64,000 nt of DNA from Burkholderia sp. USMB20 (GTDB lineage Bacteria; Pseudomonadota; Gammaproteobacteria; Burkholderiales; Burkholderiaceae): contig NZ_JTAN02000002.1 of assembly GCF_000949135.2 (NCBI RefSeq), positions 186,001 to 250,000 of the forward strand, given 5' to 3'. Positions within the stretch are counted from its first letter, which is position 1. Each line of letters begins with the position of its first letter. The position numbers and the translations under genes are program-made. The notes under the pieces are model-generated. The model did no database searches. It was not told the origin of the DNA and worked only from the letters and a program-made list of their open reading frames with translations. Positions 1-64,000 of the stretch are shown here, in pieces.

Positions 1-612
1 CAATGCAGCCGACGCGAGCAGCCAGCGCCATGCGTCGGGCGCGGCGTCGCCGTACGCGAGGCCGAGCACGTTCGCGGCGACATAGCCGATCGTCCAGATC
101 ACGCTGAACGAGCCGAGCAGCGCACCGCGATGCTTGCGCGGCGAGAATTCGGCGAGGATCGCGTGGCCGACGGTGAAGTCGCCGCCCATCCCGAAGCCGA
201 TCAGCACGCGCAGCACGCACAGTTCGAGCGGCGACGTGACGAAGAACTGCGCGAACGCGGCCGCCGTGATGATCACGAAGCTCGTCAGGAAGATCTTCTG
301 CCGGCCCATCCGGTCGGACAGCCAGCCGAACACGAGGCTGCCGAAGAAGATGCCGATCAGCGCCGAGCTGCCGATCATCCCCATCCAGAACGCGTCGATC
401 GGCATCTGCCCGCCGAGCGCGGCGAGCGCATAACCGATCGTGCCGAGCGTGTAGCCTTCGGTGAAATGCGCGCCGAACGTGAGGCCGGCGATCTTCACGT
501 GAAAACGGTTGAGCGGCACGTCGTCGAGCGCGACGGGGCGGTGCGGCGCCTCGGCGCCACGCGACAGCGGCAACGCGCGCGCGGTGCCGGATTGAACGTT
601 GGCTGGGGTCAA
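1..612 (-). CDS. MFS transporter, 3' part missing (runs off window)
   Basis: Major facilitator superfamily permease of the metabolite:H+ symporter kind, in the inner membrane. Only about the first 204 residues are visible. A polar N-terminus of about 40 residues precedes successive hydrophobic helices and the MFS loop 2-3 signature GWLSDRMGRQK at residues 96-106. The start is read as TTG at 612 because AGGAGG lies four bases upstream and no ATG in frame is as well placed. It follows the gabD-like gene with a gap of about 120 bases holding a strong inverted repeat, so it is probably the last gene of the fae/AKR/SSDH unit. The substrate cannot be told; from the neighbours an organic acid or alcohol precursor is an inference only. 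Confidence 0.8.
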   Translation of the reverse strand, partial: MTPANVQSGTARALPLSRGAEAPHRPVALDDVPLNRFHVKIAGLTFGAHFTEGYTLGTIGYALAALGGQMPIDAFWMGMIGSSALIGIFFGSLVFGWLSDRMGRQKIFLTSFVIITAAAFAQFFVTSPLELCVLRVLIGFGMGGDFTVGHAILAEFSPRKHRGALLGSFSVIWTIGYVAANVLGLAYGDAAPDAWRWLLASAAL

Positions 613-683
613 GCTGCCTCCTGGATTGTCATGCGCGATGCGGCGGCCTGCGCGGGCACGAATGCCCGCGAGCGCCGTGCAAG

Positions 684-712
684 GCGCCGCGCGCCCGGGC
701 GGCGCGCGGCGC
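684..712. repeat. 12-bp perfect inverted repeat between gabD-like and MFS genes
   Basis: Arms 684-695 and 701-712 are exact reverse complements (all G/C) around a 5-base loop. There is no T tract on either side, so it does not look like a simple intrinsic terminator. It could act as an attenuator or RNA-stability element that lowers expression of the transporter relative to the enzymes. Confidence 0.55.
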
Positions 713-732
713 GGATCGACCGCGGGGAGCGG

Positions 733-2184
733 TCAGCGGCCGAGGCCGGCCATCAGCGTGTACTTCAGTTCCACGTATTCGTCGAGGCCGTACTTCGAGC
801 CTTCGCGGCCGAGCCCCGATTGCTTGACGCCGCCGAACGGCGCGACTTCGGTCGAGATGATCCCGTCGTTGACGCCGACCATCCCGCTCTCGAGCGCACC
901 CGACACGCGCCACGCGCGGCCGAGGTCGCGCGTGTAGAAGTACGCGGACAGCCCGAACGGCGTGTCGTTGGCCGCGGCGACGGCCTCTTCCTCGGTCGTG
1001 AAGCGGAAGCAGCCGGCGACGGGGCCGAAGGTTTCCTCTTCGGCGATCAGCATGTCGGGCGTCATGCCGGTCAGCACGGTCGGCTCGTAGAACGTGCCGC
1101 CGAGCGCGTGGCGCTTGCCGCCGGTGAGCGCGTGCGCGCCCTTCGCGGTTGCATCGGCCACGTGCCGCTCGACCTTGCCGAGCGCCGCCTCGTTGATCAG
1201 CGGCCCCTGGTCGACTTCACCGGCGAGCGCGTTGCCGACGCGCAGCGTGCGCACGGCGTCCGCCAGCTTGCGCGTGAACGCGTCGTACACGCCGTCCTGC
1301 ACGAGAAAGCGGTTCACGCATACGCAGGTCTGGCCCGTGTTGCGGAACTTCGACGCGATCGCGCCCGTGACCGCCGCATCGAGATCGGCATCGTCGAACA
1401 CGATGAACGGCGCGTTGCCGCCGAGTTCGAGCGACAGCTTCTTCAGCGTGTCGGCCGACTGCTTCGCGAGCAGCTTGCCGACCCGCGTCGAGCCCGTGAA
1501 CGACAGCTTGCGCACGACGGACGAACTCGTCAGCGTCTCGCCGATCGCGACCGCGTCGCCCGACACGACGTTGAACACGCCGGCCGGCACGCCCGCGCGC
1601 TCGGCCAGCACCGCGAGCGCGAACGCCGACAGCGGCGTTTCCTCGGACGGCTTCAGCACCATCGTGCAGCCGGCCGCGAGCGCGGGGCCGGCCTTGCGCG
1701 TGATCATCGCGAGCGGGAAGTTCCACGGCGTGATCGCCGCGACGACGCCGACCGGCTCGCGCGTGACGACGATCTGCGAATCCGGCTTCGGGCTCGGGAT
1801 CACGTCGCCGTACATGCGCTTCGCTTCTTCCGCGAACCATTCGAGAAAGCTCGCCGCGTACGCGACTTCGCCGCGCGCTTCCGCGAGCGGCTTGCCTTGC
1901 TCGCGCGTCAGCAGCTCGGCGAGCGCATCGCGATGCTCGAGCATCAGCTCGCCCCAGCGCTTCACGCGTGCGCCACGCTCCTTCGCGGTCAGCGCGCGCC
2001 ACGCGGGAAACGCGTGCGCGGCCGCGTCGATGGCGCGCTGCGTGTCGTCGGCGCCGCCTTTCGCGACTTTCGCGATCGTCTCGCCGGTCGCGGGGTTCAG
2101 CACCGGATAGGTCGCATCGCTCGCGCCATGCGATTCGTGCCATTCGCCGCCGATGTAATGGCCGGTCCTCAGAAATTCGTTCAT
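733..2184 (-). CDS. gabD: NAD(P)-dependent succinate-semialdehyde dehydrogenase family protein
   Basis: Aldehyde dehydrogenase of 483 residues, the usual GabD length. It oxidises succinate semialdehyde or a similar short aldehyde to the acid in the cytoplasm. Visible hallmarks are the cofactor-binding TPWNFPLAMITRK stretch (about residue 150), FTGSTRVG near 230, the general-base glutamate in LELGGNAPF near 255 and the nucleophile in GQTCVCVN near 289. The Cys-x-Cys arrangement matches GabD-type enzymes. The ATG at 2184 gives the family N-terminus. It lies 38 bases after the aldo/keto reductase gene, so the two are probably co-transcribed. In this context (Fae homologue, aldo/keto reductase) the real substrate may be an aldehyde other than succinate semialdehyde. 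Confidence 0.88.
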   Translation of the reverse strand: MNEFLRTGHYIGGEWHESHGASDATYPVLNPATGETIAKVAKGGADDTQRAIDAAAHAFPAWRALTAKERGARVKRWGELMLEHRDALAELLTREQGKPLAEARGEVAYAASFLEWFAEEAKRMYGDVIPSPKPDSQIVVTREPVGVVAAITPWNFPLAMITRKAGPALAAGCTMVLKPSEETPLSAFALAVLAERAGVPAGVFNVVSGDAVAIGETLTSSSVVRKLSFTGSTRVGKLLAKQSADTLKKLSLELGGNAPFIVFDDADLDAAVTGAIASKFRNTGQTCVCVNRFLVQDGVYDAFTRKLADAVRTLRVGNALAGEVDQGPLINEAALGKVERHVADATAKGAHALTGGKRHALGGTFYEPTVLTGMTPDMLIAEEETFGPVAGCFRFTTEEEAVAAANDTPFGLSAYFYTRDLGRAWRVSGALESGMVGVNDGIISTEVAPFGGVKQSGLGREGSKYGLDEYVELKYTLMAGLGR

Positions 2185-2222
2185 TGTGTGTCGTTCCTTC
2201 AGTGCGTCGGAGCCGCAGCCCT

Positions 2223-3245
2223 TCAGTCCGTTGCGAAGCTGCCCTGCGCCGGACGCGACGCGCGCGCGATGCGCTTGCCGGCCGTGTAGTCGTTGATCAG
2301 GTCGCACGGCGTGTAGTTGCGCTCCAGTTCGTGCAGTTCTTCCTCGGTGAGCTGCGTTTCGAGCGCGCCGAGCGCGCTGTCGAACTGCGCGACGGAATCC
2401 GCGCCGACCAGCACGCTCGCGACGCCGGGGCGGCTCAGCACCCACGCCTGCGCGATCTGCGCGGGCGGCACGCCGCGGCGCTTCGCGACCTTCGCGACCG
2501 ATTCCGCGATTGCGAGCGACGCAGCGTCGCCGTACATCTGCGCGGTGAAGAAGTCGGTCTGGTTGCGCGTGGATTGCGGCTCGCAGGTCAGCAGGCCGCG
2601 CGCGAGCGGGCTGAACACCGACACGCCGACGCCCTGGTCGATGCAGTACGGCACCATCTCGCGCTCTTCCTCGCGATACGCGAGGTTCAGCTGCAGCTGC
2701 ATGTTGATCGGTTTGTCCCAGCCGTTTCGTTCGCAGGCCTGCATGATCTTCGCGAACTGCCACGTGTACATCGTCGATACGCCGATATAGCGCGCCTTGC
2801 CCGCGCGCACGATGTCGTGCAGCGCGCTCATGGTTTCCTCGACGGGCGTGTTCACGTCGAAGAAGTGCAGCATGAAGATGTCGACGTAATCCATCCCGAG
2901 CCGCGTCAGCGAACCGTCGACGCCGTCGAGCACGTGCTTGCGCGAATGGCCGCCCGCGTTCGGATAACTGCCCATGTCGTAGCCGACCTTGGTCGTCACG
3001 ACGAGCTCCTCGCGGCGCGCGTTGCGCTTCAGGATGCGACCGACCACTTCCTCGCCGACGCCCGTCGAATAGAAGTCCGCGAGATCGATGAAGTTGACGC
3101 CGGCGTCGAGCGCGCGGCGCACGATCGGCTCGCTCTGCGCTTCGTCGAAGATCCAGGGCTTCCATTCGGGGGTGCCCATGTTCATCGTGCCGAGACACAG
3201 GCGGGACACCTTCAGGCCGGACTGGCCGAGGCGGACGTATTCCAT
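2223..3245 (-). CDS. aldo/keto reductase
   Basis: NADPH-dependent aldo/keto reductase of 340 residues (TIM barrel), which interconverts carbonyls and alcohols in the cytoplasm. The catalytic tetrad can be read: Asp and Tyr in NFIDLADFYSTG, Lys in VVTTKVGYD and His in DIFMLHFFD. It is close to the YajO/Tas-like bacterial AKRs. The ATG at 3245 follows a GGAGG-like site (on the minus strand 'ggagga' about 5 bases upstream). It sits 41 bases after fae and 38 bases before gabD, so the three form one unit that could reduce or oxidise a reactive aldehyde. Substrate unknown. Confidence 0.85.
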   Translation of the reverse strand: MEYVRLGQSGLKVSRLCLGTMNMGTPEWKPWIFDEAQSEPIVRRALDAGVNFIDLADFYSTGVGEEVVGRILKRNARREELVVTTKVGYDMGSYPNAGGHSRKHVLDGVDGSLTRLGMDYVDIFMLHFFDVNTPVEETMSALHDIVRAGKARYIGVSTMYTWQFAKIMQACERNGWDKPINMQLQLNLAYREEEREMVPYCIDQGVGVSVFSPLARGLLTCEPQSTRNQTDFFTAQMYGDAASLAIAESVAKVAKRRGVPPAQIAQAWVLSRPGVASVLVGADSVAQFDSALGALETQLTEEELHELERNYTPCDLINDYTAGKRIARASRPAQGSFATD

Positions 3246-3286
3246 GTTTCCTCCAGGTGCGGCCTTGTGTCGGCCGCTCGTCGTCG

Positions 3287-3811
3287 TCAGTTTTTCTTCG
3301 GGGTGTAGAACGGGTTCGACACGTCGCGCGCGGCGGCGAACACCGCGTCGCGATGCGGCAGCCCTTCCATCGCGGCGACGATCGCGTTGCGGCACGCGCG
3401 ATAGTTGTTCTCGAACACGGCATCGAGATCGTCGGTCTGCGGGTTCACCCAGTTCGCCGACACGACGACCCAGTCGTTTTCCGCCTCGGGCGGCAGCGTG
3501 CCGTTCTCGAGCGCTTCGGCCACCGCTTTCGCGATGCCGGCCTGCGACGCGCCCCACGTGGCGTTGCCGTGGAAATCGCTGGCGATCTGCGCCTTGTTGA
3601 CGTACAGCGTGAGCGGCTTGGTCGGCACGCCCGGCTGCGCGATCACGACGAACGGCGCATGGCCGGCCGACGGCGTCGCGAGGGCGGTGGCGAACGCCTG
3701 GCCCGCCGGGCCGTTGCGCGGGCCGACCAGCACGTTGATGTGCGCGAGGTTGACGCCGGGGCCTTCGAAGCCTTCGCCGATGTAAAGCTGCCTGGGTTGG
3801 GATGCGGTCAT
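3287..3811 (-). CDS. fae: formaldehyde-activating enzyme (Fae) homologue
   Basis: Protein of 174 residues matching the Fae family. In methylotrophs Fae condenses formaldehyde with tetrahydromethanopterin to methylene-H4MPT. The diagnostic N-terminal region is present: AHINVLVGPRNGPAGQAF (residues 23-40), where the family has the catalytic His followed by the hydrophobic strand and GPRxxPAxxAF. TFNK-like and GASQAGIAKAV segments also fit. No other H4MPT-pathway genes (mch, fhc, mtd) lie in the window, so this may be an 'orphan' Fae used for detoxification or sensing, or one with another carbonyl substrate. It is the first gene of the minus-strand unit and is divergent from a LysR gene, which probably controls it. 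Confidence 0.85.
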   Translation of the reverse strand: MTASQPRQLYIGEGFEGPGVNLAHINVLVGPRNGPAGQAFATALATPSAGHAPFVVIAQPGVPTKPLTLYVNKAQIASDFHGNATWGASQAGIAKAVAEALENGTLPPEAENDWVVVSANWVNPQTDDLDAVFENNYRACRNAIVAAMEGLPHRDAVFAAARDVSNPFYTPKKN

Positions 3812-4137
3812 TGCGGTGTCTCGTCGATGAGGTTGGGAGTGAGGCGATTGTGGTGGGCCGCGGCGCGGCCGGTGAATCGATGTTTTCTGATCGGGTTATG
3901 AGTTTTCGTCGTCTCCGGGAATGCCCTGAGCCCGGCGCGCGGAGGCCCGCCGGGCGGGCCTCGGCCGGCGTCGTGACGGCGGGCGGGGCGGGATCGGCGG
4001 GTGGGCATTCGCGAACCGGCTCCGGGTTTGTCATACCCGGGCAAGGGTTGGAGGGCCGGGCGCTTCCGGACAACAATCGGCGTGCTCCGAGCCCTATCTT
4101 TCGTCTTCCCTTCTTTTTTCGAAAGCGAGTAATTCCG
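3812..4137. promoter_or_regulatory. divergent control region between fae unit and LysR gene
   Basis: No gene fits here. The region must hold promoters for both directions. A dyad, ccgggt (4022-4027) and acccgg (4035-4040) around a 7-base centre, is the clearest candidate operator for the adjacent LysR protein. The last 40 bases before 4138 are T-rich compared with the surroundings. No strong sigma-70 hexamers could be fixed with confidence. Confidence 0.4.
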
Positions 4138-5055
4138 ATGGCTGCCATTCAAAGGCCCGATTGGTCGAAGCTCAGTTCGCTCGATCCCGAGCTGATCCGC
4201 GCATTCGTCGCCGTCGTCGAGAGCGGCGGCTTCACCGCGGCGGCCCGGCAACTGCATCGCACGCAATCGACGATCAGCCTGCGCATCCGCACGCTCGAGG
4301 AGCGGCTCGACACGCACCTGTTCATGCGCAACAGCCGGCGGCTCGAACTGTCGCGCGACGGCGAGAACTTCCTGATCCATGCGCGCCGCATCATCCAGGT
4401 GCAGAACGACGCGATCCTCGCGCTGAAGCAGGCGAGCAGCGACCGCGGCGTCGTGCGCTTCGGGCTGCCCGAGGACTATGCGGAGCTTTGGCTGCCCGAC
4501 CTGCTGAAGTCGTTCTATGCGATGCGGCCGGGCGCGCGCTTCCACGTGCATTGCCGCACGTCGCTCGAACTGCTCGAACGGCTGCAGGCCGGCGAGCTCG
4601 ACGTCGCGCTCGTCGTGCGGCACGGGCCGAACGCGGGCGGACGGCTGCTCGGCCGGCACGAGGTCGTGTGGGCGGCGCACCGCGATTTCGCGCTCGGCCC
4701 GCAGGCGTCGGTGCCGCTCGCGCTGTTTCCGGAGACGTGCTGCTACCGGCAGCGCGGGCTGCAGGCGCTCGCGACGGCCGAGCGGCCGTATCACGTCGTC
4801 TATACGAGCCAGAGCCCGACCGGCATCAAGATCGCGGTGAACCACGGCGCGGCCGTGACGATGATCGACCGCTGCACGCTGCCCGAGAACTGGCGCGTGC
4901 TCGACGAGACCGACGGGCTGCCGCCGCTGCCGGCGGCCGATCTCGAACTGCATCGCTCGCCGGGCATCTGCGATCCGCTGACCGACGATCTGGTGTCGCT
5001 GATCGAATCGATGGTCGACGAGCGGCGGCGCGCGTCGCTCGAAGCGTTCGCTTAG
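4138..5055 (+). CDS. LysR-family transcriptional regulator
   Basis: Typical LysR protein of 305 residues. The N-terminal winged HTH reads GGFTAAARQLHRTQSTISLR (about residues 31-50), and a periplasmic-binding-like effector domain follows. Start at 4138 gives a short family-like N-terminus before the HTH. It is divergently oriented to fae-AKR-gabD-MFS and is the obvious candidate activator of that unit. The C-terminal domain is of the subgroup that has an aromatic-rich substrate pocket, but no ligand can be named. Confidence 0.88.
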   Translation: MAAIQRPDWSKLSSLDPELIRAFVAVVESGGFTAAARQLHRTQSTISLRIRTLEERLDTHLFMRNSRRLELSRDGENFLIHARRIIQVQNDAILALKQASSDRGVVRFGLPEDYAELWLPDLLKSFYAMRPGARFHVHCRTSLELLERLQAGELDVALVVRHGPNAGGRLLGRHEVVWAAHRDFALGPQASVPLALFPETCCYRQRGLQALATAERPYHVVYTSQSPTGIKIAVNHGAAVTMIDRCTLPENWRVLDETDGLPPLPAADLELHRSPGICDPLTDDLVSLIESMVDERRRASLEAFA

Positions 5056-5272
5056 CGGGGCAGGGCGGCGCAAACGCGGGTGAGATTGACGCGAACCGCG
5101 GCGCGCGGCCGCAACGCGCGCATGACGATCGCGCGGCCCGCCGCAGCTCGCTGTCGTGTTATGTCCCCCGTGCCGTTTTTTGCACGGGCGGCCCGTTTTT
5201 TTGCACGACGTTTATCCGGTCTCTTCTAAGCTGGGGACGTGTCGAACAGCCGGGACGGCCTCCGTCCGCTCC

Positions 5273-5623
5273 ATGACCTTCATTCATCCCGTTCCCGCCA
5301 GCGATGTCGCCGGCCGCCAGTTGCGCGCCGGCGCACCCAGCAATGTCATTCCGTTCCCGCCGCCGCGCCCGCGCCTGCAGTTGCCCGTCACCTTGACGGC
5401 CGATTCCGGCGAACGCGCGCACGCCCGGCTCGCGGCGCTGCTGCATTCCCCGCTCGGCGTGTATGTCGGCAGCGCGCGTGCCGTGCGCGACGTGGTCCAC
5501 GTGCACTTCGACATCGCGCCGGAAGACCTGGATTTCACGCTGCACATGCTGATCGCGCAGCAGGCCGATGCTGTGATCGGGCCGGTCGCGCGCCGATTGC
5601 ATGTCGGGCCGAACCCACGGTGA
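5273..5623 (+). CDS. hypothetical protein, 116 aa
   Basis: Not recognised. Starting at the ATG at 5273, the first 40 residues are proline-rich (NVIPFPPPRPRLQLPVT) and the remaining part is a compact alpha/beta stretch ending in a run that includes LHMLIAQQADAVIGPVARRL. No signal peptide or membrane segment is seen. Codon third positions are strongly G/C, like the neighbours, which supports real coding. No clear ribosome site precedes 5273, so the start is uncertain. Confidence 0.55.
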   Translation: MTFIHPVPASDVAGRQLRAGAPSNVIPFPPPRPRLQLPVTLTADSGERAHARLAALLHSPLGVYVGSARAVRDVVHVHFDIAPEDLDFTLHMLIAQQADAVIGPVARRLHVGPNPR

Positions 5624-5778
5624 AGCTGGGAACGGTTGTTGCTCGTGGGTTGTCGTTCGTTCCTTGATGGCTTGTCCGATCCGCCGCCCGATCGCCGGTC
5701 GCCGTGTCGTCCGCCCGCAGGCGGCGAACCGGCGCGCGATGCTGCGTGCGCGGCGCCGATCACGAATACGGAGGAGTC

Positions 5779-6339
5779 ATGGATCTATTGGAAGTCGTAC
5801 CTGTCGCGCGGCCGACGAGCGGCCGGTTACGGACGGCGTTGCTGCCGTCCGGCCAGCAACTCGCGCGTCAGCTCGTGACGACGGTGCGCGTGGCCGAAAT
5901 GCTGCTGCATCAGGCGATCGTCGTGCCCGACCGGCACCAGTGGTCGGTGGACACCGAGCGGGTCGACGCGGCCGGCGGGCCGCTCGAGGCCTGGGAGAGC
6001 TTCGTGACCTGGCGGATCGGCAAGGTGTTCGCAGCGTCGGTGAGCCCCGCCGCGCGCGTCAACGATCGCGACCAGGTCGCGGTCGAGATCCGGCTCTGCC
6101 TGCCCGAGCAGGACTACGTGGCCGGGCGGCGCGTGAGCACCTTCGGCCGCCGCCACGGCAACCGCTTCGGCGCGACGCTGTCGGTCGTGTCGGGCGCGCA
6201 GTGGGGCTGGCAACGCGCGGAGCACGTCGCGCCGGAACACGCGCAGGTATGCGGCGATACGCTGGAAGCGCTCGTCGATCGGGTAGCCGCGAACGTCAAT
6301 GCGGCGCTGGGCGCGGCCGGGTTCGGCGCGACGCGCTGA
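5779..6339 (+). CDS. hypothetical protein, 186 aa
   Basis: Not recognised. The start at 5779 is well supported by GGAGGAG five or so bases upstream. The protein is soluble in character, Val/Ala/Arg-rich, with no signal peptide. Its stop codon abuts the stop codon of the convergent LysR gene (6340), so the two genes end back to back with no spacer. Codon usage agrees with surrounding genes. A role cannot be assigned. Confidence 0.65.
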   Translation: MDLLEVVPVARPTSGRLRTALLPSGQQLARQLVTTVRVAEMLLHQAIVVPDRHQWSVDTERVDAAGGPLEAWESFVTWRIGKVFAASVSPAARVNDRDQVAVEIRLCLPEQDYVAGRRVSTFGRRHGNRFGATLSVVSGAQWGWQRAEHVAPEHAQVCGDTLEALVDRVAANVNAALGAAGFGATR

Positions 6340-7215
6340 TCACGCGTCGCCGGTCTGGCCGGTCTGGCGCTGCAGGTCTTCCATCAGCTGTTCCGCGAGA
6401 AAGTCGCACGGCGGGCGCTTCGATTTCGTGCTGCGCGCGAGGATCAGTTCGAGCGGCGGCAAATCGGGCAGCCCGTGCGAGCGGCCGAGCATCGACAGTT
6501 GCGCGGGTATCGCGCAGCGCGCGAGCGGCGCGACCGCGAGGCCGGCCTCGACCATGCTGAGCAGACCGAGCAGGCTCGGGCTTTCATACGAAGTGCGGAA
6601 CGGCAGCTTCGCGCGTTCGAGGCTGCGGATCGCGTTCTCGCGCGCGACGCTGCCCGGCATGAACACCGCGATCGGCAGCGGCCGTTCTTCCCATACGCGC
6701 GGCCCGTTCGTCATCGCGGCCCATGCCATCGGCTCGTGGCGGATGAAGTCGCCGGACAGCCCCTTGATGCGCGTGCCGCACACGAGATCGACCGTGCCGT
6801 CCTTCAGGAGCGGCGCGAGCGCGCTGCTCGGCAGCCCGATCACCTGGATCTCGACCTTCGGATAGGTCGCCGAAAATTTCTTCAGCACCGACGGCAGCAG
6901 CGACGACGCATAGTCGTCCGGCACGCCGATGACCACCTTACCCGTCACTTCCGGCCGCACCACGGCCGCCCACGCCTCGTCGCGCAGCGCCAGCATTCGT
7001 CTGGCGAATCCCAGCAGCACCTCGCCTTCGCGGGTCAGCACGATGCTGCGCGGCTTGCGCACGAACAGCGGCCGCCCGATCGCGTCTTCCAGGCTCTTGA
7101 TCTGCATGCTCACGGCCGATTGCGAGCGGTTCACCGCTTCGGCGGCACGGGTCATGTTGCCGGTTTCCGCGACGGCGACGACGGTGGCCAGCACGTCGTG
7201 ATCGAGCATCTTCAT
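6340..7215 (-). CDS. LysR-family transcriptional regulator
   Basis: LysR protein of 291 residues. The HTH includes GNMTRAAEAVNRSQSAVSMQ at about residues 19-38, and a LysR substrate-binding domain covers roughly residues 90-285 (DYASSLLPSVLKKFSATYP is the typical beginning of subdomain I). It is divergent from the DUF3422 gene, with about 160 bases between the starts, so it may control that gene and itself. The ligand is unknown. Confidence 0.86.
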   Translation of the reverse strand: MKMLDHDVLATVVAVAETGNMTRAAEAVNRSQSAVSMQIKSLEDAIGRPLFVRKPRSIVLTREGEVLLGFARRMLALRDEAWAAVVRPEVTGKVVIGVPDDYASSLLPSVLKKFSATYPKVEIQVIGLPSSALAPLLKDGTVDLVCGTRIKGLSGDFIRHEPMAWAAMTNGPRVWEERPLPIAVFMPGSVARENAIRSLERAKLPFRTSYESPSLLGLLSMVEAGLAVAPLARCAIPAQLSMLGRSHGLPDLPPLELILARSTKSKRPPCDFLAEQLMEDLQRQTGQTGDA

Positions 7216-7376
7216 CGGTATCAGGAAAACTGAACGTAACGATCAGCATTATGCGTTTTTATTGTCGCTGTGTGTCTGCCATAGTGGCATCGAGCCGGCC
7301 GCATCGTCCGATGCGGTGCGGCGATCACGCCGGCCTGCCCGGCACGCAGCGCCGAACAGGGAAGAGTGGTGTACCG

Positions 7377-8696
7377 ATGATGGATCATCCATTGCGTGCC
7401 GCACTGGCCGCGGAATTGCATGCCCGGCCGTTCCTGCGGCTCGCCGAAGCCGTGTCGCTCACGCACTACGCGATCTACGCGGACGGCCAGCCCGACATCC
7501 ACGAAACGCTGCTGCACGCGCTGTGCCGCGACACCGGCATTGCCGCGCCGCAGGACGGCGCGACCCACTACGCGGTGCAATCGCCGGGCGGCTGGTACCT
7601 GAAGTGGGAGCGCCACACCGAATTCTCGACCTTCACGTTCGTCGCGCCGCGCCGCGACACCGGCTATTTCGACGATCTCGCGATCGAAGGGATTCCGGCC
7701 GCCTGGTTCGCACGGCTCGCGGGCATCCGCTTCGTCGCGGTGCGCATGGAGTTGCTGTCGGGCGATGCCGCGCGGCTCGTGTGCGGCGACCTGCGCCGCT
7801 GGATCGACGGGCCCGCGCTCGTCGGCAGCAACGTGCTCGGCGGCGGCAAGGTGTACTGCGACTGGCACGTGCGCGACGACGGCTTCATGCGCTTTCTCGT
7901 CGTCGACGAGGATTTCCGCGAGGAGCAGGGCGGCCGCCTGCTGCAACGCCTCCATGAAATCGAGACGTACCGGATGATGGCGCTGCTCGCGTTGCCGGTC
8001 GCACGGCGGATGAGCCGCGAGCTCGACGAGATCCACGCGGCGCTGCATACGCTGATGCAGCGGATGGACGCGGGCGGCGCCGACGGCGACGACGCGGCCT
8101 TGCTCGTGAAGCTCACGCATCTCGCGGTGCGGGTCGAAGCGCTGTCGGGGTCCGGCGGCCGCTTCAGCGCGTCGCGTGCTTACGAAAAGCTCGTGCTGGC
8201 GCGCATCCACGAGTTGCGCGAGGAGCGCATCGAAGGGATGCCGACGATCGCGGAGTTCATGGAGCGGCGCTTCGCGCCGGCGATGGAAACCTGCCGCAGC
8301 GTGTGGGCGCGTCACGAGCAGATCGCCGCGCGGATCGCGCGCGCGGTCGACCTGCTGCGCACGCGCGTGAATCTCGCGCAGGAAAAGGACGTCACGCGCC
8401 TGCTGGCGGGCATGGAGCGCACCGCGCGCAACCAGCTGCATCTGCAGCACGCGGTCGAAGGGCTGTCGGTGGCGGCCATTTCGTACTACGTGCTGTCGCT
8501 CGCGACCGCGGCGTTCAAGGCGCTGCACGTGATGAACCTGCCGGTCGATCCCGAACTCGCGGAAGGCCTGCTGATCGCGCCGGTCGTGTTCGCGGTGATT
8601 CACATCACGCGGCGCACGCGCGCGCAGCTCGCGCGGTCGGAGGCCGCGCATGGCGGCGCAGCCGTGCAAGCGGCGACGTTGCAACAGGCAAATTGA
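7377..8696 (+). CDS. DUF3422 family membrane-anchored protein
   Basis: Member of the DUF3422 family (uncharacterised, 439 residues here). A long soluble N-terminal part contains family landmarks ELHARPF (about residues 15-21) and YLKWERHTEFSTFTFV (about 78-93). Two C-terminal hydrophobic helices (AISYYVLSLATAAFKAL and LLIAPVVFAVIHI) suggest it is anchored in the inner membrane by its C-terminus. Two ATGs lie side by side at 7377 and 7380. Function is unknown in the family. A small gene follows after 35 bases. Confidence 0.82.
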   Translation: MMDHPLRAALAAELHARPFLRLAEAVSLTHYAIYADGQPDIHETLLHALCRDTGIAAPQDGATHYAVQSPGGWYLKWERHTEFSTFTFVAPRRDTGYFDDLAIEGIPAAWFARLAGIRFVAVRMELLSGDAARLVCGDLRRWIDGPALVGSNVLGGGKVYCDWHVRDDGFMRFLVVDEDFREEQGGRLLQRLHEIETYRMMALLALPVARRMSRELDEIHAALHTLMQRMDAGGADGDDAALLVKLTHLAVRVEALSGSGGRFSASRAYEKLVLARIHELREERIEGMPTIAEFMERRFAPAMETCRSVWARHEQIAARIARAVDLLRTRVNLAQEKDVTRLLAGMERTARNQLHLQHAVEGLSVAAISYYVLSLATAAFKALHVMNLPVDPELAEGLLIAPVVFAVIHITRRTRAQLARSEAAHGGAAVQAATLQQAN

Positions 8697-8731
8697 ATCA
8701 GAACATCGACGACATATCGAAAGGAGTGGAG

Positions 8732-8932
8732 ATGACTTTTACGCAATCGCAAGCGGGTTTTTTCACTGGCTACGACGCATTCGACGAACCCGGTCGGGAT
8801 GACGCCGGCGCGCCGGAAGAGGTGCGCGTGACGTCGTATCAGGCCGTGCTGCAGGAGCCGATGACGTCGCTCGTCGGCAGCACGATCGATCGGCCGGATG
8901 TCGCGGCGGTGGCGATTCTCGGGTACAACTGA
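8732..8932 (+). CDS. small hypothetical protein, 66 aa
   Basis: Not recognised. The start at 8732 has an excellent ribosome site (AAGGAG five bases upstream), which is the main support. The product is acidic, rich in Asp, Glu, Gly and Val, without a signal peptide or membrane helix, and ends in VAILGYN. It lies 35 bases after the DUF3422 gene and is probably co-transcribed with it. It is not a plausible lasso-peptide or bacteriocin precursor, because no maturation genes are nearby. Confidence 0.55.
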   Translation: MTFTQSQAGFFTGYDAFDEPGRDDAGAPEEVRVTSYQAVLQEPMTSLVGSTIDRPDVAAVAILGYN

Positions 8933-9014
8933 CGCCTGGTCGTTTCGCGTCGATTCACGACGTCCGCCGTGGACGCTGCAGGCCCGGCGGCCCCTTCACG
9001 TACACCTTCACGCC

Positions 9015-9449
9015 ATGAACGCGCATCCCGCCGTTTCGCTTCAACTGACCGACATCGAGCAGCCGGCCGCACGCGACCTCATCAGCCGCAAGCTCGGCGA
9101 GTTCAACCACGCGATGACGGGCCGATCCGACACGGCGGCGCTCGACGTCTACGTGACCGATCCCGCGACCGGCGAGGTCGTGGGCGGCCTCACCGGCCGG
9201 ACGTCGCTGGGCCTCTTCTTCATCGACCTCTTTTACCTGCCGGAATCGCTGCGTGGCGGCGGTTTCGGCAGCCGGCTGCTGCGCGAGGCCGAAGCGGAGG
9301 CGAAGCGGCGCGGGTGTGCGCGCGCCGTGCTGTACACGATTACGTTCCAGGCGCCGGACTTCTACCGGAAGCACGGTTACGAGGCGTTCGGCGAGGTGCC
9401 GTGCGAGCCGGAAGGGACGGCGCGCGTGTTCATGGTCAAGACGCTTTGA
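9015..9449 (+). CDS. GNAT family N-acetyltransferase
   Basis: Acetyl-CoA-dependent acyltransferase of 144 residues. The acetyl-CoA-binding motif A is visible as LPESLRGGGFGSRLLREAEA (about residues 76-95), followed by FYRKHGYEAFGEV, the typical motif B. The substrate is unknown. The start at 9015 gives a conventional N-terminus, but no clear ribosome site is seen. Confidence 0.8.
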   Translation: MNAHPAVSLQLTDIEQPAARDLISRKLGEFNHAMTGRSDTAALDVYVTDPATGEVVGGLTGRTSLGLFFIDLFYLPESLRGGGFGSRLLREAEAEAKRRGCARAVLYTITFQAPDFYRKHGYEAFGEVPCEPEGTARVFMVKTL

Positions 9450-9569
9450 GCGAGGTAGCCTGACGTCACCGCGCCGGCGTCGCTACCGAAGGCCGGCGGG
9501 ATCGCAGCATGTGCTGCATCGACGGCGACGGGTAGCGCGACGCCGTCCACGCCGAGCCGGAGGCATATC

Positions 9570-10355
9570 GTGACAATTCCACCCGATCAATACGCCAGAC
9601 AGTACGTGCGATTCGAAGACGAACGCACGCGGCCTGTCCGCGACCTGCTGGCCGCCGTGCCGGACACGCCGATCCATACCGCGCTCGACATCGGCTGCGG
9701 GCCGGGCAATTCGACCGAAGCGCTGATCGCGCGCGCACCCGACGCGACGGTGCGCGGGATCGACGCGTCGCCGGACATGATCGCGGCCGCGCGCAAGCGC
9801 CTGCCCGCGCTGCGTTTCGATCTCGCGGATGTCTCCACGTGGGACGATCCGGGCGGCTACGACCTGATCCTGTCGAACGCGGTGCTGCAATGGGTGCCGG
9901 CGCACGACACGCTGTTTCCGTCGCTCGTCGGCCGGCTCGCGCCGGGCGGCCATCTCGCGGTGCAGATGCCCGACAACCTCGACGAACCCGCGCACCGGCT
10001 GATGCGCGCGGTCGCCGCGGGCGGGCCCTGGGCGGACAAGCTCAAAGGCGCGGCGCGCACCGAGCGGTTCGACGCGCGGTATTACTACGCGCTGCTGTCG
10101 CCGTCGTGTTCGCGGGTGGATGTCTGGCGCACGACTTACTACCATCCGCTGCGCGGCGGCGCCGACGCGGTCGTCGAATGGTTCAAGGGCAGCGCGCTGC
10201 GGCCGTTCCTCGCGGCACTCGATGAAGGCGAACGCGACGCGTTCGTCGCGCGCTATCGCGATGCGCTCGCCGGTCCGGATGGCTACCCGTCGCTCGACGA
10301 CGGCACCGTGCTGCTGCCGTTCCCGCGCCTGTTCATCGTCGCGACGCGGAAGTAA
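9570..10355 (+). CDS. tam: trans-aconitate 2-methyltransferase
   Basis: SAM-dependent methyltransferase of 261 residues, close in length and pattern to E. coli Tam, which methylates trans-aconitate, a spontaneous by-product that inhibits the TCA cycle. SAM motif I reads ALDIGCGPGNSTE (residues 35-47). LSNAVLQWVP (about 104-113) and a C-terminal FPRLFIVATRK are Tam-like. It starts with GTG at 9570 after CCGGAGG. Cytoplasmic. It ends about 50 bases before the convergent acetyltransferase gene. Confidence 0.88.
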   Translation: MTIPPDQYARQYVRFEDERTRPVRDLLAAVPDTPIHTALDIGCGPGNSTEALIARAPDATVRGIDASPDMIAAARKRLPALRFDLADVSTWDDPGGYDLILSNAVLQWVPAHDTLFPSLVGRLAPGGHLAVQMPDNLDEPAHRLMRAVAAGGPWADKLKGAARTERFDARYYYALLSPSCSRVDVWRTTYYHPLRGGADAVVEWFKGSALRPFLAALDEGERDAFVARYRDALAGPDGYPSLDDGTVLLPFPRLFIVATRK

Positions 10356-10407
10356 GGCGCAAGCAAAGGCGCAAGCAGGACCGGAGCGGGCGGCGGCGGG
10401 TCGTCGG

Positions 10408-10998
10408 TCAGGACAGCGGCCGCATCGATTCCGGATCGACCGTCCGGCTCTTCGCGCTTTGCCCGTCGCGCAGATCCTTGTACCAGAAGAGGGCGACTTC
10501 CCCGTCGTTCGCGCCGTCGGCGTACAGGAAGCGGTCGTGGCCGCCCACGACGAAGCCCGCCCGCGCGTACGTGCAGCAGGCCGCGACGTTGTTCGCCTGC
10601 GTTTCCAGCCGCATGAAGCCGAACCCGCGGCTGCGCGCCCACGCTTCGGCGGCCGCGAGCAGGAACTGGCCGATCCCTTGCCGCCGGCAGCTGCGGTCGA
10701 CCGCGAGTTCCGCGATCTCGGCCATCCCGTTCCAGCTTTCGGTGATCGCGACGAATCCCGCGAGGCGCCCGCCCGCGCTCGCGCGGAACAGCGCGGTGCC
10801 GCCGGACGCCTCGCGCGCCCATCCGGCCGGATCGAAGCCGTAGTCCTTGCGCTGCACGGGCAGCGCGCGCAAATCGAGCAGATCCTGGTACGGCGCATTC
10901 AGCTCCCACGCGATCTCGAACGAAAAGTCGCATCCGTTCAGTTCGTCGGCGGGCAGATCGACCGCCTGTTCGATGCTGATGTGCTCGGCTCGGTCCAT
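10408..10998 (-). CDS. GNAT acetyltransferase, streptothricin acetyltransferase-like
   Basis: GNAT enzyme of 196 residues. The distal half closely follows the streptothricin acetyltransferase pattern: AELAVDRSCRRQGIGQFLL as the acetyl-CoA loop (about residues 108-126), RLETQANNVAACCTYARAGF in the middle and a C-terminal EVALFWYKDL, equivalent to the IFWYYKF ending of Sat enzymes. Known Sat enzymes acetylate the beta-lysine amine of streptothricin. Whether this chromosomal relative confers resistance cannot be read from sequence. The start at 10998 was chosen as the ATG that opens the conserved part; an upstream in-frame ATG exists at 11082 but would add a poorly conserved tail. Confidence 0.75.
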   Translation of the reverse strand: MDRAEHISIEQAVDLPADELNGCDFSFEIAWELNAPYQDLLDLRALPVQRKDYGFDPAGWAREASGGTALFRASAGGRLAGFVAITESWNGMAEIAELAVDRSCRRQGIGQFLLAAAEAWARSRGFGFMRLETQANNVAACCTYARAGFVVGGHDRFLYADGANDGEVALFWYKDLRDGQSAKSRTVDPESMRPLS

Positions 10999-11383
10999 GT
11001 GTCGGTGTCCTGTCTTCAGCGGGATTGCCTGGTCTTCCCCCGGGGCGGCCGCCGCCGCCTGGCAGCGAGAGCCGGATTGCACCCGTTCCTGTTTTGAATT
11101 GATGCGCTCGCACGATGTCTCTTCCCGCGGCGGCGCTCAACGCCCGATTATGCGGGATATCGGCGCGGACTCATCCGCATCTCGTCTCGTGGCGGAGCGC
11201 CGATCCCGGCCATGCCGCGTATTCGTCGGCGCATTGCTTCATTTGGCAGGGCGATGCGATCACGCAACGGATTGCTCATACGGAATCCACACGGCCTGAT
11301 TGCCGGAGACCCTCATGGGGGCCGCTTCGCGGTTCGACTATGCTGAATTGTCCGCGGCGAACCTGCGATGACGGGAGAGGGCG
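10999..11383. other. intergenic region, no gene seen
   Basis: Divergent spacer between the Sat-like gene and the SnoaL-like gene. A ribosome site (GGGAGAGG) precedes 11384. No tRNA, terminator or convincing small ORF was recognised. The GC content is slightly lower than in the flanking genes. Confidence 0.5.
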
Positions 11384-11788
11384 ATGAGCGAACAAGACAA
11401 CGTGCAACTCGTGCAGCAGGCTTACGCGGCGTTCGGCCGCGCGGATATCGAGGGCATTCTGCAGACGCTGTCCGACAGCGTCGACTGGTTCATCCCGGGG
11501 CCGGCCGACGTCGTTCCGTTCGTCGGCAGACGACATGGGCCGCAGGCGGTCGCGGCGTTCTTCGCGGCGCTTGCGTCGACGCAGACCGCGGAACGCTTCG
11601 AGCCGCTCGAGTTTATCGCGAGCGGCAACCGGGTCGTCGTGCTCGGTACGCAGCGCTGGCGTGTCCACTCGACCGGGCGCACTTACGAGGACGACTGGGT
11701 ACACCTGCTCACGATCGAAAGCGGGAAGATCGCGGCGTTCGTCGAGTATCACGATACGGAGGCCGAAGCGGCCGCGCATCGACGGTGA
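11384..11788 (+). CDS. nuclear transport factor 2 / SnoaL-like protein
   Basis: Small cone-shaped alpha+beta barrel protein of 134 residues of the SnoaL/ketosteroid-isomerase-like type. The beginning NVQLVQQAYAAFGRADIEGI and the strands DSVDWFIPGP and TYEDDWVHLLTIESGKIAAF are the usual landmarks. Members range from isomerases to binding proteins with no catalysis, so the role is open. GGAGAGGGCG precedes the ATG. Confidence 0.78.
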   Translation: MSEQDNVQLVQQAYAAFGRADIEGILQTLSDSVDWFIPGPADVVPFVGRRHGPQAVAAFFAALASTQTAERFEPLEFIASGNRVVVLGTQRWRVHSTGRTYEDDWVHLLTIESGKIAAFVEYHDTEAEAAAHRR

Positions 11789-11914
11789 CGGTACCGAAGA
11801 TGCGTCGGGCCGCTGTGCCCGGCGGCTTCGGCATCCGGCGCGGCCGGCATGGCCCGCGGTGCCGCGCCCGCCCGCCGGGGATGGTGCCGCCGGTGGCCTG
11901 AACGGCCGCCCAGA

Positions 11915-13381
11915 TCAATCGATCGCGCGCATCACGTGGCGCAGTTCCTGGTAGCTGCGCAGGCCCGTCACGCCGAGTTCGCGGCCGATTCCGCTGAGCC
12001 CGAAGCCGCCCCAGCACACATGCGGGTAGATGAGTTGCGGCGCGTTGATCCACACGAGCCCGGCACGCACGCGTGCCTGAAACTGCTTCGCGACTTCCGC
12101 GTCGCGCGTCACGACGGTCGCGACGAGCCCGTAGCGCGTGTCGTTCGCGAGCGCGATCGCCTCGTCGTCGGTACGGAACGACTTCACGCACGCGACCGGG
12201 CCGAACACCTCGTCGGTCCACAGCAGGTTGTCGGCGGCCGGCTCCGCGACCACGACGGGCGCCATGAAGAAGCCATTGCCGCCGGCCTCGGCGACGCGCC
12301 CGCTGAACGCGACGCGCGCGCCCGCCGCGATGCCTTGCGCGAGCATCGCCTCGACGCGCGTGCGGTGCGCGGCCGAGATCATCGGCCCCATCGCGACCTC
12401 CGCGGTGGCAGGCGGCGCGACGACGAGCGCGCGCACGGCCGTCTCGAACGCGGCCATGAAGCTGCGATAGAGGCTGTCGTGCACGAGGATGCGCGCGGTG
12501 GCCGAGCACATCTGGCCCGCGTTCGTGAAGGCGCCGGCGACCGCGAGCGACACCGCGGCGTCGAGATCGGCGTCGTCGCGCACGATCAGCGACGACTTGC
12601 CGCCGAGTTCGAGCGTCACGCGCTTCATGTCCTCGGCCGCGGCCTGCATGACCTTGCGGCCGGCGGCCGTGCTGCCGGTAAACGAGATCTTGTCGATCAG
12701 CGGATGCGCGGTCAGCGCCGCGCCGACCTCGGCGCCGCCGTTCACGACGTTGACGACGCCGTCCGGCACGCCGGCTTCGGCGATCAGGTCGAGCAGCGCG
12801 TGCTCGGCCGGCGACGTCAGTTCGGACGGCTTCAGCACGACCGTGCAGCCGGCCGCGAGCGCGGGCGCGAGCTTCCATGCGGTCGTACCATCGGGAAGTT
12901 CCACGGCACGATCAGCGCGGCGACGCCGACCGCGTCGTGAAGCGCTCCCGCGACGGGTCGCTCGCAACGCGACGGCTCGGCTCGAACAGCGCCGGGTTTC
13001 CGCACAGCGTCGCGTAATACGCGAACGTCGCGGCGCTCGCCGACGTCGGCGTCGGTCCAACGGGCGCCGCGCTAGTGCATCCTGCAGCGCCGCGAGCCGC
13101 TCGCGGTCGGCTTCGACCGCTCGGCGATCGTCGCCGAGCAGGCGGCCGCGCTCGCCGCGGCGGTGTCGCGCAGCCGCGAACGCCGTCGGGCGCGGCGGCG
13201 GGACGCGGCCGTCGACGTGCGGCCCGTCGCGATTCCTGAGCCGATCGTCGCGGCCCGGCTCACGCCCCCATCGAGCATCGGCCGCGCCGGCTTCATCGGA
13301 ATGCGTGCGCACGGGCTGGCCGGCGATGCGCGCGCGGGCAGCACGATGGCCGCGCGAAGGGGAAAGCTCGGCGGTGGACAT
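11915..13381 (-). pseudogene. aldehyde dehydrogenase (aminobutyraldehyde/betaine-aldehyde type), multiple frameshifts in N-terminal half
   Basis: The C-terminal two thirds (about 12,880 down to 11,915) read perfectly as an aldehyde dehydrogenase: KLAPALAAGCTVVLKPSE, the FTGSTAAGRKV loop, the glutamate in LELGGKSS and the nucleophile in NAGQMCSATARI. Upstream the protein continues only by changing frame: VGVAALIVPWNFPM is one frame off, and TFAYYATLCGNPALFEP is another. Further towards the ATG at 13,381 (ribosome site AGGAA) similar shifts occur, and AVEADRERLAALQ returns to the main frame. The shifts I could resolve look like single-base losses in GC-rich runs. It follows the agmatinase-family gene by 22 bases, so the intact enzyme would oxidise an amino- or guanidino-aldehyde from the same pathway. 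Either the gene is decayed or the consensus is faulty. Confidence 0.75.
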
Positions 13382-13403
13382 GAACGTGTTCCTGTCGATC
13401 GGA

Positions 13404-14354
13404 TTAGCGGTAGGCGACGCCCGGCATCACGCAGAGCATCTCGAATGCGAGGTTCGCGCCGACGAGCGCGGTGGTGCCGGTCGGATCGTACGGCGGCGAC
13501 ACTTCGACGAGATCCGCGCCGACGATGTTCAACCCCTTCATCCCGCGAATGATCTCGAGACCCTGCTGCACCGACAGGCCGCCGATTTCCGGCGTGCCGG
13601 TGCCGGGCGCGAACGACGGATCGAGACCGTCGATGTCGAAGCTGAGATACACCGGCGTGTCGCCGACGCGTTCGCGCACCTGCGCCATCAGCGGCGCGAG
13701 CGACCGGTTCCAGCATTCCTCCGCCTGCACGACGGTGAAGCCCTGCTGGCGGCACCAGTCGAAATCGTCCGCGTGATAGCCGGTGCCGCGCAGGCCGATC
13801 TGCGTGACCTTGTCGCATTGCAGCAGGCCGTCTTCCACCGCGCGGCGGAACGGCGTGCCGTGCGCGATCTTCTCGCCGAACATCGTGTCGTTCACGTCCG
13901 CGTGCGCGTCGACGTGCACCACGGCGACCTTGCCGTATTTCCTGTGCAGCGCGCGCAGGATCGGCCACGCGATCGTGTGGTCGCCGCCGAGCGTGATCGG
14001 CCGGCAGCCGTGCGCGACGATCTCGTCATACGCGTGCTCGATGCGGCGCACCGAATCCTTCAGGTCATACGGGTTGGTCGCGACGTCGCCGATGTCGGCG
14101 ACCTGCAGCGAATCGAACGGCGCCGCGCGCGTGGCCATGTTGTACGGGCGCAGCAGCACGGATTCGGTGCGGATCTGGCGCGGGCCGAAGCGCGAACCCG
14201 AGCGGTTCGACGTGCCGAGGTCGAGCGGCACGCCGACGAAGCACACGTCGAGGCCGTCGGTCGTGTCGGCCTGCGGCAGGCGCATCATCGTGGCGATGCC
14301 GCCAAAGCGCGGCATCTCGTTGCCGCCCATCGGCTGGTTCAGTTCGCGGTGCAT
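13404..14354 (-). CDS. speB: agmatinase/guanidino-acid hydrolase (ureohydrolase family)
   Basis: Mn-dependent ureohydrolase of 316 residues that releases urea from a guanidino compound (agmatine to putrescine, or guanidinobutyrate/guanidinopropionate). All metal-binding motifs are present: GGDHTIAW (about residue 123), HVDAHADVND (about 146) and SFDIDGLDPSFAPGTGTPE (about 230-248). The long form with NQPMGGNEMPRFGGIATMMR at the N-terminus resembles the guanidinobutyrase/guanidinopropionase branch as much as SpeB proper. GAGGAG lies 8 bases before the ATG. It heads a unit with the aldehyde dehydrogenase and is near a LuxR regulator and a PuuB-like oxidase, which fits catabolism of agmatine or another guanidino compound. 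Confidence 0.85.
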   Translation of the reverse strand: MHRELNQPMGGNEMPRFGGIATMMRLPQADTTDGLDVCFVGVPLDLGTSNRSGSRFGPRQIRTESVLLRPYNMATRAAPFDSLQVADIGDVATNPYDLKDSVRRIEHAYDEIVAHGCRPITLGGDHTIAWPILRALHRKYGKVAVVHVDAHADVNDTMFGEKIAHGTPFRRAVEDGLLQCDKVTQIGLRGTGYHADDFDWCRQQGFTVVQAEECWNRSLAPLMAQVRERVGDTPVYLSFDIDGLDPSFAPGTGTPEIGGLSVQQGLEIIRGMKGLNIVGADLVEVSPPYDPTGTTALVGANLAFEMLCVMPGVAYR

Positions 14355-14536
14355 GGGGCCGTCTCCTCTTTATGGTGAAAAGCGATCGGCCGATGGTAGA
14401 GGAGAACGCGGGCGCGAAGATCTTGAAGTCGCAACGTTTACATCGACGGGTCTCGATGCGAACGGCGCCGCCGCATCGACGCGGCGCGACCGGCTGCGGG
14501 CGACCGGCGGCGGGCGGCCGTCGACGCGCGACCGGA

Positions 14537-15454
14537 TCAGCCGGCGATCGCGGGCGGCGTGCCGGCGTCGTCGCCGTCGTTGCCTTCGTCGCCTACGTGG
14601 TCACGCATTGCGGCCGCAGGAAACGCCGGCACGGCCGAGCCCCACGCAGCCAGCTCGCGCTTCGTGCGCACCCCGAGCTTCGCGAACGCACGCTTCACGT
14701 ACGACTCGGCCGACGCGACGCGCACGCCGAGGATGTCGGCGGTTTCCGGCACGGTCTTGCCGGAGATCAGGTGCTTGCAGGTTTCGTATTCGCGCTTCGA
14801 CAGCTTCACGCCGTCGGCCGCGATCCGCGCGTCGAACTGCGCGAGCGGATGCACGTCGGGCGTCGGGTGCGCGATGCGGCGCGCGGCGGTGGTCGACGCG
14901 TGCAGCTCGAGCAGCGGGAACAGCACGTCGCTGATGCTGCGAAAGCGGTTCATTTCGGCGAGCGTGAACGGCGGGCGATCGCGGCCGCGTTCCAGCGCGA
15001 TCGAATGCTGCGCATAGCGGGTGCCGCGCGCGAGCACGCATTCATGGCCGATATGCACGTCGTCGAACAGCCGCTGGCGGAATTCGCCGGGCGGGATCGC
15101 CGCGATGTCGCGCACGACCAGCATCGTGCCCGTCTTGCCGCGCAGCCCCGCGAACAGCGGGTCGCTGTCGAGAAAGCGCTCGTAGTAGAGCGTCATCACG
15201 TCGGAGATGTCGGCGGTCGCGGTGCCGATGCCGCTGCTGCCGATCCATTCGCAGCGGTAGCCGGTGGGCATCGTGCCGTCGACGCGCGAGCGCTCGACGT
15301 GCGCGACGTCGAGCGGCACGACGTCGTTCAGCAGTTGCGTGAGACGCGGCACGAAGTGCGGCGTGCCGACCGTCTCGATCAGCTCGCCCAGCGCCTTGAA
15401 CGACACGTTGAAGCGGTCGGTGTCGCGGTGGAAGGGGTTCACGTTGAGCAGCAT
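14537..15454 (-). CDS. LuxR-family transcriptional regulator
   Basis: Regulator of 305 residues with a C-terminal LuxR HTH (LSKREYETCKHLISGKTVPE and ETADILGVRVASAESYVKRA, roughly residues 218-260). The N-terminal part (about 190 residues) does not show an obvious acyl-homoserine-lactone-binding signature; it may sense a small molecule. It lies downstream of speB on the same strand but starts from its own promoter, divergent from the cupin/oxidoreductase pair. This makes it the natural controller of the polyamine-related genes on both sides. Confidence 0.82.
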   Translation of the reverse strand: MLLNVNPFHRDTDRFNVSFKALGELIETVGTPHFVPRLTQLLNDVVPLDVAHVERSRVDGTMPTGYRCEWIGSSGIGTATADISDVMTLYYERFLDSDPLFAGLRGKTGTMLVVRDIAAIPPGEFRQRLFDDVHIGHECVLARGTRYAQHSIALERGRDRPPFTLAEMNRFRSISDVLFPLLELHASTTAARRIAHPTPDVHPLAQFDARIAADGVKLSKREYETCKHLISGKTVPETADILGVRVASAESYVKRAFAKLGVRTKRELAAWGSAVPAFPAAAMRDHVGDEGNDGDDAGTPPAIAG

Positions 15455-15568
15455 GCGGTTCCCCGGTGAAAAGCGGCGGCGATTCTAGCGTCCGAAGTCA
15501 AAAACGTCATTAGGGGGAAATACGGTATGGAGTCCTGCGACCCTGCGCGCCGCGGAAAACGCGGTTTG

Positions 15569-15587
15569 TCCCCCCCGCAGGGGGGCA
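15569..15587. promoter_or_regulatory. C6-GCA-G6 palindrome in LuxR/cupin intergenic region
   Basis: A perfect dyad with six C (15571-15576), GCA and six G (15580-15585) lies about 65 bases upstream of the cupin start. A second G-run, agggggaaatacgg, lies near 15512. Symmetric C/G-run sites of this kind are bound by some LuxR-type HTH dimers. It is proposed as an operator for the divergent LuxR protein. Inference only. Confidence 0.35.
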
Positions 15588-15652
15588 TACCGGGGCAGTG
15601 TAAATGAGTAACTTTGTCTCTGCTTTTTTCAATCGAGAGACGAAAGATTCAA

Positions 15653-15997
15653 ATGACCAAACTGATCAAGGACATCCTGCCGCTGGGCGCAGGCGTGGGC
15701 GAATTCACGAAGCTCGACTTCGGGATGGACGAAAGCGACTGGCGCGCGGCCGAAGGCAAGAGCGGCAGCTACCTCATCGGCTGGTGGGAAGGCAAGGTCG
15801 GCTCCGTGGAGTTCCCGGAAACCGCGGCAGACGAAGCGGTGTGGCTCGTCGAGGGCCGGATCGCGCTGACCGATGTCGAAGGTAACCGCAAGGAATTCAC
15901 GCCGGGCCAGGGCTACCTGCTGCCGGCCGGTTTCACGGGCCGCTGGGAAACGATCGAGGACGCGAAGAAGTTCTACGTGCTGCTCGAGAAGTCGTGA
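15653..15997 (+). CDS. cupin domain protein (EutQ-like)
   Basis: Single-domain beta-barrel cupin of 114 residues. VWLVEGRIALTDVEG and the following FTPGQGYLLPAGFTGRWE are cupin motifs 1 and 2. Small cupins of this kind sit beside polyamine and ethanolamine oxidation genes, and may bind or isomerise an intermediate or stabilise the oxidase. The start at 15653 was chosen as the ATG opening the conserved part; an in-frame alternative at 15614 adds 13 residues. Transcribed toward the oxidoreductase gene. Confidence 0.78.
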   Translation: MTKLIKDILPLGAGVGEFTKLDFGMDESDWRAAEGKSGSYLIGWWEGKVGSVEFPETAADEAVWLVEGRIALTDVEGNRKEFTPGQGYLLPAGFTGRWETIEDAKKFYVLLEKS

Positions 15998-16143
15998 TGC
16001 GAGCGGCCGCCGTGGCGTCGTCGTCAGGTTGATGCGAGGCCCGGCGGCGGCGTTTTCGATCGACTGCAGGCGACGTGCGTCGCGCGGGTGTCGAAGGCGC
16101 GCGTCGCGGCTTGCGGTGCATCGTGCCGATCGTCGCCGTCGGC

Positions 16144-16206
16144 GCAACCGAAGCAACCGGGGCAACCGAAGTAATCGGCGGAATCGCTGAAATCGGCGAA
16201 TTCGGC
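16144..16206. repeat. imperfect 9-bp tandem repeat, 7 units
   Basis: Seven consecutive 9-base units: gcaaccgaa, gcaaccggg, gcaaccgaa, gtaatcggc, ggaatcgct, gaaatcggc, gaattcggc. They lie between the cupin and the PuuB-like gene. The later units have drifted from the first three. Two other 9-bp arrays occur in the window (27,467 and 33,431). Confidence 0.7.
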
Positions 16207-16260
16207 ACGCCGTGCACGCATCGCATGCGCGGGCCGCGATCACGTGGAATGGCTGGGATC

Positions 16261-17721
16261 ATGGAAATGGAAGTCAACGAAGCAGCACAAGCCGCACCGG
16301 CTCACGCGCACGCCGCGCGTCACGCGCCGGTCGCACTGGGCGCCGCCGAGGCGCTCGCGAATACGAAACTGTTCCCGTACTGGCTCGACAACCCGGCCGC
16401 GCCGGCCGCCGAGCCGGAACTCGTCGGCGACGTGACGGCCGACCTGCTGGTCGTCGGCGGCGGCTTCACCGGGCTGTGGACGGCCGTGCAGGCGAAGGAA
16501 CAGATGCCGCACCTGAAGGTGGTGCTGATCGAGGCCGGCAAGGTCGCGCACGGCGCGTCGGGCCGCGCGGGCGGGATCATCTCGACGTCGGTGATGCACG
16601 GGCTGCCGAACGCGGTGCGCGTGTTCCCGAACGACATCGCGCAGCTCGAGGCATTCGGCCACCACAACCTCGACGGCTTCGAGGACACGCTGAAGCGCTA
16701 CGCCATCGACGCCGACATCGAGTGGAACGGCGAGATGACGGTCGCGGTGGACCCCGGGCACCTCGCGCACCTGAAGGGCGACTACGACCTGCATCGCGAA
16801 TACGGGCACGACGTCGTGCTGCTGAACCGCGAGGAAACGCTCGAGCAACTGAACTCGCCGCTGTTCGCGGGCGCGCTGTGGTCGCGCAACCGCAGCGGCA
16901 TCGTGCATCCGGCGAAGCTCGCGTGGGGGCTCAAGCGCGCGGCGCTGTCGCTCGGCGTGAAGCTCTACGAGCACACGCCGCTCACGACCGTCACCGACGA
17001 AGGCAGCACCGTGTACGTGACGACGCCGAAGGGCAGCGTGCGCGCGCCGCGTGTCGTGTTCGGCAGCGGCACCGCAAAGGTTGGCATTCCTGATATCAAC
17101 CGCCGCGTGATGCAGGTGCGCGATCACGTGCTCGCGACCGAGCCGCTCACCGACGAACAGCTCGCGCGGATCGGCTGGAAGAATCGCCAGGGCGTGTACG
17201 ACACGCGCACGCAGCTCAACTATTTCCGGTTGACGAAGAACAACAGCATCATCTTCGGCGGGCTGGTCAGCTATCACTTCGACGGCGACCCGGAACCGCA
17301 CCAGGACGGCCGGCGCGAAACCTACTACCGGCTCGCGGAGGCGTTCTACCGGACCTTCCCGCAACTCGCCGACGTGCGCTTCTCGCACGCGTGGGGCGGC
17401 CCGATCGACTACTGCTCGCGCGGCTCGGTGTTCGCGAAGCGCTATCTCGGCGGCAAGGCCGTGTTCGTCGCCGGCTACACGGGCTTCGGCGTCGCGGCGA
17501 GCCGGTTCGGCGCGTTCATGGGGCTGAACATCCTGTTCGACCGCGACAGCCCGGAGCGCAAGCTCGACATCGCGAACCAGAGCCCGAGCTACATCCCGCC
17601 CGAGCCGATGCGCTGGGTCGCCGCGAAGATCACGTTCCACGCGTTCGACGGCGCGGATGCCGAAGGCGGCTGGAAGCGCGCGTGGATCAACGGGCTCAAG
17701 GCGATGGGCTTCCCGATGTAA
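16261..17721 (+). CDS. FAD-dependent oxidoreductase, PuuB-like (gamma-glutamylputrescine oxidase family)
   Basis: DAO-type flavoenzyme of 486 residues. The dinucleotide fold reads LLVVGGGFTGLWTAVQAKEQ (about residues 62-81) and the FAD-contacting GASGRAGG follows at about 100-107. The C-terminal HAWGGPIDYCSRGSVF and YTGFGVAASRFGAFMG segments are typical of PuuB/OrdL-like enzymes, which oxidise a gamma-glutamylated or free amine to an aldehyde with release of ammonia and H2O2. Start at 16261; an ATG four codons earlier (16249) is equally possible. With the agmatinase and aldehyde dehydrogenase nearby, it would complete a guanidino compound-to-amino acid route. Confidence 0.82.
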   Translation: MEMEVNEAAQAAPAHAHAARHAPVALGAAEALANTKLFPYWLDNPAAPAAEPELVGDVTADLLVVGGGFTGLWTAVQAKEQMPHLKVVLIEAGKVAHGASGRAGGIISTSVMHGLPNAVRVFPNDIAQLEAFGHHNLDGFEDTLKRYAIDADIEWNGEMTVAVDPGHLAHLKGDYDLHREYGHDVVLLNREETLEQLNSPLFAGALWSRNRSGIVHPAKLAWGLKRAALSLGVKLYEHTPLTTVTDEGSTVYVTTPKGSVRAPRVVFGSGTAKVGIPDINRRVMQVRDHVLATEPLTDEQLARIGWKNRQGVYDTRTQLNYFRLTKNNSIIFGGLVSYHFDGDPEPHQDGRRETYYRLAEAFYRTFPQLADVRFSHAWGGPIDYCSRGSVFAKRYLGGKAVFVAGYTGFGVAASRFGAFMGLNILFDRDSPERKLDIANQSPSYIPPEPMRWVAAKITFHAFDGADAEGGWKRAWINGLKAMGFPM

Positions 17722-17856
17722 GCGCCGGTCGTTCATGAGCGACGGGTATGGCGCGTGCCGTTGCCGATGACGGCGCGCGTCCGGTCAGGTTCATCGGCGC
17801 GGGCGGCCGGTGTCGTGCCGGCCCGGCAACGCGCGAGAAGCGCAGCGGCTTGAAGC

Positions 17857-18777
17857 ATGTTTTCGAATACCACCGATCTCGATCTCCGGCTCATCCGGGT
17901 CTTCCTGGCCGTCGTCGACGCACGCGGCATCACGGCCGCCGAGGCATCGCTCGGCGTGCGTCAGTCGACCATCAGCACGCAGCTCTCCGCGCTGGAAGCG
18001 CGTGTCGGCTTCAAGCTGTGCGACCGCGGTCGCGGCGGCTTTCGGCTGACATCGAAGGGCGAACGCTTCGCGGCCACGGCGCGCACGCTGGTCGCGGCGA
18101 CGTCGGAGTTCGTCGCGCGCGTGCGCGACATCGACCGCAAGCTGGTCGGCACGTTGTCGATCGGGCTGATCGGGCAGGCGCCGCTCGTCGAGAACGCGCG
18201 CGTCGCCGACGCGATCGGCACGTTCCGCAAGCGCGACCAGGCCGTCACGTTCTCGATGAAGGTCGCATCGCCGCAGGAACTCGAGGAGGGCCTCGTCAAC
18301 AACCAGCTCGATTTCGCGATCGGGTATTTCTGGCATCGCGTGCCGGGGCTCGACTACACGCCGTTGTTTACCGAGGAGCAGGTGATCTACTGCGGTCGCG
18401 GCCATCCGCTGTTCCATGTGTCGCGGCCGGTGTCGATGGACGACCTGCAGGCGCACGACTGGGTGTGGCGTACCTATCCGGTGCCGGAGGAACAGTGTCC
18501 GCTGCCGGAGCGGCGCGTGACCGCGAGCGCGGACAGCATCGAGGCCGCGACGATCCTGATCCTGTCGGGCGGCCATCTCGGCTACCTGCCCGCGCATTAC
18601 GCGGAGCCGTTCGAGCAGCGTGGGCTCGTGAAGGCCGTCGGCCGTGCGACGTTCGGCTTCGATGTGCCGCTGCATCTCGCGATGAAGCGCAACGCGAGCG
18701 GCAAGCCGATCGTCGATGCGTTCCGCGAGGACTTGCTGCGCGCGTTCAACATCAAGGCGGCCGCGCTGGCTGCATAG
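17857..18777 (+). CDS. LysR-family transcriptional regulator
   Basis: LysR protein of 306 residues. The HTH includes GITAAEASLGVRQSTISTQL (about residues 24-43), and the effector domain includes GTLSIGLIGQAPLVENARV. It is transcribed in the same direction as the PuuB-like gene, 135 bases downstream. It could control the polyamine module or the divergent small gene; target and ligand are unknown. Confidence 0.85.
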   Translation: MFSNTTDLDLRLIRVFLAVVDARGITAAEASLGVRQSTISTQLSALEARVGFKLCDRGRGGFRLTSKGERFAATARTLVAATSEFVARVRDIDRKLVGTLSIGLIGQAPLVENARVADAIGTFRKRDQAVTFSMKVASPQELEEGLVNNQLDFAIGYFWHRVPGLDYTPLFTEEQVIYCGRGHPLFHVSRPVSMDDLQAHDWVWRTYPVPEEQCPLPERRVTASADSIEAATILILSGGHLGYLPAHYAEPFEQRGLVKAVGRATFGFDVPLHLAMKRNASGKPIVDAFREDLLRAFNIKAAALAA

Positions 18778-18898
18778 CGCGTGCCGGTCGTGCGGCCGCG
18801 CCGCCCCGCGGGCGAGGAACAGCGGCTGGAATCGCGAAACGCGTGTCCCGGGCGGTCGGCGAACGCGCGGGATGTGAACGAGTATCGGGCGGCTCGCG

Positions 18899-19267
18899 TT
18901 ACGCGCTTGCGCTGTCGTCGCGATATCCGCTCTTGCCGTCGAAGATTTCCTTCAGCGCGGCGCGCAGCGCGACGGGATCGTGTTCGCCGGGCGCAAGATG
19001 AATCACGTAATGCGTGTTGCCGTCGAGCCGCGCGGCGGTGCGCTCGTCGAGTTCGACATCGAGCGTGTCGCCCGTGAGACGCACCGACAGGTCGTTCACG
19101 TGCGCGGTGAGCTGGTCGAGCACCATCACCTCGATCGACGTTTCCTCCGGAAAGCGCAGCAGCGAGAAGCAATAGTTCTGCGCCGCGTCGTGGCAATAGA
19201 TGTTCGCGAAGCTTTCGTCGTCGTCGACATCGGACGTGGCCGCGCCGACGGTAGCGTGTAGTTCCAT
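18899..19267 (-). CDS. hypothetical protein, Imm10-like, 122 aa
   Basis: Small acidic soluble protein without a signal peptide. The overall plan, with an N-terminal strand, an acidic middle (DVDDDESFANIYCHD) and a C-terminal LDVELDERTAARLDGNTHYV followed by a short helix LRAALKEIFDG, resembles the Imm10 family of polymorphic-toxin immunity proteins. This is a weak, pattern-level similarity. No toxin gene is adjacent. It lies about 20 bases downstream of the HxlR gene and is likely in its transcript. Confidence 0.5.
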   Translation of the reverse strand: MELHATVGAATSDVDDDESFANIYCHDAAQNYCFSLLRFPEETSIEVMVLDQLTAHVNDLSVRLTGDTLDVELDERTAARLDGNTHYVIHLAPGEHDPVALRAALKEIFDGKSGYRDDSASA

Positions 19268-19288
19268 GATGTTTCTCTCGGTAAGGGG

Positions 19289-19645
19289 TTATCGGGGCAG
19301 CGCGGCTTGCGCGTCGACCTCGCAACGCGCATCGCGCGCCTTCAGCCACAGCCCGAATTCGCGCATGACCTCGACGACGGGCCGCAGCCGGTCGCCGTCC
19401 GCGGTCAGATCGTACTCGACGCGCACCGGCACTTCCGGATACACGGTGCGCCGCACGAAGCCGGCGTCCTCGAGCGCGCGCAGATCGAGCGTCAGCATCC
19501 GCTGCGAGATGCCCGGCATGTCGCGGCGCAGGTCGCTGAAGCGCTTCGGCCCGTCGAGCAGATACGACACGAGCAGCAGCCGCCAGCGGCCGCCGAGCAT
19601 GCGCATCGCTTCTTCCACGGAACATCCTGTCGCACTCGTCTTCAT
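19289..19645 (-). CDS. HxlR-family transcriptional regulator
   Basis: Winged-helix regulator of 118 residues. The HxlR signature is clear: CSVEEAMRMLGGRWRLLLVS near the N-terminus, then FSDLRRDMPGISQRMLTLDL and the wing GFVRRTVYPEVPVRVEYDLT. The start at 19645 places the conserved Cys near residue 7 as in the family. Members often sense reactive aldehydes or quinones through this Cys. It is divergent from a GST gene, which it probably represses. Confidence 0.85.
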   Translation of the reverse strand: MKTSATGCSVEEAMRMLGGRWRLLLVSYLLDGPKRFSDLRRDMPGISQRMLTLDLRALEDAGFVRRTVYPEVPVRVEYDLTADGDRLRPVVEVMREFGLWLKARDARCEVDAQAALPR

Positions 19646-19780
19646 GCCGCTGACCCTGTCGGTAACTTTTTTGTGACTACGGCACAAACGACTGCCTTCT
19701 TCTCAGTGCTGCGCCGATGCGAGATATTAGCGCCCGCGTCGCGGCGAATCGATAGTCGAACCACCCAATCAAGGAAACGC

Positions 19781-20413
19781 ATGAAGCTTTATCACGCTCC
19801 CGGCAGCTGTTCGCAGGCCATCTGCATCGTGCTGCGCGAAAGCGGCATCGACGCGCAGGTCATCAAGGTCGACGCGCGCAAACACGTCATTGAAGACGGG
19901 CGCAATTACTACGATGTGAGCGAACTCGGCTACGTGCCGCTGCTCGAACTCGACGACGGCACGATGCTGCGCGAAGGACCGGTGATCGCGCAGTATCTCG
20001 CGGACCGGCGCCCCGAAGCGCGGCTCGCGCCCGCGTACGGCACGCTCGCCCGCTACCGGCTGATGGAATGGCTGAACTTCCTCGGCACCGAGATCCACAA
20101 GGGCTTCATCCCGCTGCTTTACGCGGTGCAGGCGGGGCAATACGTCGACCCGGTGCGGCAGAAGCTCGACAGCCGCTTTGCGTGGATCGACCGGCAGCTC
20201 GACGGCAACACGTATGTAACGGGCGATACGTTCACGATCGCCGATGCATACCTGTTCGCGCTGACGGGCTGGGGCAAGGCCGACTGGATGCGCTCGGTGT
20301 ACAACGCGGACATCGACCTGAGCCGCCATGCGAACCTGCGCGCGTGGTACGAGCGGGTGCGGGCGCGGCCGGCCGTGCAGCAGGTGCTGGCCGTCGATGG
20401 GCTGGCACGCTAG
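19781..20413 (+). CDS. glutathione S-transferase
   Basis: Cytosolic GST of 210 residues with an N-terminal thioredoxin-like domain (MKLYHAPGSCSQAICIVLRE; SCSQ is the position of the catalytic Ser/Cys of beta/theta-like GSTs) and a C-terminal helical domain (GDTFTIADAYLFALTGWGK). It conjugates glutathione to electrophiles. AAGGA precedes the ATG. The divergent HxlR regulator suggests induction by an electrophile. Confidence 0.87.
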   Translation: MKLYHAPGSCSQAICIVLRESGIDAQVIKVDARKHVIEDGRNYYDVSELGYVPLLELDDGTMLREGPVIAQYLADRRPEARLAPAYGTLARYRLMEWLNFLGTEIHKGFIPLLYAVQAGQYVDPVRQKLDSRFAWIDRQLDGNTYVTGDTFTIADAYLFALTGWGKADWMRSVYNADIDLSRHANLRAWYERVRARPAVQQVLAVDGLAR

Positions 20414-20483
20414 CGCGTGGGGGCGGCGCCAGACACCGTCAGAAGCCGCACACGTCGCCGCGCCATACCGCAAACCGCCGCGC

Positions 20484-20489
20484 TATAAT
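20484..20489 (+). promoter_or_regulatory. perfect -10 box immediately upstream of a start codon
   Basis: TATAAT lies with its last base 8 bases before the ATG at 20497. A sigma-70 start would then fall at or next to the A of the ATG, implying a leaderless mRNA for the CzcI-like gene. No good -35 hexamer is seen 16-18 bases upstream, so an activator such as CusR may be needed. Confidence 0.45.
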
Positions 20490-20496
20490 CGCCGCC

Positions 20497-20877
20497 ATGA
20501 AACTGCTTCGGACCTTCATCCTGCTGCTGCTTTGCGCGGTGCTGCCCATCAGCGGGCTGGCAGCCAGCGGCTTGACCGGTGAATGTCCGATGCAGCACAC
20601 GATGTCGATGGAAGCGAAGACGGGCATGAGCATGTCCGCCGACATGAGCGGCTGCGATTCGATGAAAGCGTCGCCCACCGACACCACGAAGGCCAAAGCG
20701 AAGGGCATGGCCTGCAAGGTGACGGCCCAATGCCAGTTCGGCAGTCTCTATCACCCGGCCGCCCGCGCCGACGTGAGCCGTCCCGCTGCATTCGCCAGCA
20801 CGATCGTCTTCCACTACGCGCAGTCCGTCCCGATCCGCGACCCGAACGGGTTGTGGCGCCCGCCCCGCATCAGCTGA
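20497..20877 (+). CDS. CzcI-like periplasmic metal-resistance protein
   Basis: Small exported protein of 126 residues heading the Cus-type operon. It has a clear signal peptide (MKLLRTFILLLLCAVLPISG) and then a Met/Cys/His-containing linker (MQHTMSMEAKTGMSMSADM; several Cys) suited to metal binding. The ending, RDPNGLWRPPRIS, resembles CzcI proteins, whose genes precede czcCBA operons, and is echoed in the protein at 31,272 (RPPRRISV). The exact role of CzcI is unsettled; regulation or metal buffering in the periplasm is usual. Confidence 0.7.
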   Translation: MKLLRTFILLLLCAVLPISGLAASGLTGECPMQHTMSMEAKTGMSMSADMSGCDSMKASPTDTTKAKAKGMACKVTAQCQFGSLYHPAARADVSRPAAFASTIVFHYAQSVPIRDPNGLWRPPRIS

Positions 20878-20968
20878 TCCCGATTTGACCGGTTCACCGC
20901 CGAGGCGGTGAGGTTCGTCCCGTGTTCGGGACGTGGAATCCATTCGGGTTCCGACTTGGGGTTACACC

Positions 20969-22258
20969 ATGTCATTCGATTTCTGCACGCCGCGCTTGCG
21001 GCGTGCGTGCCGGCGCGCGCCCGTGCTTTGGGCGGCGCTGCTGGCGGCGGGCGCCCATGCGCAGCAGTCGCCCGTCACGCTGGACGCCGCGCTGCAGGCC
21101 GCCACCGAACGTTCCGCGTCGATGCAGGCCGCGCAGGCTTCGGTGCGCGCGAGTTCGGAAGCGGCAGTCAGGGCCGGCCAGCTGCCGGACCCGATGCTCA
21201 AGGCCGGCATCGACAACCTGCCGGTCAACGGCGGGCAGCGCTTCACCGTCGGCCAGGACTTCATGACGATGCGCCGCATCGGCATCGAGCAGGAATGGGT
21301 GTCCGGCGACAAGCGGCGGCTGCGCGCGGCGCTGGCCGACGAGCGAGTCGGCCGCGAACGCGCGGACTATCTCGTGCAGCTGGCCACGGTGCGCCAGCGG
21401 ACCGCCGCGGCCTGGCTCGACGCCATTTACGCGAAGCAGGCGCTCGCGCTTCGCCAGGCGCTGCTCGATCACATGCGGCATGAGCTCGACGTGACGCAGG
21501 CGTCGTATCGCGGCGCGAAGGCGAGCGCAGGCGAGGTCGTCCAGGCACGCGCGATGCTGGCGCAAACGCAGGATCAGGTGCTCGACGCGCGGCAGGCCTA
21601 TCGCACCGCACTCATCGCGCTCGGCCGCTGGACGGCTGCGCCCGTCACGGACGTGACGGGTACGCCGCCCGCGCCCGAATCCTTCGTGGCGTCGTTGCCG
21701 CCGGACGAACTGCGCGTGTCGCAACCGGCGCTCGTCGCCGCCGCGGACGACATCGCGGTCGCCGAGGCCGACGCCGCGGTGGCCGACAGCGAGCGCAGCC
21801 CGAACTGGACGTGGGAGATCGCGTACCAGCAGCGCGGCGGCGCGTATTCGAACATGGTGTCCGTCGGCGTCACGATCCCGTTGCCGCTCGATCGCAAGAA
21901 CCGGCAGAACCGCGACGTCGCCGAAAAGGCCGCGCTCGCGACGAAGGCGCGCCTGATGTACGAGGACACGCTGCGTCAAGTGCAAGCCGATATCCGTACG
22001 CAGTCCGAAACGCTGGCAAGCGGCCGAGAACGCCTCGCGACCCTGCGCGAATCGCTGTTGCCCGCCGCCGGGCAGCGCGTGCAGCTCGCCACGGCCGCCT
22101 ACCGGGCCAGCACCGGTTCGCTCGCCGACACGTTCGCCGCCCGGCGCGCGCAACTGGACGCGCAGTTGCAGGTGCTCGAGCTCGGACGCGACGTGTCGCG
22201 GACCTGGGCGCAGCTCGAATATCAGGTCGTGCCGGCGACGATGGCCGCCGCGCAGTGA
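20969..22258 (+). CDS. TolC-family outer-membrane efflux protein (CusC/CzcC-like)
   Basis: Outer-membrane channel component of 429 residues for a tripartite metal efflux pump. It has a signal peptide ending near GAHAQQS, then two outer-membrane-efflux domains rich in Ala/Arg/Gln coiled-coil helices (for example [20 protein letters not shown]). It is not a lipoprotein, unlike the second TolC-like gene at 32,048. The ATG at 20969 has GGGG seven bases upstream. It lies 11 bases before cusB, so they are co-transcribed. Confidence 0.85.
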
Positions 22259-22269
22259 AGGAGAACCTC

Positions 22270-23784
22270 ATGACGAAGCAATCACTGGCGCGTGCGGTGC
22301 TGCTGGCATGCGCGGGCGCGGCGCTGCTCGGCGCCGGTTATGTCGCGGGCATGCGCCATGCATCGGGCGGCGCGGCAACGGCTGCCGTCGCGGCGGCAGG
22401 CACGCCCGATTCGCAGGCCGGACGCAAGGTGCTGTACTGGCACGACCCGATGGTGCCGAACCAGCACTTCGACAAACCGGGGAAATCGCCGTTCATGGAC
22501 ATGCAACTGCAGCCCGTCTATGCGGACGAGGGCGGCGATGCACGGGGCGTCCGGATCGATCCGGGCCTGCAGCAGAACCTCGGCATCCGCTATGCGACCG
22601 TGCGCCGGCAGCAGACGGCGGACGGTTTCGATGCGGTGGGCACCACGCAATTCGACGAATCCCGCGCGGACGTCGTGCAGTCGCGCGTCACCGGCTACAT
22701 CGACCGGCTTTACGCACGGGCGCCGATGCAGCGCGTCGAAAAGGGCGCGCCGATCGCGTCGCTGTTCGTGCCGGAATGGCTTGCGCCGCAGGAGGAATAT
22801 CTCGCGCTCAAGCGGGGCGGGATGGACGGCAGCCTGCTCGATGCGTCACGCGCGCGGATGCGTGCGCTGTCGATGCCCGACGCGATGATCGCCGCGCTCG
22901 ATCGCACCGGCCGCGCGCAGACGCACGTCGTGCTGAGCGCGCCGGAAACCGGCGTCGTCAGCGAACTGAACGTGCGGGATGGCGCGATGGTCGCGCCGGG
23001 ACAGACGCTCGCGAAGATCGCCGGGCTGTCGACGCTCTGGCTCATCGTCGAGGTGCCGGAAGCGCTCGCGCTGAACGTGCAGCCGGGGATGGCGGTCGAC
23101 GCGACGTTCGCGGGCGATCCGGCGCGGCACTTCACCGGCCGCATCCGCGAAGTGCTGCCCGGCATCAGCACGGGCAGCCGCACGCTGCAGGCGCGTGTGG
23201 AGATCGACAATGCGGCGCTCAGGCTCACGCCCGGCATGCTGATGCGCGTGCATGTCGCGGCGCGGAAGGCGGTGTCGCGCCTGCTGGTGCCGTCCGAAGC
23301 GGTGATCGCGACCGGCAAGCGCACGATCGTCATCGTGAAGACGAGCGACGGCCGGCTCCGGCCGGTATCTGTGAAGTTGGGCAACGACGTCGGCGGCGAC
23401 ACGGAAGTGCTCGACGGGTTGAGCGAAAGCGATACGGTCGTCGCATCGGGGCAGTTCCTGATCGATTCGGAAGCGAGCCTGAAAAGCGTGCTGCCGCGGC
23501 TGGAAGGCGCGGCGGGCGCGAGCGCGTCGCAAGCGCCGGCCGCCGCGGCCGCGCCGGTGTACGAAACCACCGGCAAGGTCGAGCAAGTCACCGACGACGA
23601 CATCACGTTCTCGCATCAGCCGGTGCCGGCACTCGGCTGGGGCGCGATGACGATGGCGTTCGGCAAGCCGTCGGCACACGCGTTCCCGGACGTGAAGGCT
23701 GGCCAGACGGTGCGTTTCGCGTTCGTGCAGCGCGACGACGGCTACCGGCTGACGAAGGTCGAGCCGCAGGGAGGCACGCGATGA
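22270..23784 (+). CDS. cusB: efflux RND periplasmic adaptor CusB with C-terminal CusF-like domain
   Basis: Membrane-fusion protein of 504 residues. An N-terminal membrane anchor is followed by the heavy-metal-binding segment [20 protein letters not shown] (about residues 57-76), a CusB mark. Barrel-sandwich and beta-barrel domains follow ([20 protein letters not shown]). After an Ala-rich linker (about residues 410-430) the last 75 residues form a CusF-like copper chaperone domain with the ligand set F-S-H ... [10 protein letters not shown], retaining the Trp and both Met of E. coli CusF. GAAGGAG precedes the ATG. The stop overlaps the cusA start (ATGA). Confidence 0.92.
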
Positions 23785-26700
23785 TCGCGCACGTGATTCG
23801 CTGGTCCGTCCGCAACCGCTTCCTGGTGCTGCTCGCCACCGTGCTGATCGCGGCGTGGGGCGTGCATGCGCTGCGGCAGACGCCGCTCGATGCGCTGCCC
23901 GACCTGTCGGACACGCAGGTGATCGTCAAGGCGTCGTATCCGGGCAAGGCGCCGCAGGTCGTCGAGGACCAGGTCACCTATCCGCTGACGACGACGCTGC
24001 TCGGCGTGCCGGGCGCGAAGACCGTGCGCGCGTACTCGTCGTTCGGCGACGCGTTCGTCTACGTGCTGTTCGACGACCACACCGACCCGTATTGGGCGCG
24101 TTCGCGCGTGCTCGAATACCTGAGCCAGGTGCAGAGCCGCCTGCCCGCGGGCGCGACCGTGTCGCTCGGGCCGGATGCGACCGGGGTCGGCTGGGTGTAC
24201 GAGTACGCACTCGTCGATCGCACCGGCCGTCACGACCTCGGGCAACTGCGTGCGCTCAACGACTGGTTCCTGAAGTTCGAGCTGAAGGCCGTGCCGGACG
24301 TGTCGGAAGTGGCGAGCGTCGGCGGGATGGTGCGCCAGTACCAGGTCGTGCTCGATCCGGACAAGCTGCGCGCGTACGGCATCACGCAGGCGGCGGTCGC
24401 GGACGCGCTCGGCAAGGCGAACCAGGCATCGGGCGGCGCGGTCGTCGAGCTGGCCGAGTCGGAGTACATGGTGCGTTCGTCCGGCTACCTGCGCACGCTC
24501 GACGACTTCCGGCACGTGGTGCTGCGCACCGACGACGCGGGTACGCCGGTGCTGCTCGGCGACGTCGCGCGCATCCAGGTCGGCCCGGCGATGCGGCGCG
24601 GGATCGCGGAACTGGACGGGCAGGGCGAGGTGGCGGGCGGCGTCGTCGTGATGCGCTCGGGCAAGAACGCGCTGACGACGATCGACGCGGTGAAGGCGAA
24701 GCTCGCCGACCTGAAGCGATCGCTGCCGCCCGGCGTCGACATCGTCACGACCTACGACCGCTCGCAATTGATCGAGCGCGCGGTGGACAACCTCCGCGAC
24801 AAGCTGATCGAGGAGTTCGTGATCGTCGGGATCGTCTGCGCGGTGTTCCTGTTCCACCTGCGCAGCGCGTTCGTCGCGATCCTGTCGCTGCCGCTCGGCG
24901 TGCTGGCCGCGTTCATCGTGATGCGCTACCAGGGCGTGAACGCGAACCTGATGTCGCTGGGCGGCATCGCGATCGCGATCGGCGCGATGATCGATGCGGC
25001 GATCGTGATGATCGAGAACGCGCACAAGCATCTGGAGGCTTACGGCCACGCGCATCCCGGCGAGCCGATCACGACGGCGCGGCGCTGGGAACTCGTCGCG
25101 GCGTCGGCCGCGGAGGTCGGGCCGGCGCTGTTTTTCTCGCTGCTGATCATCACGCTGTCGTTCGTGCCGGTGTTTTCGCTCGAAGGGCAGGAAGGCAAGC
25201 TGTTCGCGCCGCTCGCGTTCACGAAGACCTACACGATCGCCGCCGCGGCCGCGCTGTCGGTGACGCTGGTGCCGGTGCTGATGGGGTATCTCGTGCGCGG
25301 CCGCATTCCGCCCGAGCACGCGAACCCGATCAACCGAGTGCTGACCCGCGTGTACCGGCCGCTGCTCGAAGCGACGCTGCAGCGCCCGTGGCGCGCGATC
25401 GGCGTCGCGATCGCCGCGCTGTTGCTGACCGTCGTGCCGTTGTCGCGTCTCGGCGGCGAGTTCATGCCGCCGCTCGACGAAGGCGATCTGCTGTACATGC
25501 CGACCGCGCTGCCGGGCATCTCGGCCGACAAGGCGAGCGAACTGCTGCAGCAGACCGACCGGCTGATCAAGACCGTGCCCGAGGTCGACACGGTGTTCGG
25601 CAAGTCGGGGCGCGCGGATACGGCGACCGATCCCGCGCCGCTCGAGATGTTCGAAACGACGATCCGCTTCAAGCCGCGCAGCGCATGGCGGCCGGGGATG
25701 ACGCCGGAGAAGCTCGTCGACGAACTCGATCGCACGGTGAAGGTGCCGGGCCTGTCGAACGTGTGGGTGCCGCCGATCCGCAACCGGCTCGACATGCTGT
25801 CCACCGGCATCAAGACGCCGGTCGGCGTGAAGATTTCCGGGCCGGACCTGGCGGGGATCGACGCGATCGCGACGCAGGTCGAGGCGGCGGTGAAACGTGT
25901 ACCGGGCGTCACGTCCGCGCTCGCGGAACGGCTGAACGGCGGCCGCTACCTCGACGTCGACGTCGACCGGCTCGCGGCCGCGCGCTACGGGCTGTCGGTG
26001 GCCGACATCCAGTCGGTGGTGTCGTCGGCGATCGGCGGCGAGGATGTCGGCGAAGTGATCGCGGGGCGCGAGCGGTTCCCGATCAACCTGCGCTATCCGC
26101 GCGAGCTCCGCGATTCGCTCGAGAACCTGCGGCAACTGCCGGTCGTCACCGCGCGCGGCGCGCAGATTCGCCTCGGCGACGTCGCGCGCATCGCGATCGC
26201 CGACGGGCCGCCGATGATCCGCAGCGAGAACGCGCGGCTGTCCGGCTATGTGTACGTCGATATCCGCGGCACCGATCTGAGTACGGCAGTCCGTGCGATG
26301 CGGCAGGTCGTTGCGCGACAGGTCGCATTGCCGCCCGGCTATTCGATCGCGTGGTCGGGACAGTTCGAGTATCTCGAACGCGCGGCGGCGACGCTGCGCA
26401 CCGTGGTGCCGGTGACACTCGTCGTGATCTTCGTGCTGCTGTTCGTCACGTTCGGCTCCGCGGCCGATGCGCTGCTGCTGATGTCCACGGTGCCGTTCGC
26501 GCTGATCGGCGGCTTCTGGCTCGTCTGGGCGTTGGGCCACGCGGTGTCGGTCGCGACGTCGGTGGGCTTCATCGCGCTGGCGGGCGTGGCCGCCGAGTTC
26601 GGCGTCGTGATGCTGCTGTACCTGAAGGGCGCGCTGCAGCGCCGCCTCGACGCCGGCACGCCGCTGACCGATGCCGTGCTGCTCGACGCGATTCGCGAGG

Positions 26701-26987
26701 GCGCGGTGCTGCGCGTCCGGCCGAAAGCGATGACGGTCGCCGTCGTGCTGGCCGGCCTCGTGCCGATCATGGTCGGACACGGCGCCGGCTCCGAAGTGAT
26801 GCAGCGCATCGCCGCGCCGATGGTCGGCGGCATGATCACCGCGCCGCTGCTGTCGATGTTCGTCATTCCCGCCGCGTGGCTTCTGCTGCAGCGCCGTCGT
26901 GCGCGAGGCGCGAGCCGTCAGCGGCAATCCGATGCAGTTCCTCACGGCATGAACGTGCCGTCCACCTCAACTGGAGAATCCCGATGA
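23781..26987 (+). CDS. cusA: Cu(I)/Ag(I) efflux RND transporter CusA
   Basis: Inner-membrane heavy-metal-efflux RND pump of 1068 residues, the normal CusA length, with 12 membrane helices and two large periplasmic loops. Marks of the Cu/Ag branch are [20 protein letters not shown] (about residue 565), [20 protein letters not shown] (about 670; its Met is one of the metal-binding triad) and the intramembrane proton relay [20 protein letters not shown]. The C-terminal [13 protein letters not shown] and [11 protein letters not shown] stretches match CusA closely. Translation is coupled to both neighbours by 4-base overlaps with cusB and cusF. Confidence 0.95.
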
Positions 26988-27352
26988 AGATGAATCAACT
27001 GATCGCCACCGCCACTGCCGTTTTCGCGACCGGCGTGTTCGCCGTTCCCGCGCTGGCCGCGGGCGACATGCCGGGCATGGACATGTCCGGCATGAAGATG
27101 TCGTCGGGCGGTGCGGCCGAGTCGCACGCCGCGCTGACCGATGCCGAAGTGAAGAAGGTCGATGCCGCGAGCGGCAAGATCACGCTGAAGCACGGCGCGC
27201 TCGAGAACGTCGGGATGCCGCCGATGACGATGGCGTTCAAGGCGAAGGACGCGGCCATGCTCGCCGAGGTCCATGCGGGTGACAAGGTGAAGGTCCGCGT
27301 CGAGAACGTCAACGGCACGCTGACGATCGTCAAGCTCGTGAAGGCGTCGTAA
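26984..27352 (+). CDS. cusF: copper-binding periplasmic protein CusF
   Basis: Periplasmic Cu(I) chaperone of 122 residues delivering metal to CusCBA. It has a signal peptide (to PALAAG), a Met-rich linker [12 protein letters not shown] and an OB-fold with the ligands His in ITLKHGAL and Met-x-Met in MPPMTMAFK. The Trp that caps the metal in E. coli CusF is replaced here by Met (MPPMTM versus WPAMTM). The start overlaps the cusA stop as ATGA. Confidence 0.9.
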
Positions 27353-27466
27353 GCGCGGGGATGCGGGCGGCATGGCCGCCCGCATCGAGCGTCGTCAAGC
27401 GCAGTGCGGTTACGAGGGCAGCGTTCGGGGGCGTGCGCCTGTCGGGCGACGCGCCCGATCCGCGTC

Positions 27467-27530
27467 TTCAGCACCTTCAGCACCCTTCAGCGCCTTCAAC
27501 GCATTCAGCGTCTTCAGCGTCTTCAGCGCG
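27467..27530. repeat. imperfect 9-bp tandem repeat, 7 units
   Basis: Units are ttcagcacc, ttcagcaccc (one base longer), ttcagcgcc, ttcaacgca, ttcagcgtc, ttcagcgtc and ttcagcgcg. The array lies between convergent cusF and the CaCA exporter gene, and its last unit contains the exporter's stop codon (tca at 27523-27525). The period equals those at 16,144 and 33,431. Confidence 0.75.
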
Positions 27531-28533
27531 TCAACGTCACGAACAGATAGCCGACATACCCGGCCCCGTTCGCCAGCAGCGCCCAGATCGCGAGCCCGCG
27601 CGCACGCGCATTGACACGCAGCCAGACCGCCGCCGCGAGCGTGATGACCACGCCGGTCAGCACTTCGGGGCGCGGCTCCCACGGCGTCAGCATGATGCCG
27701 ATCGCCGGTAGCAGCGTGCCCTGGAACACCATCGCGCCGGTGATGTTGCCGAACGCGAGCGTGTCCTTCTTGCGGCGGATCCACAGCACGCTGTTGACCT
27801 TTTCCGGCAACTCGGTCGCGATCGGCACGATGATCAGCGACAGCAGCAGCGCGGAAATACCGAGCAGGTGCGACACGCCTTCGACGCCGTGGATGAAGCC
27901 CTTCGCCCCGCCGACGAGCAGCGCGACGCCGAGCGCGAGCTGCAGCGCGATGGTCGCGAGGTTGGTCGGCAGCCCGACGCGCGACAGGAACATCGCGTGC
28001 GGCGCCTCGGTGCCGTGCCCGGCATCGACGAGCCGGGTCGACGCGCGGAACGTCATCACGACGTACATCACGTAGACGCCGACCAGCATCGCGGCGAGCA
28101 GCGCGCGGACCGCCCACACGTGATGCGGGACGAACATCGCTACGGTGGCGAGCGCGAATGCGGCGATGAAGTAGTTCAGGTCGCGCACGAAGCCGGTCCG
28201 CTCGGGCGCGATCGTGCCGGTCAGTCCGCGCGAGCGGATCACGGCGAGCGTCATCAGGAAGGTCGTCAGCGTCGCGAGCATCAGCGGCGCGCCCAGAATC
28301 GCGCCGACGCCGATCTCCTCGTTGACCGCCGCGTTCGACGTGCCGCCGGCGAGCGCGAGCAGCGGCACCATCGTTTCGGGCAGCGCGGTGCCGACGGCGG
28401 CGAACAGCGAACCGGTCACGCCTTCGGAAATCTTCAGCCGTTCGCCGAGATGTTCGAGCGCATTCGTGAAGAGTTCGGCCGCGACCAGGATGACGATCAG
28501 CATGAACGCCAGTTCGACGAGCATCAGGGTCAT
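27523..28533 (-). CDS. CaCA-family cation antiporter (putative Mn2+/Ca2+ exporter)
   Basis: Inner-membrane cation/H+ or Na+ antiporter of 336 residues with about ten helices in two inverted halves. The duplicated alpha-repeats are visible as GSLFAAVGTALPETMVPLLA (about residues 41-60) and LLSLIIVPIATELPEKVNS (about 232-250), each with the conserved Glu after Pro. Because a yybP-ykoY (Mn2+) riboswitch precedes it, manganese export is the likeliest job; CaCA proteins can also carry Ca2+. GGAGG lies 6 bases before the ATG. Its start overlaps the stop of a 22-codon leader ORF. Confidence 0.85.
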   Translation of the reverse strand: MTLMLVELAFMLIVILVAAELFTNALEHLGERLKISEGVTGSLFAAVGTALPETMVPLLALAGGTSNAAVNEEIGVGAILGAPLMLATLTTFLMTLAVIRSRGLTGTIAPERTGFVRDLNYFIAAFALATVAMFVPHHVWAVRALLAAMLVGVYVMYVVMTFRASTRLVDAGHGTEAPHAMFLSRVGLPTNLATIALQLALGVALLVGGAKGFIHGVEGVSHLLGISALLLSLIIVPIATELPEKVNSVLWIRRKKDTLAFGNITGAMVFQGTLLPAIGIMLTPWEPRPEVLTGVVITLAAAVWLRVNARARGLAIWALLANGAGYVGYLFVTLTR

Positions 28534-28598
28534 GCGGCACCTCCGCAGGCAGGCAGGCGGGCAGTGGCGAAACGCGAGAGGGAAGCCAGGAGGAACAT
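28530..28598 (-). CDS. 22-codon leader ORF translationally overlapping the CaCA gene
   Basis: The ORF begins ATG at 28598, five bases after GGAG, and reads MFLLASLSRFATARLPACGG plus two Ala. It ends in TGA that overlaps the exporter ATG (ATGA). It lies between the riboswitch hairpins and the structural gene, and has its own ribosome site. It may couple exporter translation to leader translation, or be a chance frame. It is too short for codon statistics. Confidence 0.4.
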   Translation of the reverse strand: MFLLASLSRFATARLPACGGAA

Positions 28599-28609
28599 GG
28601 GGACTCCGT

Positions 28610-28653
28610 GGTCGGACGTGGACGAACCATGACGCATCTGCCGACGTCCGACC
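28610..28653 (-). promoter_or_regulatory. 10-bp stem hairpin between riboswitch and leader ORF
   Basis: Arms 28610-28619 (ggtcggacgt) and 28644-28653 (acgtccgacc) pair perfectly around a 24-base loop. It lies downstream of the aptamer and just upstream of the leader ORF's ribosome site in the minus-strand transcript. This is where an expression platform or anti-terminator would be expected. Confidence 0.5.
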
Positions 28654-28671
28654 AGGAACGACGCGATGCGT

Positions 28672-28778
28672 CGATGGTCTCGCCAGACCGATACGGCCGA
28701 ATACGCCACGGCCGCAGGCCGAGTGTGTTGACGCATTCGCTTTCCGGGGATGGAAAGCAGGCTACTCCCCAAAGACGA
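28672..28778 (-). promoter_or_regulatory. yybP-ykoY manganese riboswitch
   Basis: The minus-strand RNA contains the three signature blocks of this aptamer in order: ggggagtagcc (28760-28770), gcgtcaacacactcgg (28719-28734) and ggcgagacc (28676-28684), with pairing segments gctttcc/ggaaagc between the first two. The aptamer binds Mn2+ and turns on exporters. It stands 140 bases upstream of the CaCA exporter, with a hairpin and a small leader ORF in between. The exact ends are approximate. Confidence 0.85.
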
Positions 28779-28921
28779 AGGGCAGTCTAGCCGAGCCGGC
28801 CGCTTTCGGCAAGCGTGTGCGGTCATGCCGCTTCATTCGGGATGGTCAGCCGCCTTCCGACGGACGCACACGCAATTCCAGGAAGCAATCGGTGTGCGCG
28901 CACGGCGGCGTCACGCGCGTG

Positions 28922-30337
28922 TCACGCAGCGCCGGCCGGGAAATACAGCGCGAACGTCGTGCGTCCGCCCTGGCTCACGACCTCGACCTTGCCGCGGTGC
29001 AGTTCGACGATCGACTTGACGATCGCGAGCCCGAGCCCCGCGTTGCGCGCCGCGCCGTGCCGCGACGAATCGATCCGGTAGAAGCGCTCGAAGATCCGCT
29101 CGATCTGTTCGGGCGGAATCGCCACGCCGCGGTTCGTGACTTCGACGACCGCGAAGCCGGGCCGGGTCGAGACGGCCAGCTCGATCGTCGACCCGGCTTC
29201 CGCGTGTTCGAGCGCGTTCGACGCGAGGTTGCTGACGGCGCGGCGGAACAGCGTCGCGTCCGCGACGACCGGCGCTTCGCCGCGCACGTCGAGCCGCACG
29301 CCGGCCTCGTCGGCCAGCGCCTGGAAATACGACGCGAGCCGGCGCAGTTCGTTGCCGGCGTCGAGTTCGGCGGTCTTCAGGTGCTGCCGCGCGTTGTCCG
29401 TGCGCGCGAGAAACAGCATGTTCTCGATCATCCGCTGCAGCCGTTCGCATTCCTCGATGTTCGAATCGATCAGCGCTTCATATTCCTCGGTGGTGCGCGC
29501 GCGCGACAGCGTGACCTGCGACGCGCTGATCACGTTCGCGAGCGGCGTGCGCATGTCGTGCGCGAGGTCGGACGAGAACTGCGACAGCCGCACGAACGCG
29601 CGCTCGAGCCGGTCGAGCATCCGGTTGACCGAGGTGGCGAGCTCGCGCAACTCGACCGGGCCGCCGCGCGCGTCGAGACGCGCGTTGAGGTTGTGCGCCT
29701 CGATGCGCGACGTCTGCCGGCCGAGGCTCTCGACCGGACGCAGGCCGCGGGACGCGACCGCGTAACCGAGCGCGCCGACCAGCAGCGCGCCGAGCGCGGC
29801 CGCGAGCCAGATGTCGACGCGATAGCTTTCGAGCAGCGACTGGCGATCGGCAGCCGTGCGCGCCACCGCGACCTGGACGGTTTCGCCCGACGGCAACGTG
29901 GCGCGTGCACGCACGCAGCGCGACGGGCCGATGCCGGGCGGCGCGCAGGTGAACGGGCTGGCGGCCGCGCGCGAGGCACCGGCCGGCTGCGGCCGTGCGA
30001 TCACCGACGCGAGCGAGTGGCCGGCTGCGTCGGTGTGTTCGACGAGCGGGCGGTTCGCGCCGTCGTAGATGCCGAGATAGACGCCCGGATGCGACAGCAG
30101 CACTTCATGGAAGACGGCCGGATCGGCGCGCAGGGCGGCGGTTGAGCCGCTCGCGTGCGCGAGCTGCAGGAACTGGTCGAGCTTGCCGGCGATTTCGATG
30201 TCGTCGCGCCGGGTCAATTCGGCGGACAGCGAGCGATACAGGTACGCGCCGGTCAGCGCGAACACGAGCGCGGCCACGGCCGCGAACGCGAGCGTCAGGC
30301 GCCGAAGCAGCGAATACGGGGCGGGGCCGCCGGTCAC
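28922..30337 (-). CDS. cusS: heavy-metal sensor histidine kinase (CusS-like)
   Basis: Membrane sensor kinase of 471 residues. It has two membrane helices (about 13-33 and 173-193) flanking a periplasmic sensor, a HAMP, the phosphorylated His in [18 protein letters not shown] (about residue 260) and an ATPase domain with [10 protein letters not shown] and [16 protein letters not shown] boxes. The heavy-metal sensor family architecture and the flanking copper operons indicate Cu(I)/Ag(I) sensing. Its start overlaps the end of the response-regulator gene by 4 bases. Confidence 0.88.
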
Positions 30338-31005
30338 GCGCGATCCTCGAGCACGTAGCCCATCCCGCGGATCGTGTGGATCAGCTTCTTCTCGTACGCG
30401 TTGTCGATTTTCGCGCGCAGGCGCTTGATCGCCGCATCGACGACGTTCGTGTCGCTGTCGAAATTCATGTCCCAGATCTGCGACGTGATGAAGGTGCGCG
30501 TCAGCACTTCGCCCTCGCGTTCCGCGAGCAGCTGCAGCAGCGCGAATTCCTGCGCGGTCAGGTCGATGCGGGTGTCGGCGCGCCGCACGCGGCGCTTGAT
30601 CAGGTCGACTTCCAGATCGGCGACCTGCAGGATCTCGCGCGCATTGCGCGGCGCGCGCCGCAGCAGCGAGCGGATGCGGGCGAGGAACTCCGCATACGCG
30701 AATGGCTTGAGCAGGTAATCGTCGGCGCCCAGTTCGAGCCCCGTGACCTTGTCCTCGATCGCCTCCCGGGCCGTCAGCAGCAGCACCGGCGTCTGCTTCT
30801 GCGCGCGCAGGCGCCGAAGCACCTCGAAGCCGTCCAGTTCCGGCAGCATCACGTCGAGCACGACGAGATCGAAATCCTCGTGCAGCGCGAGGAACAGCCC
30901 GTCCTGGCCGTTCTCGGCGACGTCGACCGTGTAGCTCGCCTCTGTCAGCCCCTTGCGGAGGTACGACGCCATCTTGGGTTCGTCTTCGACTATCAGTATC
31001 CGCAT
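30334..31005 (-). CDS. cusR: heavy-metal response regulator (CusR/IrlR-like)
   Basis: OmpR-type regulator of 223 residues. The receiver has acidic pocket EDE (8-10), phospho-acceptor Asp in [13 protein letters not shown] (about residue 51) and Lys in LLKPFAY. The winged HTH C-terminus ends with [16 protein letters not shown]. It is divergent from the CzcI-like/cusC/copper oxidase operon, and a palindrome close to the CusR box lies in the shared control region. It likely activates both copper operons. Confidence 0.9.
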
Positions 31006-31085
31006 GGTGGTGCAGGCCGTGGGTGATTCCGGCCGGTCAGTGTAACGCGTGAGCTTACGGCGCCGCGCGTGCGCGAAAGATGACC

Positions 31086-31111
31086 GGCGGATGACGGAAT
31101 TGTCATCCGCC
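31086..31111. promoter_or_regulatory. CusR-type operator palindrome
   Basis: Perfect 10-bp arms ggcggatgac (31086-31095) and gtcatccgcc (31102-31111) surround ggaatt. The core ATGACGGAATTGTCAT (31091-31106) equals the E. coli CusR box ATGACAANNTTGTCAT at all but two of the fixed positions. It lies about 80 bases upstream of cusR and 160 upstream of the copper operon, so it can serve both. Confidence 0.65.
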
Positions 31112-31271
31112 GCGCGTGCGATGCCGTGCCGCCCTTCATGAAAATCCGGTCATGTTTCGGCCATGTCGTCGTCACGCCGGCGACGATAAGCTGCGGCCGT
31201 CTTGTGTCCGGAGCGCGCCGTCGCGGCGCCGCTCCCGTTCATCCGGTCATTGTCTGCCTGATTCCGCATCC

Positions 31272-31658
31272 ATGTCGTACTGGCGCAAATTCATCCTCGT
31301 CGTGCTGCTGGCGCTGTGCGTGCCGCTCCAGTCGTTCGCGACCGGGTCGATGCAGTGCGCGGGCACGGTCGCTGCGGTGCCGCATGCGGAGCATGGGGCG
31401 AGCGCCGCTGCGCCCGCTGCGTCGCCTGCAATGCAGCGCATGCACGGCGAACCGCATGAGCACGACAACCACTCGCGGCATGCGACGCCTTGTTCCGCCT
31501 GCGGATCCTGCTGTTTCGGCACGGGCATGGCGGAGGTGCCTGCGGTGCCCGTTACGTCGGACATCGGTACCGCGATCGTCTCTTTCGCGCCTTCGACCGT
31601 CGTCGTGTCGTTCCTGACCGGCGGCATCGACAGGCCGCCGCGCCGGATTTCCGTCTAG
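31272..31658 (+). CDS. CzcI-like exported metal-binding protein
   Basis: Exported protein of 128 residues with a signal peptide (FILVVLLALCVPLQSFA). A His-rich stretch (EPHEHDNHSRHATPC) and a Cys cluster (CSACGSCC) are well suited to metal binding. The C-terminal DRPPRRISV echoes the other CzcI-like protein at 20,497. It heads the second copper operon, next to the CusR-like box. The exact role is not established. Confidence 0.68.
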   Translation: MSYWRKFILVVLLALCVPLQSFATGSMQCAGTVAAVPHAEHGASAAAPAASPAMQRMHGEPHEHDNHSRHATPCSACGSCCFGTGMAEVPAVPVTSDIGTAIVSFAPSTVVVSFLTGGIDRPPRRISV

Positions 31659-31745
31659 TCCCTGCCCGCGGCCACCGGCCGCGATCCACACACGGTGCCG
31701 GCGAACGCACGACGTCCGCCGCACGACTCACGACGAGAAACATCC

Positions 31746-32051
31746 ATGCGATTGATCATTGCGGCGCTGCTTGGCGCGGCGAGCCTCGTGCCGTCGCTCG
31801 CGCCCGCGCAAACCGCCTTTCCCGATCCGGCCGATGCGGCCGCGTCGGTGCCGGACGTCACGACGACGTCCGCGTTCGACGGCTACGTGCCGTATCGCGA
31901 CGACGCCGGCCCCGGCTGGAAGCAACTGAACCGGGACGTGATGGAGCGGCCCGTGAAGGCACCCACGAAGGGACACGCGACCGGACACGCGAAGCCCGGA
32001 AACCCGGCGGGCGGCGCAGCCCATTCGATGCACGGAGGGGCCGGGCAATGA
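31746..32051 (+). CDS. small exported protein, 101 aa, copper operon
   Basis: Not recognised by family name. It has a signal peptide cleaved after LAPAQTA, then a short acidic part (DGYVPYRDDAGPGWKQLN) and a basic, His/Met-containing tail (KGHATGHAKPGNPAGG). Proteins of this sort are frequent between czcI-like and cusC-like genes in Burkholderia copper operons. Its stop overlaps the start of the next gene (ATGA), so translation is coupled. Confidence 0.65.
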   Translation: MRLIIAALLGAASLVPSLAPAQTAFPDPADAAASVPDVTTTSAFDGYVPYRDDAGPGWKQLNRDVMERPVKAPTKGHATGHAKPGNPAGGAAHSMHGGAGQ

Positions 32052-33328
32052 CGCGATTTGCGATTTCACCGCGATTCGGCGCGACCATGCTCGCGCTGGC
32101 ATTTCTCGCCGGCTGCACGACGTTTTCGAAGGACGGCGGCTTCGACGCCGTGTCGTCCGCCGCATCCGAGCGCATCGGGAAGGACGCCGTCATCGTCAGG
32201 ACCGATGCCGACCGCGAAGCCGTCGACAAGCGGACGAAGGAATTGCTCGCGAAACCGCTGTCGATGGACGACGCGGTGCAGCTTGCGCTGCTGAACAATC
32301 GCGGCTTGCAGGCGTCGTATGCGGAACTCGGGCTGTCGGAGGCCGATCTCGTGCAGGCCGGCCGGCTGCCGAATCCGCGCTTCTCGTTCAGCCGCACGCG
32401 GGCCGGCGACGGCGAACTGAGTCTCGGCCGTACGTTCTCGGCCAACGTGTTCGCGCTGCTGACGCTGCCGCTCGCGACGAACATCGAACGCCGCCGCTTC
32501 GAGCAGACCAGGCTCGAAACCGCCGACACGATGCTGAAGGTCGCGGCCGACGCGCGCCGTGCGTATGTCGAAGCCGTCGCCGCCGAACAGGCCGCGAATT
32601 ATGCGCAACAGGTCCGCGACGCCGCGAGCGCGGCCGCCGAACTCGCGCAGCGCATGCGGCAGGCCGGCAATTCCAGCCGGCTCGACTACGCACGCGAACA
32701 GGCGTTCCATGCGGACGCGGTCGCGCAGCAGGCGAAGGCGCAGCAGCAGGCCGTGGCCGCGCGCGAGAAGCTCACGCGCGCGATGGGGTTGTGGGGCGAG
32801 CGCACGCGGTACGCGCTGCCCGAGCGCTTGCCCGACCTGCCGAACGCACGCCCCGATCTGCCCGATCTCGAGCGCTATGCGATGCACAACCGCCTCGACA
32901 TCCAGGCCGCGAAGCTGCGGACGCAGGGCGTCGCGTCGTCGCTCGGGCTCAGCAAGGCGACACGCTTCGTCAACGCGGTCGATCTCGGCTACGTGAACAA
33001 CTACGAGACCGACAAGGGGCACGAGCACGGCTACGAGATCAGCGTGGAGATTCCGCTGTTCGACTGGGGCGGCGCGAAGGTCGCGCGGGCCGAGGCCGTC
33101 TACATGCAGTCGGCGAACCGGCTCGCGCAGACGGCCATCGACGCGCGCTCGGAAGTGCGCGAATCGTATGCGGCATACACGACGCGCTACGACGTCGCGA
33201 AGCACTATCGCGACGAAGTCGTGCCGCTGCGCAGGACGATCTCGGACGAGTTGCTGCTGCGCTACAACGGGATGCTCGCGAGCGTGTTCGAGCTGCTGGC
33301 CGATGCGCGCGAGCAGTCGGCGCGGTGA
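32048..33328 (+). CDS. TolC-family lipoprotein (CusC-like), C-terminus cut by frameshift
   Basis: Outer-membrane channel lipoprotein of 426 residues in this reading. The lipobox is LAGC at about residues 20-23. The two efflux-protein domains are complete up to the last helix (LASVFELLADAREQSAR). A stop then follows directly, whereas the expected last helix is legible just downstream in another frame (YIDALKDYWLAET) and then in the original frame again (DLQAAV, GAT at 33371). So the tail is interrupted by about three single-base losses between 33,323 and 33,371. If real, the last helix and a low-complexity tail are missing; if a consensus error, the gene reads on to about 33,690. Confidence 0.78.
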   Translation: MTRFAISPRFGATMLALAFLAGCTTFSKDGGFDAVSSAASERIGKDAVIVRTDADREAVDKRTKELLAKPLSMDDAVQLALLNNRGLQASYAELGLSEADLVQAGRLPNPRFSFSRTRAGDGELSLGRTFSANVFALLTLPLATNIERRRFEQTRLETADTMLKVAADARRAYVEAVAAEQAANYAQQVRDAASAAAELAQRMRQAGNSSRLDYAREQAFHADAVAQQAKAQQQAVAAREKLTRAMGLWGERTRYALPERLPDLPNARPDLPDLERYAMHNRLDIQAAKLRTQGVASSLGLSKATRFVNAVDLGYVNNYETDKGHEHGYEISVEIPLFDWGGAKVARAEAVYMQSANRLAQTAIDARSEVRESYAAYTTRYDVAKHYRDEVVPLRRTISDELLLRYNGMLASVFELLADAREQSAR

Positions 33329-33430
33329 ATGCTACATCGATGCACTGAAGGACTACTGGCTCGCTGAAACGATCTGCAGGCGGCCGTCGGCCCGCCTGCC
33401 GACTGGCCAGACAACGCAGGGCCAGCCGAC

Positions 33431-33583
33431 GCAGGCAACGCAGGCAACGCAGGCAACGCAGGCAACGCAGGCAACGCAGGCAACGCAGGCAACGCAGGCA
33501 ACGCAGGCGACGCAGCCAACACAGCCAACACAGCCAACACAGCCAACACAGCCAACACAGCCAACACAGCCAACACGGCCAAC
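33431..33583. repeat. 9-bp minisatellite, 17 units
   Basis: Eight exact copies of gcaggcaac (33431-33502), then gcaggcgac, gcagccaac, six exact copies of acagccaac (33521-33574) and acggccaac. In the cusC-like frame this would encode Ala-Gly-Asn repeats passing into Thr-Ala-Asn repeats, a disordered tail after the last channel helix. Long exact repeats of this type are prone to slippage, so copy number is expected to vary between strains. Confidence 0.9.
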
Positions 33584-33690
33584 GCCACGCGCGAACGCTC
33601 CCGCCGCATCCACGCCCGACGCTGCGTCGCGGCCGGCTTCTTCACCCGTGGCGCAACCGGCGCCCGCAACGCATCCGGAAGGTCATTGAC

Positions 33691-34986
33691 ATGGTGTCCC
33701 GTCGACAATTTCTCAGCGGCTCGGGTGCCGCGCTGCTCGGTGCGGCGATGGTCAGCAAGGCCGGCGCGGCGTCGCTGCCCGAAGCACCCACGATGGCGAA
33801 GGCCGGCACGCAGCCGCCGCTCGTGCCGCCAAACGGCCGCCCGTACACGCCCGTCGCGACGCTGAACGGCTGGACGCTGCCGTGGCGCATGAAGAACGGC
33901 TGGAAGGAGTTCCACCTGACGGCCGAACCCGTCGTGCGCGAGATGGCGCCCGGGATGAACGCGAACCTGTGGGGCTACAACGGCCAGTCGCCGGGCCCGA
34001 CGATCGAGGCCGTCGAAGGCGACAAGGTCCGCATCTTCGTGACGAACCGCTTGCCCGAGCACACGACGATCCACTGGCACGGGCTGCGGCTGCCCAACGG
34101 CATGGACGGCGTCGGCGGCCTTACGCAGCCGCATATCCCGCCCGGCAAGACCTTCGTCTACGAGTTCCAGCTGGAGGCGCACGGCACGTTCATGTATCAC
34201 CCGCACGCCGACGAGATGGTGCAGATGGCGATGGGGATGATGGGCATGTTCATCGTGCATCCGAAGGATCGCGCGACGATGCCGGTCGATCGCGACTTCG
34301 TCTTTCTGCTCGCCGCGTACGACATCGATCCGGGCAGCTACACGCCGCGCGTCAACGAGATGACGGACTTCAACATGTGGACGTTCAACTCGCGCGTGTT
34401 TCCGGGCATCGACCCGCTGCCGGTGCGGGCGGGCGACCGCGTGCGGATTCGTTTCGGGAACCTGACGATGACGAACCATCCGATTCACCTGCACGGCTAC
34501 AGCTTCGAGGTGGCCGGCACCGACGGCGGCTGGATTCCGCCGGCGGCGCGCTGGCCGGAGGTGACGGCCGACGTCGCGGTCGGCCAGATGCGCGCGATCG
34601 AGTTCACCGCCGATCGTCCGGGCGACTGGGCGTTCCATTGCCACAAGTCGCATCACACGATGAACGCGATGGGTCACCAGGTGCCGAACCTGATCGGCGT
34701 GCCGCAGAAGGATCTCGCGCAGAAGATCGGCAAGCTCGTGCCCGACTACATGGCGATGGGCAGCACCGGCGGCGCGATGGGCGGCATGGAGATGCCGCTG
34801 CCCGACAACACGCTGCCGATGATGACGGGCACCGGCCCGTTCGGGCCGCTGGAGATGGGCGGCATGTTCACGGTCTGCAAGGTGCGGCAGGGGCTCGGCC
34901 GCAACGACTATCGCGATCCGGGCTGGTTCCGGCATCCGAGGGGCACCGTCGCGTACGAATACACCGGCGAATTGCCGGACGGTTGA
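33691..34986 (+). CDS. multicopper oxidase (CopA/CuO-type), Tat-exported
   Basis: Periplasmic multicopper oxidase of 431 residues. A twin-arginine signal (SRRQFLSGSGAALLG) is followed by copper-binding motifs IHWHGLR (about 129), MYHPHADE (about 168), HPIHLHGYSF (about 264) and the T1/T3 site FHCHKSHH (about 313). A Met-rich segment (MGSTGGAMGGMEMPLPDN) near the C-terminus resembles those of copper-resistance oxidases. It probably oxidises Cu(I) to less toxic Cu(II). The frame-shifted cusC tail precedes it with no gap, and cusF/copC/copD follow. Confidence 0.9.
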   Translation: MVSRRQFLSGSGAALLGAAMVSKAGAASLPEAPTMAKAGTQPPLVPPNGRPYTPVATLNGWTLPWRMKNGWKEFHLTAEPVVREMAPGMNANLWGYNGQSPGPTIEAVEGDKVRIFVTNRLPEHTTIHWHGLRLPNGMDGVGGLTQPHIPPGKTFVYEFQLEAHGTFMYHPHADEMVQMAMGMMGMFIVHPKDRATMPVDRDFVFLLAAYDIDPGSYTPRVNEMTDFNMWTFNSRVFPGIDPLPVRAGDRVRIRFGNLTMTNHPIHLHGYSFEVAGTDGGWIPPAARWPEVTADVAVGQMRAIEFTADRPGDWAFHCHKSHHTMNAMGHQVPNLIGVPQKDLAQKIGKLVPDYMAMGSTGGAMGGMEMPLPDNTLPMMTGTGPFGPLEMGGMFTVCKVRQGLGRNDYRDPGWFRHPRGTVAYEYTGELPDG

Positions 34987-35059
34987 GCGGCAGGCAGCAT
35001 GCGGCGGCCGCGACGATGCGGCCGCCGGTTTTCGTTTCATTCACTCAGGAGCACGCACG

Positions 35060-35407
35060 ATGAAGAAGGGACTGGTTTCGATTGCAACGGGTTGCATGCT
35101 GGCGTTTTCCGCCGCGTCGTACGCGGCTGGCGACATGGCCGGCATGGACATGAGCGGCGGCGCGATGCAGGGCGCCGACGCGAAGCGCGGGATGTCGCAC
35201 GGCGAGATCCGCAAGATCGATACGGGCACGGGCAAGCTGACGATCAAGCACGGTCCGCTGGACAACCTCGGGATGGACGCGATGACGATGGCGTTCAAGG
35301 TGAAGGACACGGCGATGCTGTCGCAGGTGAAGGTGGGCGACAAGGTCGACTTCGTCGCCGAGGACGTGAGCGGCGCGCTGACCGTCGTCGAGCTGAAGAA
35401 GCCGTGA
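35060..35407 (+). CDS. cusF: CusF-like copper-binding protein
   Basis: Second CusF-type chaperone, 115 residues. It has a signal peptide to SYAAG, the linker DMAGMDMSGGAM and the fold with His in LTIKHGPL and Met-x-Met in MDAMTMAFK. As in the first copy, Met replaces the CusF Trp. It lies between the multicopper oxidase and copC, so it may supply Cu(I) to the oxidase rather than to a pump. AGGAG precedes the ATG. Confidence 0.88.
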   Translation: MKKGLVSIATGCMLAFSAASYAAGDMAGMDMSGGAMQGADAKRGMSHGEIRKIDTGTGKLTIKHGPLDNLGMDAMTMAFKVKDTAMLSQVKVGDKVDFVAEDVSGALTVVELKKP

Positions 35408-35802
35408 TGACGGGCCCGACCATGAAGATCACCACTCTGGGGCGGCTGGCCGCCCTCGCCGCGGCCGGCGCGATCGCCGCCGCCGTGCCGGCCGCGGCGT
35501 TCGCGCACGGCAAGCTGGAAAGCGCCGCGCCGGCGACGGGCAGCACGGTCGATACCGCGCCCGACACGTTGCGCCTTGCGTTCAACGAAGACCTCGAACC
35601 GGCGTTCAGCTCGGTGAAGGTGTCGGACGCGAGCGGCAACGCCGTCGCGCACGAAAAGGCGAAAGTCGATGCGTCGAATCCGCGCGTGATGACCGTCGCG
35701 ATCCCGAAGCTCGCGCCCGGCGCGTACACGGTGCAGTGGGTGGCGATGACCGCCGACGCGCATCGCACCAAGGGTACCTATACGTTCAGGGTGAAGGGGT
35801 GA
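35407..35802 (+). CDS. copC: copper resistance protein CopC
   Basis: Periplasmic copper-binding beta-sandwich of 131 residues. The signal peptide ends AAAFAHG, and mature proteins begin with the His that, with later Asp/His, binds Cu(II) (HGKLESAAPATG; DAHRTKGTYTFRV at the end). The start at 35407 overlaps the cusF stop by one base (TGATG); an ATG at 35422 right before the signal peptide is also possible. It ends overlapping copD. Confidence 0.88.
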   Translation: MTGPTMKITTLGRLAALAAAGAIAAAVPAAAFAHGKLESAAPATGSTVDTAPDTLRLAFNEDLEPAFSSVKVSDASGNAVAHEKAKVDASNPRVMTVAIPKLAPGAYTVQWVAMTADAHRTKGTYTFRVKG

Positions 35803-36740
35803 ACGAGGGCTTCGTCGGCCTCCTGAGGCTCGTGTCGGTGGCGATCCAGAACACCGGGTTCGCCGTCATCGTCGGCGCGCTGCTCGGCAGCCACTGGCTC
35901 GCGCGCGGCGAGTCGGCGTGGCAGCACGGCATCGCGCGGCGTCTCGTCGCGACGCCGCGCATCGCGTCCGTCGTGTCGCTGCTCGCGAGCACCACCGCGT
36001 TCTGGGCGCACTGCGCGCTGATGAGCGACGTGTCGATGCTGGACGCCGGGCCGGCCGTCCGCTCGATGCTCGCCGGCACCGGCTTCGGCCACGCGTGGCT
36101 GGCCAGTGCGGTGTTCACGGCGGTCGTCGTGCTGCTGTCATTGCTTCGGCATGCGAACGACACGCGCTTTCCGTTCGCAATGTGGGCCGCACTCGCGGGC
36201 GTCGCACTCGCGCGCAGCAACGGCGGGCATCCGGTCGACGCGGGGCTGTTCAGCGTGCCGGTGTGGGTCGACTGGCTGCATCTGCTGGCGATCAGCGCGT
36301 GGGTCGGGCTCGTGTTCGTGACTGCGTTCGGCGTGATGCCGCGTCTTGCCGGCATGCCGACGAGCGAACGCGCGACCGGCGCTTCGTTCGTGCAGTCGCT
36401 GTCCGATGCGTCGACGTATGCGTTGATCGTGCTGTTCGCGACCGGCGCCTACAACGGCTGGCGCGGTGTCGATACGCCCGCGAACCTGCTTGCGTCGACG
36501 TACGGACAGATCCTGCTGTTCAAGCTCGCGCTCGTGCTGATCGCGGCGGCGCTCGGCGGGCACAACCGGTTCTTCGAGATGCCGAAGCTGCTGGCGGCGC
36601 TGAAGGACCCGGACGCTGCGACGCCGGCCGGCCTGTTGCGCCGGTTCGGCGCGGTGCTGCGGATCGAGGCGGTCGTGCTGGCCGGCGTGCTGATGGTGGC
36701 TGCCGTGCTCGTGTCGAGCGCGTTGCCGGGGACGGTTTAG
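35799..36740 (+). CDS. copD: copper resistance protein CopD
   Basis: Inner-membrane protein of 313 residues with about eight helices, the CopD family, thought to carry copper across the membrane with CopC. Family marks are WVDWLHLLAISAWVGLVFV (about 155-173) and a C-terminal FRF/GHNRFFEMPKLL region. It begins with GTG at 35799 inside the copC stop (GTGA overlap). Last gene of the operon. Confidence 0.87.
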   Translation: MNEGFVGLLRLVSVAIQNTGFAVIVGALLGSHWLARGESAWQHGIARRLVATPRIASVVSLLASTTAFWAHCALMSDVSMLDAGPAVRSMLAGTGFGHAWLASAVFTAVVVLLSLLRHANDTRFPFAMWAALAGVALARSNGGHPVDAGLFSVPVWVDWLHLLAISAWVGLVFVTAFGVMPRLAGMPTSERATGASFVQSLSDASTYALIVLFATGAYNGWRGVDTPANLLASTYGQILLFKLALVLIAAALGGHNRFFEMPKLLAALKDPDAATPAGLLRRFGAVLRIEAVVLAGVLMVAAVLVSSALPGTV

Positions 36741-36958
36741 CTCGACGGTTGGCGTGGCGAAGCCGGCATCGGGAAATCGTCGCGTCGCAACAGGGGGCGG
36801 GATTCGTCAGGCGATTTCCCGCTTTCCGACCGCGGGCGCGCGGTCGATCGCCATCGCGCAGCGGTGTCGAAGATTACGTTCATCTGTCTTCCGGTTACTA
36901 ACAACTGTCATCGAGCGCCGCTAAGCTTTCGCTATCCTCACAACCGGGATTCCCCGCC

Positions 36959-38770
36959 ATGCGCTCGACAATCCGCCTGTTTGCCCCGCTATTGCTGCTT
37001 CCCACGCTTGCCGCACCGGTCTTCGCCGCCACTGCCGCCCCCGTCAGCCCGAACTGCGGCGGCAGCACGACGCCGATCGCCGACATCCAGGGGCCAGGCG
37101 CGCCGTCGCCGCTCGCCGGCCAGAACGTGTCGATCGAAGCGGTCGTCACCGCCGATTTCGGCGGCACGGACGGCTTCGGCGGCTTCTTCGTCCAGCAGGC
37201 CGACGCGCAGCGCCGCAACCAGCCGGGCGTGTCCGAAGGCCTGTTCGTCTATGCGCCGAAGGCGCGCGCGAAGGCCGGCGATCTCGTGCACGTGAGCGGC
37301 AAGGTCGAGGAAAAATACGGGCAGACGCAGCTGACGCTGTCGGGCGCGATCGCGGTGTGCGCGAACGGCCAGACGGTCACGCCCACGACGCTCACGCTGC
37401 CGGTCGACAACCCGAACGCGTTCGCCGCGTACGAAGGGATGCGCGTGCGCCTGCCGCAGACGCTCACCGTCACCGACAACTACGAGCTCGGCCGCTACGG
37501 CAGCGTGATGCTGAGCAACGGCCGCCTGCACACGCCGACGAGCGTGGTGCCGCCGTCGCAGGCGCAGACGCAGATCGATGCGAACGCACGCAACCGGCTG
37601 ATCCTCGACGACGGCTCGAACAAGCAGAACCCGGCGACCGTGCCGTATCCGGCGCCCGAACTGTCGGCCGCCAACACGCTGCGCTCGGGCTACACGGTGC
37701 GCGACGTCGAAGGCGTGCTCGAGGTGCGTTACGGCGCATGGCGCGTGCAGCCGCTGCCCGGCGCGGCCGCGCCGACGTTCGACGCGCGTTCGAACCCGCG
37801 CACCAACGCCCCGGCGCGCGATCCGAAATCGAACCTGCGCGTCGCGTCGTTCAATGTCCTCAACTACTTCAACGGCAACGGTCTCGGCGGCGGCTTCGAC
37901 GATCCGAACAACCGCGGCGCGAAGAGCTACCCGGAATTCCAGCGCCAGGAAGCGAAGATCGTCAGCGCGCTGAAGGCGCTCGACGCCGACGTGATCGGCC
38001 TGATGGAAATCCAGAACAACGGCTACGGCGAACTGAGCGCGGTGCGCCAGCTCGCGGCGAAGCTCGGCAGCCACTGGCGCGTGGTCGACCCGGGCACGTC
38101 GCGCCTCGGCGGTGACGCGATCACGGTCGCGATGATCTACGACAGCCGCGCGGTCGAACCCGTCGGCCGCGCGTCGACGCTCGCGATCGACGACAAGAAC
38201 CGCCAGCCGCTCGCGCAGTCGTTCCGCCGGATCGGCGGCAAGCAGGCGCTGACGATCGCGGTCAACCACCTGAAGTCGAAGAACTGCCCGGACGCGGCGA
38301 ACGACGATCTCGACCAGGGCGACGGCCAGGGCTGCTGGAACCCGACGCGCACGCGCGCGGCCGCGAAGCTGGCCGACTGGCTCGCCGGCACGCCGACGGG
38401 CGTCGCGGGGCAGGGCACGCTGCTGATCGGCGACTTCAACAGCTACACGTACGAAGACCCGATCCGCCTGCTCGAATCGCGCGGCTACCGCAACCTCGTG
38501 TCGCGCTGGATCGGCGCCAATGCGTACAGCTACGTGTACAACGGCGAAGCCGGCTACCTCGATCACGCGCTCGCGTCGCTGCCGCTCGCATCGCACGTGA
38601 AGGCCGTGCACGAATGGCACATCAACGCGGACGAGCCGCTCGCGCTGCAGTACACGCTCGCGTACAAGTCGGCCGAGCAGCAGAAGACCTTCTACGCGCC
38701 GGATGCGTATCGTTCGTCGGACCACGATCCGGTGCTGATCGATATCGCGCTGCCGGGCGGCGGGCGCTGA
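36959..38770 (+). CDS. ExeM/NucH family extracellular endonuclease
   Basis: Secreted nuclease of 603 residues. It has a signal peptide (to FAATAAP), an OB-like domain (about 45-270), then an endonuclease/exonuclease/phosphatase domain starting LRVASFNVLNYFNGNG (about residue 297) with catalytic marks GLMEIQNNGYGE, LIGDFNSYTYEDP and SSDHDPVLIDI. It degrades extracellular DNA, probably for nutrient use or biofilm remodelling. It stands alone, with its own upstream region after copD. Confidence 0.9.
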   Translation: MRSTIRLFAPLLLLPTLAAPVFAATAAPVSPNCGGSTTPIADIQGPGAPSPLAGQNVSIEAVVTADFGGTDGFGGFFVQQADAQRRNQPGVSEGLFVYAPKARAKAGDLVHVSGKVEEKYGQTQLTLSGAIAVCANGQTVTPTTLTLPVDNPNAFAAYEGMRVRLPQTLTVTDNYELGRYGSVMLSNGRLHTPTSVVPPSQAQTQIDANARNRLILDDGSNKQNPATVPYPAPELSAANTLRSGYTVRDVEGVLEVRYGAWRVQPLPGAAAPTFDARSNPRTNAPARDPKSNLRVASFNVLNYFNGNGLGGGFDDPNNRGAKSYPEFQRQEAKIVSALKALDADVIGLMEIQNNGYGELSAVRQLAAKLGSHWRVVDPGTSRLGGDAITVAMIYDSRAVEPVGRASTLAIDDKNRQPLAQSFRRIGGKQALTIAVNHLKSKNCPDAANDDLDQGDGQGCWNPTRTRAAAKLADWLAGTPTGVAGQGTLLIGDFNSYTYEDPIRLLESRGYRNLVSRWIGANAYSYVYNGEAGYLDHALASLPLASHVKAVHEWHINADEPLALQYTLAYKSAEQQKTFYAPDAYRSSDHDPVLIDIALPGGGR

Positions 38771-39607
38771 TCTTCTCCACGTCGAACCTCTGAAGTACGG
38801 CGTGCGGCGCTGCCGCACGTCGTCGCTTGAGTCGGCGGCGGCGCGCAAGTCATGCGCTGTCGCTCGCTCACCGGCCTCTCTCTCCTCCACGCATCACGTG
38901 CCCGATTCGCGATCGCTGCAATCCGATCCGGAATGCGCGGCGCGAATGATCGCTTCTTCGTTGCGAATGCCCGCGTATTACGCATCAATGCCGTTCAGTG
39001 CATCCGATGGTTTAATTCCGATATCGGGTAAATAATTCCTCAGTGCATCGTGTAAACAGTCGGAATCGGTATTTTGTGGATGATATCGGGCTTTATTCAA
39101 CGATTCGCTCTAATCGGATTCGAATAATTAAAATGAAAGAAAAATCCTGTCGATTTGAAGGGCTTTTGCGCTCGATTCCAATACTCGCCAAGCGCTACGG
39201 AATCTGCGCAAAACGAGCGGCATTTCAGGAAAAATGATTCACGCAATGTGTCCAGTTCGAACAATCGTTTTTCTTTCAAATACCAGACAATGACCTCCGT
39301 TCGCATCATAAGAGATTTTTTAATATCGGAATGATCTTTGACAACGCGGCGCAGCACCGCCTATTTTTGTCATGTCGTAAATATTGGTAATACGATAAGT
39401 CGTCGAAACTGCCAGGGGGCGGCGTTCCCGCATCATTCTCCGCCAGCAGTTTGCTGTGTCTGTATCAAGTTCAGTCTCTCGAAGAAGTCCATTCCCCAAC
39501 CGCCGTCTGCCGACCGTGCAACGCGAGTGGCGGGTATGCCTGCGCGTTTTTCGCCGGCGATGGCGGCCTGTGTGAAGCGGTATCCGACCCAACACAAGGA
39601 TCGAGGC
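38771..39607. other. AT-rich intergenic island, 837 bp
   Basis: No gene is supported. Just after the nuclease gene a hairpin (38801-38808 with 38812-38819) may help to end transcription, but lacks a T tract. From about 38,940 to 39,420 the base composition turns strikingly AT-rich compared with everything else in the window. A minus-strand frame over 39097-39357 has poor codon quality and no family resemblance. The region probably carries the promoter of the S10-like gene and may be a horizontally acquired or phage-derived remnant. Confidence 0.5.
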
Positions 39608-41458
39608 ATGAAACCAGACAGGAGCATTACCGGCAGCCGCCGCGCACGTCGCGGCCGGCTGGCCGGGCTAGGCGCATTGACCGTCGTGACCATGGTGCTC
39701 GCGGGCTGCGGCGGCGACGATTCGTCGTCGGTCGGCGCATCGAGCCTCGCGCAGGCCACCGCCAGCCAGCAGGCCGGCGCGCAACAGGCGGCCGGCAGCC
39801 AGACGCCGGCGGCGAACCAGCCTTACGTCGACCCCGTCGCCTATTCGATGAACGCGACCGACGGCCTCGCGGCCGCGCAGGTCTCGGAGAAGGCGGCGGT
39901 GATGCATTACCAGTGGCAATCCGGCGGCACGACGGTCAGCTACACGACGACCACCGGCCACCTGACCGCGCAGGACGCGAACGGCAACGCGGAAGCGTCG
40001 ATGTCGTACGTCGCGTACACGGTGCCGAGCACGAACGGCAAGCCGCGCCCCGTCACGTTCGTCTACAACGGCGGCCCGGGCTCGTCGTCGATCTGGCTGC
40101 GGCTCGGCTCGTTCGCGCCGACGCGCGTCGCCACGCCCGATCCGCTGTTCGGCAGCAACTGGCCGAACTATCCGCTCGTCGACAACGCGGAAAGCCTGAT
40201 CGACACGACCGACCTCGTGTTCATCGACCCGCCGGGCACCGGGCTGTCGGAAGCCGTGCTGCCGAACACCAACCAGAAGTACTGGGGTTCGGATGCGGAC
40301 GTCAACATCATGCGCGACTTCATCCAGCGCTACCTGAACGTCAACAACCGCGGCACGTCGCCGATCTACCTGTACGGCGAATCGTACGGCACGCCGCGTA
40401 CCGACATGCTCGCGCTGGCGCTCGAATCGGCCGGCGTGCACCTGACGGGGATCGTGCTGCAGTCGGCGATCCTGAACTACTTCGCCGATGCGGTGGAAGC
40501 GGTCGCGATCACGCAGTCGACCGAAGGGCTGCTGCTCGAGACCGATACCGTGGCCGGCTACCTGCCCGGCTATGCGGCGGTCGCGGCGTACTTCAACCAG
40601 GTGTCGCCGGCGCCGGTCAATCCCTATCTGTATGCGCTGCAGACCGAGTTGTTCACGACGCTGATCTACAACCAATTGCAGCAGTACTCGCAGTCGTGGG
40701 TGCTGAGCCAGCTCGGCATTCCGGACGCGCTCGGCACGCCGGTGTTCCCGAGCGATGCGACGCTGACGCTGTGGTCGTTGCCGTCGAGCCTCACGCAGCA
40801 CGCGCTGCGCGACTACTTCAACGCGAATCCGTTCGGCACGAACCTGGTGCCCGGCACGACGATCGGCCGCTACGACGGACGCGTGTCGTTGCCGAACGCC
40901 GACCCGCGGCTGCAAACGGACGGCGATCCGTCGGACATCCTGATCTCGCAGCCGTTCGCCAACGCGCTCGCGACGCAGATGCCCGACTACCTCGGCTACA
41001 CCGCGCCGAACGCGACCTACCTGCCGCTGAACGACAACATCATCCAGGTGTGGGACTTCTCGCATGACGGCCAGCCGATGCCCGACACGATCCCCGATCT
41101 GCTTGGCGCGCTGCAGCTCAATCCGAAGCTCCGGGTACTCGCGGAGAACGGCCTCCACGATCTGGCGACGCCGTTCTTCAACACCGAGAAGCAACTCGCG
41201 CGGCTGCAGACGGTGAAGGGGCTGAACCCGAAGCTGCAGGTGAACTTCTTCCAGGGCGGACACATGACGTATCTGGATGACGTGGCCCGTCCGCAGATGA
41301 AGCGCGACCTGAAGCTCTTCTATCAGGGCCGGCGGATTCCGACCGCGCTGACGCTGCACACGCTGCCGCCGCCGTGGCCGGACGAGAATCCGGCCGGCAC
41401 GCCGACCGGCGCCGCGCCGGGCGCGACCACCGCGACGACGCTGGCAGCGGCACCGTAA
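39608..41458 (+). CDS. S10 serine carboxypeptidase-like lipoprotein
   Basis: Alpha/beta-hydrolase peptidase of 616 residues. A lipobox VLAGC at residues 33-37 marks it as a lipoprotein. The catalytic triad of family S10 is visible: Ser in LYGESYGTPR (about 260), Asp in ENGLHDLATPF and His in FQGGHMTYLD. It also has the oxyanion motif FVYNGGPGSSS (about 152-162). It would cleave C-terminal residues from peptides in the periplasm or at the surface. AAGGATCGAGG precedes the ATG. Confidence 0.88.
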   Translation: MKPDRSITGSRRARRGRLAGLGALTVVTMVLAGCGGDDSSSVGASSLAQATASQQAGAQQAAGSQTPAANQPYVDPVAYSMNATDGLAAAQVSEKAAVMHYQWQSGGTTVSYTTTTGHLTAQDANGNAEASMSYVAYTVPSTNGKPRPVTFVYNGGPGSSSIWLRLGSFAPTRVATPDPLFGSNWPNYPLVDNAESLIDTTDLVFIDPPGTGLSEAVLPNTNQKYWGSDADVNIMRDFIQRYLNVNNRGTSPIYLYGESYGTPRTDMLALALESAGVHLTGIVLQSAILNYFADAVEAVAITQSTEGLLLETDTVAGYLPGYAAVAAYFNQVSPAPVNPYLYALQTELFTTLIYNQLQQYSQSWVLSQLGIPDALGTPVFPSDATLTLWSLPSSLTQHALRDYFNANPFGTNLVPGTTIGRYDGRVSLPNADPRLQTDGDPSDILISQPFANALATQMPDYLGYTAPNATYLPLNDNIIQVWDFSHDGQPMPDTIPDLLGALQLNPKLRVLAENGLHDLATPFFNTEKQLARLQTVKGLNPKLQVNFFQGGHMTYLDDVARPQMKRDLKLFYQGRRIPTALTLHTLPPPWPDENPAGTPTGAAPGATTATTLAAAP

Positions 41459-41521
41459 ACCGTAAACGACGGACTCCTTGCGAAAAGGAACCCTCTATTC
41501 ATCCATTGAATGCGAGTGATC

Positions 41522-41938
41522 ATGTCCCTAATCAACTTGATGCGGCGTATGTCCCCGTTGATCGTCCTCGGTGCCGTGATGAGCAGCGCCCACGCATTGC
41601 CGCCGCAGGCGGTGGCGCCGGTGAAGCTGCCGCGCGGCGGGCACGGCGTCGACGGCCCGTTCTTTCCTTCGACCCGCGTGGCGCCGGTATTGCCGTCGAC
41701 CGGCGCGACGCTGCAGCAGCAGGCGCAGAAGCGCGTCGATGCCCGGCTCGGCGGCAACACGGTGCTGAGCAACGGCGCGGCGGTGACGAAAGCGCAGGCG
41801 CAGAGCGGCGGGCTCGGGTTCGTCGCGAAGCACTTCGACGAGATCGATGCGAAACACACCGGTCGCGTGACGATGAGCGACGTGCGGCAGTTCATCCAGC
41901 AGCGGCAGGTGCAGGCGCAGCAGGAACAGCAGGAGTGA
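41522..41938 (+). CDS. exported EF-hand domain protein
   Basis: Exported protein of 138 residues with a signal peptide ending near AHALPPQ and a C-terminal EF-hand-like loop FDEIDAKHTGRVTMSDVRQF. The loop keeps Asp, Thr/Gly and Asp at some of the usual ligand positions, but Lys/His replace others, so calcium binding is uncertain. A Gln-rich end follows. Start taken at 41522 (MSLINLM); the ATG at 41510 is possible. It lies 64 bases after the S10 gene and could be co-transcribed. Confidence 0.68.
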   Translation: MSLINLMRRMSPLIVLGAVMSSAHALPPQAVAPVKLPRGGHGVDGPFFPSTRVAPVLPSTGATLQQQAQKRVDARLGGNTVLSNGAAVTKAQAQSGGLGFVAKHFDEIDAKHTGRVTMSDVRQFIQQRQVQAQQEQQE

Positions 41939-42126
41939 CGGTGTAGCGAGGTCGCGCGCGGGAGGGCGGCCGGTGTCGGCCGGTGCCGATGGGGGCCGGC
42001 CGCTCGACCGCGGCGGCGGCCTGCTTTCAACCTGCCGCGGCGCACGTTAGGCCGCGGCTTTCTTCATCGAAGTTCGGTTCACGCGCGGGCAACGCGAAGC
42101 CGCGTCATGCTTCACGCGATCGACGC

Positions 42127-43131
42127 TCAGCCTTCCCGGTGCGCGTAGCGCCTCGCCGTCGCCGACGGCAACTCGCCGAACATCGCGCGGTAGTCCTGCG
42201 CAAAACTGCTCAGGTGCCAGAAGCCCCACTTCGTCGCGGCCGACGTCACGGACCCGCCGAGCCGCAGCTCGCGGCGAACGTGATTCAGCCGGACCGCGCG
42301 CAGGTACGCGATCGGATTCAGGTTGAGCGTGTCGTTGAACGCGTACTGCGCGGTACGCCGGCTGATGCCGAGCTGCACGCACAGTTCGGCGATCGACAGC
42401 GGGCACGTCGACGCATCCTGCAGCCGCGCCTGCACCGCGTTGACGAGCGACCAGTACTTCGTCGGCCGCGTCGCGAGGGCGTTCGCATCCGGCGCGGGCA
42501 TCGTCATTGCTTCTGAAATCGCATACAGCACGGTCCGTTCGAGCAGTTCGATCCGCGCCTGCGTCGTCACGTCCTCGATCGGCGCGCTCTTCGCGGCCGC
42601 GGCCATCGTGTGGCGCAGCAGGTCGCGCAGGCGGTCCGCGACCTGGGGCGTCATCGGGATCAGCGGCGCGAAGGTGCGCGCGCGCAGCGACGCGGCGAGC
42701 GTGCGCATCGCTTCCGTCGACAGCTTGTCGGGCTCGATCTCGATGTTCACGAGCACGTGCCGGTCGGGCGAATAGAACTCGAACACCGGCTGGCTGGAGA
42801 ACACATGGAGGCTGTCGCGCCCGCTCTTCTCGCCGCACATGCGCGCATGGCCTTCGAGTTCCAGCGGCACGGCCACCGCGATGCGGTCCGACGGCACCGC
42901 GCCCTGCTGCAGGATCACCTTGTCGAGGTCTTCGACCAGGAGCCGGATGCCGCCGAGCGACACGATGGACGACGAACCATGAAACCGGCCGCCCGAGATC
43001 TGCGTGTAGTTGAGATGCCAGCCGTCGAAGATCCGCGCCTGTTCCTCCACGTCGGTGAACGCGCAGAACGCCACCGCGCGTGCGAACGGCGGGGCGCCGG
43101 AAAAATCGCTCGGATCGGCGGACGGCGTCAT
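42127..43131 (-). CDS. AraC-family transcriptional regulator
   Basis: Regulator of 334 residues. The C-terminal AraC HTH pair reads CPLSIAELCVQLGISRRTAQ and then LGGSVTSAATKWGFWHLSSF with the FAQDYRAMFGELPS closing motif. The N-terminal part (about 230 residues) is an effector domain of the type found in EutR-like and other 'cupin-less' AraC proteins. It is divergent from the FAD-linked oxidase/SDR operon, 256 bases away, and is its likely controller. Confidence 0.86.
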   Translation of the reverse strand: MTPSADPSDFSGAPPFARAVAFCAFTDVEEQARIFDGWHLNYTQISGGRFHGSSSIVSLGGIRLLVEDLDKVILQQGAVPSDRIAVAVPLELEGHARMCGEKSGRDSLHVFSSQPVFEFYSPDRHVLVNIEIEPDKLSTEAMRTLAASLRARTFAPLIPMTPQVADRLRDLLRHTMAAAAKSAPIEDVTTQARIELLERTVLYAISEAMTMPAPDANALATRPTKYWSLVNAVQARLQDASTCPLSIAELCVQLGISRRTAQYAFNDTLNLNPIAYLRAVRLNHVRRELRLGGSVTSAATKWGFWHLSSFAQDYRAMFGELPSATARRYAHREG

Positions 43132-43387
43132 CGGAGTCGGGAAGGGGCGGGCCGGATCGACGCATTGTAGCCGTTGCGCGCGCCGGTCAAAAACCCCGGC
43201 GGCCCGATTCCCGGAGAAAACCCTCGCTTGCCGAAATCCGATAGTGAAAAGCCGGCCGGCGCAATACCTTTGGTACGAACGGAACACAACGCATCGCGCC
43301 GGCGCCGGGAGCATCCCGCTTCGTTGCCGGACGAACCGAACACGGCTGCCGGCGCGGGTCCGGCGGCACTTTTCTGGAGAGACGTCG

Positions 43388-44635
43388 ATGGAGCTTCCAC
43401 GTGGCGGGTTCTGGCGGAACTGGGTCGGCAATCAGTCGTGCGTCGCCGCGCACATGGCGTCGCCGACCAGCGAGGCGGAAATCGCCGAGCTGGTGCAGGC
43501 CGCGACGCGCCAGGGCAAGAACGTCCGATGCTCGGGATCGGGACATTCGTTCACGCCGATCGTCGCGACGAGCGGCCTGCTGCTGTCGCTGAAGGACTAC
43601 CAGGGCATCGTCGCGGTCGACGAGCGACGCAAGCGCGTCACGGTGAAGGCCGGCACGCGGATCAATGCGGTGACGCGTCATCTGAAGGACATCGGCTTCT
43701 CGCTCGTCAACCAGGGCGACATCGATTCCCAGGCGATTGCCGGTGCGCTCGCAACCGGCACGCATGGCACGGGGACGACGCTGGGCAACCTGTCGTCGCA
43801 GGTGGTCGGGATGCGGATCGTTCGCCCCGACGGCTCGATCATGGAAGTGAGCGACCAGCAGGACCTCGATCTGCTGCACGCGACCCAGGTGAACCTCGGC
43901 CTGTTCGGCGTGGTGTCGGAGCTGACGCTGCAGGTGACCGACGCGTTCTGGCTGCACGACCGCGTGTGGCGCGAGGACTTCGAGGCGCTGATGGAACAGT
44001 ACGACGACCTCGCGGCGAAGCATCGCCATTTCGGGTTCTTCTGGTGCCCGACGTCCGAAAGCCGGCACCTGTACTGCCTGCCCGATACCACGAAGGTGTC
44101 GAATTCGAAGAAGGACTACGACGTGTGCGAGATCAAGGTGATGGACATCACCGACAAGCGCACGTTCTACGAAGGCGAGCACGAGAAGATCGCGTACAGC
44201 TCCGAGGTCTACGCGATTCATTACGTCGCGAACTTCCACGAGCTCGAATACGCGGTGCCCGCCGAACACGGCAAGGAGGCGCTGCGCCGCGTGCGCGAGC
44301 TGATCCTCACGAAGCATCGCGACTGCATCTTCCCGGTCGAGTACCGCTTCACGAAGGGCGATCCGGCGTGGATCAGCCCGTTCAATCATCAGGATAGCGT
44401 GACGATTTCGTGCTCGGGCGGTCCGAACGGCGTCGACTACTGGCCGTTCCTGAAGGACGTCGACGACATCCTGCGCGACTACGGCTCGCGTCCGCACTGG
44501 GGCAAGCTGCACTTCACGAACCGCGACGACGTGGACCGCTGGTTCCCGAAGGCCGAGGCGTTCCGCGAACTGCGCCGCAGCGTGGATCCTGAAGGCCATT
44601 TCCTCAACGATCATCTTCGGACGCTGTTCAGCTGA
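43388..44635 (+). CDS. FAD-binding sugar-lactone/alditol oxidase (ALO domain)
   Basis: VAO-family flavoprotein of 415 residues. The FAD domain has GSGHSFTPIVA (His near residue 54 is the usual covalent attachment point) and GALATGTHGTG (about 119-129). The C-terminal D-arabinono-1,4-lactone oxidase domain has the closing PHWGKLHF. Members oxidise gulono-, galactono- or arabinono-lactone or alditols with O2. TGGAGAG precedes the ATG. It is followed by an SDR gene after 33 bases, so the pair probably handles one polyol or sugar acid. Confidence 0.85.
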   Translation: MELPRGGFWRNWVGNQSCVAAHMASPTSEAEIAELVQAATRQGKNVRCSGSGHSFTPIVATSGLLLSLKDYQGIVAVDERRKRVTVKAGTRINAVTRHLKDIGFSLVNQGDIDSQAIAGALATGTHGTGTTLGNLSSQVVGMRIVRPDGSIMEVSDQQDLDLLHATQVNLGLFGVVSELTLQVTDAFWLHDRVWREDFEALMEQYDDLAAKHRHFGFFWCPTSESRHLYCLPDTTKVSNSKKDYDVCEIKVMDITDKRTFYEGEHEKIAYSSEVYAIHYVANFHELEYAVPAEHGKEALRRVRELILTKHRDCIFPVEYRFTKGDPAWISPFNHQDSVTISCSGGPNGVDYWPFLKDVDDILRDYGSRPHWGKLHFTNRDDVDRWFPKAEAFRELRRSVDPEGHFLNDHLRTLFS

Positions 44636-44668
44636 GCGGTCCGAACGAACCAGACTGGAGAACGACTC

Positions 44669-45448
44669 ATGAATGTCAAGATCGACGGGCGCCTGGCGGG
44701 CAAGGTCGCGATCGTGAGCGGCGGCGCGGGCGGATGCGGTGCCGCCGCGTCGGAACTGTTCGCCGCGCAAGGGGCGAAGGTGGCGATCATCGACCGCGAC
44801 GGCGACGCGGCCGACACGCTCGCGGCGCGGCTGCGCGATGCCGGCTTGCAGGCGATCGGCCTCGGCGCCGACGTGTCGAAGCAGTCCGACGTGCGGAACG
44901 CGGTCGACGCGGCCCGCAAGCAGTTCGGCAACGCGGACATCCTGTTCAATCACGCGGGCACGCTGATCGTCAAACCGTTCCTCGACATCGAGGAGTCGGA
45001 GTGGGACTGGCTGATGGGCGTGAACGTGAAGAGCATGTTCCTGATGACGCAGGCGGTGCTGCCGCAGATGCTGGAAAAAGGGCGCGGCAGCATCGTCTGC
45101 ACGTCGTCGATCTCGGCTGTTTGCGCGACGCCAGGCGAAGTGCTGTATGACGCGACCAAGGGCGCATGCCACATGTTCGCGCGCGCGATCGCCGTCGAAT
45201 ACCGCGATCGCGGCATCCGCTGCAATGCGCTCGCGCCCGGGTTCATCCGCACCCCGCACGGGATGCGCGAACTGAGAGATCTGCAGGCGATGGGCGTGGA
45301 CGCGACCGAAGCGGCTATCGCAGTGCAGCAAGGCCGGCTGTGCGAGCCGTCGGAAGTGGCGGCGGCCGCACTGTTCCTGGCGTCGGACGAATCGAGCTTC
45401 GTCAACGGCACCCATCTGTTCGTCGACAACTGTTTCTCCGCCGTTTAG
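44669..45448 (+). CDS. short-chain dehydrogenase/reductase
   Basis: NAD(P)-dependent SDR of 259 residues. The cofactor fold reads AIVSGGAGGCGAAASELF (about 14-31, variant of TGxxxGxG), with NHAG at about 93-96. The catalytic Ser lies in SISAV and Tyr-x-x-x-Lys in LYDATKG (about 157-163). The C-terminal LFLASDESSFVNGTHLFVDN is the classical SDR ending. It is co-transcribed with the lactone oxidase and closed by a strong terminator. Confidence 0.88.
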   Translation: MNVKIDGRLAGKVAIVSGGAGGCGAAASELFAAQGAKVAIIDRDGDAADTLAARLRDAGLQAIGLGADVSKQSDVRNAVDAARKQFGNADILFNHAGTLIVKPFLDIEESEWDWLMGVNVKSMFLMTQAVLPQMLEKGRGSIVCTSSISAVCATPGEVLYDATKGACHMFARAIAVEYRDRGIRCNALAPGFIRTPHGMRELRDLQAMGVDATEAAIAVQQGRLCEPSEVAAAALFLASDESSFVNGTHLFVDNCFSAV

Positions 45449-45768
45449 GCCCCGATATTCGCAGGAAGCCGAAGGGCAGGCGCGAGCTCCCCAGGGACGG
45501 CAGGTTCTGTCGAAGGTTCCGCAGCGATGCGGACCTTCGATTTTTTTTGCCGGTTCGCCGCGCGATGTGTCCTAGCGGATTGTCGTAATCCTTCTATCTG
45601 AACGAATCTGCGTCTGCTGGAATGGCAATGCCGAATCACCGTTCAGCCGGCGTCGCGGGGCGGCATGGTTGTCGACGTCATCGAGCGCCGGTCCGGCGCT
45701 CGACTTCGCGGGTCCGGGCAAGTCCGGCCCACCAGGGTCAATCCATCACTCTCTTTTGATCAATCATC
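45449..45768. other. intergenic region upstream of glyA remnant, with 10-bp hairpin
   Basis: Besides the terminator at 45510-45548, this stretch holds a perfect inverted repeat, tcgagcgccg (45681-45690) and cggcgctcga (45694-45703) with a 3-base loop, about 65 bases before the glyA ATG. It has no T tract, so it is more likely an RNA control element or the remains of one. No gene is seen. Confidence 0.5.
45510..45548 (+). terminator. rho-independent terminator after SDR gene
   Basis: Stem tcgaagg-t-tccgca (45510-45523) pairs with tgcggaccttcga (45528-45540), with one bulged base, and eight T follow (45541-45548). It ends the lactone oxidase/SDR transcript and isolates it from the glyA remnant. 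Confidence 0.85.
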
Positions 45769-46446
45769 ATGTTCAATCGCACTACCAGCACCGTCGCCAA
45801 CGTCGATCCGGAACTCTGGACTGCCATTCAGGACGAGAACCGCCGCCAGGAAGACCACATCGAGCTGATCGCGTCGGAAAACTACACGAGCCCGGCCGTC
45901 ATGGCCGCACAGGGTTCGCAGCTCACGAACAAGTACGCGGAAGGTTATCCCGGCAAGCGCTACTACGGCGGCTGTGAGTACGTCGACGTGGTCGAGCAGC
46001 TGGCTATCGACCGCGTGAAGCAGCTGTTCGGCGCGGAAGCCGCGAACGTGCAGCCGAACTCGGGTTCGCAGGCGAACCAGGGCGTGTTCTTCGCAATGCT
46101 CAAGCCGGGCGACACGATCATGGGGCTGAGCCTCGCGCACGGCGGCCACCTGACGCACGGCTCGCCGGTGAACATGTCGGGCAAGTGGTTCAACGTCGTC
46201 AGCTATGGCCTGAACGAACAGGAAGACATCGACTACGACGCGGCCGAGAAGCTGGCAAACGAACACAAGCCGAAGCTGATCGTCGCGGGCGCATCGGCAT
46301 TCGCGCTGAAGATCGACTTCGAGCGTCTCGCGAAGATCGCGAAGTCGGTCGGCGCATACCTGATGGTCGACATGGCGCACTACGCCGGCCTGATCGCCGC
46401 GGGCGTGTACCCGAACCCGGTGCCGCACGCGGACTTCGTGACGTGA
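45769..46446 (+). pseudogene. glyA: serine hydroxymethyltransferase, 5' half only
   Basis: The first 225 residues are an excellent Gly[17 protein letters not shown] near residue 25, [16 protein letters not shown] near 56 and [17 protein letters not shown] near 205. The reading stops with PHADFVT and a TGA, exactly before the TTTTHKxLRGPRGG segment that carries the PLP lysine, so the product cannot bind cofactor as an internal aldimine. From about 46,443 the DNA belongs to another gene in the opposite direction. A second, complete glyA must exist elsewhere in the genome. Codon quality up to the break is normal, so the event looks recent. Confidence 0.88.
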
Positions 46447-46875
46447 GAACGACGGATCGGGCTTGATGTAATTGTCTGCCAGCAAATCAGGGTTCAGGAA
46501 CCCATCCGGCGTCACACTCTCCGTGTACTTCGCGGGCGTCAGCTGTCCGGCGTCGATACCGTGATACATCATCTGGTCGTCCAGACGCCCGAGCCTGCGG
46601 TTCAGGCCTTTGCACAGCCCTTCCTCCGACGCCTCGAACCATTCGCCCTCCGAGTTCACCCCATGCACGAAGATCACGATACCGGGCAAGGGCATCTGCT
46701 TGAGACAGATGAGCGGCGTGTTCTTCGCAAACATCGTCACGCCTTCGACGCGGCCGACGACGATCGGCGGCGGTGCCGGCCGAGATGCGGGCGCGTCCGG
46801 CGCAGCCGCCTCCGCGACGGGTTCGTCATTGCGCGTTTTCGCTTCCGATCGAGGATCGAAAATTGAATTGGTCAT
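46443..46875 (-). pseudogene. type VI lipase effector (Tle3/DUF3274-like), 5' part only
   Basis: Starting at ATG 46875 (GAGGAG five bases upstream), about 144 residues read as the beginning of a T6SS lipase-effector of the DUF3274/Tle3 kind. A disordered Ala/Pro-rich start is followed by GIVIFVHGVNSEGEWFEASE (about 64-83) and then DDQMMYHGIDAGQLTP and LADNYIKPDPSFS. At that point it fuses into the antisense of glyA, so the serine nucleophile region and the rest are missing. It cannot act as an effector. Tle genes normally stand beside vgrG and an immunity gene; none is recognisable here. Confidence 0.72.
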
Positions 46876-47429
46876 CCAGACTCCTCAACATGCGTGATGC
46901 GTTCCGCCACCATCGGACCGACACGGAGTGAAAAGATAAGTGTCCGAAGCAAGAGGGAAACGTGATCAGGCGGCGAGCATACTGAATCGGCGCGCGTGAA
47001 AGACGCGGTCGCCCGAAAACTCCGCGCGGAGGCCGTGATAACGGACACGGATTGTCAGAATGTGTTTCAGGCCCGAATCGGTCGCATGGCTTCGTTGTCG
47101 ACGTAGAGCGTGGCCTTGCGCTCCGCTGTCGTCCGACAGGCGACCATCCGGCGAATCAGCCTCATGACGCAATTGCGCGCGAGATCGTGTCCGTACTTGG
47201 CAGCGCTCGAATCGCGATCGTCCGTATGTGCGTGGCGATACTGACGGATTTGTATCGCACTGTATCTATCGAGGCTCTGGAGACATCGGATTGCACTGAA
47301 GGCGAGTTTCGGAAACAAGCCGGATACGTGAGCGGGTTCTACTGTCGACATGCAGCAAACGTTCGGTGCCAAGCGTTCGCACCGGACGCCGAGTGATCGA
47401 TACCCCATCTTCCCCCCAGGAGAAATCTC
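46876..47429. other. degraded intergenic segment with possible gene remnants
   Basis: No intact gene is supported. On the minus strand, 47351-47067 gives an open frame of 94 codons ending KATLYVDNEAMRPIRA. A second frame ending 46966 reads LTIRVRYHGLRAEFSGDR and more. The third-position G/C bias of both tails is good, so they may be two pieces of one frameshifted gene. They do not match a family I know. The base composition between 47,200 and 47,330 is lower in GC than the surroundings. The segment adjoins the glyA/Tle junction and is probably part of the same rearranged zone. Confidence 0.4.
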
Positions 47430-47783
47430 ATGAAAGCCGCTCGAATCCTCGCAGTTGCCGTACTCGCTTCGATCCCCGTCTTGTCGTTCGCCGATGCCGG
47501 CCACGGCCTCACGCGCGCCGATGTGCGCGCCGACCTCGTCCGGCTCGAGCAGGCCGGCTACAACCCGGCCGGCAGCGACGCGCACTACCCGGACGATATC
47601 GCCGCCGCACAGAATGTCATCGCAGCGCAGCAGGTCGCGCGCTCCGACCAGAACGGCCCGTCGAAGTCGCAGGACGACAACGTGGCTGCCGCGTCGGCGC
47701 CGGCCGCCCGCTACGCCGCGGCCGACCAGCGCGCCGCACGGAACGCGCGCACGGACGCGGACGATCTGTACGCGCACTCGTGA
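47430..47783 (+). CDS. DUF4148 domain exported protein
   Basis: Exported protein of 117 residues of the DUF4148 family, which is expanded in Burkholderia. The signal peptide ends VLSFADAG. The family core follows: LTRADVRADLVRLEQAGYNP at about residues 27-46, then YPDDIAAAQNVIAAQ. Function is unknown; members often respond to stress and stand alone. GGAG lies before the ATG (about 9 bases). Confidence 0.83.
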   Translation: MKAARILAVAVLASIPVLSFADAGHGLTRADVRADLVRLEQAGYNPAGSDAHYPDDIAAAQNVIAAQQVARSDQNGPSKSQDDNVAAASAPAARYAAADQRAARNARTDADDLYAHS

Positions 47784-47866
47784 TCCGCGGCCGCGCCCGG
47801 GAGACGAGCGGCGCGGCCGCATCGGAAACACTTCAGATGCACAACACGATGAAAAGGAGCATGACG

Positions 47867-48658
47867 ATGGTCGGTTTGACGAAACGGGTTCTGGTGTCCG
47901 CGGCGGTGCTCGGCGGGCTGTTCGGTGCGGTCTCGGCGCAGGCGGCACCCAAGGAAGACCTGAAGGGCACGAACGTCGTGCTGGTGCACGGCGCGTTCGC
48001 CGACGGGTCGAGCTGGAACCGCGTGATTCCGCTGCTCGAAGCGCGCGGCCTGCATGTCGTATCGGTGCAGAACCCGCTGAGCTCGCTCGCCGCCGACGCC
48101 GCCGCGACGAAGCGCGCGATCGACGAGCAGAAGGGGCCCGTCGTGCTGGTCGGCCATTCGTGGGCCGGTGTCGTGATCAGCGATGCGGGCAACGACGACA
48201 AGGTGAAGTCGCTCGTCTACGTCGCCGCGTTCGCGCCGGACAACGGCCAGTCGATCGCCGACGTCACGCAGGGGCTGCCGGCACCGTCGTGGGCCGGCGA
48301 GTTGCGCAACGATGCAGGCGGTTTCGCGACGCTGTCGGACAAGGCGATCGCACAGGATTTCGCGCCGGACCTGCCGCCCGCGCAGCAACGCGTCGTCGCG
48401 GCGACGCAGGGGCCGTGGTACGGTGGCTGCATTTCGGAGAAGGTCGCGCAGGCCGCGTGGCATGCGAAGCCGTCGTCGTTCGTCGTCGCGACGCAGGACC
48501 GGATGATCGATCCGAAGCTGCAGGAGGCGATGGCGAAGCGGATCGGCGCGACGGTCACGCGTGTGAACGGCAGCCACGTCGCGATGCTGAGCCAGCCGAA
48601 AGCCGTGGCCGACGCGATCATCGCGGCCGCGGAACGTGCGAAGCAGGATGCGCAGTGA
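47867..48658 (+). CDS. secreted alpha/beta hydrolase
   Basis: Alpha/beta-hydrolase of 263 residues with signal peptide (VLGGLFGAVSAQAAP). VLVHGAFADGSSWNRVIPLL is the oxyanion region. The nucleophile Ser is in VVLVGHSWAGVVI (about residue 103), the acid Asp in QDRMIDPKL and the His in VNGSHVAML. It resembles the small esterase/salicylate-esterase-like group. Start taken at 47867 because AAAGGAG lies 7 bases upstream; earlier in-frame ATGs (47837, 47852) have no site. The substrate is unknown. Confidence 0.83.
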   Translation: MVGLTKRVLVSAAVLGGLFGAVSAQAAPKEDLKGTNVVLVHGAFADGSSWNRVIPLLEARGLHVVSVQNPLSSLAADAAATKRAIDEQKGPVVLVGHSWAGVVISDAGNDDKVKSLVYVAAFAPDNGQSIADVTQGLPAPSWAGELRNDAGGFATLSDKAIAQDFAPDLPPAQQRVVAATQGPWYGGCISEKVAQAAWHAKPSSFVVATQDRMIDPKLQEAMAKRIGATVTRVNGSHVAMLSQPKAVADAIIAAAERAKQDAQ

Positions 48659-48732
48659 GTGAAGGCGGCGGCGCGGCGTGCGTGACGCGCGGCGCCGTCG
48701 GTGATTGTGAAGTCCCTTGACGAGGAGAATTC

Positions 48733-48951
48733 ATGACGCAGCAACTCTGGCAACTGTCGGCGACCGAAATCGCGAAGCGCGAGCAGCAACGTGAAGTGTC
48801 CGCGCGGGAAGTGGCGGATGCCGCGCTGGCCCGCCTCGAAGCGGTGAACCCGGCGATCAACGCGGTGGTCGAGCATCGTCCCGACGACGTGCGCCGGCAG
48901 GCCGACGAGGTGGATCGCGCGATTGCCCGCGGCGACGATCCGGACCGCTGA
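48733..48951 (+). pseudogene. amidase (GatA/AtzF-like), N-terminal fragment, 72 codons
   Basis: The frame reads the standard start of an amidase-signature enzyme: LWQLSATEIAKREQQREVSA, then ALARLEAVNPAINAVVEHRP and ADEVDRAIARGDDP. It then runs into a stop (DR, TGA) at the point where the family continues with LAGVPVTVKxN, the catalytic lysine region. GAGGAG precedes the ATG. So only the leading helices remain; the catalytic Ser-Ser-Lys part is absent downstream. A recent 3' deletion is likely. Confidence 0.75.
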
Positions 48952-49370
48952 TGCGGTGACGGGCGTGGTGCGTCGGCGATGCACCGCGCCGGCCGCTTGC
49001 CATTCGCCGATTCATCGAAGCGTGCGCCGTTCGACCCGGCGCACGATTCCATCGCGGATTCCATCACGACGTGCGGCACGCGTCGCATGCGGCATCGTTC
49101 CCGGCTTCGCCGCCGCCGATCCTTTCAAAAAACCTTCGATGCGCGACATCGAACGGCCATCGCTCCCCGTCCTCCGCACGCATCCGCCCCAATTGCGCGC
49201 GTCTGCTATTGCATTTCACGCGCTGCTGATTAGGAAATGAATTTTTATTGGTTCTGCTTCCCCGAGCGCGCTCGCATAGTGGGGCTGACGGCTATAGACA
49301 GCACGCAAGCTGCACCGGCCGCATTCCCGGCATGTTTGATCATACGAAACTGCGAGAACAAGGAAGCGTG
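48952..49370. promoter_or_regulatory. intergenic region with control region of sulfur-compartment operon
   Basis: No gene is seen. The first 200 bases are GC-rich debris after the amidase remnant. From 49,225 the DNA is AT-rich (attaggaaatgaatttttat), as expected for a promoter. The 12-mer tgacggctatag (49286-49297) lies 85 bases before the rhodanese start and recurs at 51084-51095 ahead of the encapsulin gene. Confidence 0.5.
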
Positions 49371-49841
49371 ATGACGTTTGCATTGGAAGAACGAACCGCC
49401 GCCCAGCAGGCGCTCGAAGACGCCCGCGCGGCGGCCGCAGCGGCGGGCACGCCGTACGCGGGCGGCGTGGCGCCGGAAGCCGCGTGGGCGCTCTTTTCCG
49501 CCGGCGACGCGTTGCTGGTCGACGTGCGCACCGCGGAAGAACGGAAATTCGTCGGCCACGTGCCGGAGTCGCTGCACGTGCCGTGGGCGACCGGCACGAG
49601 CCTGACGCGCAACCCGCGCTTCGTGCGCGAACTGGAAGCGAAGACCGGCAAGGACGCGGTCGTGCTGTTGCTCTGCCGCAGCGGCAACCGCTCCGCGCAG
49701 GCAGCCGAGGCCGCGGCCAAAGGCGGCTTCACGCAGGTATTCAACGTGCTCGAAGGGTTCGAGGGCGACCTCGACGAACAGCAGCATCGCGGCGGCAGCA
49801 ACGGCTGGCGCCATCGCGGCCTGCCGTGGGCGCAGGACTGA
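49371..49841 (+). CDS. rhodanese-like sulfurtransferase
   Basis: Single-domain rhodanese of 156 residues. DALLVDVRTAEERKFVGHVP (about 43-62) is the rhodanese entry motif, and the active-site loop CRSGNRSAQAA carries the persulfide-forming Cys near residue 103. It moves sulfane sulfur from a donor such as thiosulfate or a persulfide. Start taken at 49371 because AAGGAAG sits four bases upstream; an ATG at 49332 is in frame. First gene of the operon with epsC, XRE, encapsulin and cysteine desulfurase. A sulfurtransferase beside a sulfur-storing compartment suggests loading or unloading of stored sulfur. Confidence 0.88.
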   Translation: MTFALEERTAAQQALEDARAAAAAAGTPYAGGVAPEAAWALFSAGDALLVDVRTAEERKFVGHVPESLHVPWATGTSLTRNPRFVRELEAKTGKDAVVLLLCRSGNRSAQAAEAAAKGGFTQVFNVLEGFEGDLDEQQHRGGSNGWRHRGLPWAQD

Positions 49842-49869
49842 GTCACGGCCGTTACGGGGAGAAGTCAGC

Positions 49870-50829
49870 ATGGCCGCATTCGATATCGACGACATCGTTC
49901 AGTCGCTCCAGACCGTGCGCCGCGCGTGGCGCGAGAAGCAGCGCCGCTCGCTCGAACCGGGCGGGCGCGACCTGCCGGCGCGCGAGGCGCTCGCACAGAT
50001 CATCGGCGCGCTCAAGGGCGTGCTGTTCCCGATGCGGCTCGGGCCGCCCGACCTGCGGCAGGAGAGCGAGAACTTCTATGTGGCCCACGCGCTCGACGCG
50101 GCGCTGAACGCGCTGCTTGCGCAGGTGACGCTCGAGCTGCGCTACGCGGCGCGGCAACGCAACGCCGACGCGCAGATCGACGAAGCGGCCGCCACGGCCG
50201 TGCAGGCCTTCGCGGCACGCCTGCCCGACATCCGCCGGCTGCTCGACAGCGACGTGCTGGCCGCGTTCCACGGCGATCCGGCGGCGGGCAGCGTCGACGA
50301 AGTGCTGCTGTGCTATCCCGGCATTCTCGCGATGATCCACCACCGGCTCGCGCACGAGCTGTACCGGCTCGGGCTGCCGCTGCTCGCGCGGATCATCGCC
50401 GAGCAGGCGCATGCGGAAACCGGCATCGACATTCACCCGGGCGCGCGGATCGGCGGCGGCTTCTTCATCGACCACGGCACGGGTGTCGTGATCGGCGAGA
50501 CCGCGATCATCGGCGAGCGCGTGCGCGTGTACCAGGCCGTCACGCTCGGCGCGAAGCGCTTCCCGCGCGATGCGGCCGGTCATCTGGAGAAGGGGCTCGC
50601 GCGCCACCCGATCGTCGAGGACGACGTGGTGATCTATGCGGGCGCAACGATCCTCGGCCGCGTGACGATCGGCCGCGGCGCGGTGATCGGCGGCAACGTG
50701 TGGCTCACGCAGGACGTGCCGGCGGGCGCGAACATCACGCAGGCCGTGCTGCGCAGCGAGGCGAATGCCGCGCCGCGCGCGCGGAGCGAGCCGGCCGAGC
50801 CGGTGCCCGACGCACAGGTGACGACATGA
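49870..50829 (+). CDS. epsC: serine O-acetyltransferase (EpsC/SrpH type)
   Basis: Makes O-acetylserine, the carbon skeleton for cysteine, from serine and acetyl-CoA. The protein has 319 residues, with a helical N-terminal domain and a left-handed beta-helix of hexapeptide repeats (TGIDIHPGARIGGGFFIDHG at about 179-198, VVIGETAIIG, AVIGGNVWLTQDVP). Catalytic His residues lie in IHPGA and IDHGTG. It is of the EpsC/SrpH branch, longer than classical CysE. GGGGAGAAG precedes the ATG. The stop overlaps the XRE start (ATGA). In encapsulin operons of family 2A this is the usual partner of the shell and cysteine desulfurase. Confidence 0.9.
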   Translation: MAAFDIDDIVQSLQTVRRAWREKQRRSLEPGGRDLPAREALAQIIGALKGVLFPMRLGPPDLRQESENFYVAHALDAALNALLAQVTLELRYAARQRNADAQIDEAAATAVQAFAARLPDIRRLLDSDVLAAFHGDPAAGSVDEVLLCYPGILAMIHHRLAHELYRLGLPLLARIIAEQAHAETGIDIHPGARIGGGFFIDHGTGVVIGETAIIGERVRVYQAVTLGAKRFPRDAAGHLEKGLARHPIVEDDVVIYAGATILGRVTIGRGAVIGGNVWLTQDVPAGANITQAVLRSEANAAPRARSEPAEPVPDAQVTT

Positions 50830-51047
50830 GCGACCTGATCCAGCACTTCGGCGCCAACGTGCGCAAGCTGCGCGAGGCACGCACGTGGTCGCAGGAGCAG
50901 CTCGCCGAACACGCGGGGCTGAACCGTTCGTACGTCGGCGAGATCGAGCGCGGCGAGGCGATCGCCTCGATCGTCACCGCCGACAAGATCGCGCGCGCGT
51001 TCGACGTGTCGATCTCGACGCTGTTGCCCGGCGTGTCCGTCGCCTGA
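50826..51047 (+). CDS. small XRE-family regulator
   Basis: DNA-binding protein of 73 residues consisting of little more than a lambda-repressor-like HTH (TWSQEQLAEHAGLNRSYVGE, about residues 20-39). It overlaps the epsC stop and is 135 bases before the encapsulin gene. It has no sensor domain, so it may respond to concentration alone or need a partner. It is the likely local regulator of the compartment operon; the repeated 12-mer is a candidate site. Confidence 0.83.
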   Translation: MSDLIQHFGANVRKLREARTWSQEQLAEHAGLNRSYVGEIERGEAIASIVTADKIARAFDVSISTLLPGVSVA

Positions 51048-51083
51048 CGCATTCCGCTTCCTTTCCCGTTCGGTGGTGCCGCG

Positions 51084-51095
51084 TGACGGCTATAG
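51084..51095 (+). promoter_or_regulatory. 12-mer tgacggctatag shared with upstream of rhodanese gene
   Basis: Exact copy of 49286-49297, placed 99 bases before the encapsulin ATG (85 bases in the other copy). In this copy gctatagc is a palindrome. It may be an operator for the XRE or a CysB-type regulator, or part of an internal promoter that allows shell and cargo to be expressed separately from the enzymes. Confidence 0.45.
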
Positions 51096-51182
51096 CATGT
51101 TGAGCCGGCAGGTGCGTGCTTCCGATAATCACCCAGCGTCATAAGCAATCCCGTTTTTCATCTTAAGAACCCGGAGCCACAC

Positions 51183-52115
51183 ATGTCGACCGTTGCAAGC
51201 GGCACGGCCGCGCTGAGCGATCACGCCGCCCGCCAACTAGCGAACGCTACCAAGACCGTCCCGCAGCTTTCCACGATTACGCCGCGCTGGCTGACCCATC
51301 TGCTGCAGTGGGTGCCGGTCGAGGCCGGCATCTATCGCCTGAACCAGGTGAAGAACCCGGAAGCCGTGCGCGCCGCGTGCACGCAGCTCGAGGACGAAAG
51401 CGTGCTGCCGCAGACCTTCGTGCCGTACGAGGAACAGCCGCGCGAGTATTTCCTGAACGCGGTGAGCACGGTGCTCGACGTGCATACGCGGATCTCCGAT
51501 CTCTATAGCAGTCCTCACGACCAGATCAAGGAACAGCTGCGCCTGACGATCGAGACGATCAAGGAACTGCAGGAAAGCCAGCTGATCAACAACCCGGACT
51601 ACGGGCTGCTCGCGAACGTGACCGACGAACAGCGGATTTTCCCGCTGACGGGCGCGCCGACGCCGGACGACCTCGACGAACTGCTGACCAAGGTATGGAA
51701 GGAACCGGCGTTCTTCCTCACGCACCCGCTCGCGATCGCCGCGTTCGGCCGCGAATGCACGCGGCGCGGCGTGCCGCCGCCGACGGTCAGCCTGTTCGGC
51801 TCGCAGTTCCTCACGTGGCGCGGCATTCCGCTGATTCCGTCGGACAAGGTGCCGGTCGCGGACGGCAAGACCAAGATCCTGCTGCTGCGCGTCGGCGACA
51901 AGCGCCAGGGCGTGGTCGGCCTGTATCAGCCGGGCGTCGCGGGCGAGCAGGGGCCGGGCCTGTCGGTGCGCTTCATGGGGATCAACAACCAGGCGATCGC
52001 GTCGTACCTGATCTCGCTGTACTGCTCGCTCGCGGTCCATTCGCCGGATGCGCTGGCTGTCCTCGATGACGTCGAAATCGCCAAGTACCATGACTATCCC
52101 GACACCTACCGTTAA
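51183..52115 (+). CDS. family 2A encapsulin shell protein (SrpI-like)
   Basis: HK97-fold shell protein of 310 residues that self-assembles into a nanocompartment. It matches the SrpI/family 2A type in length and in segments such as ITPRWLTHLLQWVPVEAGIY (about 32-51), EEQPREYFLNAVSTVLDVHT (about 82-101), GRECTRRGVPPPTVSLFGSQ and the C-terminal YLISLYCSLAVHSPDALAVL. Established knowledge: family 2A shells enclose a SufS-like cysteine desulfurase and take part in sulfur storage. Its cargo gene begins inside it (26-base overlap), directly supporting the pairing. GGAG lies 6 bases before the ATG. Confidence 0.93.
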   Translation: MSTVASGTAALSDHAARQLANATKTVPQLSTITPRWLTHLLQWVPVEAGIYRLNQVKNPEAVRAACTQLEDESVLPQTFVPYEEQPREYFLNAVSTVLDVHTRISDLYSSPHDQIKEQLRLTIETIKELQESQLINNPDYGLLANVTDEQRIFPLTGAPTPDDLDELLTKVWKEPAFFLTHPLAIAAFGRECTRRGVPPPTVSLFGSQFLTWRGIPLIPSDKVPVADGKTKILLLRVGDKRQGVVGLYQPGVAGEQGPGLSVRFMGINNQAIASYLISLYCSLAVHSPDALAVLDDVEIAKYHDYPDTYR

Positions 52116-54100
52116 TCCCGGCTCGGCCGGCAGCGACGCGCTCGCGTTGCCGCACGCGCCGCTGCCGGCCGGCCTGCCCGACCCGGCGGCCGGCTCGCGC
52201 GGCTCGCGTCCGGAGTCTTCGCGACGCCGCCCGGGCAGGCCACCGCGCCCGGGCTGTCGGCGGGCAGCGGGGCGGTCGCGGCGTGCCGTCGGCGCTGCCG
52301 GCTGCCGCGCCGATCCTCGCGTCGGTGAGCAATCCGGCGCCGGGGCGCTCGCCGCTCGCGGGGCCGGCGGCACGGGCACCGGGTGCCGGGCCTCCGCGCT
52401 GCCGCAAGGCAAGGCGCCGGCACGAACCTCGCGGCCGTCCGCCGACACACGTGCTGTCGCTCGGCAATCGCGTGCCCGCGCTCGCGCCGCACGCGGCCGC
52501 GCAGAACGGGCTGCCCGACAACGCGGTGTCGATCGCGCCCGCGTTCGAGCCGCGCATCGGCGGCGCGGCGCTCGGCGTGCCGCAGGCGCAGGCGGCGGTG
52601 TCGGAGGGCGCGGTGCAGGCAGCGCCGGCCGCGTCGCCGTTTTACTTCACCGACGGCTCGCGGCAGGGCTGGCAGGCGACGCCGCAGGACATCGTCGTGC
52701 CGTCGAACGGCCTCGCGTCGCCGGAAGCGTTCGGGCTGCCGGGCGACGATGCGCTGCGCGAACTGCTCGCCGTGCAGCGCGACGTGCCGGTGTCGCGCGC
52801 ATCGGGCGGCGAGGTGCCGCGTTACTTCATCGACGATACGCGCGCGGCCGAGCCGCAAGGTCAGTTGTATCGCGGCGCACACCCGCCGTTCGACGTGAAC
52901 GCGATTCGCCGCGATTTCCCGATCCTGCAGGAGCGCGTGAACGGCAAGCAGCTCGTCTGGTTCGACAACGCGGCGACGACGCACAAGCCGCAGGCCGTGA
53001 TCGACCGACTCGCGTATTTCTATGCGCACGAGAACTCGAACATCCACCGCGCGGCGCATGCATTGGCCGGCCGTGCGACGGATGCGTACGAGCATGCGCG
53101 GGAAACGGTGCAGCGCTTCATCGGAGCGTCGTCGCCGGACGAGATCGTGTTCGTGCGCGGCACCACCGAGGCGATCAACCTGATCGCGAAGTCGTGGGGC
53201 GTGCAGAACGTCGGCGAAGGCGACGAGATCATCGTGTCGAACCTCGAGCATCACGCGAACATCGTGCCGTGGCAGCAGCTTGCCGCACTCAAAGGCGCGA
53301 AGCTGCGCGTGATTCCGGTCGACGATTCGGGGCAGGTGCTGCTCGACGAATACCGGAAGCTGCTCAACGACCGCACCAGGATCGTGTCCGTCACGCAGGT
53401 GTCGAACGCGCTCGGCACGGTCGTGCCGGTGAAGGAGATCGTCGAACTCGCGCATCGCGCGGGCGCGAAGGCGCTGGTCGACGGTGCGCAGTCGATCTCG
53501 CACATGCGCGTCGACGTGCAGGCGCTCGATGCGGACTTCTTCGTGTTCTCCGGGCACAAGATCTACGGGCCGACCGGGATCGGCGTCGTGTACGGCAAGC
53601 GCGCGATCCTCGACGACATGCCGCCCTGGCAGGGCGGCGGCAACATGATCGCGGACGTGACGTTCGAGCGCACGGTGTTCCAGCCGCCGCCGAACCGCTT
53701 CGAGGCCGGCACCGGCAACATCGCGGATGCGGTGGGGCTCGGCGCGGCGCTCGACTACGTGAGCCGCGTCGGCATCGAGAACATCGCGCGTTACGAGCAC
53801 GACCTGCTCGCGTATGCGACGAGCGTGCTCGCGCCGGTGCCGGGCGTGCGGCTCGTCGGCACCGCGCGCGACAAGGCGAGCGTGCTGTCGTTCGTGCTGA
53901 AGGGCTATGAGACCGAGGAAGTCGGGCAGGCGCTGAACGAAGAGGGCATCGCGGTGCGCTCCGGGCATCACTGCGCGCAGCCGATCCTGCGGCGCTTCGG
54001 GCTCGAGGCGACGGTGCGGCCGTCGCTGGCGTTCTACAACACGTGCGATGAGGTCGATGCGCTCGTGAGCGTCGTGAGAAGGCTGGCGGCACGGCGCTGA
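52090..54100 (+). CDS. encapsulin cargo: SufS-like cysteine desulfurase with long N-terminal targeting extension (apparent frameshifts)
   Basis: PLP enzyme that takes sulfur from cysteine, here the cargo of the encapsulin. The catalytic part (about 52,880-54,100) is complete: LVWFDNAATTHKPQAVID, the PLP lysine in FVFSGHKIYGPTG and the persulfide Cys in RSGHHCAQPI, i.e. the SufS/CsdA class. It is preceded by an Ala/Pro/Gly-rich extension of about 220 residues, the compartment-targeting domain, including the conserved-looking THVLSLGNRVPAL and FYFTDGSRQGWQATPQD. The ATG at 52090 (MTIPTPTV) lies inside the shell gene. Between 52,185 and 52,440 the extension is legible only by shifting frame five times, each as if one base were lost, so either the loading domain is broken or the consensus is wrong. 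The last long frame opens at a GTG at 52283. Confidence 0.85.
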
Positions 54101-54119
54101 GGCGCGCGGCATGCGGAAA

Positions 54120-54166
54120 GGCCGCTTGCGACTCCCGGCAACGGGGCGTCGCAAGCGGCCTTTTTT
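54120..54166. terminator. strong terminator after the compartment operon
   Basis: A 13-bp perfect stem (54120-54132 with 54148-54160) is followed by six T. On the opposite strand a shorter T run follows, so it may also serve the convergent LysE gene. Confidence 0.88.
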
Positions 54167-54193
54167 CGTGGCGATGCGGCAGCGCGACGGCGC

Positions 54194-54808
54194 TCAGCGC
54201 CCGGCCAGCATGCGCCCGCCGAGCCCCATCAGCAGCAGCCCGGCCGTCGTGTCGAGCACGGCCTTGCGCCGGATCAGCAGCCGGCGCACCGACGGATGCG
54301 ATGCGAGCAGCGCCATCGCGCAGTACCACGCGCCCGAAATCCCGATCGACAGCACGACGACCGTGAGATCGAGCCACACCGGCGTATGCGCCGGCACCAT
54401 CAACGCGAAGATGCTGCCGTAGAACGCGACGGATTTCGGGTTCGTCATGCTGACCACGTAGCCCTTCTTCGCGGCCTGCCAGCCGGAGGACGCGGGCGGC
54501 GCGGACACGGCGAGCGGCTTGCGTGCGCTCAGCACCATCTTCAGGCCGAGCCAGATCAGGTACGTGGCGCCTGCCAGTCGCAGCGCGGTGTGCACCCAGG
54601 CGACGTGGGTCACGAGCAGGCCGAGGCCGGCAATCGCGATCGCGGCCCAGGTGCCCGATGCGGCGGCGAGGCCGAGCCCGGTCATCACGCCGGCGCGGCG
54701 CTGCGCGAGCGCGGTGGACGTGACGATCACGAAGTTCGGGCCGGGGCTGGCCACGCTGAGCAGCAGGACGCCGGCGAGCGGCAGCAGGGTGTTGATGGTG
54801 GTCGACAT
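54194..54808 (-). CDS. LysE/RhtB-family amino-acid exporter
   Basis: Inner-membrane exporter of 204 residues with six hydrophobic helices. LLLSVASPGPNFVIVTSTAL (about 15-34) carries the family GP motif, and YVVSMTNPKSVAFYGSIFAL the second half-motif. Substrates in the family include homoserine, threonine, lysine and cysteine derivatives. Given the adjoining cysteine desulfurase operon, export of a cysteine-related compound is conceivable but only inferred. Confidence 0.85.
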   Translation of the reverse strand: MSTTINTLLPLAGVLLLSVASPGPNFVIVTSTALAQRRAGVMTGLGLAAASGTWAAIAIAGLGLLVTHVAWVHTALRLAGATYLIWLGLKMVLSARKPLAVSAPPASSGWQAAKKGYVVSMTNPKSVAFYGSIFALMVPAHTPVWLDLTVVVLSIGISGAWYCAMALLASHPSVRRLLIRRKAVLDTTAGLLLMGLGGRMLAGR

Positions 54809-55067
54809 GGCGCGGGCGGCGAAGCGGCGGAAGGAGCGTTCATCTTACCCCGGCGTGCCGTCGATGGCGCCGCGCGGTCGTTTCGGCACCGGCCGGCTAG
54901 CGTGCATCGCACGCCGCCGTCATTGTTGAGCGCGTTGGAAAGGTGCAATCCGGAATCGGCAATAGGTGTCGCGAATATGACCGATTATTCTCCCGAGCGC
55001 AGTACCGTCCGCCAGCCGCAAATGCTGTCGGAGTGCTTACAAAATCAATCGCTCAGGGAGGCCTTTC

Positions 55068-56219
55068 ATGAACCGCATCGTCGTATCCGGTGGTGTCGGC
55101 GCGGTGTTCGCCGTAGCAGCGGCATCACCCGCCTTTGCGCAGAGTTCCGTCACGTTGTATGGCCTCGTCGATACGGCGATCCGCTATCAGACGAACGCCG
55201 GCCCCGACGGCCGGGACCTGGTCGGCATGACGGTCGGCCCGGAAACGCACAGCCGCTGGGGCTTGCGCGGCAGCGAGGATCTCGGCGGCGGCCTCGCGGC
55301 GATCTTTCGTCTCGAGAACGGCTTCGAGCTCGGCGACGGCAGGCTGCACGTCGCGAACACGCTGTTCAGCCGGCAGGCGTACGTCGGCCTGGCGAGCGAC
55401 CGGTACGGCTCGCTGACCTTCGGCAACCAGTACGCGCCGCTGTACGACACGATGGGCGACGTGTTCGACCCGATGACCGTCGGCGACTACTGGCAGGACA
55501 GTTGGGCGTACAACGGCATCGGCAACTACCTGACGGTGGCGAACTCGGTGAAGTACAAGTTCTCGACCAACGGCTTCAGCGTCGATGCGATCTACGGGTT
55601 CGGCAATCATGCCGGTGCGATGGGTCTCGACAGCACGTACGGTGTCGAGCTGACCTACGCGCAAGGGCCCGCGTCGATCAACGCCGGCTTCCAGCAGACC
55701 TCGGTGTCGTCCGTGAACGGCAGCGCGGTCAACGGCGCGAAGGTGAACTTCCTGCACGTGAGCGGTGCGTACCAGGTCACGCCGTCCGTGCGCCTGCTGG
55801 CCGGCTGGCTGCACGGGCAGGACAAGACGGGCACGACCGACTTCAACATGCAGCAGGCCGGCGCGCCCACGCTCGGTGGCGGCAGCCCGAATCGTATCGA
55901 CGATACGTTCTACGTCGGCGCGAACTGGCAGGCTACCGCGCCGCTGCTGATCACGGTGGCCGGCTATTACGGCCACGCGCGCAATGCGGAGCGGCTCGAC
56001 GGCACGCTCGGCTCCGGAATCAACTACTCGGCGACCGTGCTGGCCGAATATGCGCTGTCGAAGCACACCGAGGTATACGGCACGGTCGATTTCGCGCGCG
56101 GCAACGGCGCGTTCGCGGCCGACTATCCGGGCGCCACCAACCGGCTCACCGGCAAGGTCGACCAGATCGGCAGGACCAACAACGTCGGGGCCGCGATCGG
56201 CCTGCGCCAGATGTTCTGA
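55068..56219 (+). CDS. Gram-negative porin (OpcP/OmpC-like)
   Basis: Outer-membrane trimeric general porin of 383 residues. It has a signal peptide to AFAQSS, then the Burkholderiales porin opening SVTLYGLVDTAIRYQT and the loop-bearing strands SRWGLRGSEDLGGGLAAIFR and SRQAYVGLASDRYGSLTFG. It ends in RQMF, the terminal Phe needed for outer-membrane insertion. AGGGAGG precedes the ATG. The 259-base upstream region is free of genes and is its promoter region. Confidence 0.9.
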   Translation: MNRIVVSGGVGAVFAVAAASPAFAQSSVTLYGLVDTAIRYQTNAGPDGRDLVGMTVGPETHSRWGLRGSEDLGGGLAAIFRLENGFELGDGRLHVANTLFSRQAYVGLASDRYGSLTFGNQYAPLYDTMGDVFDPMTVGDYWQDSWAYNGIGNYLTVANSVKYKFSTNGFSVDAIYGFGNHAGAMGLDSTYGVELTYAQGPASINAGFQQTSVSSVNGSAVNGAKVNFLHVSGAYQVTPSVRLLAGWLHGQDKTGTTDFNMQQAGAPTLGGGSPNRIDDTFYVGANWQATAPLLITVAGYYGHARNAERLDGTLGSGINYSATVLAEYALSKHTEVYGTVDFARGNGAFAADYPGATNRLTGKVDQIGRTNNVGAAIGLRQMF

Positions 56220-56246
56220 CGACGGCGCGCGCGGCGTTCACGCATG

Positions 56247-56279
56247 AAAAAACGCGTGGCGACCGGTGCCGCCACGCGT
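56247..56279 (-). terminator. terminator of groESL transcript
   Basis: On the minus strand a 10-bp stem (56270-56279 with 56252-56261) is followed by six T. It lies about 50 bases after the groEL stop and also separates groEL from the convergent porin gene. Confidence 0.8.
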
Positions 56280-56328
56280 CGTGGATCGAAGCGCGGTCGC
56301 CCGGTTCGGGCGGCCGCGCACAGCGATG

Positions 56329-58273
<1,945 letters not shown>

Positions 58274-58305
58274 CTGTCCGTCCTGTTCTGTTGTGTCGAA
58301 ATTGG

Positions 58306-58340
58306 CTGGCACTCTTTAGCAGAGAGTGCTGACGAGTATA
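58306..58340 (-). promoter_or_regulatory. CIRCE operator (HrcA site) and -10 box of groESL
   Basis: The arms ctggcactc (58306-58314) and gagtgctga (58324-58332) are separated by exactly 9 bases, the form of the CIRCE element TTAGCACTC-N9-GAGTGCTAA with outer-base deviations. A -10 box TATACT (complement of 58335-58340) lies just upstream, so HrcA bound here would cover the start of transcription. A weak -35, ttggat (58359-58364), is 18 bases further up. Confidence 0.82.
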
Positions 58341-58483
58341 AAAACGCGTGGCGGCGCGATCCAATAACGGATTCCGAAATGCATTTGCGTGCAGGCGCTA
58401 TGGACGCGCCTGCCGCGACGATGCAGCCCATGCGTCGATTCCGGGAAAGCATTCGCGCCGTCATGCAAAGCACGTGCTGCCGG

Positions 58484-59765
58484 CTATTGCGCGTCGGCCT
58501 GCTGCGCGGCCGGCGTGCAAACCGGGCGGATCGTCGCGCCGGCGAGCACGCGCTTCACGAACGGAATCGAGTCGGCAAGCGATGCGTTGACGGTGCCGTT
58601 GTGTTCGCGGCCCGCATACAGGTGCGCCTCGACCGTCGTGCCCGCCGCGCACGCATCCTTCGCTAGCGCGAGCTCGAGCGGTGCGAGCCCGTCGTCCGCG
58701 CCCGCGCCGATGAAGACGGGCGTGGCGATCTTCAGCGTCGGATATTTCAGGTATTCGTCCCACCACGCCTTCAGACGCGCATCGCCGCCCGGCTTCACGG
58801 CGTTCGCGTGGGTGAGGTGCGCGAGCGCCGCATCGTCCTCGAGCGACGCCAGGCAACCGATGCGCGCCTGTTCGAGGATCGGCAGCGCGGTGTCGGTCAG
58901 CACTTCGTCCGCGCGCAGCGACGGGTCGATCTGCTGCGCGGACAGCACCGAGTAGAACTGATACGCGAGCGTAGGATCGACGCGCTCGGGATCGCGCCGG
59001 TATGCGGTTTCGAACTTCGGGAGCGACGCGAGCGTGGCGCGCGACGCGTTGTAGATCGTCCCGGTCGCGACGGTCGCGCGGATCGCGAGTTCCGGTGCAT
59101 AGACGGGTGCGTAGCCGGCCGCCGCGAATACGGCCGAGCCGCCCTGCGACTGGCCGACGAGCACGACTTCGTTCGCGAGGCCCGGCACGCCGCCCAGCAC
59201 CGCGCGCACGCTGTCGAGCAGCGTGTAGCTGTTCGAGCGGTTGTTGAGCTGCGGATTCGGGCCGGGCGTGCCGAGCCCCTGATAGTCGGTCGCGACGACC
59301 GCGAAGCCTTGTTGAAGCCATGCGTTCAGGTAGCGCACGTCGCGATACGAGCGGCCGAACCACGACGGCGCGCAAATGTCGGCCATCCCGAATGTGCCGT
59401 GTGCCCACGCGACGATCGGCCAGCCGCCGGCTGGCGGCGTACCGCGCGGCACGAACAGCGCGCCCGATACGGCGATCGGCGCGCGGCCGCCGACGCCGTC
59501 GGTCGACGCATACAGGATGCGCAGTTGCCGTCCGGCGCTCGCGAGCCCGAGCGTCGCGGGCAGTGCTTCGGTGCGCAGCAGCACGCCGGGCGTCGCCGGA
59601 ACGTCGCGGTCCCACGTGTAGAACGCGGATACGCGACCGTCGCCCTGCAACGGATCGGGCGCGGGAACGCGGCCGGGCGAAGCCGCATGCGAAACGAGGG
59701 ACGGCACGGCGAGCGCCGAAACCAGCAGCGTGCGCGCAGCGAAGCCGCGCAGGGGAGAGCGTCAT
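58484..59765 (-). CDS. secretory lipase / alpha-beta hydrolase, start codon out of frame by one base
   Basis: Secreted lipase-family hydrolase of about 425 residues. Family marks are IVAWAHGTFGMADICAPSWF, VVATDYQGLGTPGPNPQLNN, the nucleophile Ser in VVLVGQSQGGSAV, and Asp/His towards the C-terminus (GAGADDGLAP; YAGREHNGTV). The signal peptide GFAARTLLVSALAVPSLVSH is in frame with the body, but the only good start, ATG at 59765 (MTLSP), is one base out. The frames meet if the run of four G at 59752-59755 had one more G. Without that base translation would have to start at the GTG at 59707, after most of the signal peptide. A homopolymer error is the simplest explanation. Confidence 0.78.
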
Positions 59766-60189
59766 GGTCGGATGGAGGTCGGTGAGATCGGATCGGACGC
59801 GCCGGGCAGTGCCCGGCGCGGGCCGACCACGACGCAAGTTTTGAACCAGCGCGGCGCAGCGCGAGTGCAGCGCCAGTGCAGCGCGGGCGCGGCACGCGCG
59901 GCGTGCGGCACGACGGGGAAACGCCCGCGCGCGGCGTGCGGCGCGCGCAGGCGCCGGCTGCGTCTCGCGCAGCAATCCGGGCTCGCCGGTTGTTGCTCCC
60001 GCAACAGATGCCGACACACGTATCGCGCCGCGCGGTTCGTCCACGGCGCGCACACCGCCCGCCCGCGCGGTGGCGCACGCATGCGACGCTCGCGTGCCCT
60101 GCTGGCACGATTGCTGCTGATCCGGTTGCCGTGCGTCGCGGCGTTGCGACGCGAGCCCATCCGTCCACCCGATCAAGGAAACCGTACTC
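59766..60189. other. divergent intergenic region with 9-bp hairpin
   Basis: Control region between the lipase and the aldolase-like gene. A perfect inverted repeat (59799-59807 with 59811-59819, 3-base loop) lies near the lipase end. The motif agtgcagcgc occurs twice near 59,870. The whole stretch is very GC-rich and no small gene or typical promoter could be fixed. Confidence 0.4.
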
Positions 60190-60870
60190 ATGTCCGTCAC
60201 CCAAGCCATCGACAGCGGCGAACTCGTGGCATTCGTCGAGCGCGCCGCGCGCGAATTCGCGCAGGCCGCGCGCGTGCTGAAGGAAACGCGCACGCTGTCC
60301 GCCACCAACACGTTCCAGGCGTTCCAACGCGTGCCGGGCACGGAACTCGTCGTCGCGCTGTCGGCGCCGAGCCCGTGGGCTGCGTCTCAGGAGATCCAGC
60401 CGGTCGTCGTGACGCTCGACGGCGACGTGCTGCACGGCGATGCGCGCGCGGGCGCCAACGGGCCGCGTTATGCGGGCGTATTCCGCGAGGTACCGGAAGT
60501 CGACGTCGTGATTCACGTGCACGGCCCGTACCTCGGCGCGTGGGCGAGCGCGCATCGTCCGCTGCCGATCCGCTATGCGCCGGCCGCGCGCTACACGAGG
60601 GCCCGCGAGATTCCGGTCTACGTCGATCGCCGTCCCGGCGAACCGCGCTTCATCGTCGACACGATCCGGCGCGACCCCGAAGTCCCGGCGATCATCGAGG
60701 CGAACGGCGGCGCGACGTTCTGGGGCAAGTCGATTCTCGACGTGTCGAAGTACATCCTGATCCTCGAGGAAGCCGCGTATTTCCAGGCGCTCGCGGAACC
60801 GCTCGGCGGCTCGCTCGAATTCGGCCCGGGCGCGCTCGAGCAGCAATGGAAGATGACTGGCCTCGCGTGA
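60190..60870 (+). CDS. class II aldolase/adducin-like protein
   Basis: Protein of 226 residues of the class II aldolase/adducin fold. The zinc-binding pair is readable as VIHVHGPYLGAWAS (about residues 98-111), and the last His-containing region as ATFWGKSILDVSKYI. Enzymes of this fold cleave or decarboxylate sugar phosphates, or act as MtnB dehydratase in methionine salvage. AAGGAA precedes the ATG. It is upstream of a sigma-54 activator and an ABC importer of the sulfonate type; a role in handling an imported organosulfur or sugar acid is inferred. Confidence 0.78.
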   Translation: MSVTQAIDSGELVAFVERAAREFAQAARVLKETRTLSATNTFQAFQRVPGTELVVALSAPSPWAASQEIQPVVVTLDGDVLHGDARAGANGPRYAGVFREVPEVDVVIHVHGPYLGAWASAHRPLPIRYAPAARYTRAREIPVYVDRRPGEPRFIVDTIRRDPEVPAIIEANGGATFWGKSILDVSKYILILEEAAYFQALAEPLGGSLEFGPGALEQQWKMTGLA

Positions 60871-60990
60871 CGCCGCGCCGGGGGCGGCGCAATCCGGCCG
60901 CCGTCATACCGATAGCTCGATGAATTGGTTCCTGGCCGGCGCGCGCCTTGCTATCGTCGAACCTCTCCCGTTCAACACGCCGGTCGTGCC

Positions 60991-62117
<1,127 letters not shown>

Positions 62118-62127
<10 letters not shown>

Positions 62128-62906
62128 TCGCGCCAGCGCAGCGCGCGCTGCGCGATCCGCTCGCATAGCGCACTCATGCCGACGGCCAGCGCCGTCACGC
62201 CCAGCACGCACACCAGCAGCACGTCGGCGCGCGCACCGGCCTGCGCGTTCTGCATCAGGCTGCCGACGCCGGCCCCCGTGTTGAACAGCAGCTCGCTGCT
62301 GGTCGCGGTGATCCACGCGAACGGCACGGCCTGGAGCACGCCCGCGAACAGGTCGGGCAATGCGCCCGGAATCAGCACGTCGCGCCACAAGCCGATCCGG
62401 CTCAGGCGATACGACCGCGCGAGTTCGACGTAGCGCGGATCGACGCGGCGCAGCCCGTCGAAGCTGGCGGTGGTCATCGGGTAGAACGCGGCGAGCGCGA
62501 TGATGAACACCTTCGCGAATTCGCCGGTGCCGGCCCACAGGCTCAGCAGCGGAATCAGTCCGAGCAGCGGCACGTAGCGCAGTGCCTGGAAGGCCGGCTC
62601 GGCGAGCTTGCGCGCGAGTGGAGAACGCGCCATCGACGCACCGAACACGAGCCCGAGCGCGACGCCGACTCCGAGCCCGAGCGTCGTGCGGCGCAGGCTC
62701 GCGCCGAGATCGGTCGCGAGTTCACCGCTGCGTGCGAGTTCGACCAGCGCGGCGCCGACCTGCTGCAACGGCACGAACGCGTATTGATGAGCCGCGTCGC
62801 CGGACGACGCGTATTGCCATGCGGCAACCAGCAGGGCCGGCACGACGAAGCCGCGCGCGCGGCGGCGCAGCGGGGAGAACGAGAAAGCGCGGGTAGCGAA
62901 GGTCAT
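62118..62906 (-). CDS. ABC transporter permease (sulfonate/nitrate/taurine type)
   Basis: Inner-membrane permease of 262 residues with about six helices. The EAA loop, which contacts the ATPase, reads ELARSYRLSRIGLWRDVLIP (about residues 168-187) with the following GALPDLFAGV. It belongs to the SsuC/TauC-like family. It ends the importer unit after another permease (22-base gap), so the two may form a heterodimer. No ATPase gene lies inside the window. Confidence 0.87.
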
Positions 62907-62928
62907 GCCGAAGCGTATCCAGTCAGGG

Positions 62929-63744
62929 TCAGCGTGCGGGCATCTGCCAGCGCAATGCGTAGCGCTGCACGAGCGCGATCGATCGGTCGAGCGCGAAGCC
63001 GATCAGCCCGATCGCCGCGACGTCGACGAGCACCACGTCGAGCCGCAGCATCTGCCGGGCAAGTTCCATCATCTGGCCGATCCCGCTGTCGGCGCTGAGC
63101 AGTTCGACCGCAACGAGCGCGAGCCACGCGCGCGCCAGCGCGATTCGCACGCCGGTCAGCAGCGGCGGCAGCGCGGCCGGCAGCAGCACGTCGCGCAGCA
63201 GCGCGAAGCGGCCGAGCCCGTAGTGGCGCGCCATCTCGACGAGATCGCGCGGCGCGTCGTGCACGCCCGTGTATGCGGCCAGCGCAACCGGGAAGAACAC
63301 GGCCTTGCCGACCACGACGAGCTTCAGCGGTTCGTCGACGCCGATCAGCAGGATCAGCAGCGGAATCAGCGTGAGCGTCGGCACCTGCCGCAGCAGGTCG
63401 AACGTCGGCCGCAGATAGTCGGAGAACAGCCGGCTGCGCGCAAGCAGGATGCCGAACGCGGCGCCGCCCGTCGCGCCGATCGCGAAGCCGAGCGCGAGGC
63501 GATGCAGCGTGATCAGCAGGTTGTCGCGCAGCTCGCCGGTGTCGAGCAGCGTGCGCAGCGTCGCCGCGAGGCGTTCGGGCGGTACGACGAGCTGCGGCGG
63601 AAACCAGCGCTGCGCGCTCGCGAGCCACCACAGCGCGGCGAACGCGACGGGCGTGATCCACCACAGCGCATGTTCGCCGAGCCGCGCGATGCCGGGCAGG
63701 CGGATGGCGCGCAAGCCGTTCGGCGCGAGGGCGCGCATCGGCAT
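62929..63744 (-). CDS. ABC transporter permease (sulfonate/nitrate/taurine type)
   Basis: Inner-membrane permease of 271 residues, related to the next gene. The EAA loop reads EMARHYGLGRFALLRDVLLP (about residues 171-190) followed by AALPPLLTGVRIALARAWLA. Its ATG overlaps the stop of the substrate-binding protein gene by one base (TGATG), so the two are translationally coupled. It starts MPMRALAP at 63744, with a second ATG at 63738. Confidence 0.87.
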   Translation of the reverse strand: MPMRALAPNGLRAIRLPGIARLGEHALWWITPVAFAALWWLASAQRWFPPQLVVPPERLAATLRTLLDTGELRDNLLITLHRLALGFAIGATGGAAFGILLARSRLFSDYLRPTFDLLRQVPTLTLIPLLILLIGVDEPLKLVVVGKAVFFPVALAAYTGVHDAPRDLVEMARHYGLGRFALLRDVLLPAALPPLLTGVRIALARAWLALVAVELLSADSGIGQMMELARQMLRLDVVLVDVAAIGLIGFALDRSIALVQRYALRWQMPAR

Positions 63745-64000
63745 CAGCGGCTCGCGACGCGCGCGGCGTCGGCGCGCCAGTAGCCGTCGAGGCCGAGCTG
63801 CTTGAGCGCGGTCGACACGAAGGTCGGCGCGAGCAGCGCGTTCACGTCGACCGGCACGGAAGTCAGGCCGGCCTGGCGGCTGTATGCGATCACGTCGCGA
63901 TAGTGGCCGGTGAGCGCCGGCGTGAAGAGCGGCGTCCATTGCTCCTTCCACGGCGTCGCTTCGTCCGCGTATTCGCGGCGGACGATGCTTTCCGGCTGGC
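63744..64000 (-). CDS. ABC transporter substrate-binding protein, C-terminal part (runs off window)
   Basis: The last 84 or so residues of a periplasmic binding protein are visible, ending with TALKQLGLDGYWRADAARVA and a stop at 63744-63746. The segment PWKEQWTPLFTPALTGHYRD and the link to two SsuC-like permeases fit a sulfonate/taurine/nitrate-type binding protein. The rest lies to the right of the window, so the ligand class is an inference from context. Confidence 0.7.
   Translation of the reverse strand, partial: QPESIVRREYADEATPWKEQWTPLFTPALTGHYRDVIAYSRQAGLTSVPVDVNALLAPTFVSTALKQLGLDGYWRADAARVASR

What the first reader, a model, noticed from the sequence alone, without database searches (positions are those of the whole stretch)
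49286..54166. Sulfur nanocompartment operon: rhodanese, EpsC, XRE, family 2A encapsulin and cysteine desulfurase cargo
Seen: five same-strand genes with short gaps or overlaps, ending in a strong terminator. The shell protein matches the SrpI-type family 2A encapsulin and the last gene is a SufS-class cysteine desulfurase with a long disordered N-terminal extension. Known: family 2A shells load such desulfurases through that extension and have been linked to sulfur storage. Inference: rhodanese may load or retrieve sulfane sulfur, EpsC supplies O-acetylserine for cysteine resynthesis, and the tiny XRE protein may gate the operon. The five-gene set with an embedded regulator is a complete, self-contained sulfur-bank cassette in a Burkholderia-like genome.
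Basis: partly seen in the sequence, partly recalled or inferred. Interest (0 to 1): 0.85.

Follow-up and report, generated by a model that had tools for sequence, protein, structure and literature searches.

The report
Sulfur nanocompartment with restriction-type gene switch
A Burkholderia gene set for a known kind of protein shell that handles sulfur carries its own tiny regulator, which resembles the timing switch of DNA-restriction systems and is predicted to act on two matching DNA sites that are rare elsewhere in these genomes.

Summary
The five genes are real: rhodanese, EpsC-type serine acetyltransferase, a 73-residue XRE protein, a family 2A encapsulin shell and its SufS-type cysteine desulfurase cargo. 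Four are intact. The cargo's N-terminal region, which loads it into the shell, is frame-disrupted in this sequence; 133 of 134 loci examined, all but the window, have it open. A sequence error in 83% G+C DNA is likeliest. The metabolic set is published, so "sulfur-bank cassette" is not new.

New here is the control layer. The XRE's closest solved relatives are restriction-modification controller (C) proteins, and it travels with the cassette. A 12-base element, TGACGGCTATAG, lies at the rhodanese promoter and at a separate shell promoter, and is rare elsewhere. Its core precedes the shell in 79 of 79 XRE-bearing loci of one scan and in 0 of 16 usable XRE-less loci. In one genome the cassette is split and both halves keep the element. 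Its TATA centre resembles C-protein operators. Best reading: a domesticated C-protein-like regulator acts on both promoters. Binding and direction are inferred, not shown.

The parts
49245..49254 (+). conserved upstream element TTATTGGTTC of the rhodanese promoter; similar TTATTCGTT/TTATTGGTT stretches are seen ahead of some XRE-less cassettes; candidate activator box (factor unknown)
49275..49280 (+). putative -10 (CATAGT) of the rhodanese promoter
   Evidence: conserved as CATnnT 5-7 bases before the operator in 88 of 92 distinct promoters; assignment as -10 is inference
49286..49297 (+). predicted operator 1, TGACGGCTATAG, just downstream of the putative -10
49371..49841 (+). rhodanese, 156 aa, active-site loop CRSGNRS (motif role recalled)
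   Evidence: PF00581; PDB 8w14 at 3e-56
49870..50829 (+). EpsC-type serine O-acetyltransferase, 319 aa
   Evidence: NF041874 above cutoff; PDB 3f1x at 4e-79
50826..51047 (+). 73-aa XRE regulator, C-protein-like; start overlaps the epsC stop (ATGA)
51084..51095 (+). predicted operator 2, TGACGGCTATAG, abutting the shell promoter
51100..51129 (+). shell promoter: TTGAGC, 18 bases, GATAAT
51140..51151 (+). conserved leader element CATAAGCAATCC of the shell transcript, role unknown
51183..52115 (+). family 2A encapsulin shell protein, 310 aa
52090..52450 (+). start and N-terminal (shell-targeting) region of the cargo; reading frame disrupted in this sequence, intact in relatives
52283..54100 (+). 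ORF holding the rest of the extension and the SufS-type cysteine desulfurase domain
   Evidence: NF041166 927 bits; PDB 8kg1 at 1.4e-196 for the catalytic part
54112..54170 (+). intrinsic terminator hairpin with T run

Best explanation
This is a family 2A encapsulin cassette (shell that sequesters a cysteine desulfurase, with a rhodanese and a serine acetyltransferase as accessory enzymes) that in Burkholderia and close genera carries its own dedicated regulator. The regulator is a tiny XRE protein of the restriction-modification controller (C-protein) type. It most likely binds as a dimer to the element TGAyGGC-TATA-GnC at two promoters. At the rhodanese-EpsC-XRE promoter the site lies just downstream of the putative -10, so binding should repress or block the transcript that encodes the XRE itself. 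At the shell-cargo promoter CTATAG ends 4 bases before the -35, its centre about 43 bases before the predicted start, a place where small XRE proteins can activate (recalled). Gene identities are shown by sequence; site conservation and its link to the XRE are shown by comparison; binding, dimer, direction and the signal are inferred.
For: Shell and cargo pass curated models. Order rhodanese-EpsC-XRE-shell in 30 of 30 shell-bearing genus genomes, cargo following in the 27 whose fetched DNA reaches it. XRE: best PDB profile hits C.BclI 4e-17 and C.AhdI 8e-17; AlphaFold model pLDDT 90.4 with C.AhdI and C.BclI chains as the first five Foldseek rows; PADLOC Control_protein 2.3e-17. XRE orthologue in 5 of 5 shell-bearing genus genomes tested (E <= 1.6e-28); best match 5.4e-9 in the 7 of 7 genus genomes without the shell. 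TGACGGCTATAG: 87 sites in 45 of 61 genus genomes, 76 of them same-strand pairs about 1.8 kb apart in 38 genomes; reversed-pattern control 33 sites (my count). CTATAG upstream of the shell: 31 of 31 genus cassettes including the window, 23 of 23 XRE-bearing family loci, 79 of 79 of the GTDB scan (sets overlap); 0 of 16 usable XRE-less loci. It is the only 6-mer in at least half of both promoter sets (48 shell, 49 rhodanese upstreams). CTATAG to -35 spacing is 4 in 100 of 100 distinct promoters where both were found. In the split cassette of G219 both halves keep the site while the XRE lies on another contig. C.Esp1396I operators: GAC and GTC boxes around TATA with an outer TG (passage).
Against: No binding or expression data. 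XRE-bearing cassettes are mostly one clade, so the counts are not independent. Dyad symmetry of the site is weak beyond GCTATAGC. The residue I place opposite C.Esp1396I R46 is Ala; that register is my inference. Site 1 lacks the exact core in 4 of 22 family and 8 of 80 GTDB-scan rhodanese promoters. C-protein similarity may reflect the general small-XRE fold: SinR and others also match. Of 340 XRE relatives found only the best 80 were seen. CTATAG by itself occurs a third time in the window, at 51503 inside the shell gene. The cargo frame is broken in the window itself.
Confidence: 0.72

Rival explanations
1. The conserved element is bound by another factor (for example a sulfur-responsive LysR-type activator) and the XRE acts elsewhere or is a bystander.
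For: A different conserved box (TTATTGGTTC at the rhodanese promoter) and a leader box (CATAAGC) also exist, so more than one factor is likely.
Against: The element goes with the XRE and is missing upstream of the shell in 16 of 16 usable XRE-less loci; its 12-base form is nearly confined to this cassette in the genus, unlike what I would expect of a global sulfur regulator; it has the TATA-centred form described for C-protein sites.
Confidence: 0.2
2. In this strain the cargo gene is a decayed pseudogene, so the shell would not be loaded and the cassette is losing its function.
For: Frame disrupted in the targeting region, with several window-specific length differences; 133 of 134 loci have an in-frame start and only the window does not.
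Against: The disrupted stretch is 82.7% G+C against 68% for the window, where sequencing and assembly errors are common (recalled); the rest of the cargo ORF is open for 605 codons with a 927-bit family match, and the four other genes are intact.
Confidence: 0.2
3. An ordinary family 2A operon, one transcript, with the XRE as a minor autoregulator.
For: Same-strand genes and a terminator at the end; rhodanese and acetyltransferase are known partners.
Against: A conserved promoter-like sequence lies before the shell, and shell plus cargo stand apart from the other three genes with that sequence in G219.
Confidence: 0.15

Closest known systems
Family 2A encapsulin SrpI with cysteine desulfurase CyD, Synechococcus elongatus (PMC8049743, abstract and passages)
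   Same: Shell of the same family (6x8m, 5e-146); cargo desulfurase with an N-terminal extension bearing LARLANEFFS-like and AASPYYFLDG-like motifs (117 of 134 loci match my regular expression for the first)
   Different: Here the set adds rhodanese, EpsC and an XRE regulator; the window's own extension is frame-disrupted
Shell 8t6r (PDB molecule name 'Major membrane protein I'; recalled as the Acinetobacter baumannii sulfur-storing encapsulin of a 2024 paper not held in the library)
   Same: Closest solved shell, 7e-169 over residues 8-310
   Different: Its operon was not examined here
Family 2A operons with serine acetyltransferase and rhodanese (PMC8346489, passages)
   Same: Same accessory genes; B. 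cepacia named as a carrier
   Different: No XRE regulator or operator is mentioned in the passages seen; the rest of the text and the supplement were not read
Restriction-modification controller proteins C.AhdI, C.BclI, C.Esp1396I
   Same: Size, single HTH domain, fold (C.AhdI and C.BclI rows: TM about 0.8, 37-45% identity), recognition-helix residues R-S/T-Y, TATA-centred operator
   Different: Encoded between epsC and the shell gene, not with a restriction endonuclease; operator boxes are GGC/GnC rather than GAC/GTC; the two sites are 1.8 kb apart at two promoters rather than in tandem

Membership tests
Family 2A encapsulin shell | Match to the curated 2A model and SrpI-like domain | tested here: met
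   NF041162 526 bits, cutoff 380; PF19307 335 bits
Family 2A encapsulin shell | No N-terminal cNMP-binding domain (which marks 2B) | tested here: met
   310 aa protein with no such Pfam match; the 2B model also passes its cutoff (412 vs 400), but its best stretch covers only profile positions 217-449 of 450
Family 2A encapsulin shell | HK97 fold | tested here: inconclusive
   Model failed, pLDDT 35; near-full-length homology to solved shells
Family 2A cargo desulfurase | SufS-type catalytic domain | tested here: met
   TIGR01979 562 bits, cutoff 475; NF041166 927 bits, cutoff 800
Family 2A cargo desulfurase | In-frame N-terminal targeting extension next to the shell gene | tested here: not met
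   Disrupted in the window, in-frame start in 133 of 134 loci; whether error or decay is not settled
Family 2A cargo desulfurase | Physical encapsulation | not testable with these tools
   Needs purification
Restriction-modification C protein | Small single-domain XRE/HTH protein closest to known C proteins | tested here: met
Restriction-modification C protein | Encoded with restriction endonuclease and methyltransferase genes | tested here: not met
   Flanked by epsC and the shell in 30 of 30 genus relatives; 79 of the 80 best orthologues lie within 5 kb of a shell; 10 flanking ORFs of the window gave no restriction or methylase family. So it is not filed as an R-M C protein, only as C-protein-like
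Restriction-modification C protein | Cognate operator with GAC/GTC boxes around a TATA spacer | tested here: inconclusive
   TATA centre and outer TG present, boxes differ

The most novel reading that the evidence does not exclude
A restriction-modification controller protein has been domesticated to time the building of a metabolic nanocompartment: the same tiny dimer blocks the rhodanese-EpsC-XRE transcript just after its start and switches on the shell-cargo promoter from the -43 position, so that the accessory enzymes come first and the desulfurase compartment follows after a delay, as C proteins delay the endonuclease behind the methylase.
Probability: 0.3. Interest if true: 0.75.

Novelty: new variant of a known kind. 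Interest (0 to 1): 0.5.

Why it matters
I found no account of how family 2A compartments are switched on in this group of bacteria. Here a single candidate regulator, its predicted 12-base site at two promoters and a natural split cassette make that directly testable. If confirmed, it would be a case of a restriction-modification type switch reused for metabolism, next to a shell that is itself regarded as virus-derived.

Tried and rejected
Structure prediction of the shell gave pLDDT 35 from a shallow 15-row alignment; not used. A TTATTGGTT-ATAGTG promoter pattern was tried as a route to a wider sulfur regulon: one site in each of 8 of 10 genomes. I take these for the cassette promoter, because strands and coordinates agree with operator 1; the two genomes without a site also lack the shell. 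So no regulon was seen with that strict pattern. A third TGACGGCTATAG site in G014, G017 and G024 is one shared place that appears to lie inside a gene read on the other strand, so it is not counted as an operator; the second site of G077, 1.19 Mb from its cassette site, was not looked at. The promoter/terminator scan missed the real terminator because of its loop limit. Rfam found nothing in the cassette at gathering thresholds. PHROGs gave only weak shell matches and generic regulators. PADLOC DndA/SspA matches of the cargo are taken as cross-matches of the desulfurase fold. An XRE-as-antitoxin reading (Y4mF-type antitoxin model below its cutoff) was set aside because C proteins match better; a toxin partner was not searched for.

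Rows dropped: L144 (contig starts inside the shell gene) and L248 (2B-like, shell matched in two pieces) were dropped from the XRE-less count, leaving L059, L060, L136-L143, L145 and L243-L247 (16); L131 was counted apart because its genome holds the XRE elsewhere. The 99-base piece of G235 was not fetched. Absence of the XRE in these 16 means absence from the fetched stretch; genome-wide it was checked for 4 of the 8 shell-bearing g48 genomes (best profile E 1.4e-14 against 3e-39 in G219). The GTDB scan found 340 XRE relatives, of which only the best 80 were given. Loci of the GTDB scan and of the held genomes overlap, so their counts must not be added. The nearest-relative comparison used 31 of those 80 loci. 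No claim of absence from print goes beyond the listings of these searches: 'encapsulin' with 'Burkholderia' (10 listed; one read in passages), 'XRE' (1, not opened), 'helix-turn-helix' (4, not opened) and 'controller protein' (0).
Full report
What is there. The window lies in a Burkholderia-like genome: its own assembly is not held and the nearest held genome shares 20% of sampled words. Over rhodanese to shell, the best of 31 named loci compared are Burkholderia sp. Bp9143 (96.5%, L156) and B. ambifaria (95.8%, L159). On the + strand lie rhodanese 49371-49841, EpsC-type serine acetyltransferase 49870-50829, a 73-aa XRE protein 50826-51047, a family 2A encapsulin shell 51183-52115 and a SufS-type desulfurase ORF 52283-54100, then a strong terminator. 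Gaps are 28 bases, an ATGA overlap, 135 bases, and a 26-base overlap between the shell stop and the family start codon of the cargo at 52090.

The cargo frame. The start at 52090 is out of frame with the catalytic domain. In 29 of 29 relatives with the region the frame is open from a start that overlaps the shell stop, 27 at the same place and 2 (L059, L060) at 14 bases (L055 runs off its contig). In one search, 133 of 134 loci (overlapping sets, window included) have an in-frame start near the shell stop and the window is the one that does not. The disruption lies between about 52180 and 52450, where G+C is about 83% (82.7% for 52180-52450). It falls in the part that carries LARLANEFFS, one of two motifs reported as conserved in the loading region (PMC8049743, passages); the other, AASPYYFLDG, appears as AASPFYFTDG in the open ORF. 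I think sequence error is more likely than decay, but only reads can tell. Intact copies exist in relatives; nothing was restored.

What is already known. [quoted passage not shown] cepacia and another Burkholderia species as carriers. The abstract and passages of PMC8049743 describe the shell, its cargo and its rise under sulfate starvation. Storage of elemental sulfur by such shells I recall from a 2024 paper not held in the library; I saw only that other papers contain a phrase of its title. So the metabolic cassette is a new member of a known kind. The EpsC here looks like an extra copy: 4 of 4 shell-bearing genomes tested hold three matches, 2 of 2 shell-less ones two.

Conservation. The shell is in 30 of 37 genus genomes (32 of 61 genomes in all). 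All 30 have the order rhodanese-EpsC-XRE-shell, and the cargo follows in the 27 whose fetched DNA reaches it. In the family draw 49 of 200 genomes have the shell, in the class draw 7 of 369, G001 included. I fetched 34 loci for the 32 family genomes outside the genus: 23 carry the XRE beside the shell and 11 do not.

The regulator. A profile of 12 XRE orthologues matches C.BclI (4e-17) and C.AhdI (8e-17) best among solved chains. A confident model (pLDDT 90.4) gives C.AhdI and C.BclI chains as the first five Foldseek rows, with C.Esp1396I from row 10. PADLOC Control_protein scores 2.3e-17. The recognition helix reads NRSYVGEIERG; C.AhdI has DRSYVGGVERG and C.BclI HRTYISEVERG; R34 and Y36 are invariant in the 12. 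NCBIfam gave only models below their cutoffs, and SinR-type proteins also match, so this is 'C-protein-like', not a filed C protein: its neighbours are epsC and the shell, and 10 flanking ORFs of the window gave no restriction or methylase family. Of the 80 best orthologues in GTDB contigs (340 found), 79 lie within 5 kb of a shell. The exception, L216 on a Caballeronia glebae contig of 181,231 bases, appears to be the G219 contig of the same length on which the XRE trio stands apart from the shell. In the genus, 5 of 5 shell-bearing genomes tested have the orthologue and none of the 7 shell-less ones does (best 5.4e-9).

The predicted operator. Aligning 31 cassettes showed the same 12 bases, TGACGGCTATAG, upstream of the rhodanese (49286-49297) and upstream of the shell (51084-51095), with small changes in some. 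In 61 genus genomes this 12-mer occurs 87 times in 45 genomes, 76 of these as a pair about 1.8 kb apart in 38 genomes, against 33 for the reversed control (counted by me). Around the shell promoter CTATAG is followed after exactly 4 bases by TTG- (the -35) in 100 of 100 distinct promoters where both were found, with GATAAT or CATAAT 17-18 bases on in 97. At the rhodanese promoter the element lies 5-7 bases after CATnnT in 88 of 92. CTATAG is upstream of the shell in every XRE-bearing locus examined (31, 23 and 79 in overlapping sets), and is the only 6-mer in half or more of both promoter sets (48 and 49 sequences). It is absent from 16 of 16 usable XRE-less loci. In G219 shell and cargo stand apart from rhodanese-EpsC-XRE, which are on another contig; both promoters keep the element and the XRE scores 3e-39 there. 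Not every rhodanese promoter has the exact core: 4 of 22 and 8 of 80 lack it; three of the four have an altered form such as CTAAAG.

Reading of the mechanism. C.Esp1396I recognises GAC and GTC boxes around TATA plus an outer TG (passage of PMC3758141). The footprint here, TG-Ay-GGC-TATA-GnC, has a similar plan with other boxes. It was found before the C-protein link was known. In published systems a C protein at a distal site activates and at a proximal site represses, and C.Kpn2I acts as a roadblock from within its own gene (abstract and passages of PMC6237814). By position, CTATAG of site 1 (about +6 to +11 of a start set 7 bases after the putative -10) should block or repress, and that of site 2 (centre about -43) could activate or, by touching the -35, repress; that small XRE dimers can activate from there is recalled knowledge. 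The fixed 4-base spacing at site 2 and the looser 5-7 at site 1 fit activation and blocking, but do not prove them. The signal is unknown; it may be no more than the regulator's own level, as I recall for C proteins.

Verdict. Confidence in the gene identities is high; in the XRE acting on the two sites about 0.72; in the activation-plus-roadblock switch about 0.3.

Noticed in passing
window 28606-28782, minus strand: Manganese riboswitch (yybP-ykoY, RF00080, 70.3 bits, gathering 45).
   Followed up: no
window 48733-48951, plus strand: A 72-codon ORF with a weak match, below cutoff, to the first 41 positions of the Amidase model (PF01425, 19.7 bits); perhaps a gene remnant.
   Followed up: partly
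window 56329-58035, minus strand: A chaperonin gene of the GroEL kind (PF00118, 278 bits) close to the cassette; not tested for any link to shell folding.
   Followed up: no
window 45760-46875, minus strand: ORF with a partial match to the Tle3 family (PF24322, positions 1-54 of 321); described only.
   Followed up: no
L117, L118, L119 (one genome, G188): Three family 2A shells in one genome, all with an XRE beside them, the third without a rhodanese match.
   Followed up: partly
L223: A metagenome bin labelled Rhodoferax carries the XRE-bearing cassette with the core element at the shell promoter: transfer or misbinning.
   Followed up: no
window 51140-51151 and relatives: A second conserved box (CATAAGC-like) in the shell leader, after the -10, has no explanation; several relatives also have another CTATAG just before the ribosome-binding site.
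   Followed up: partly
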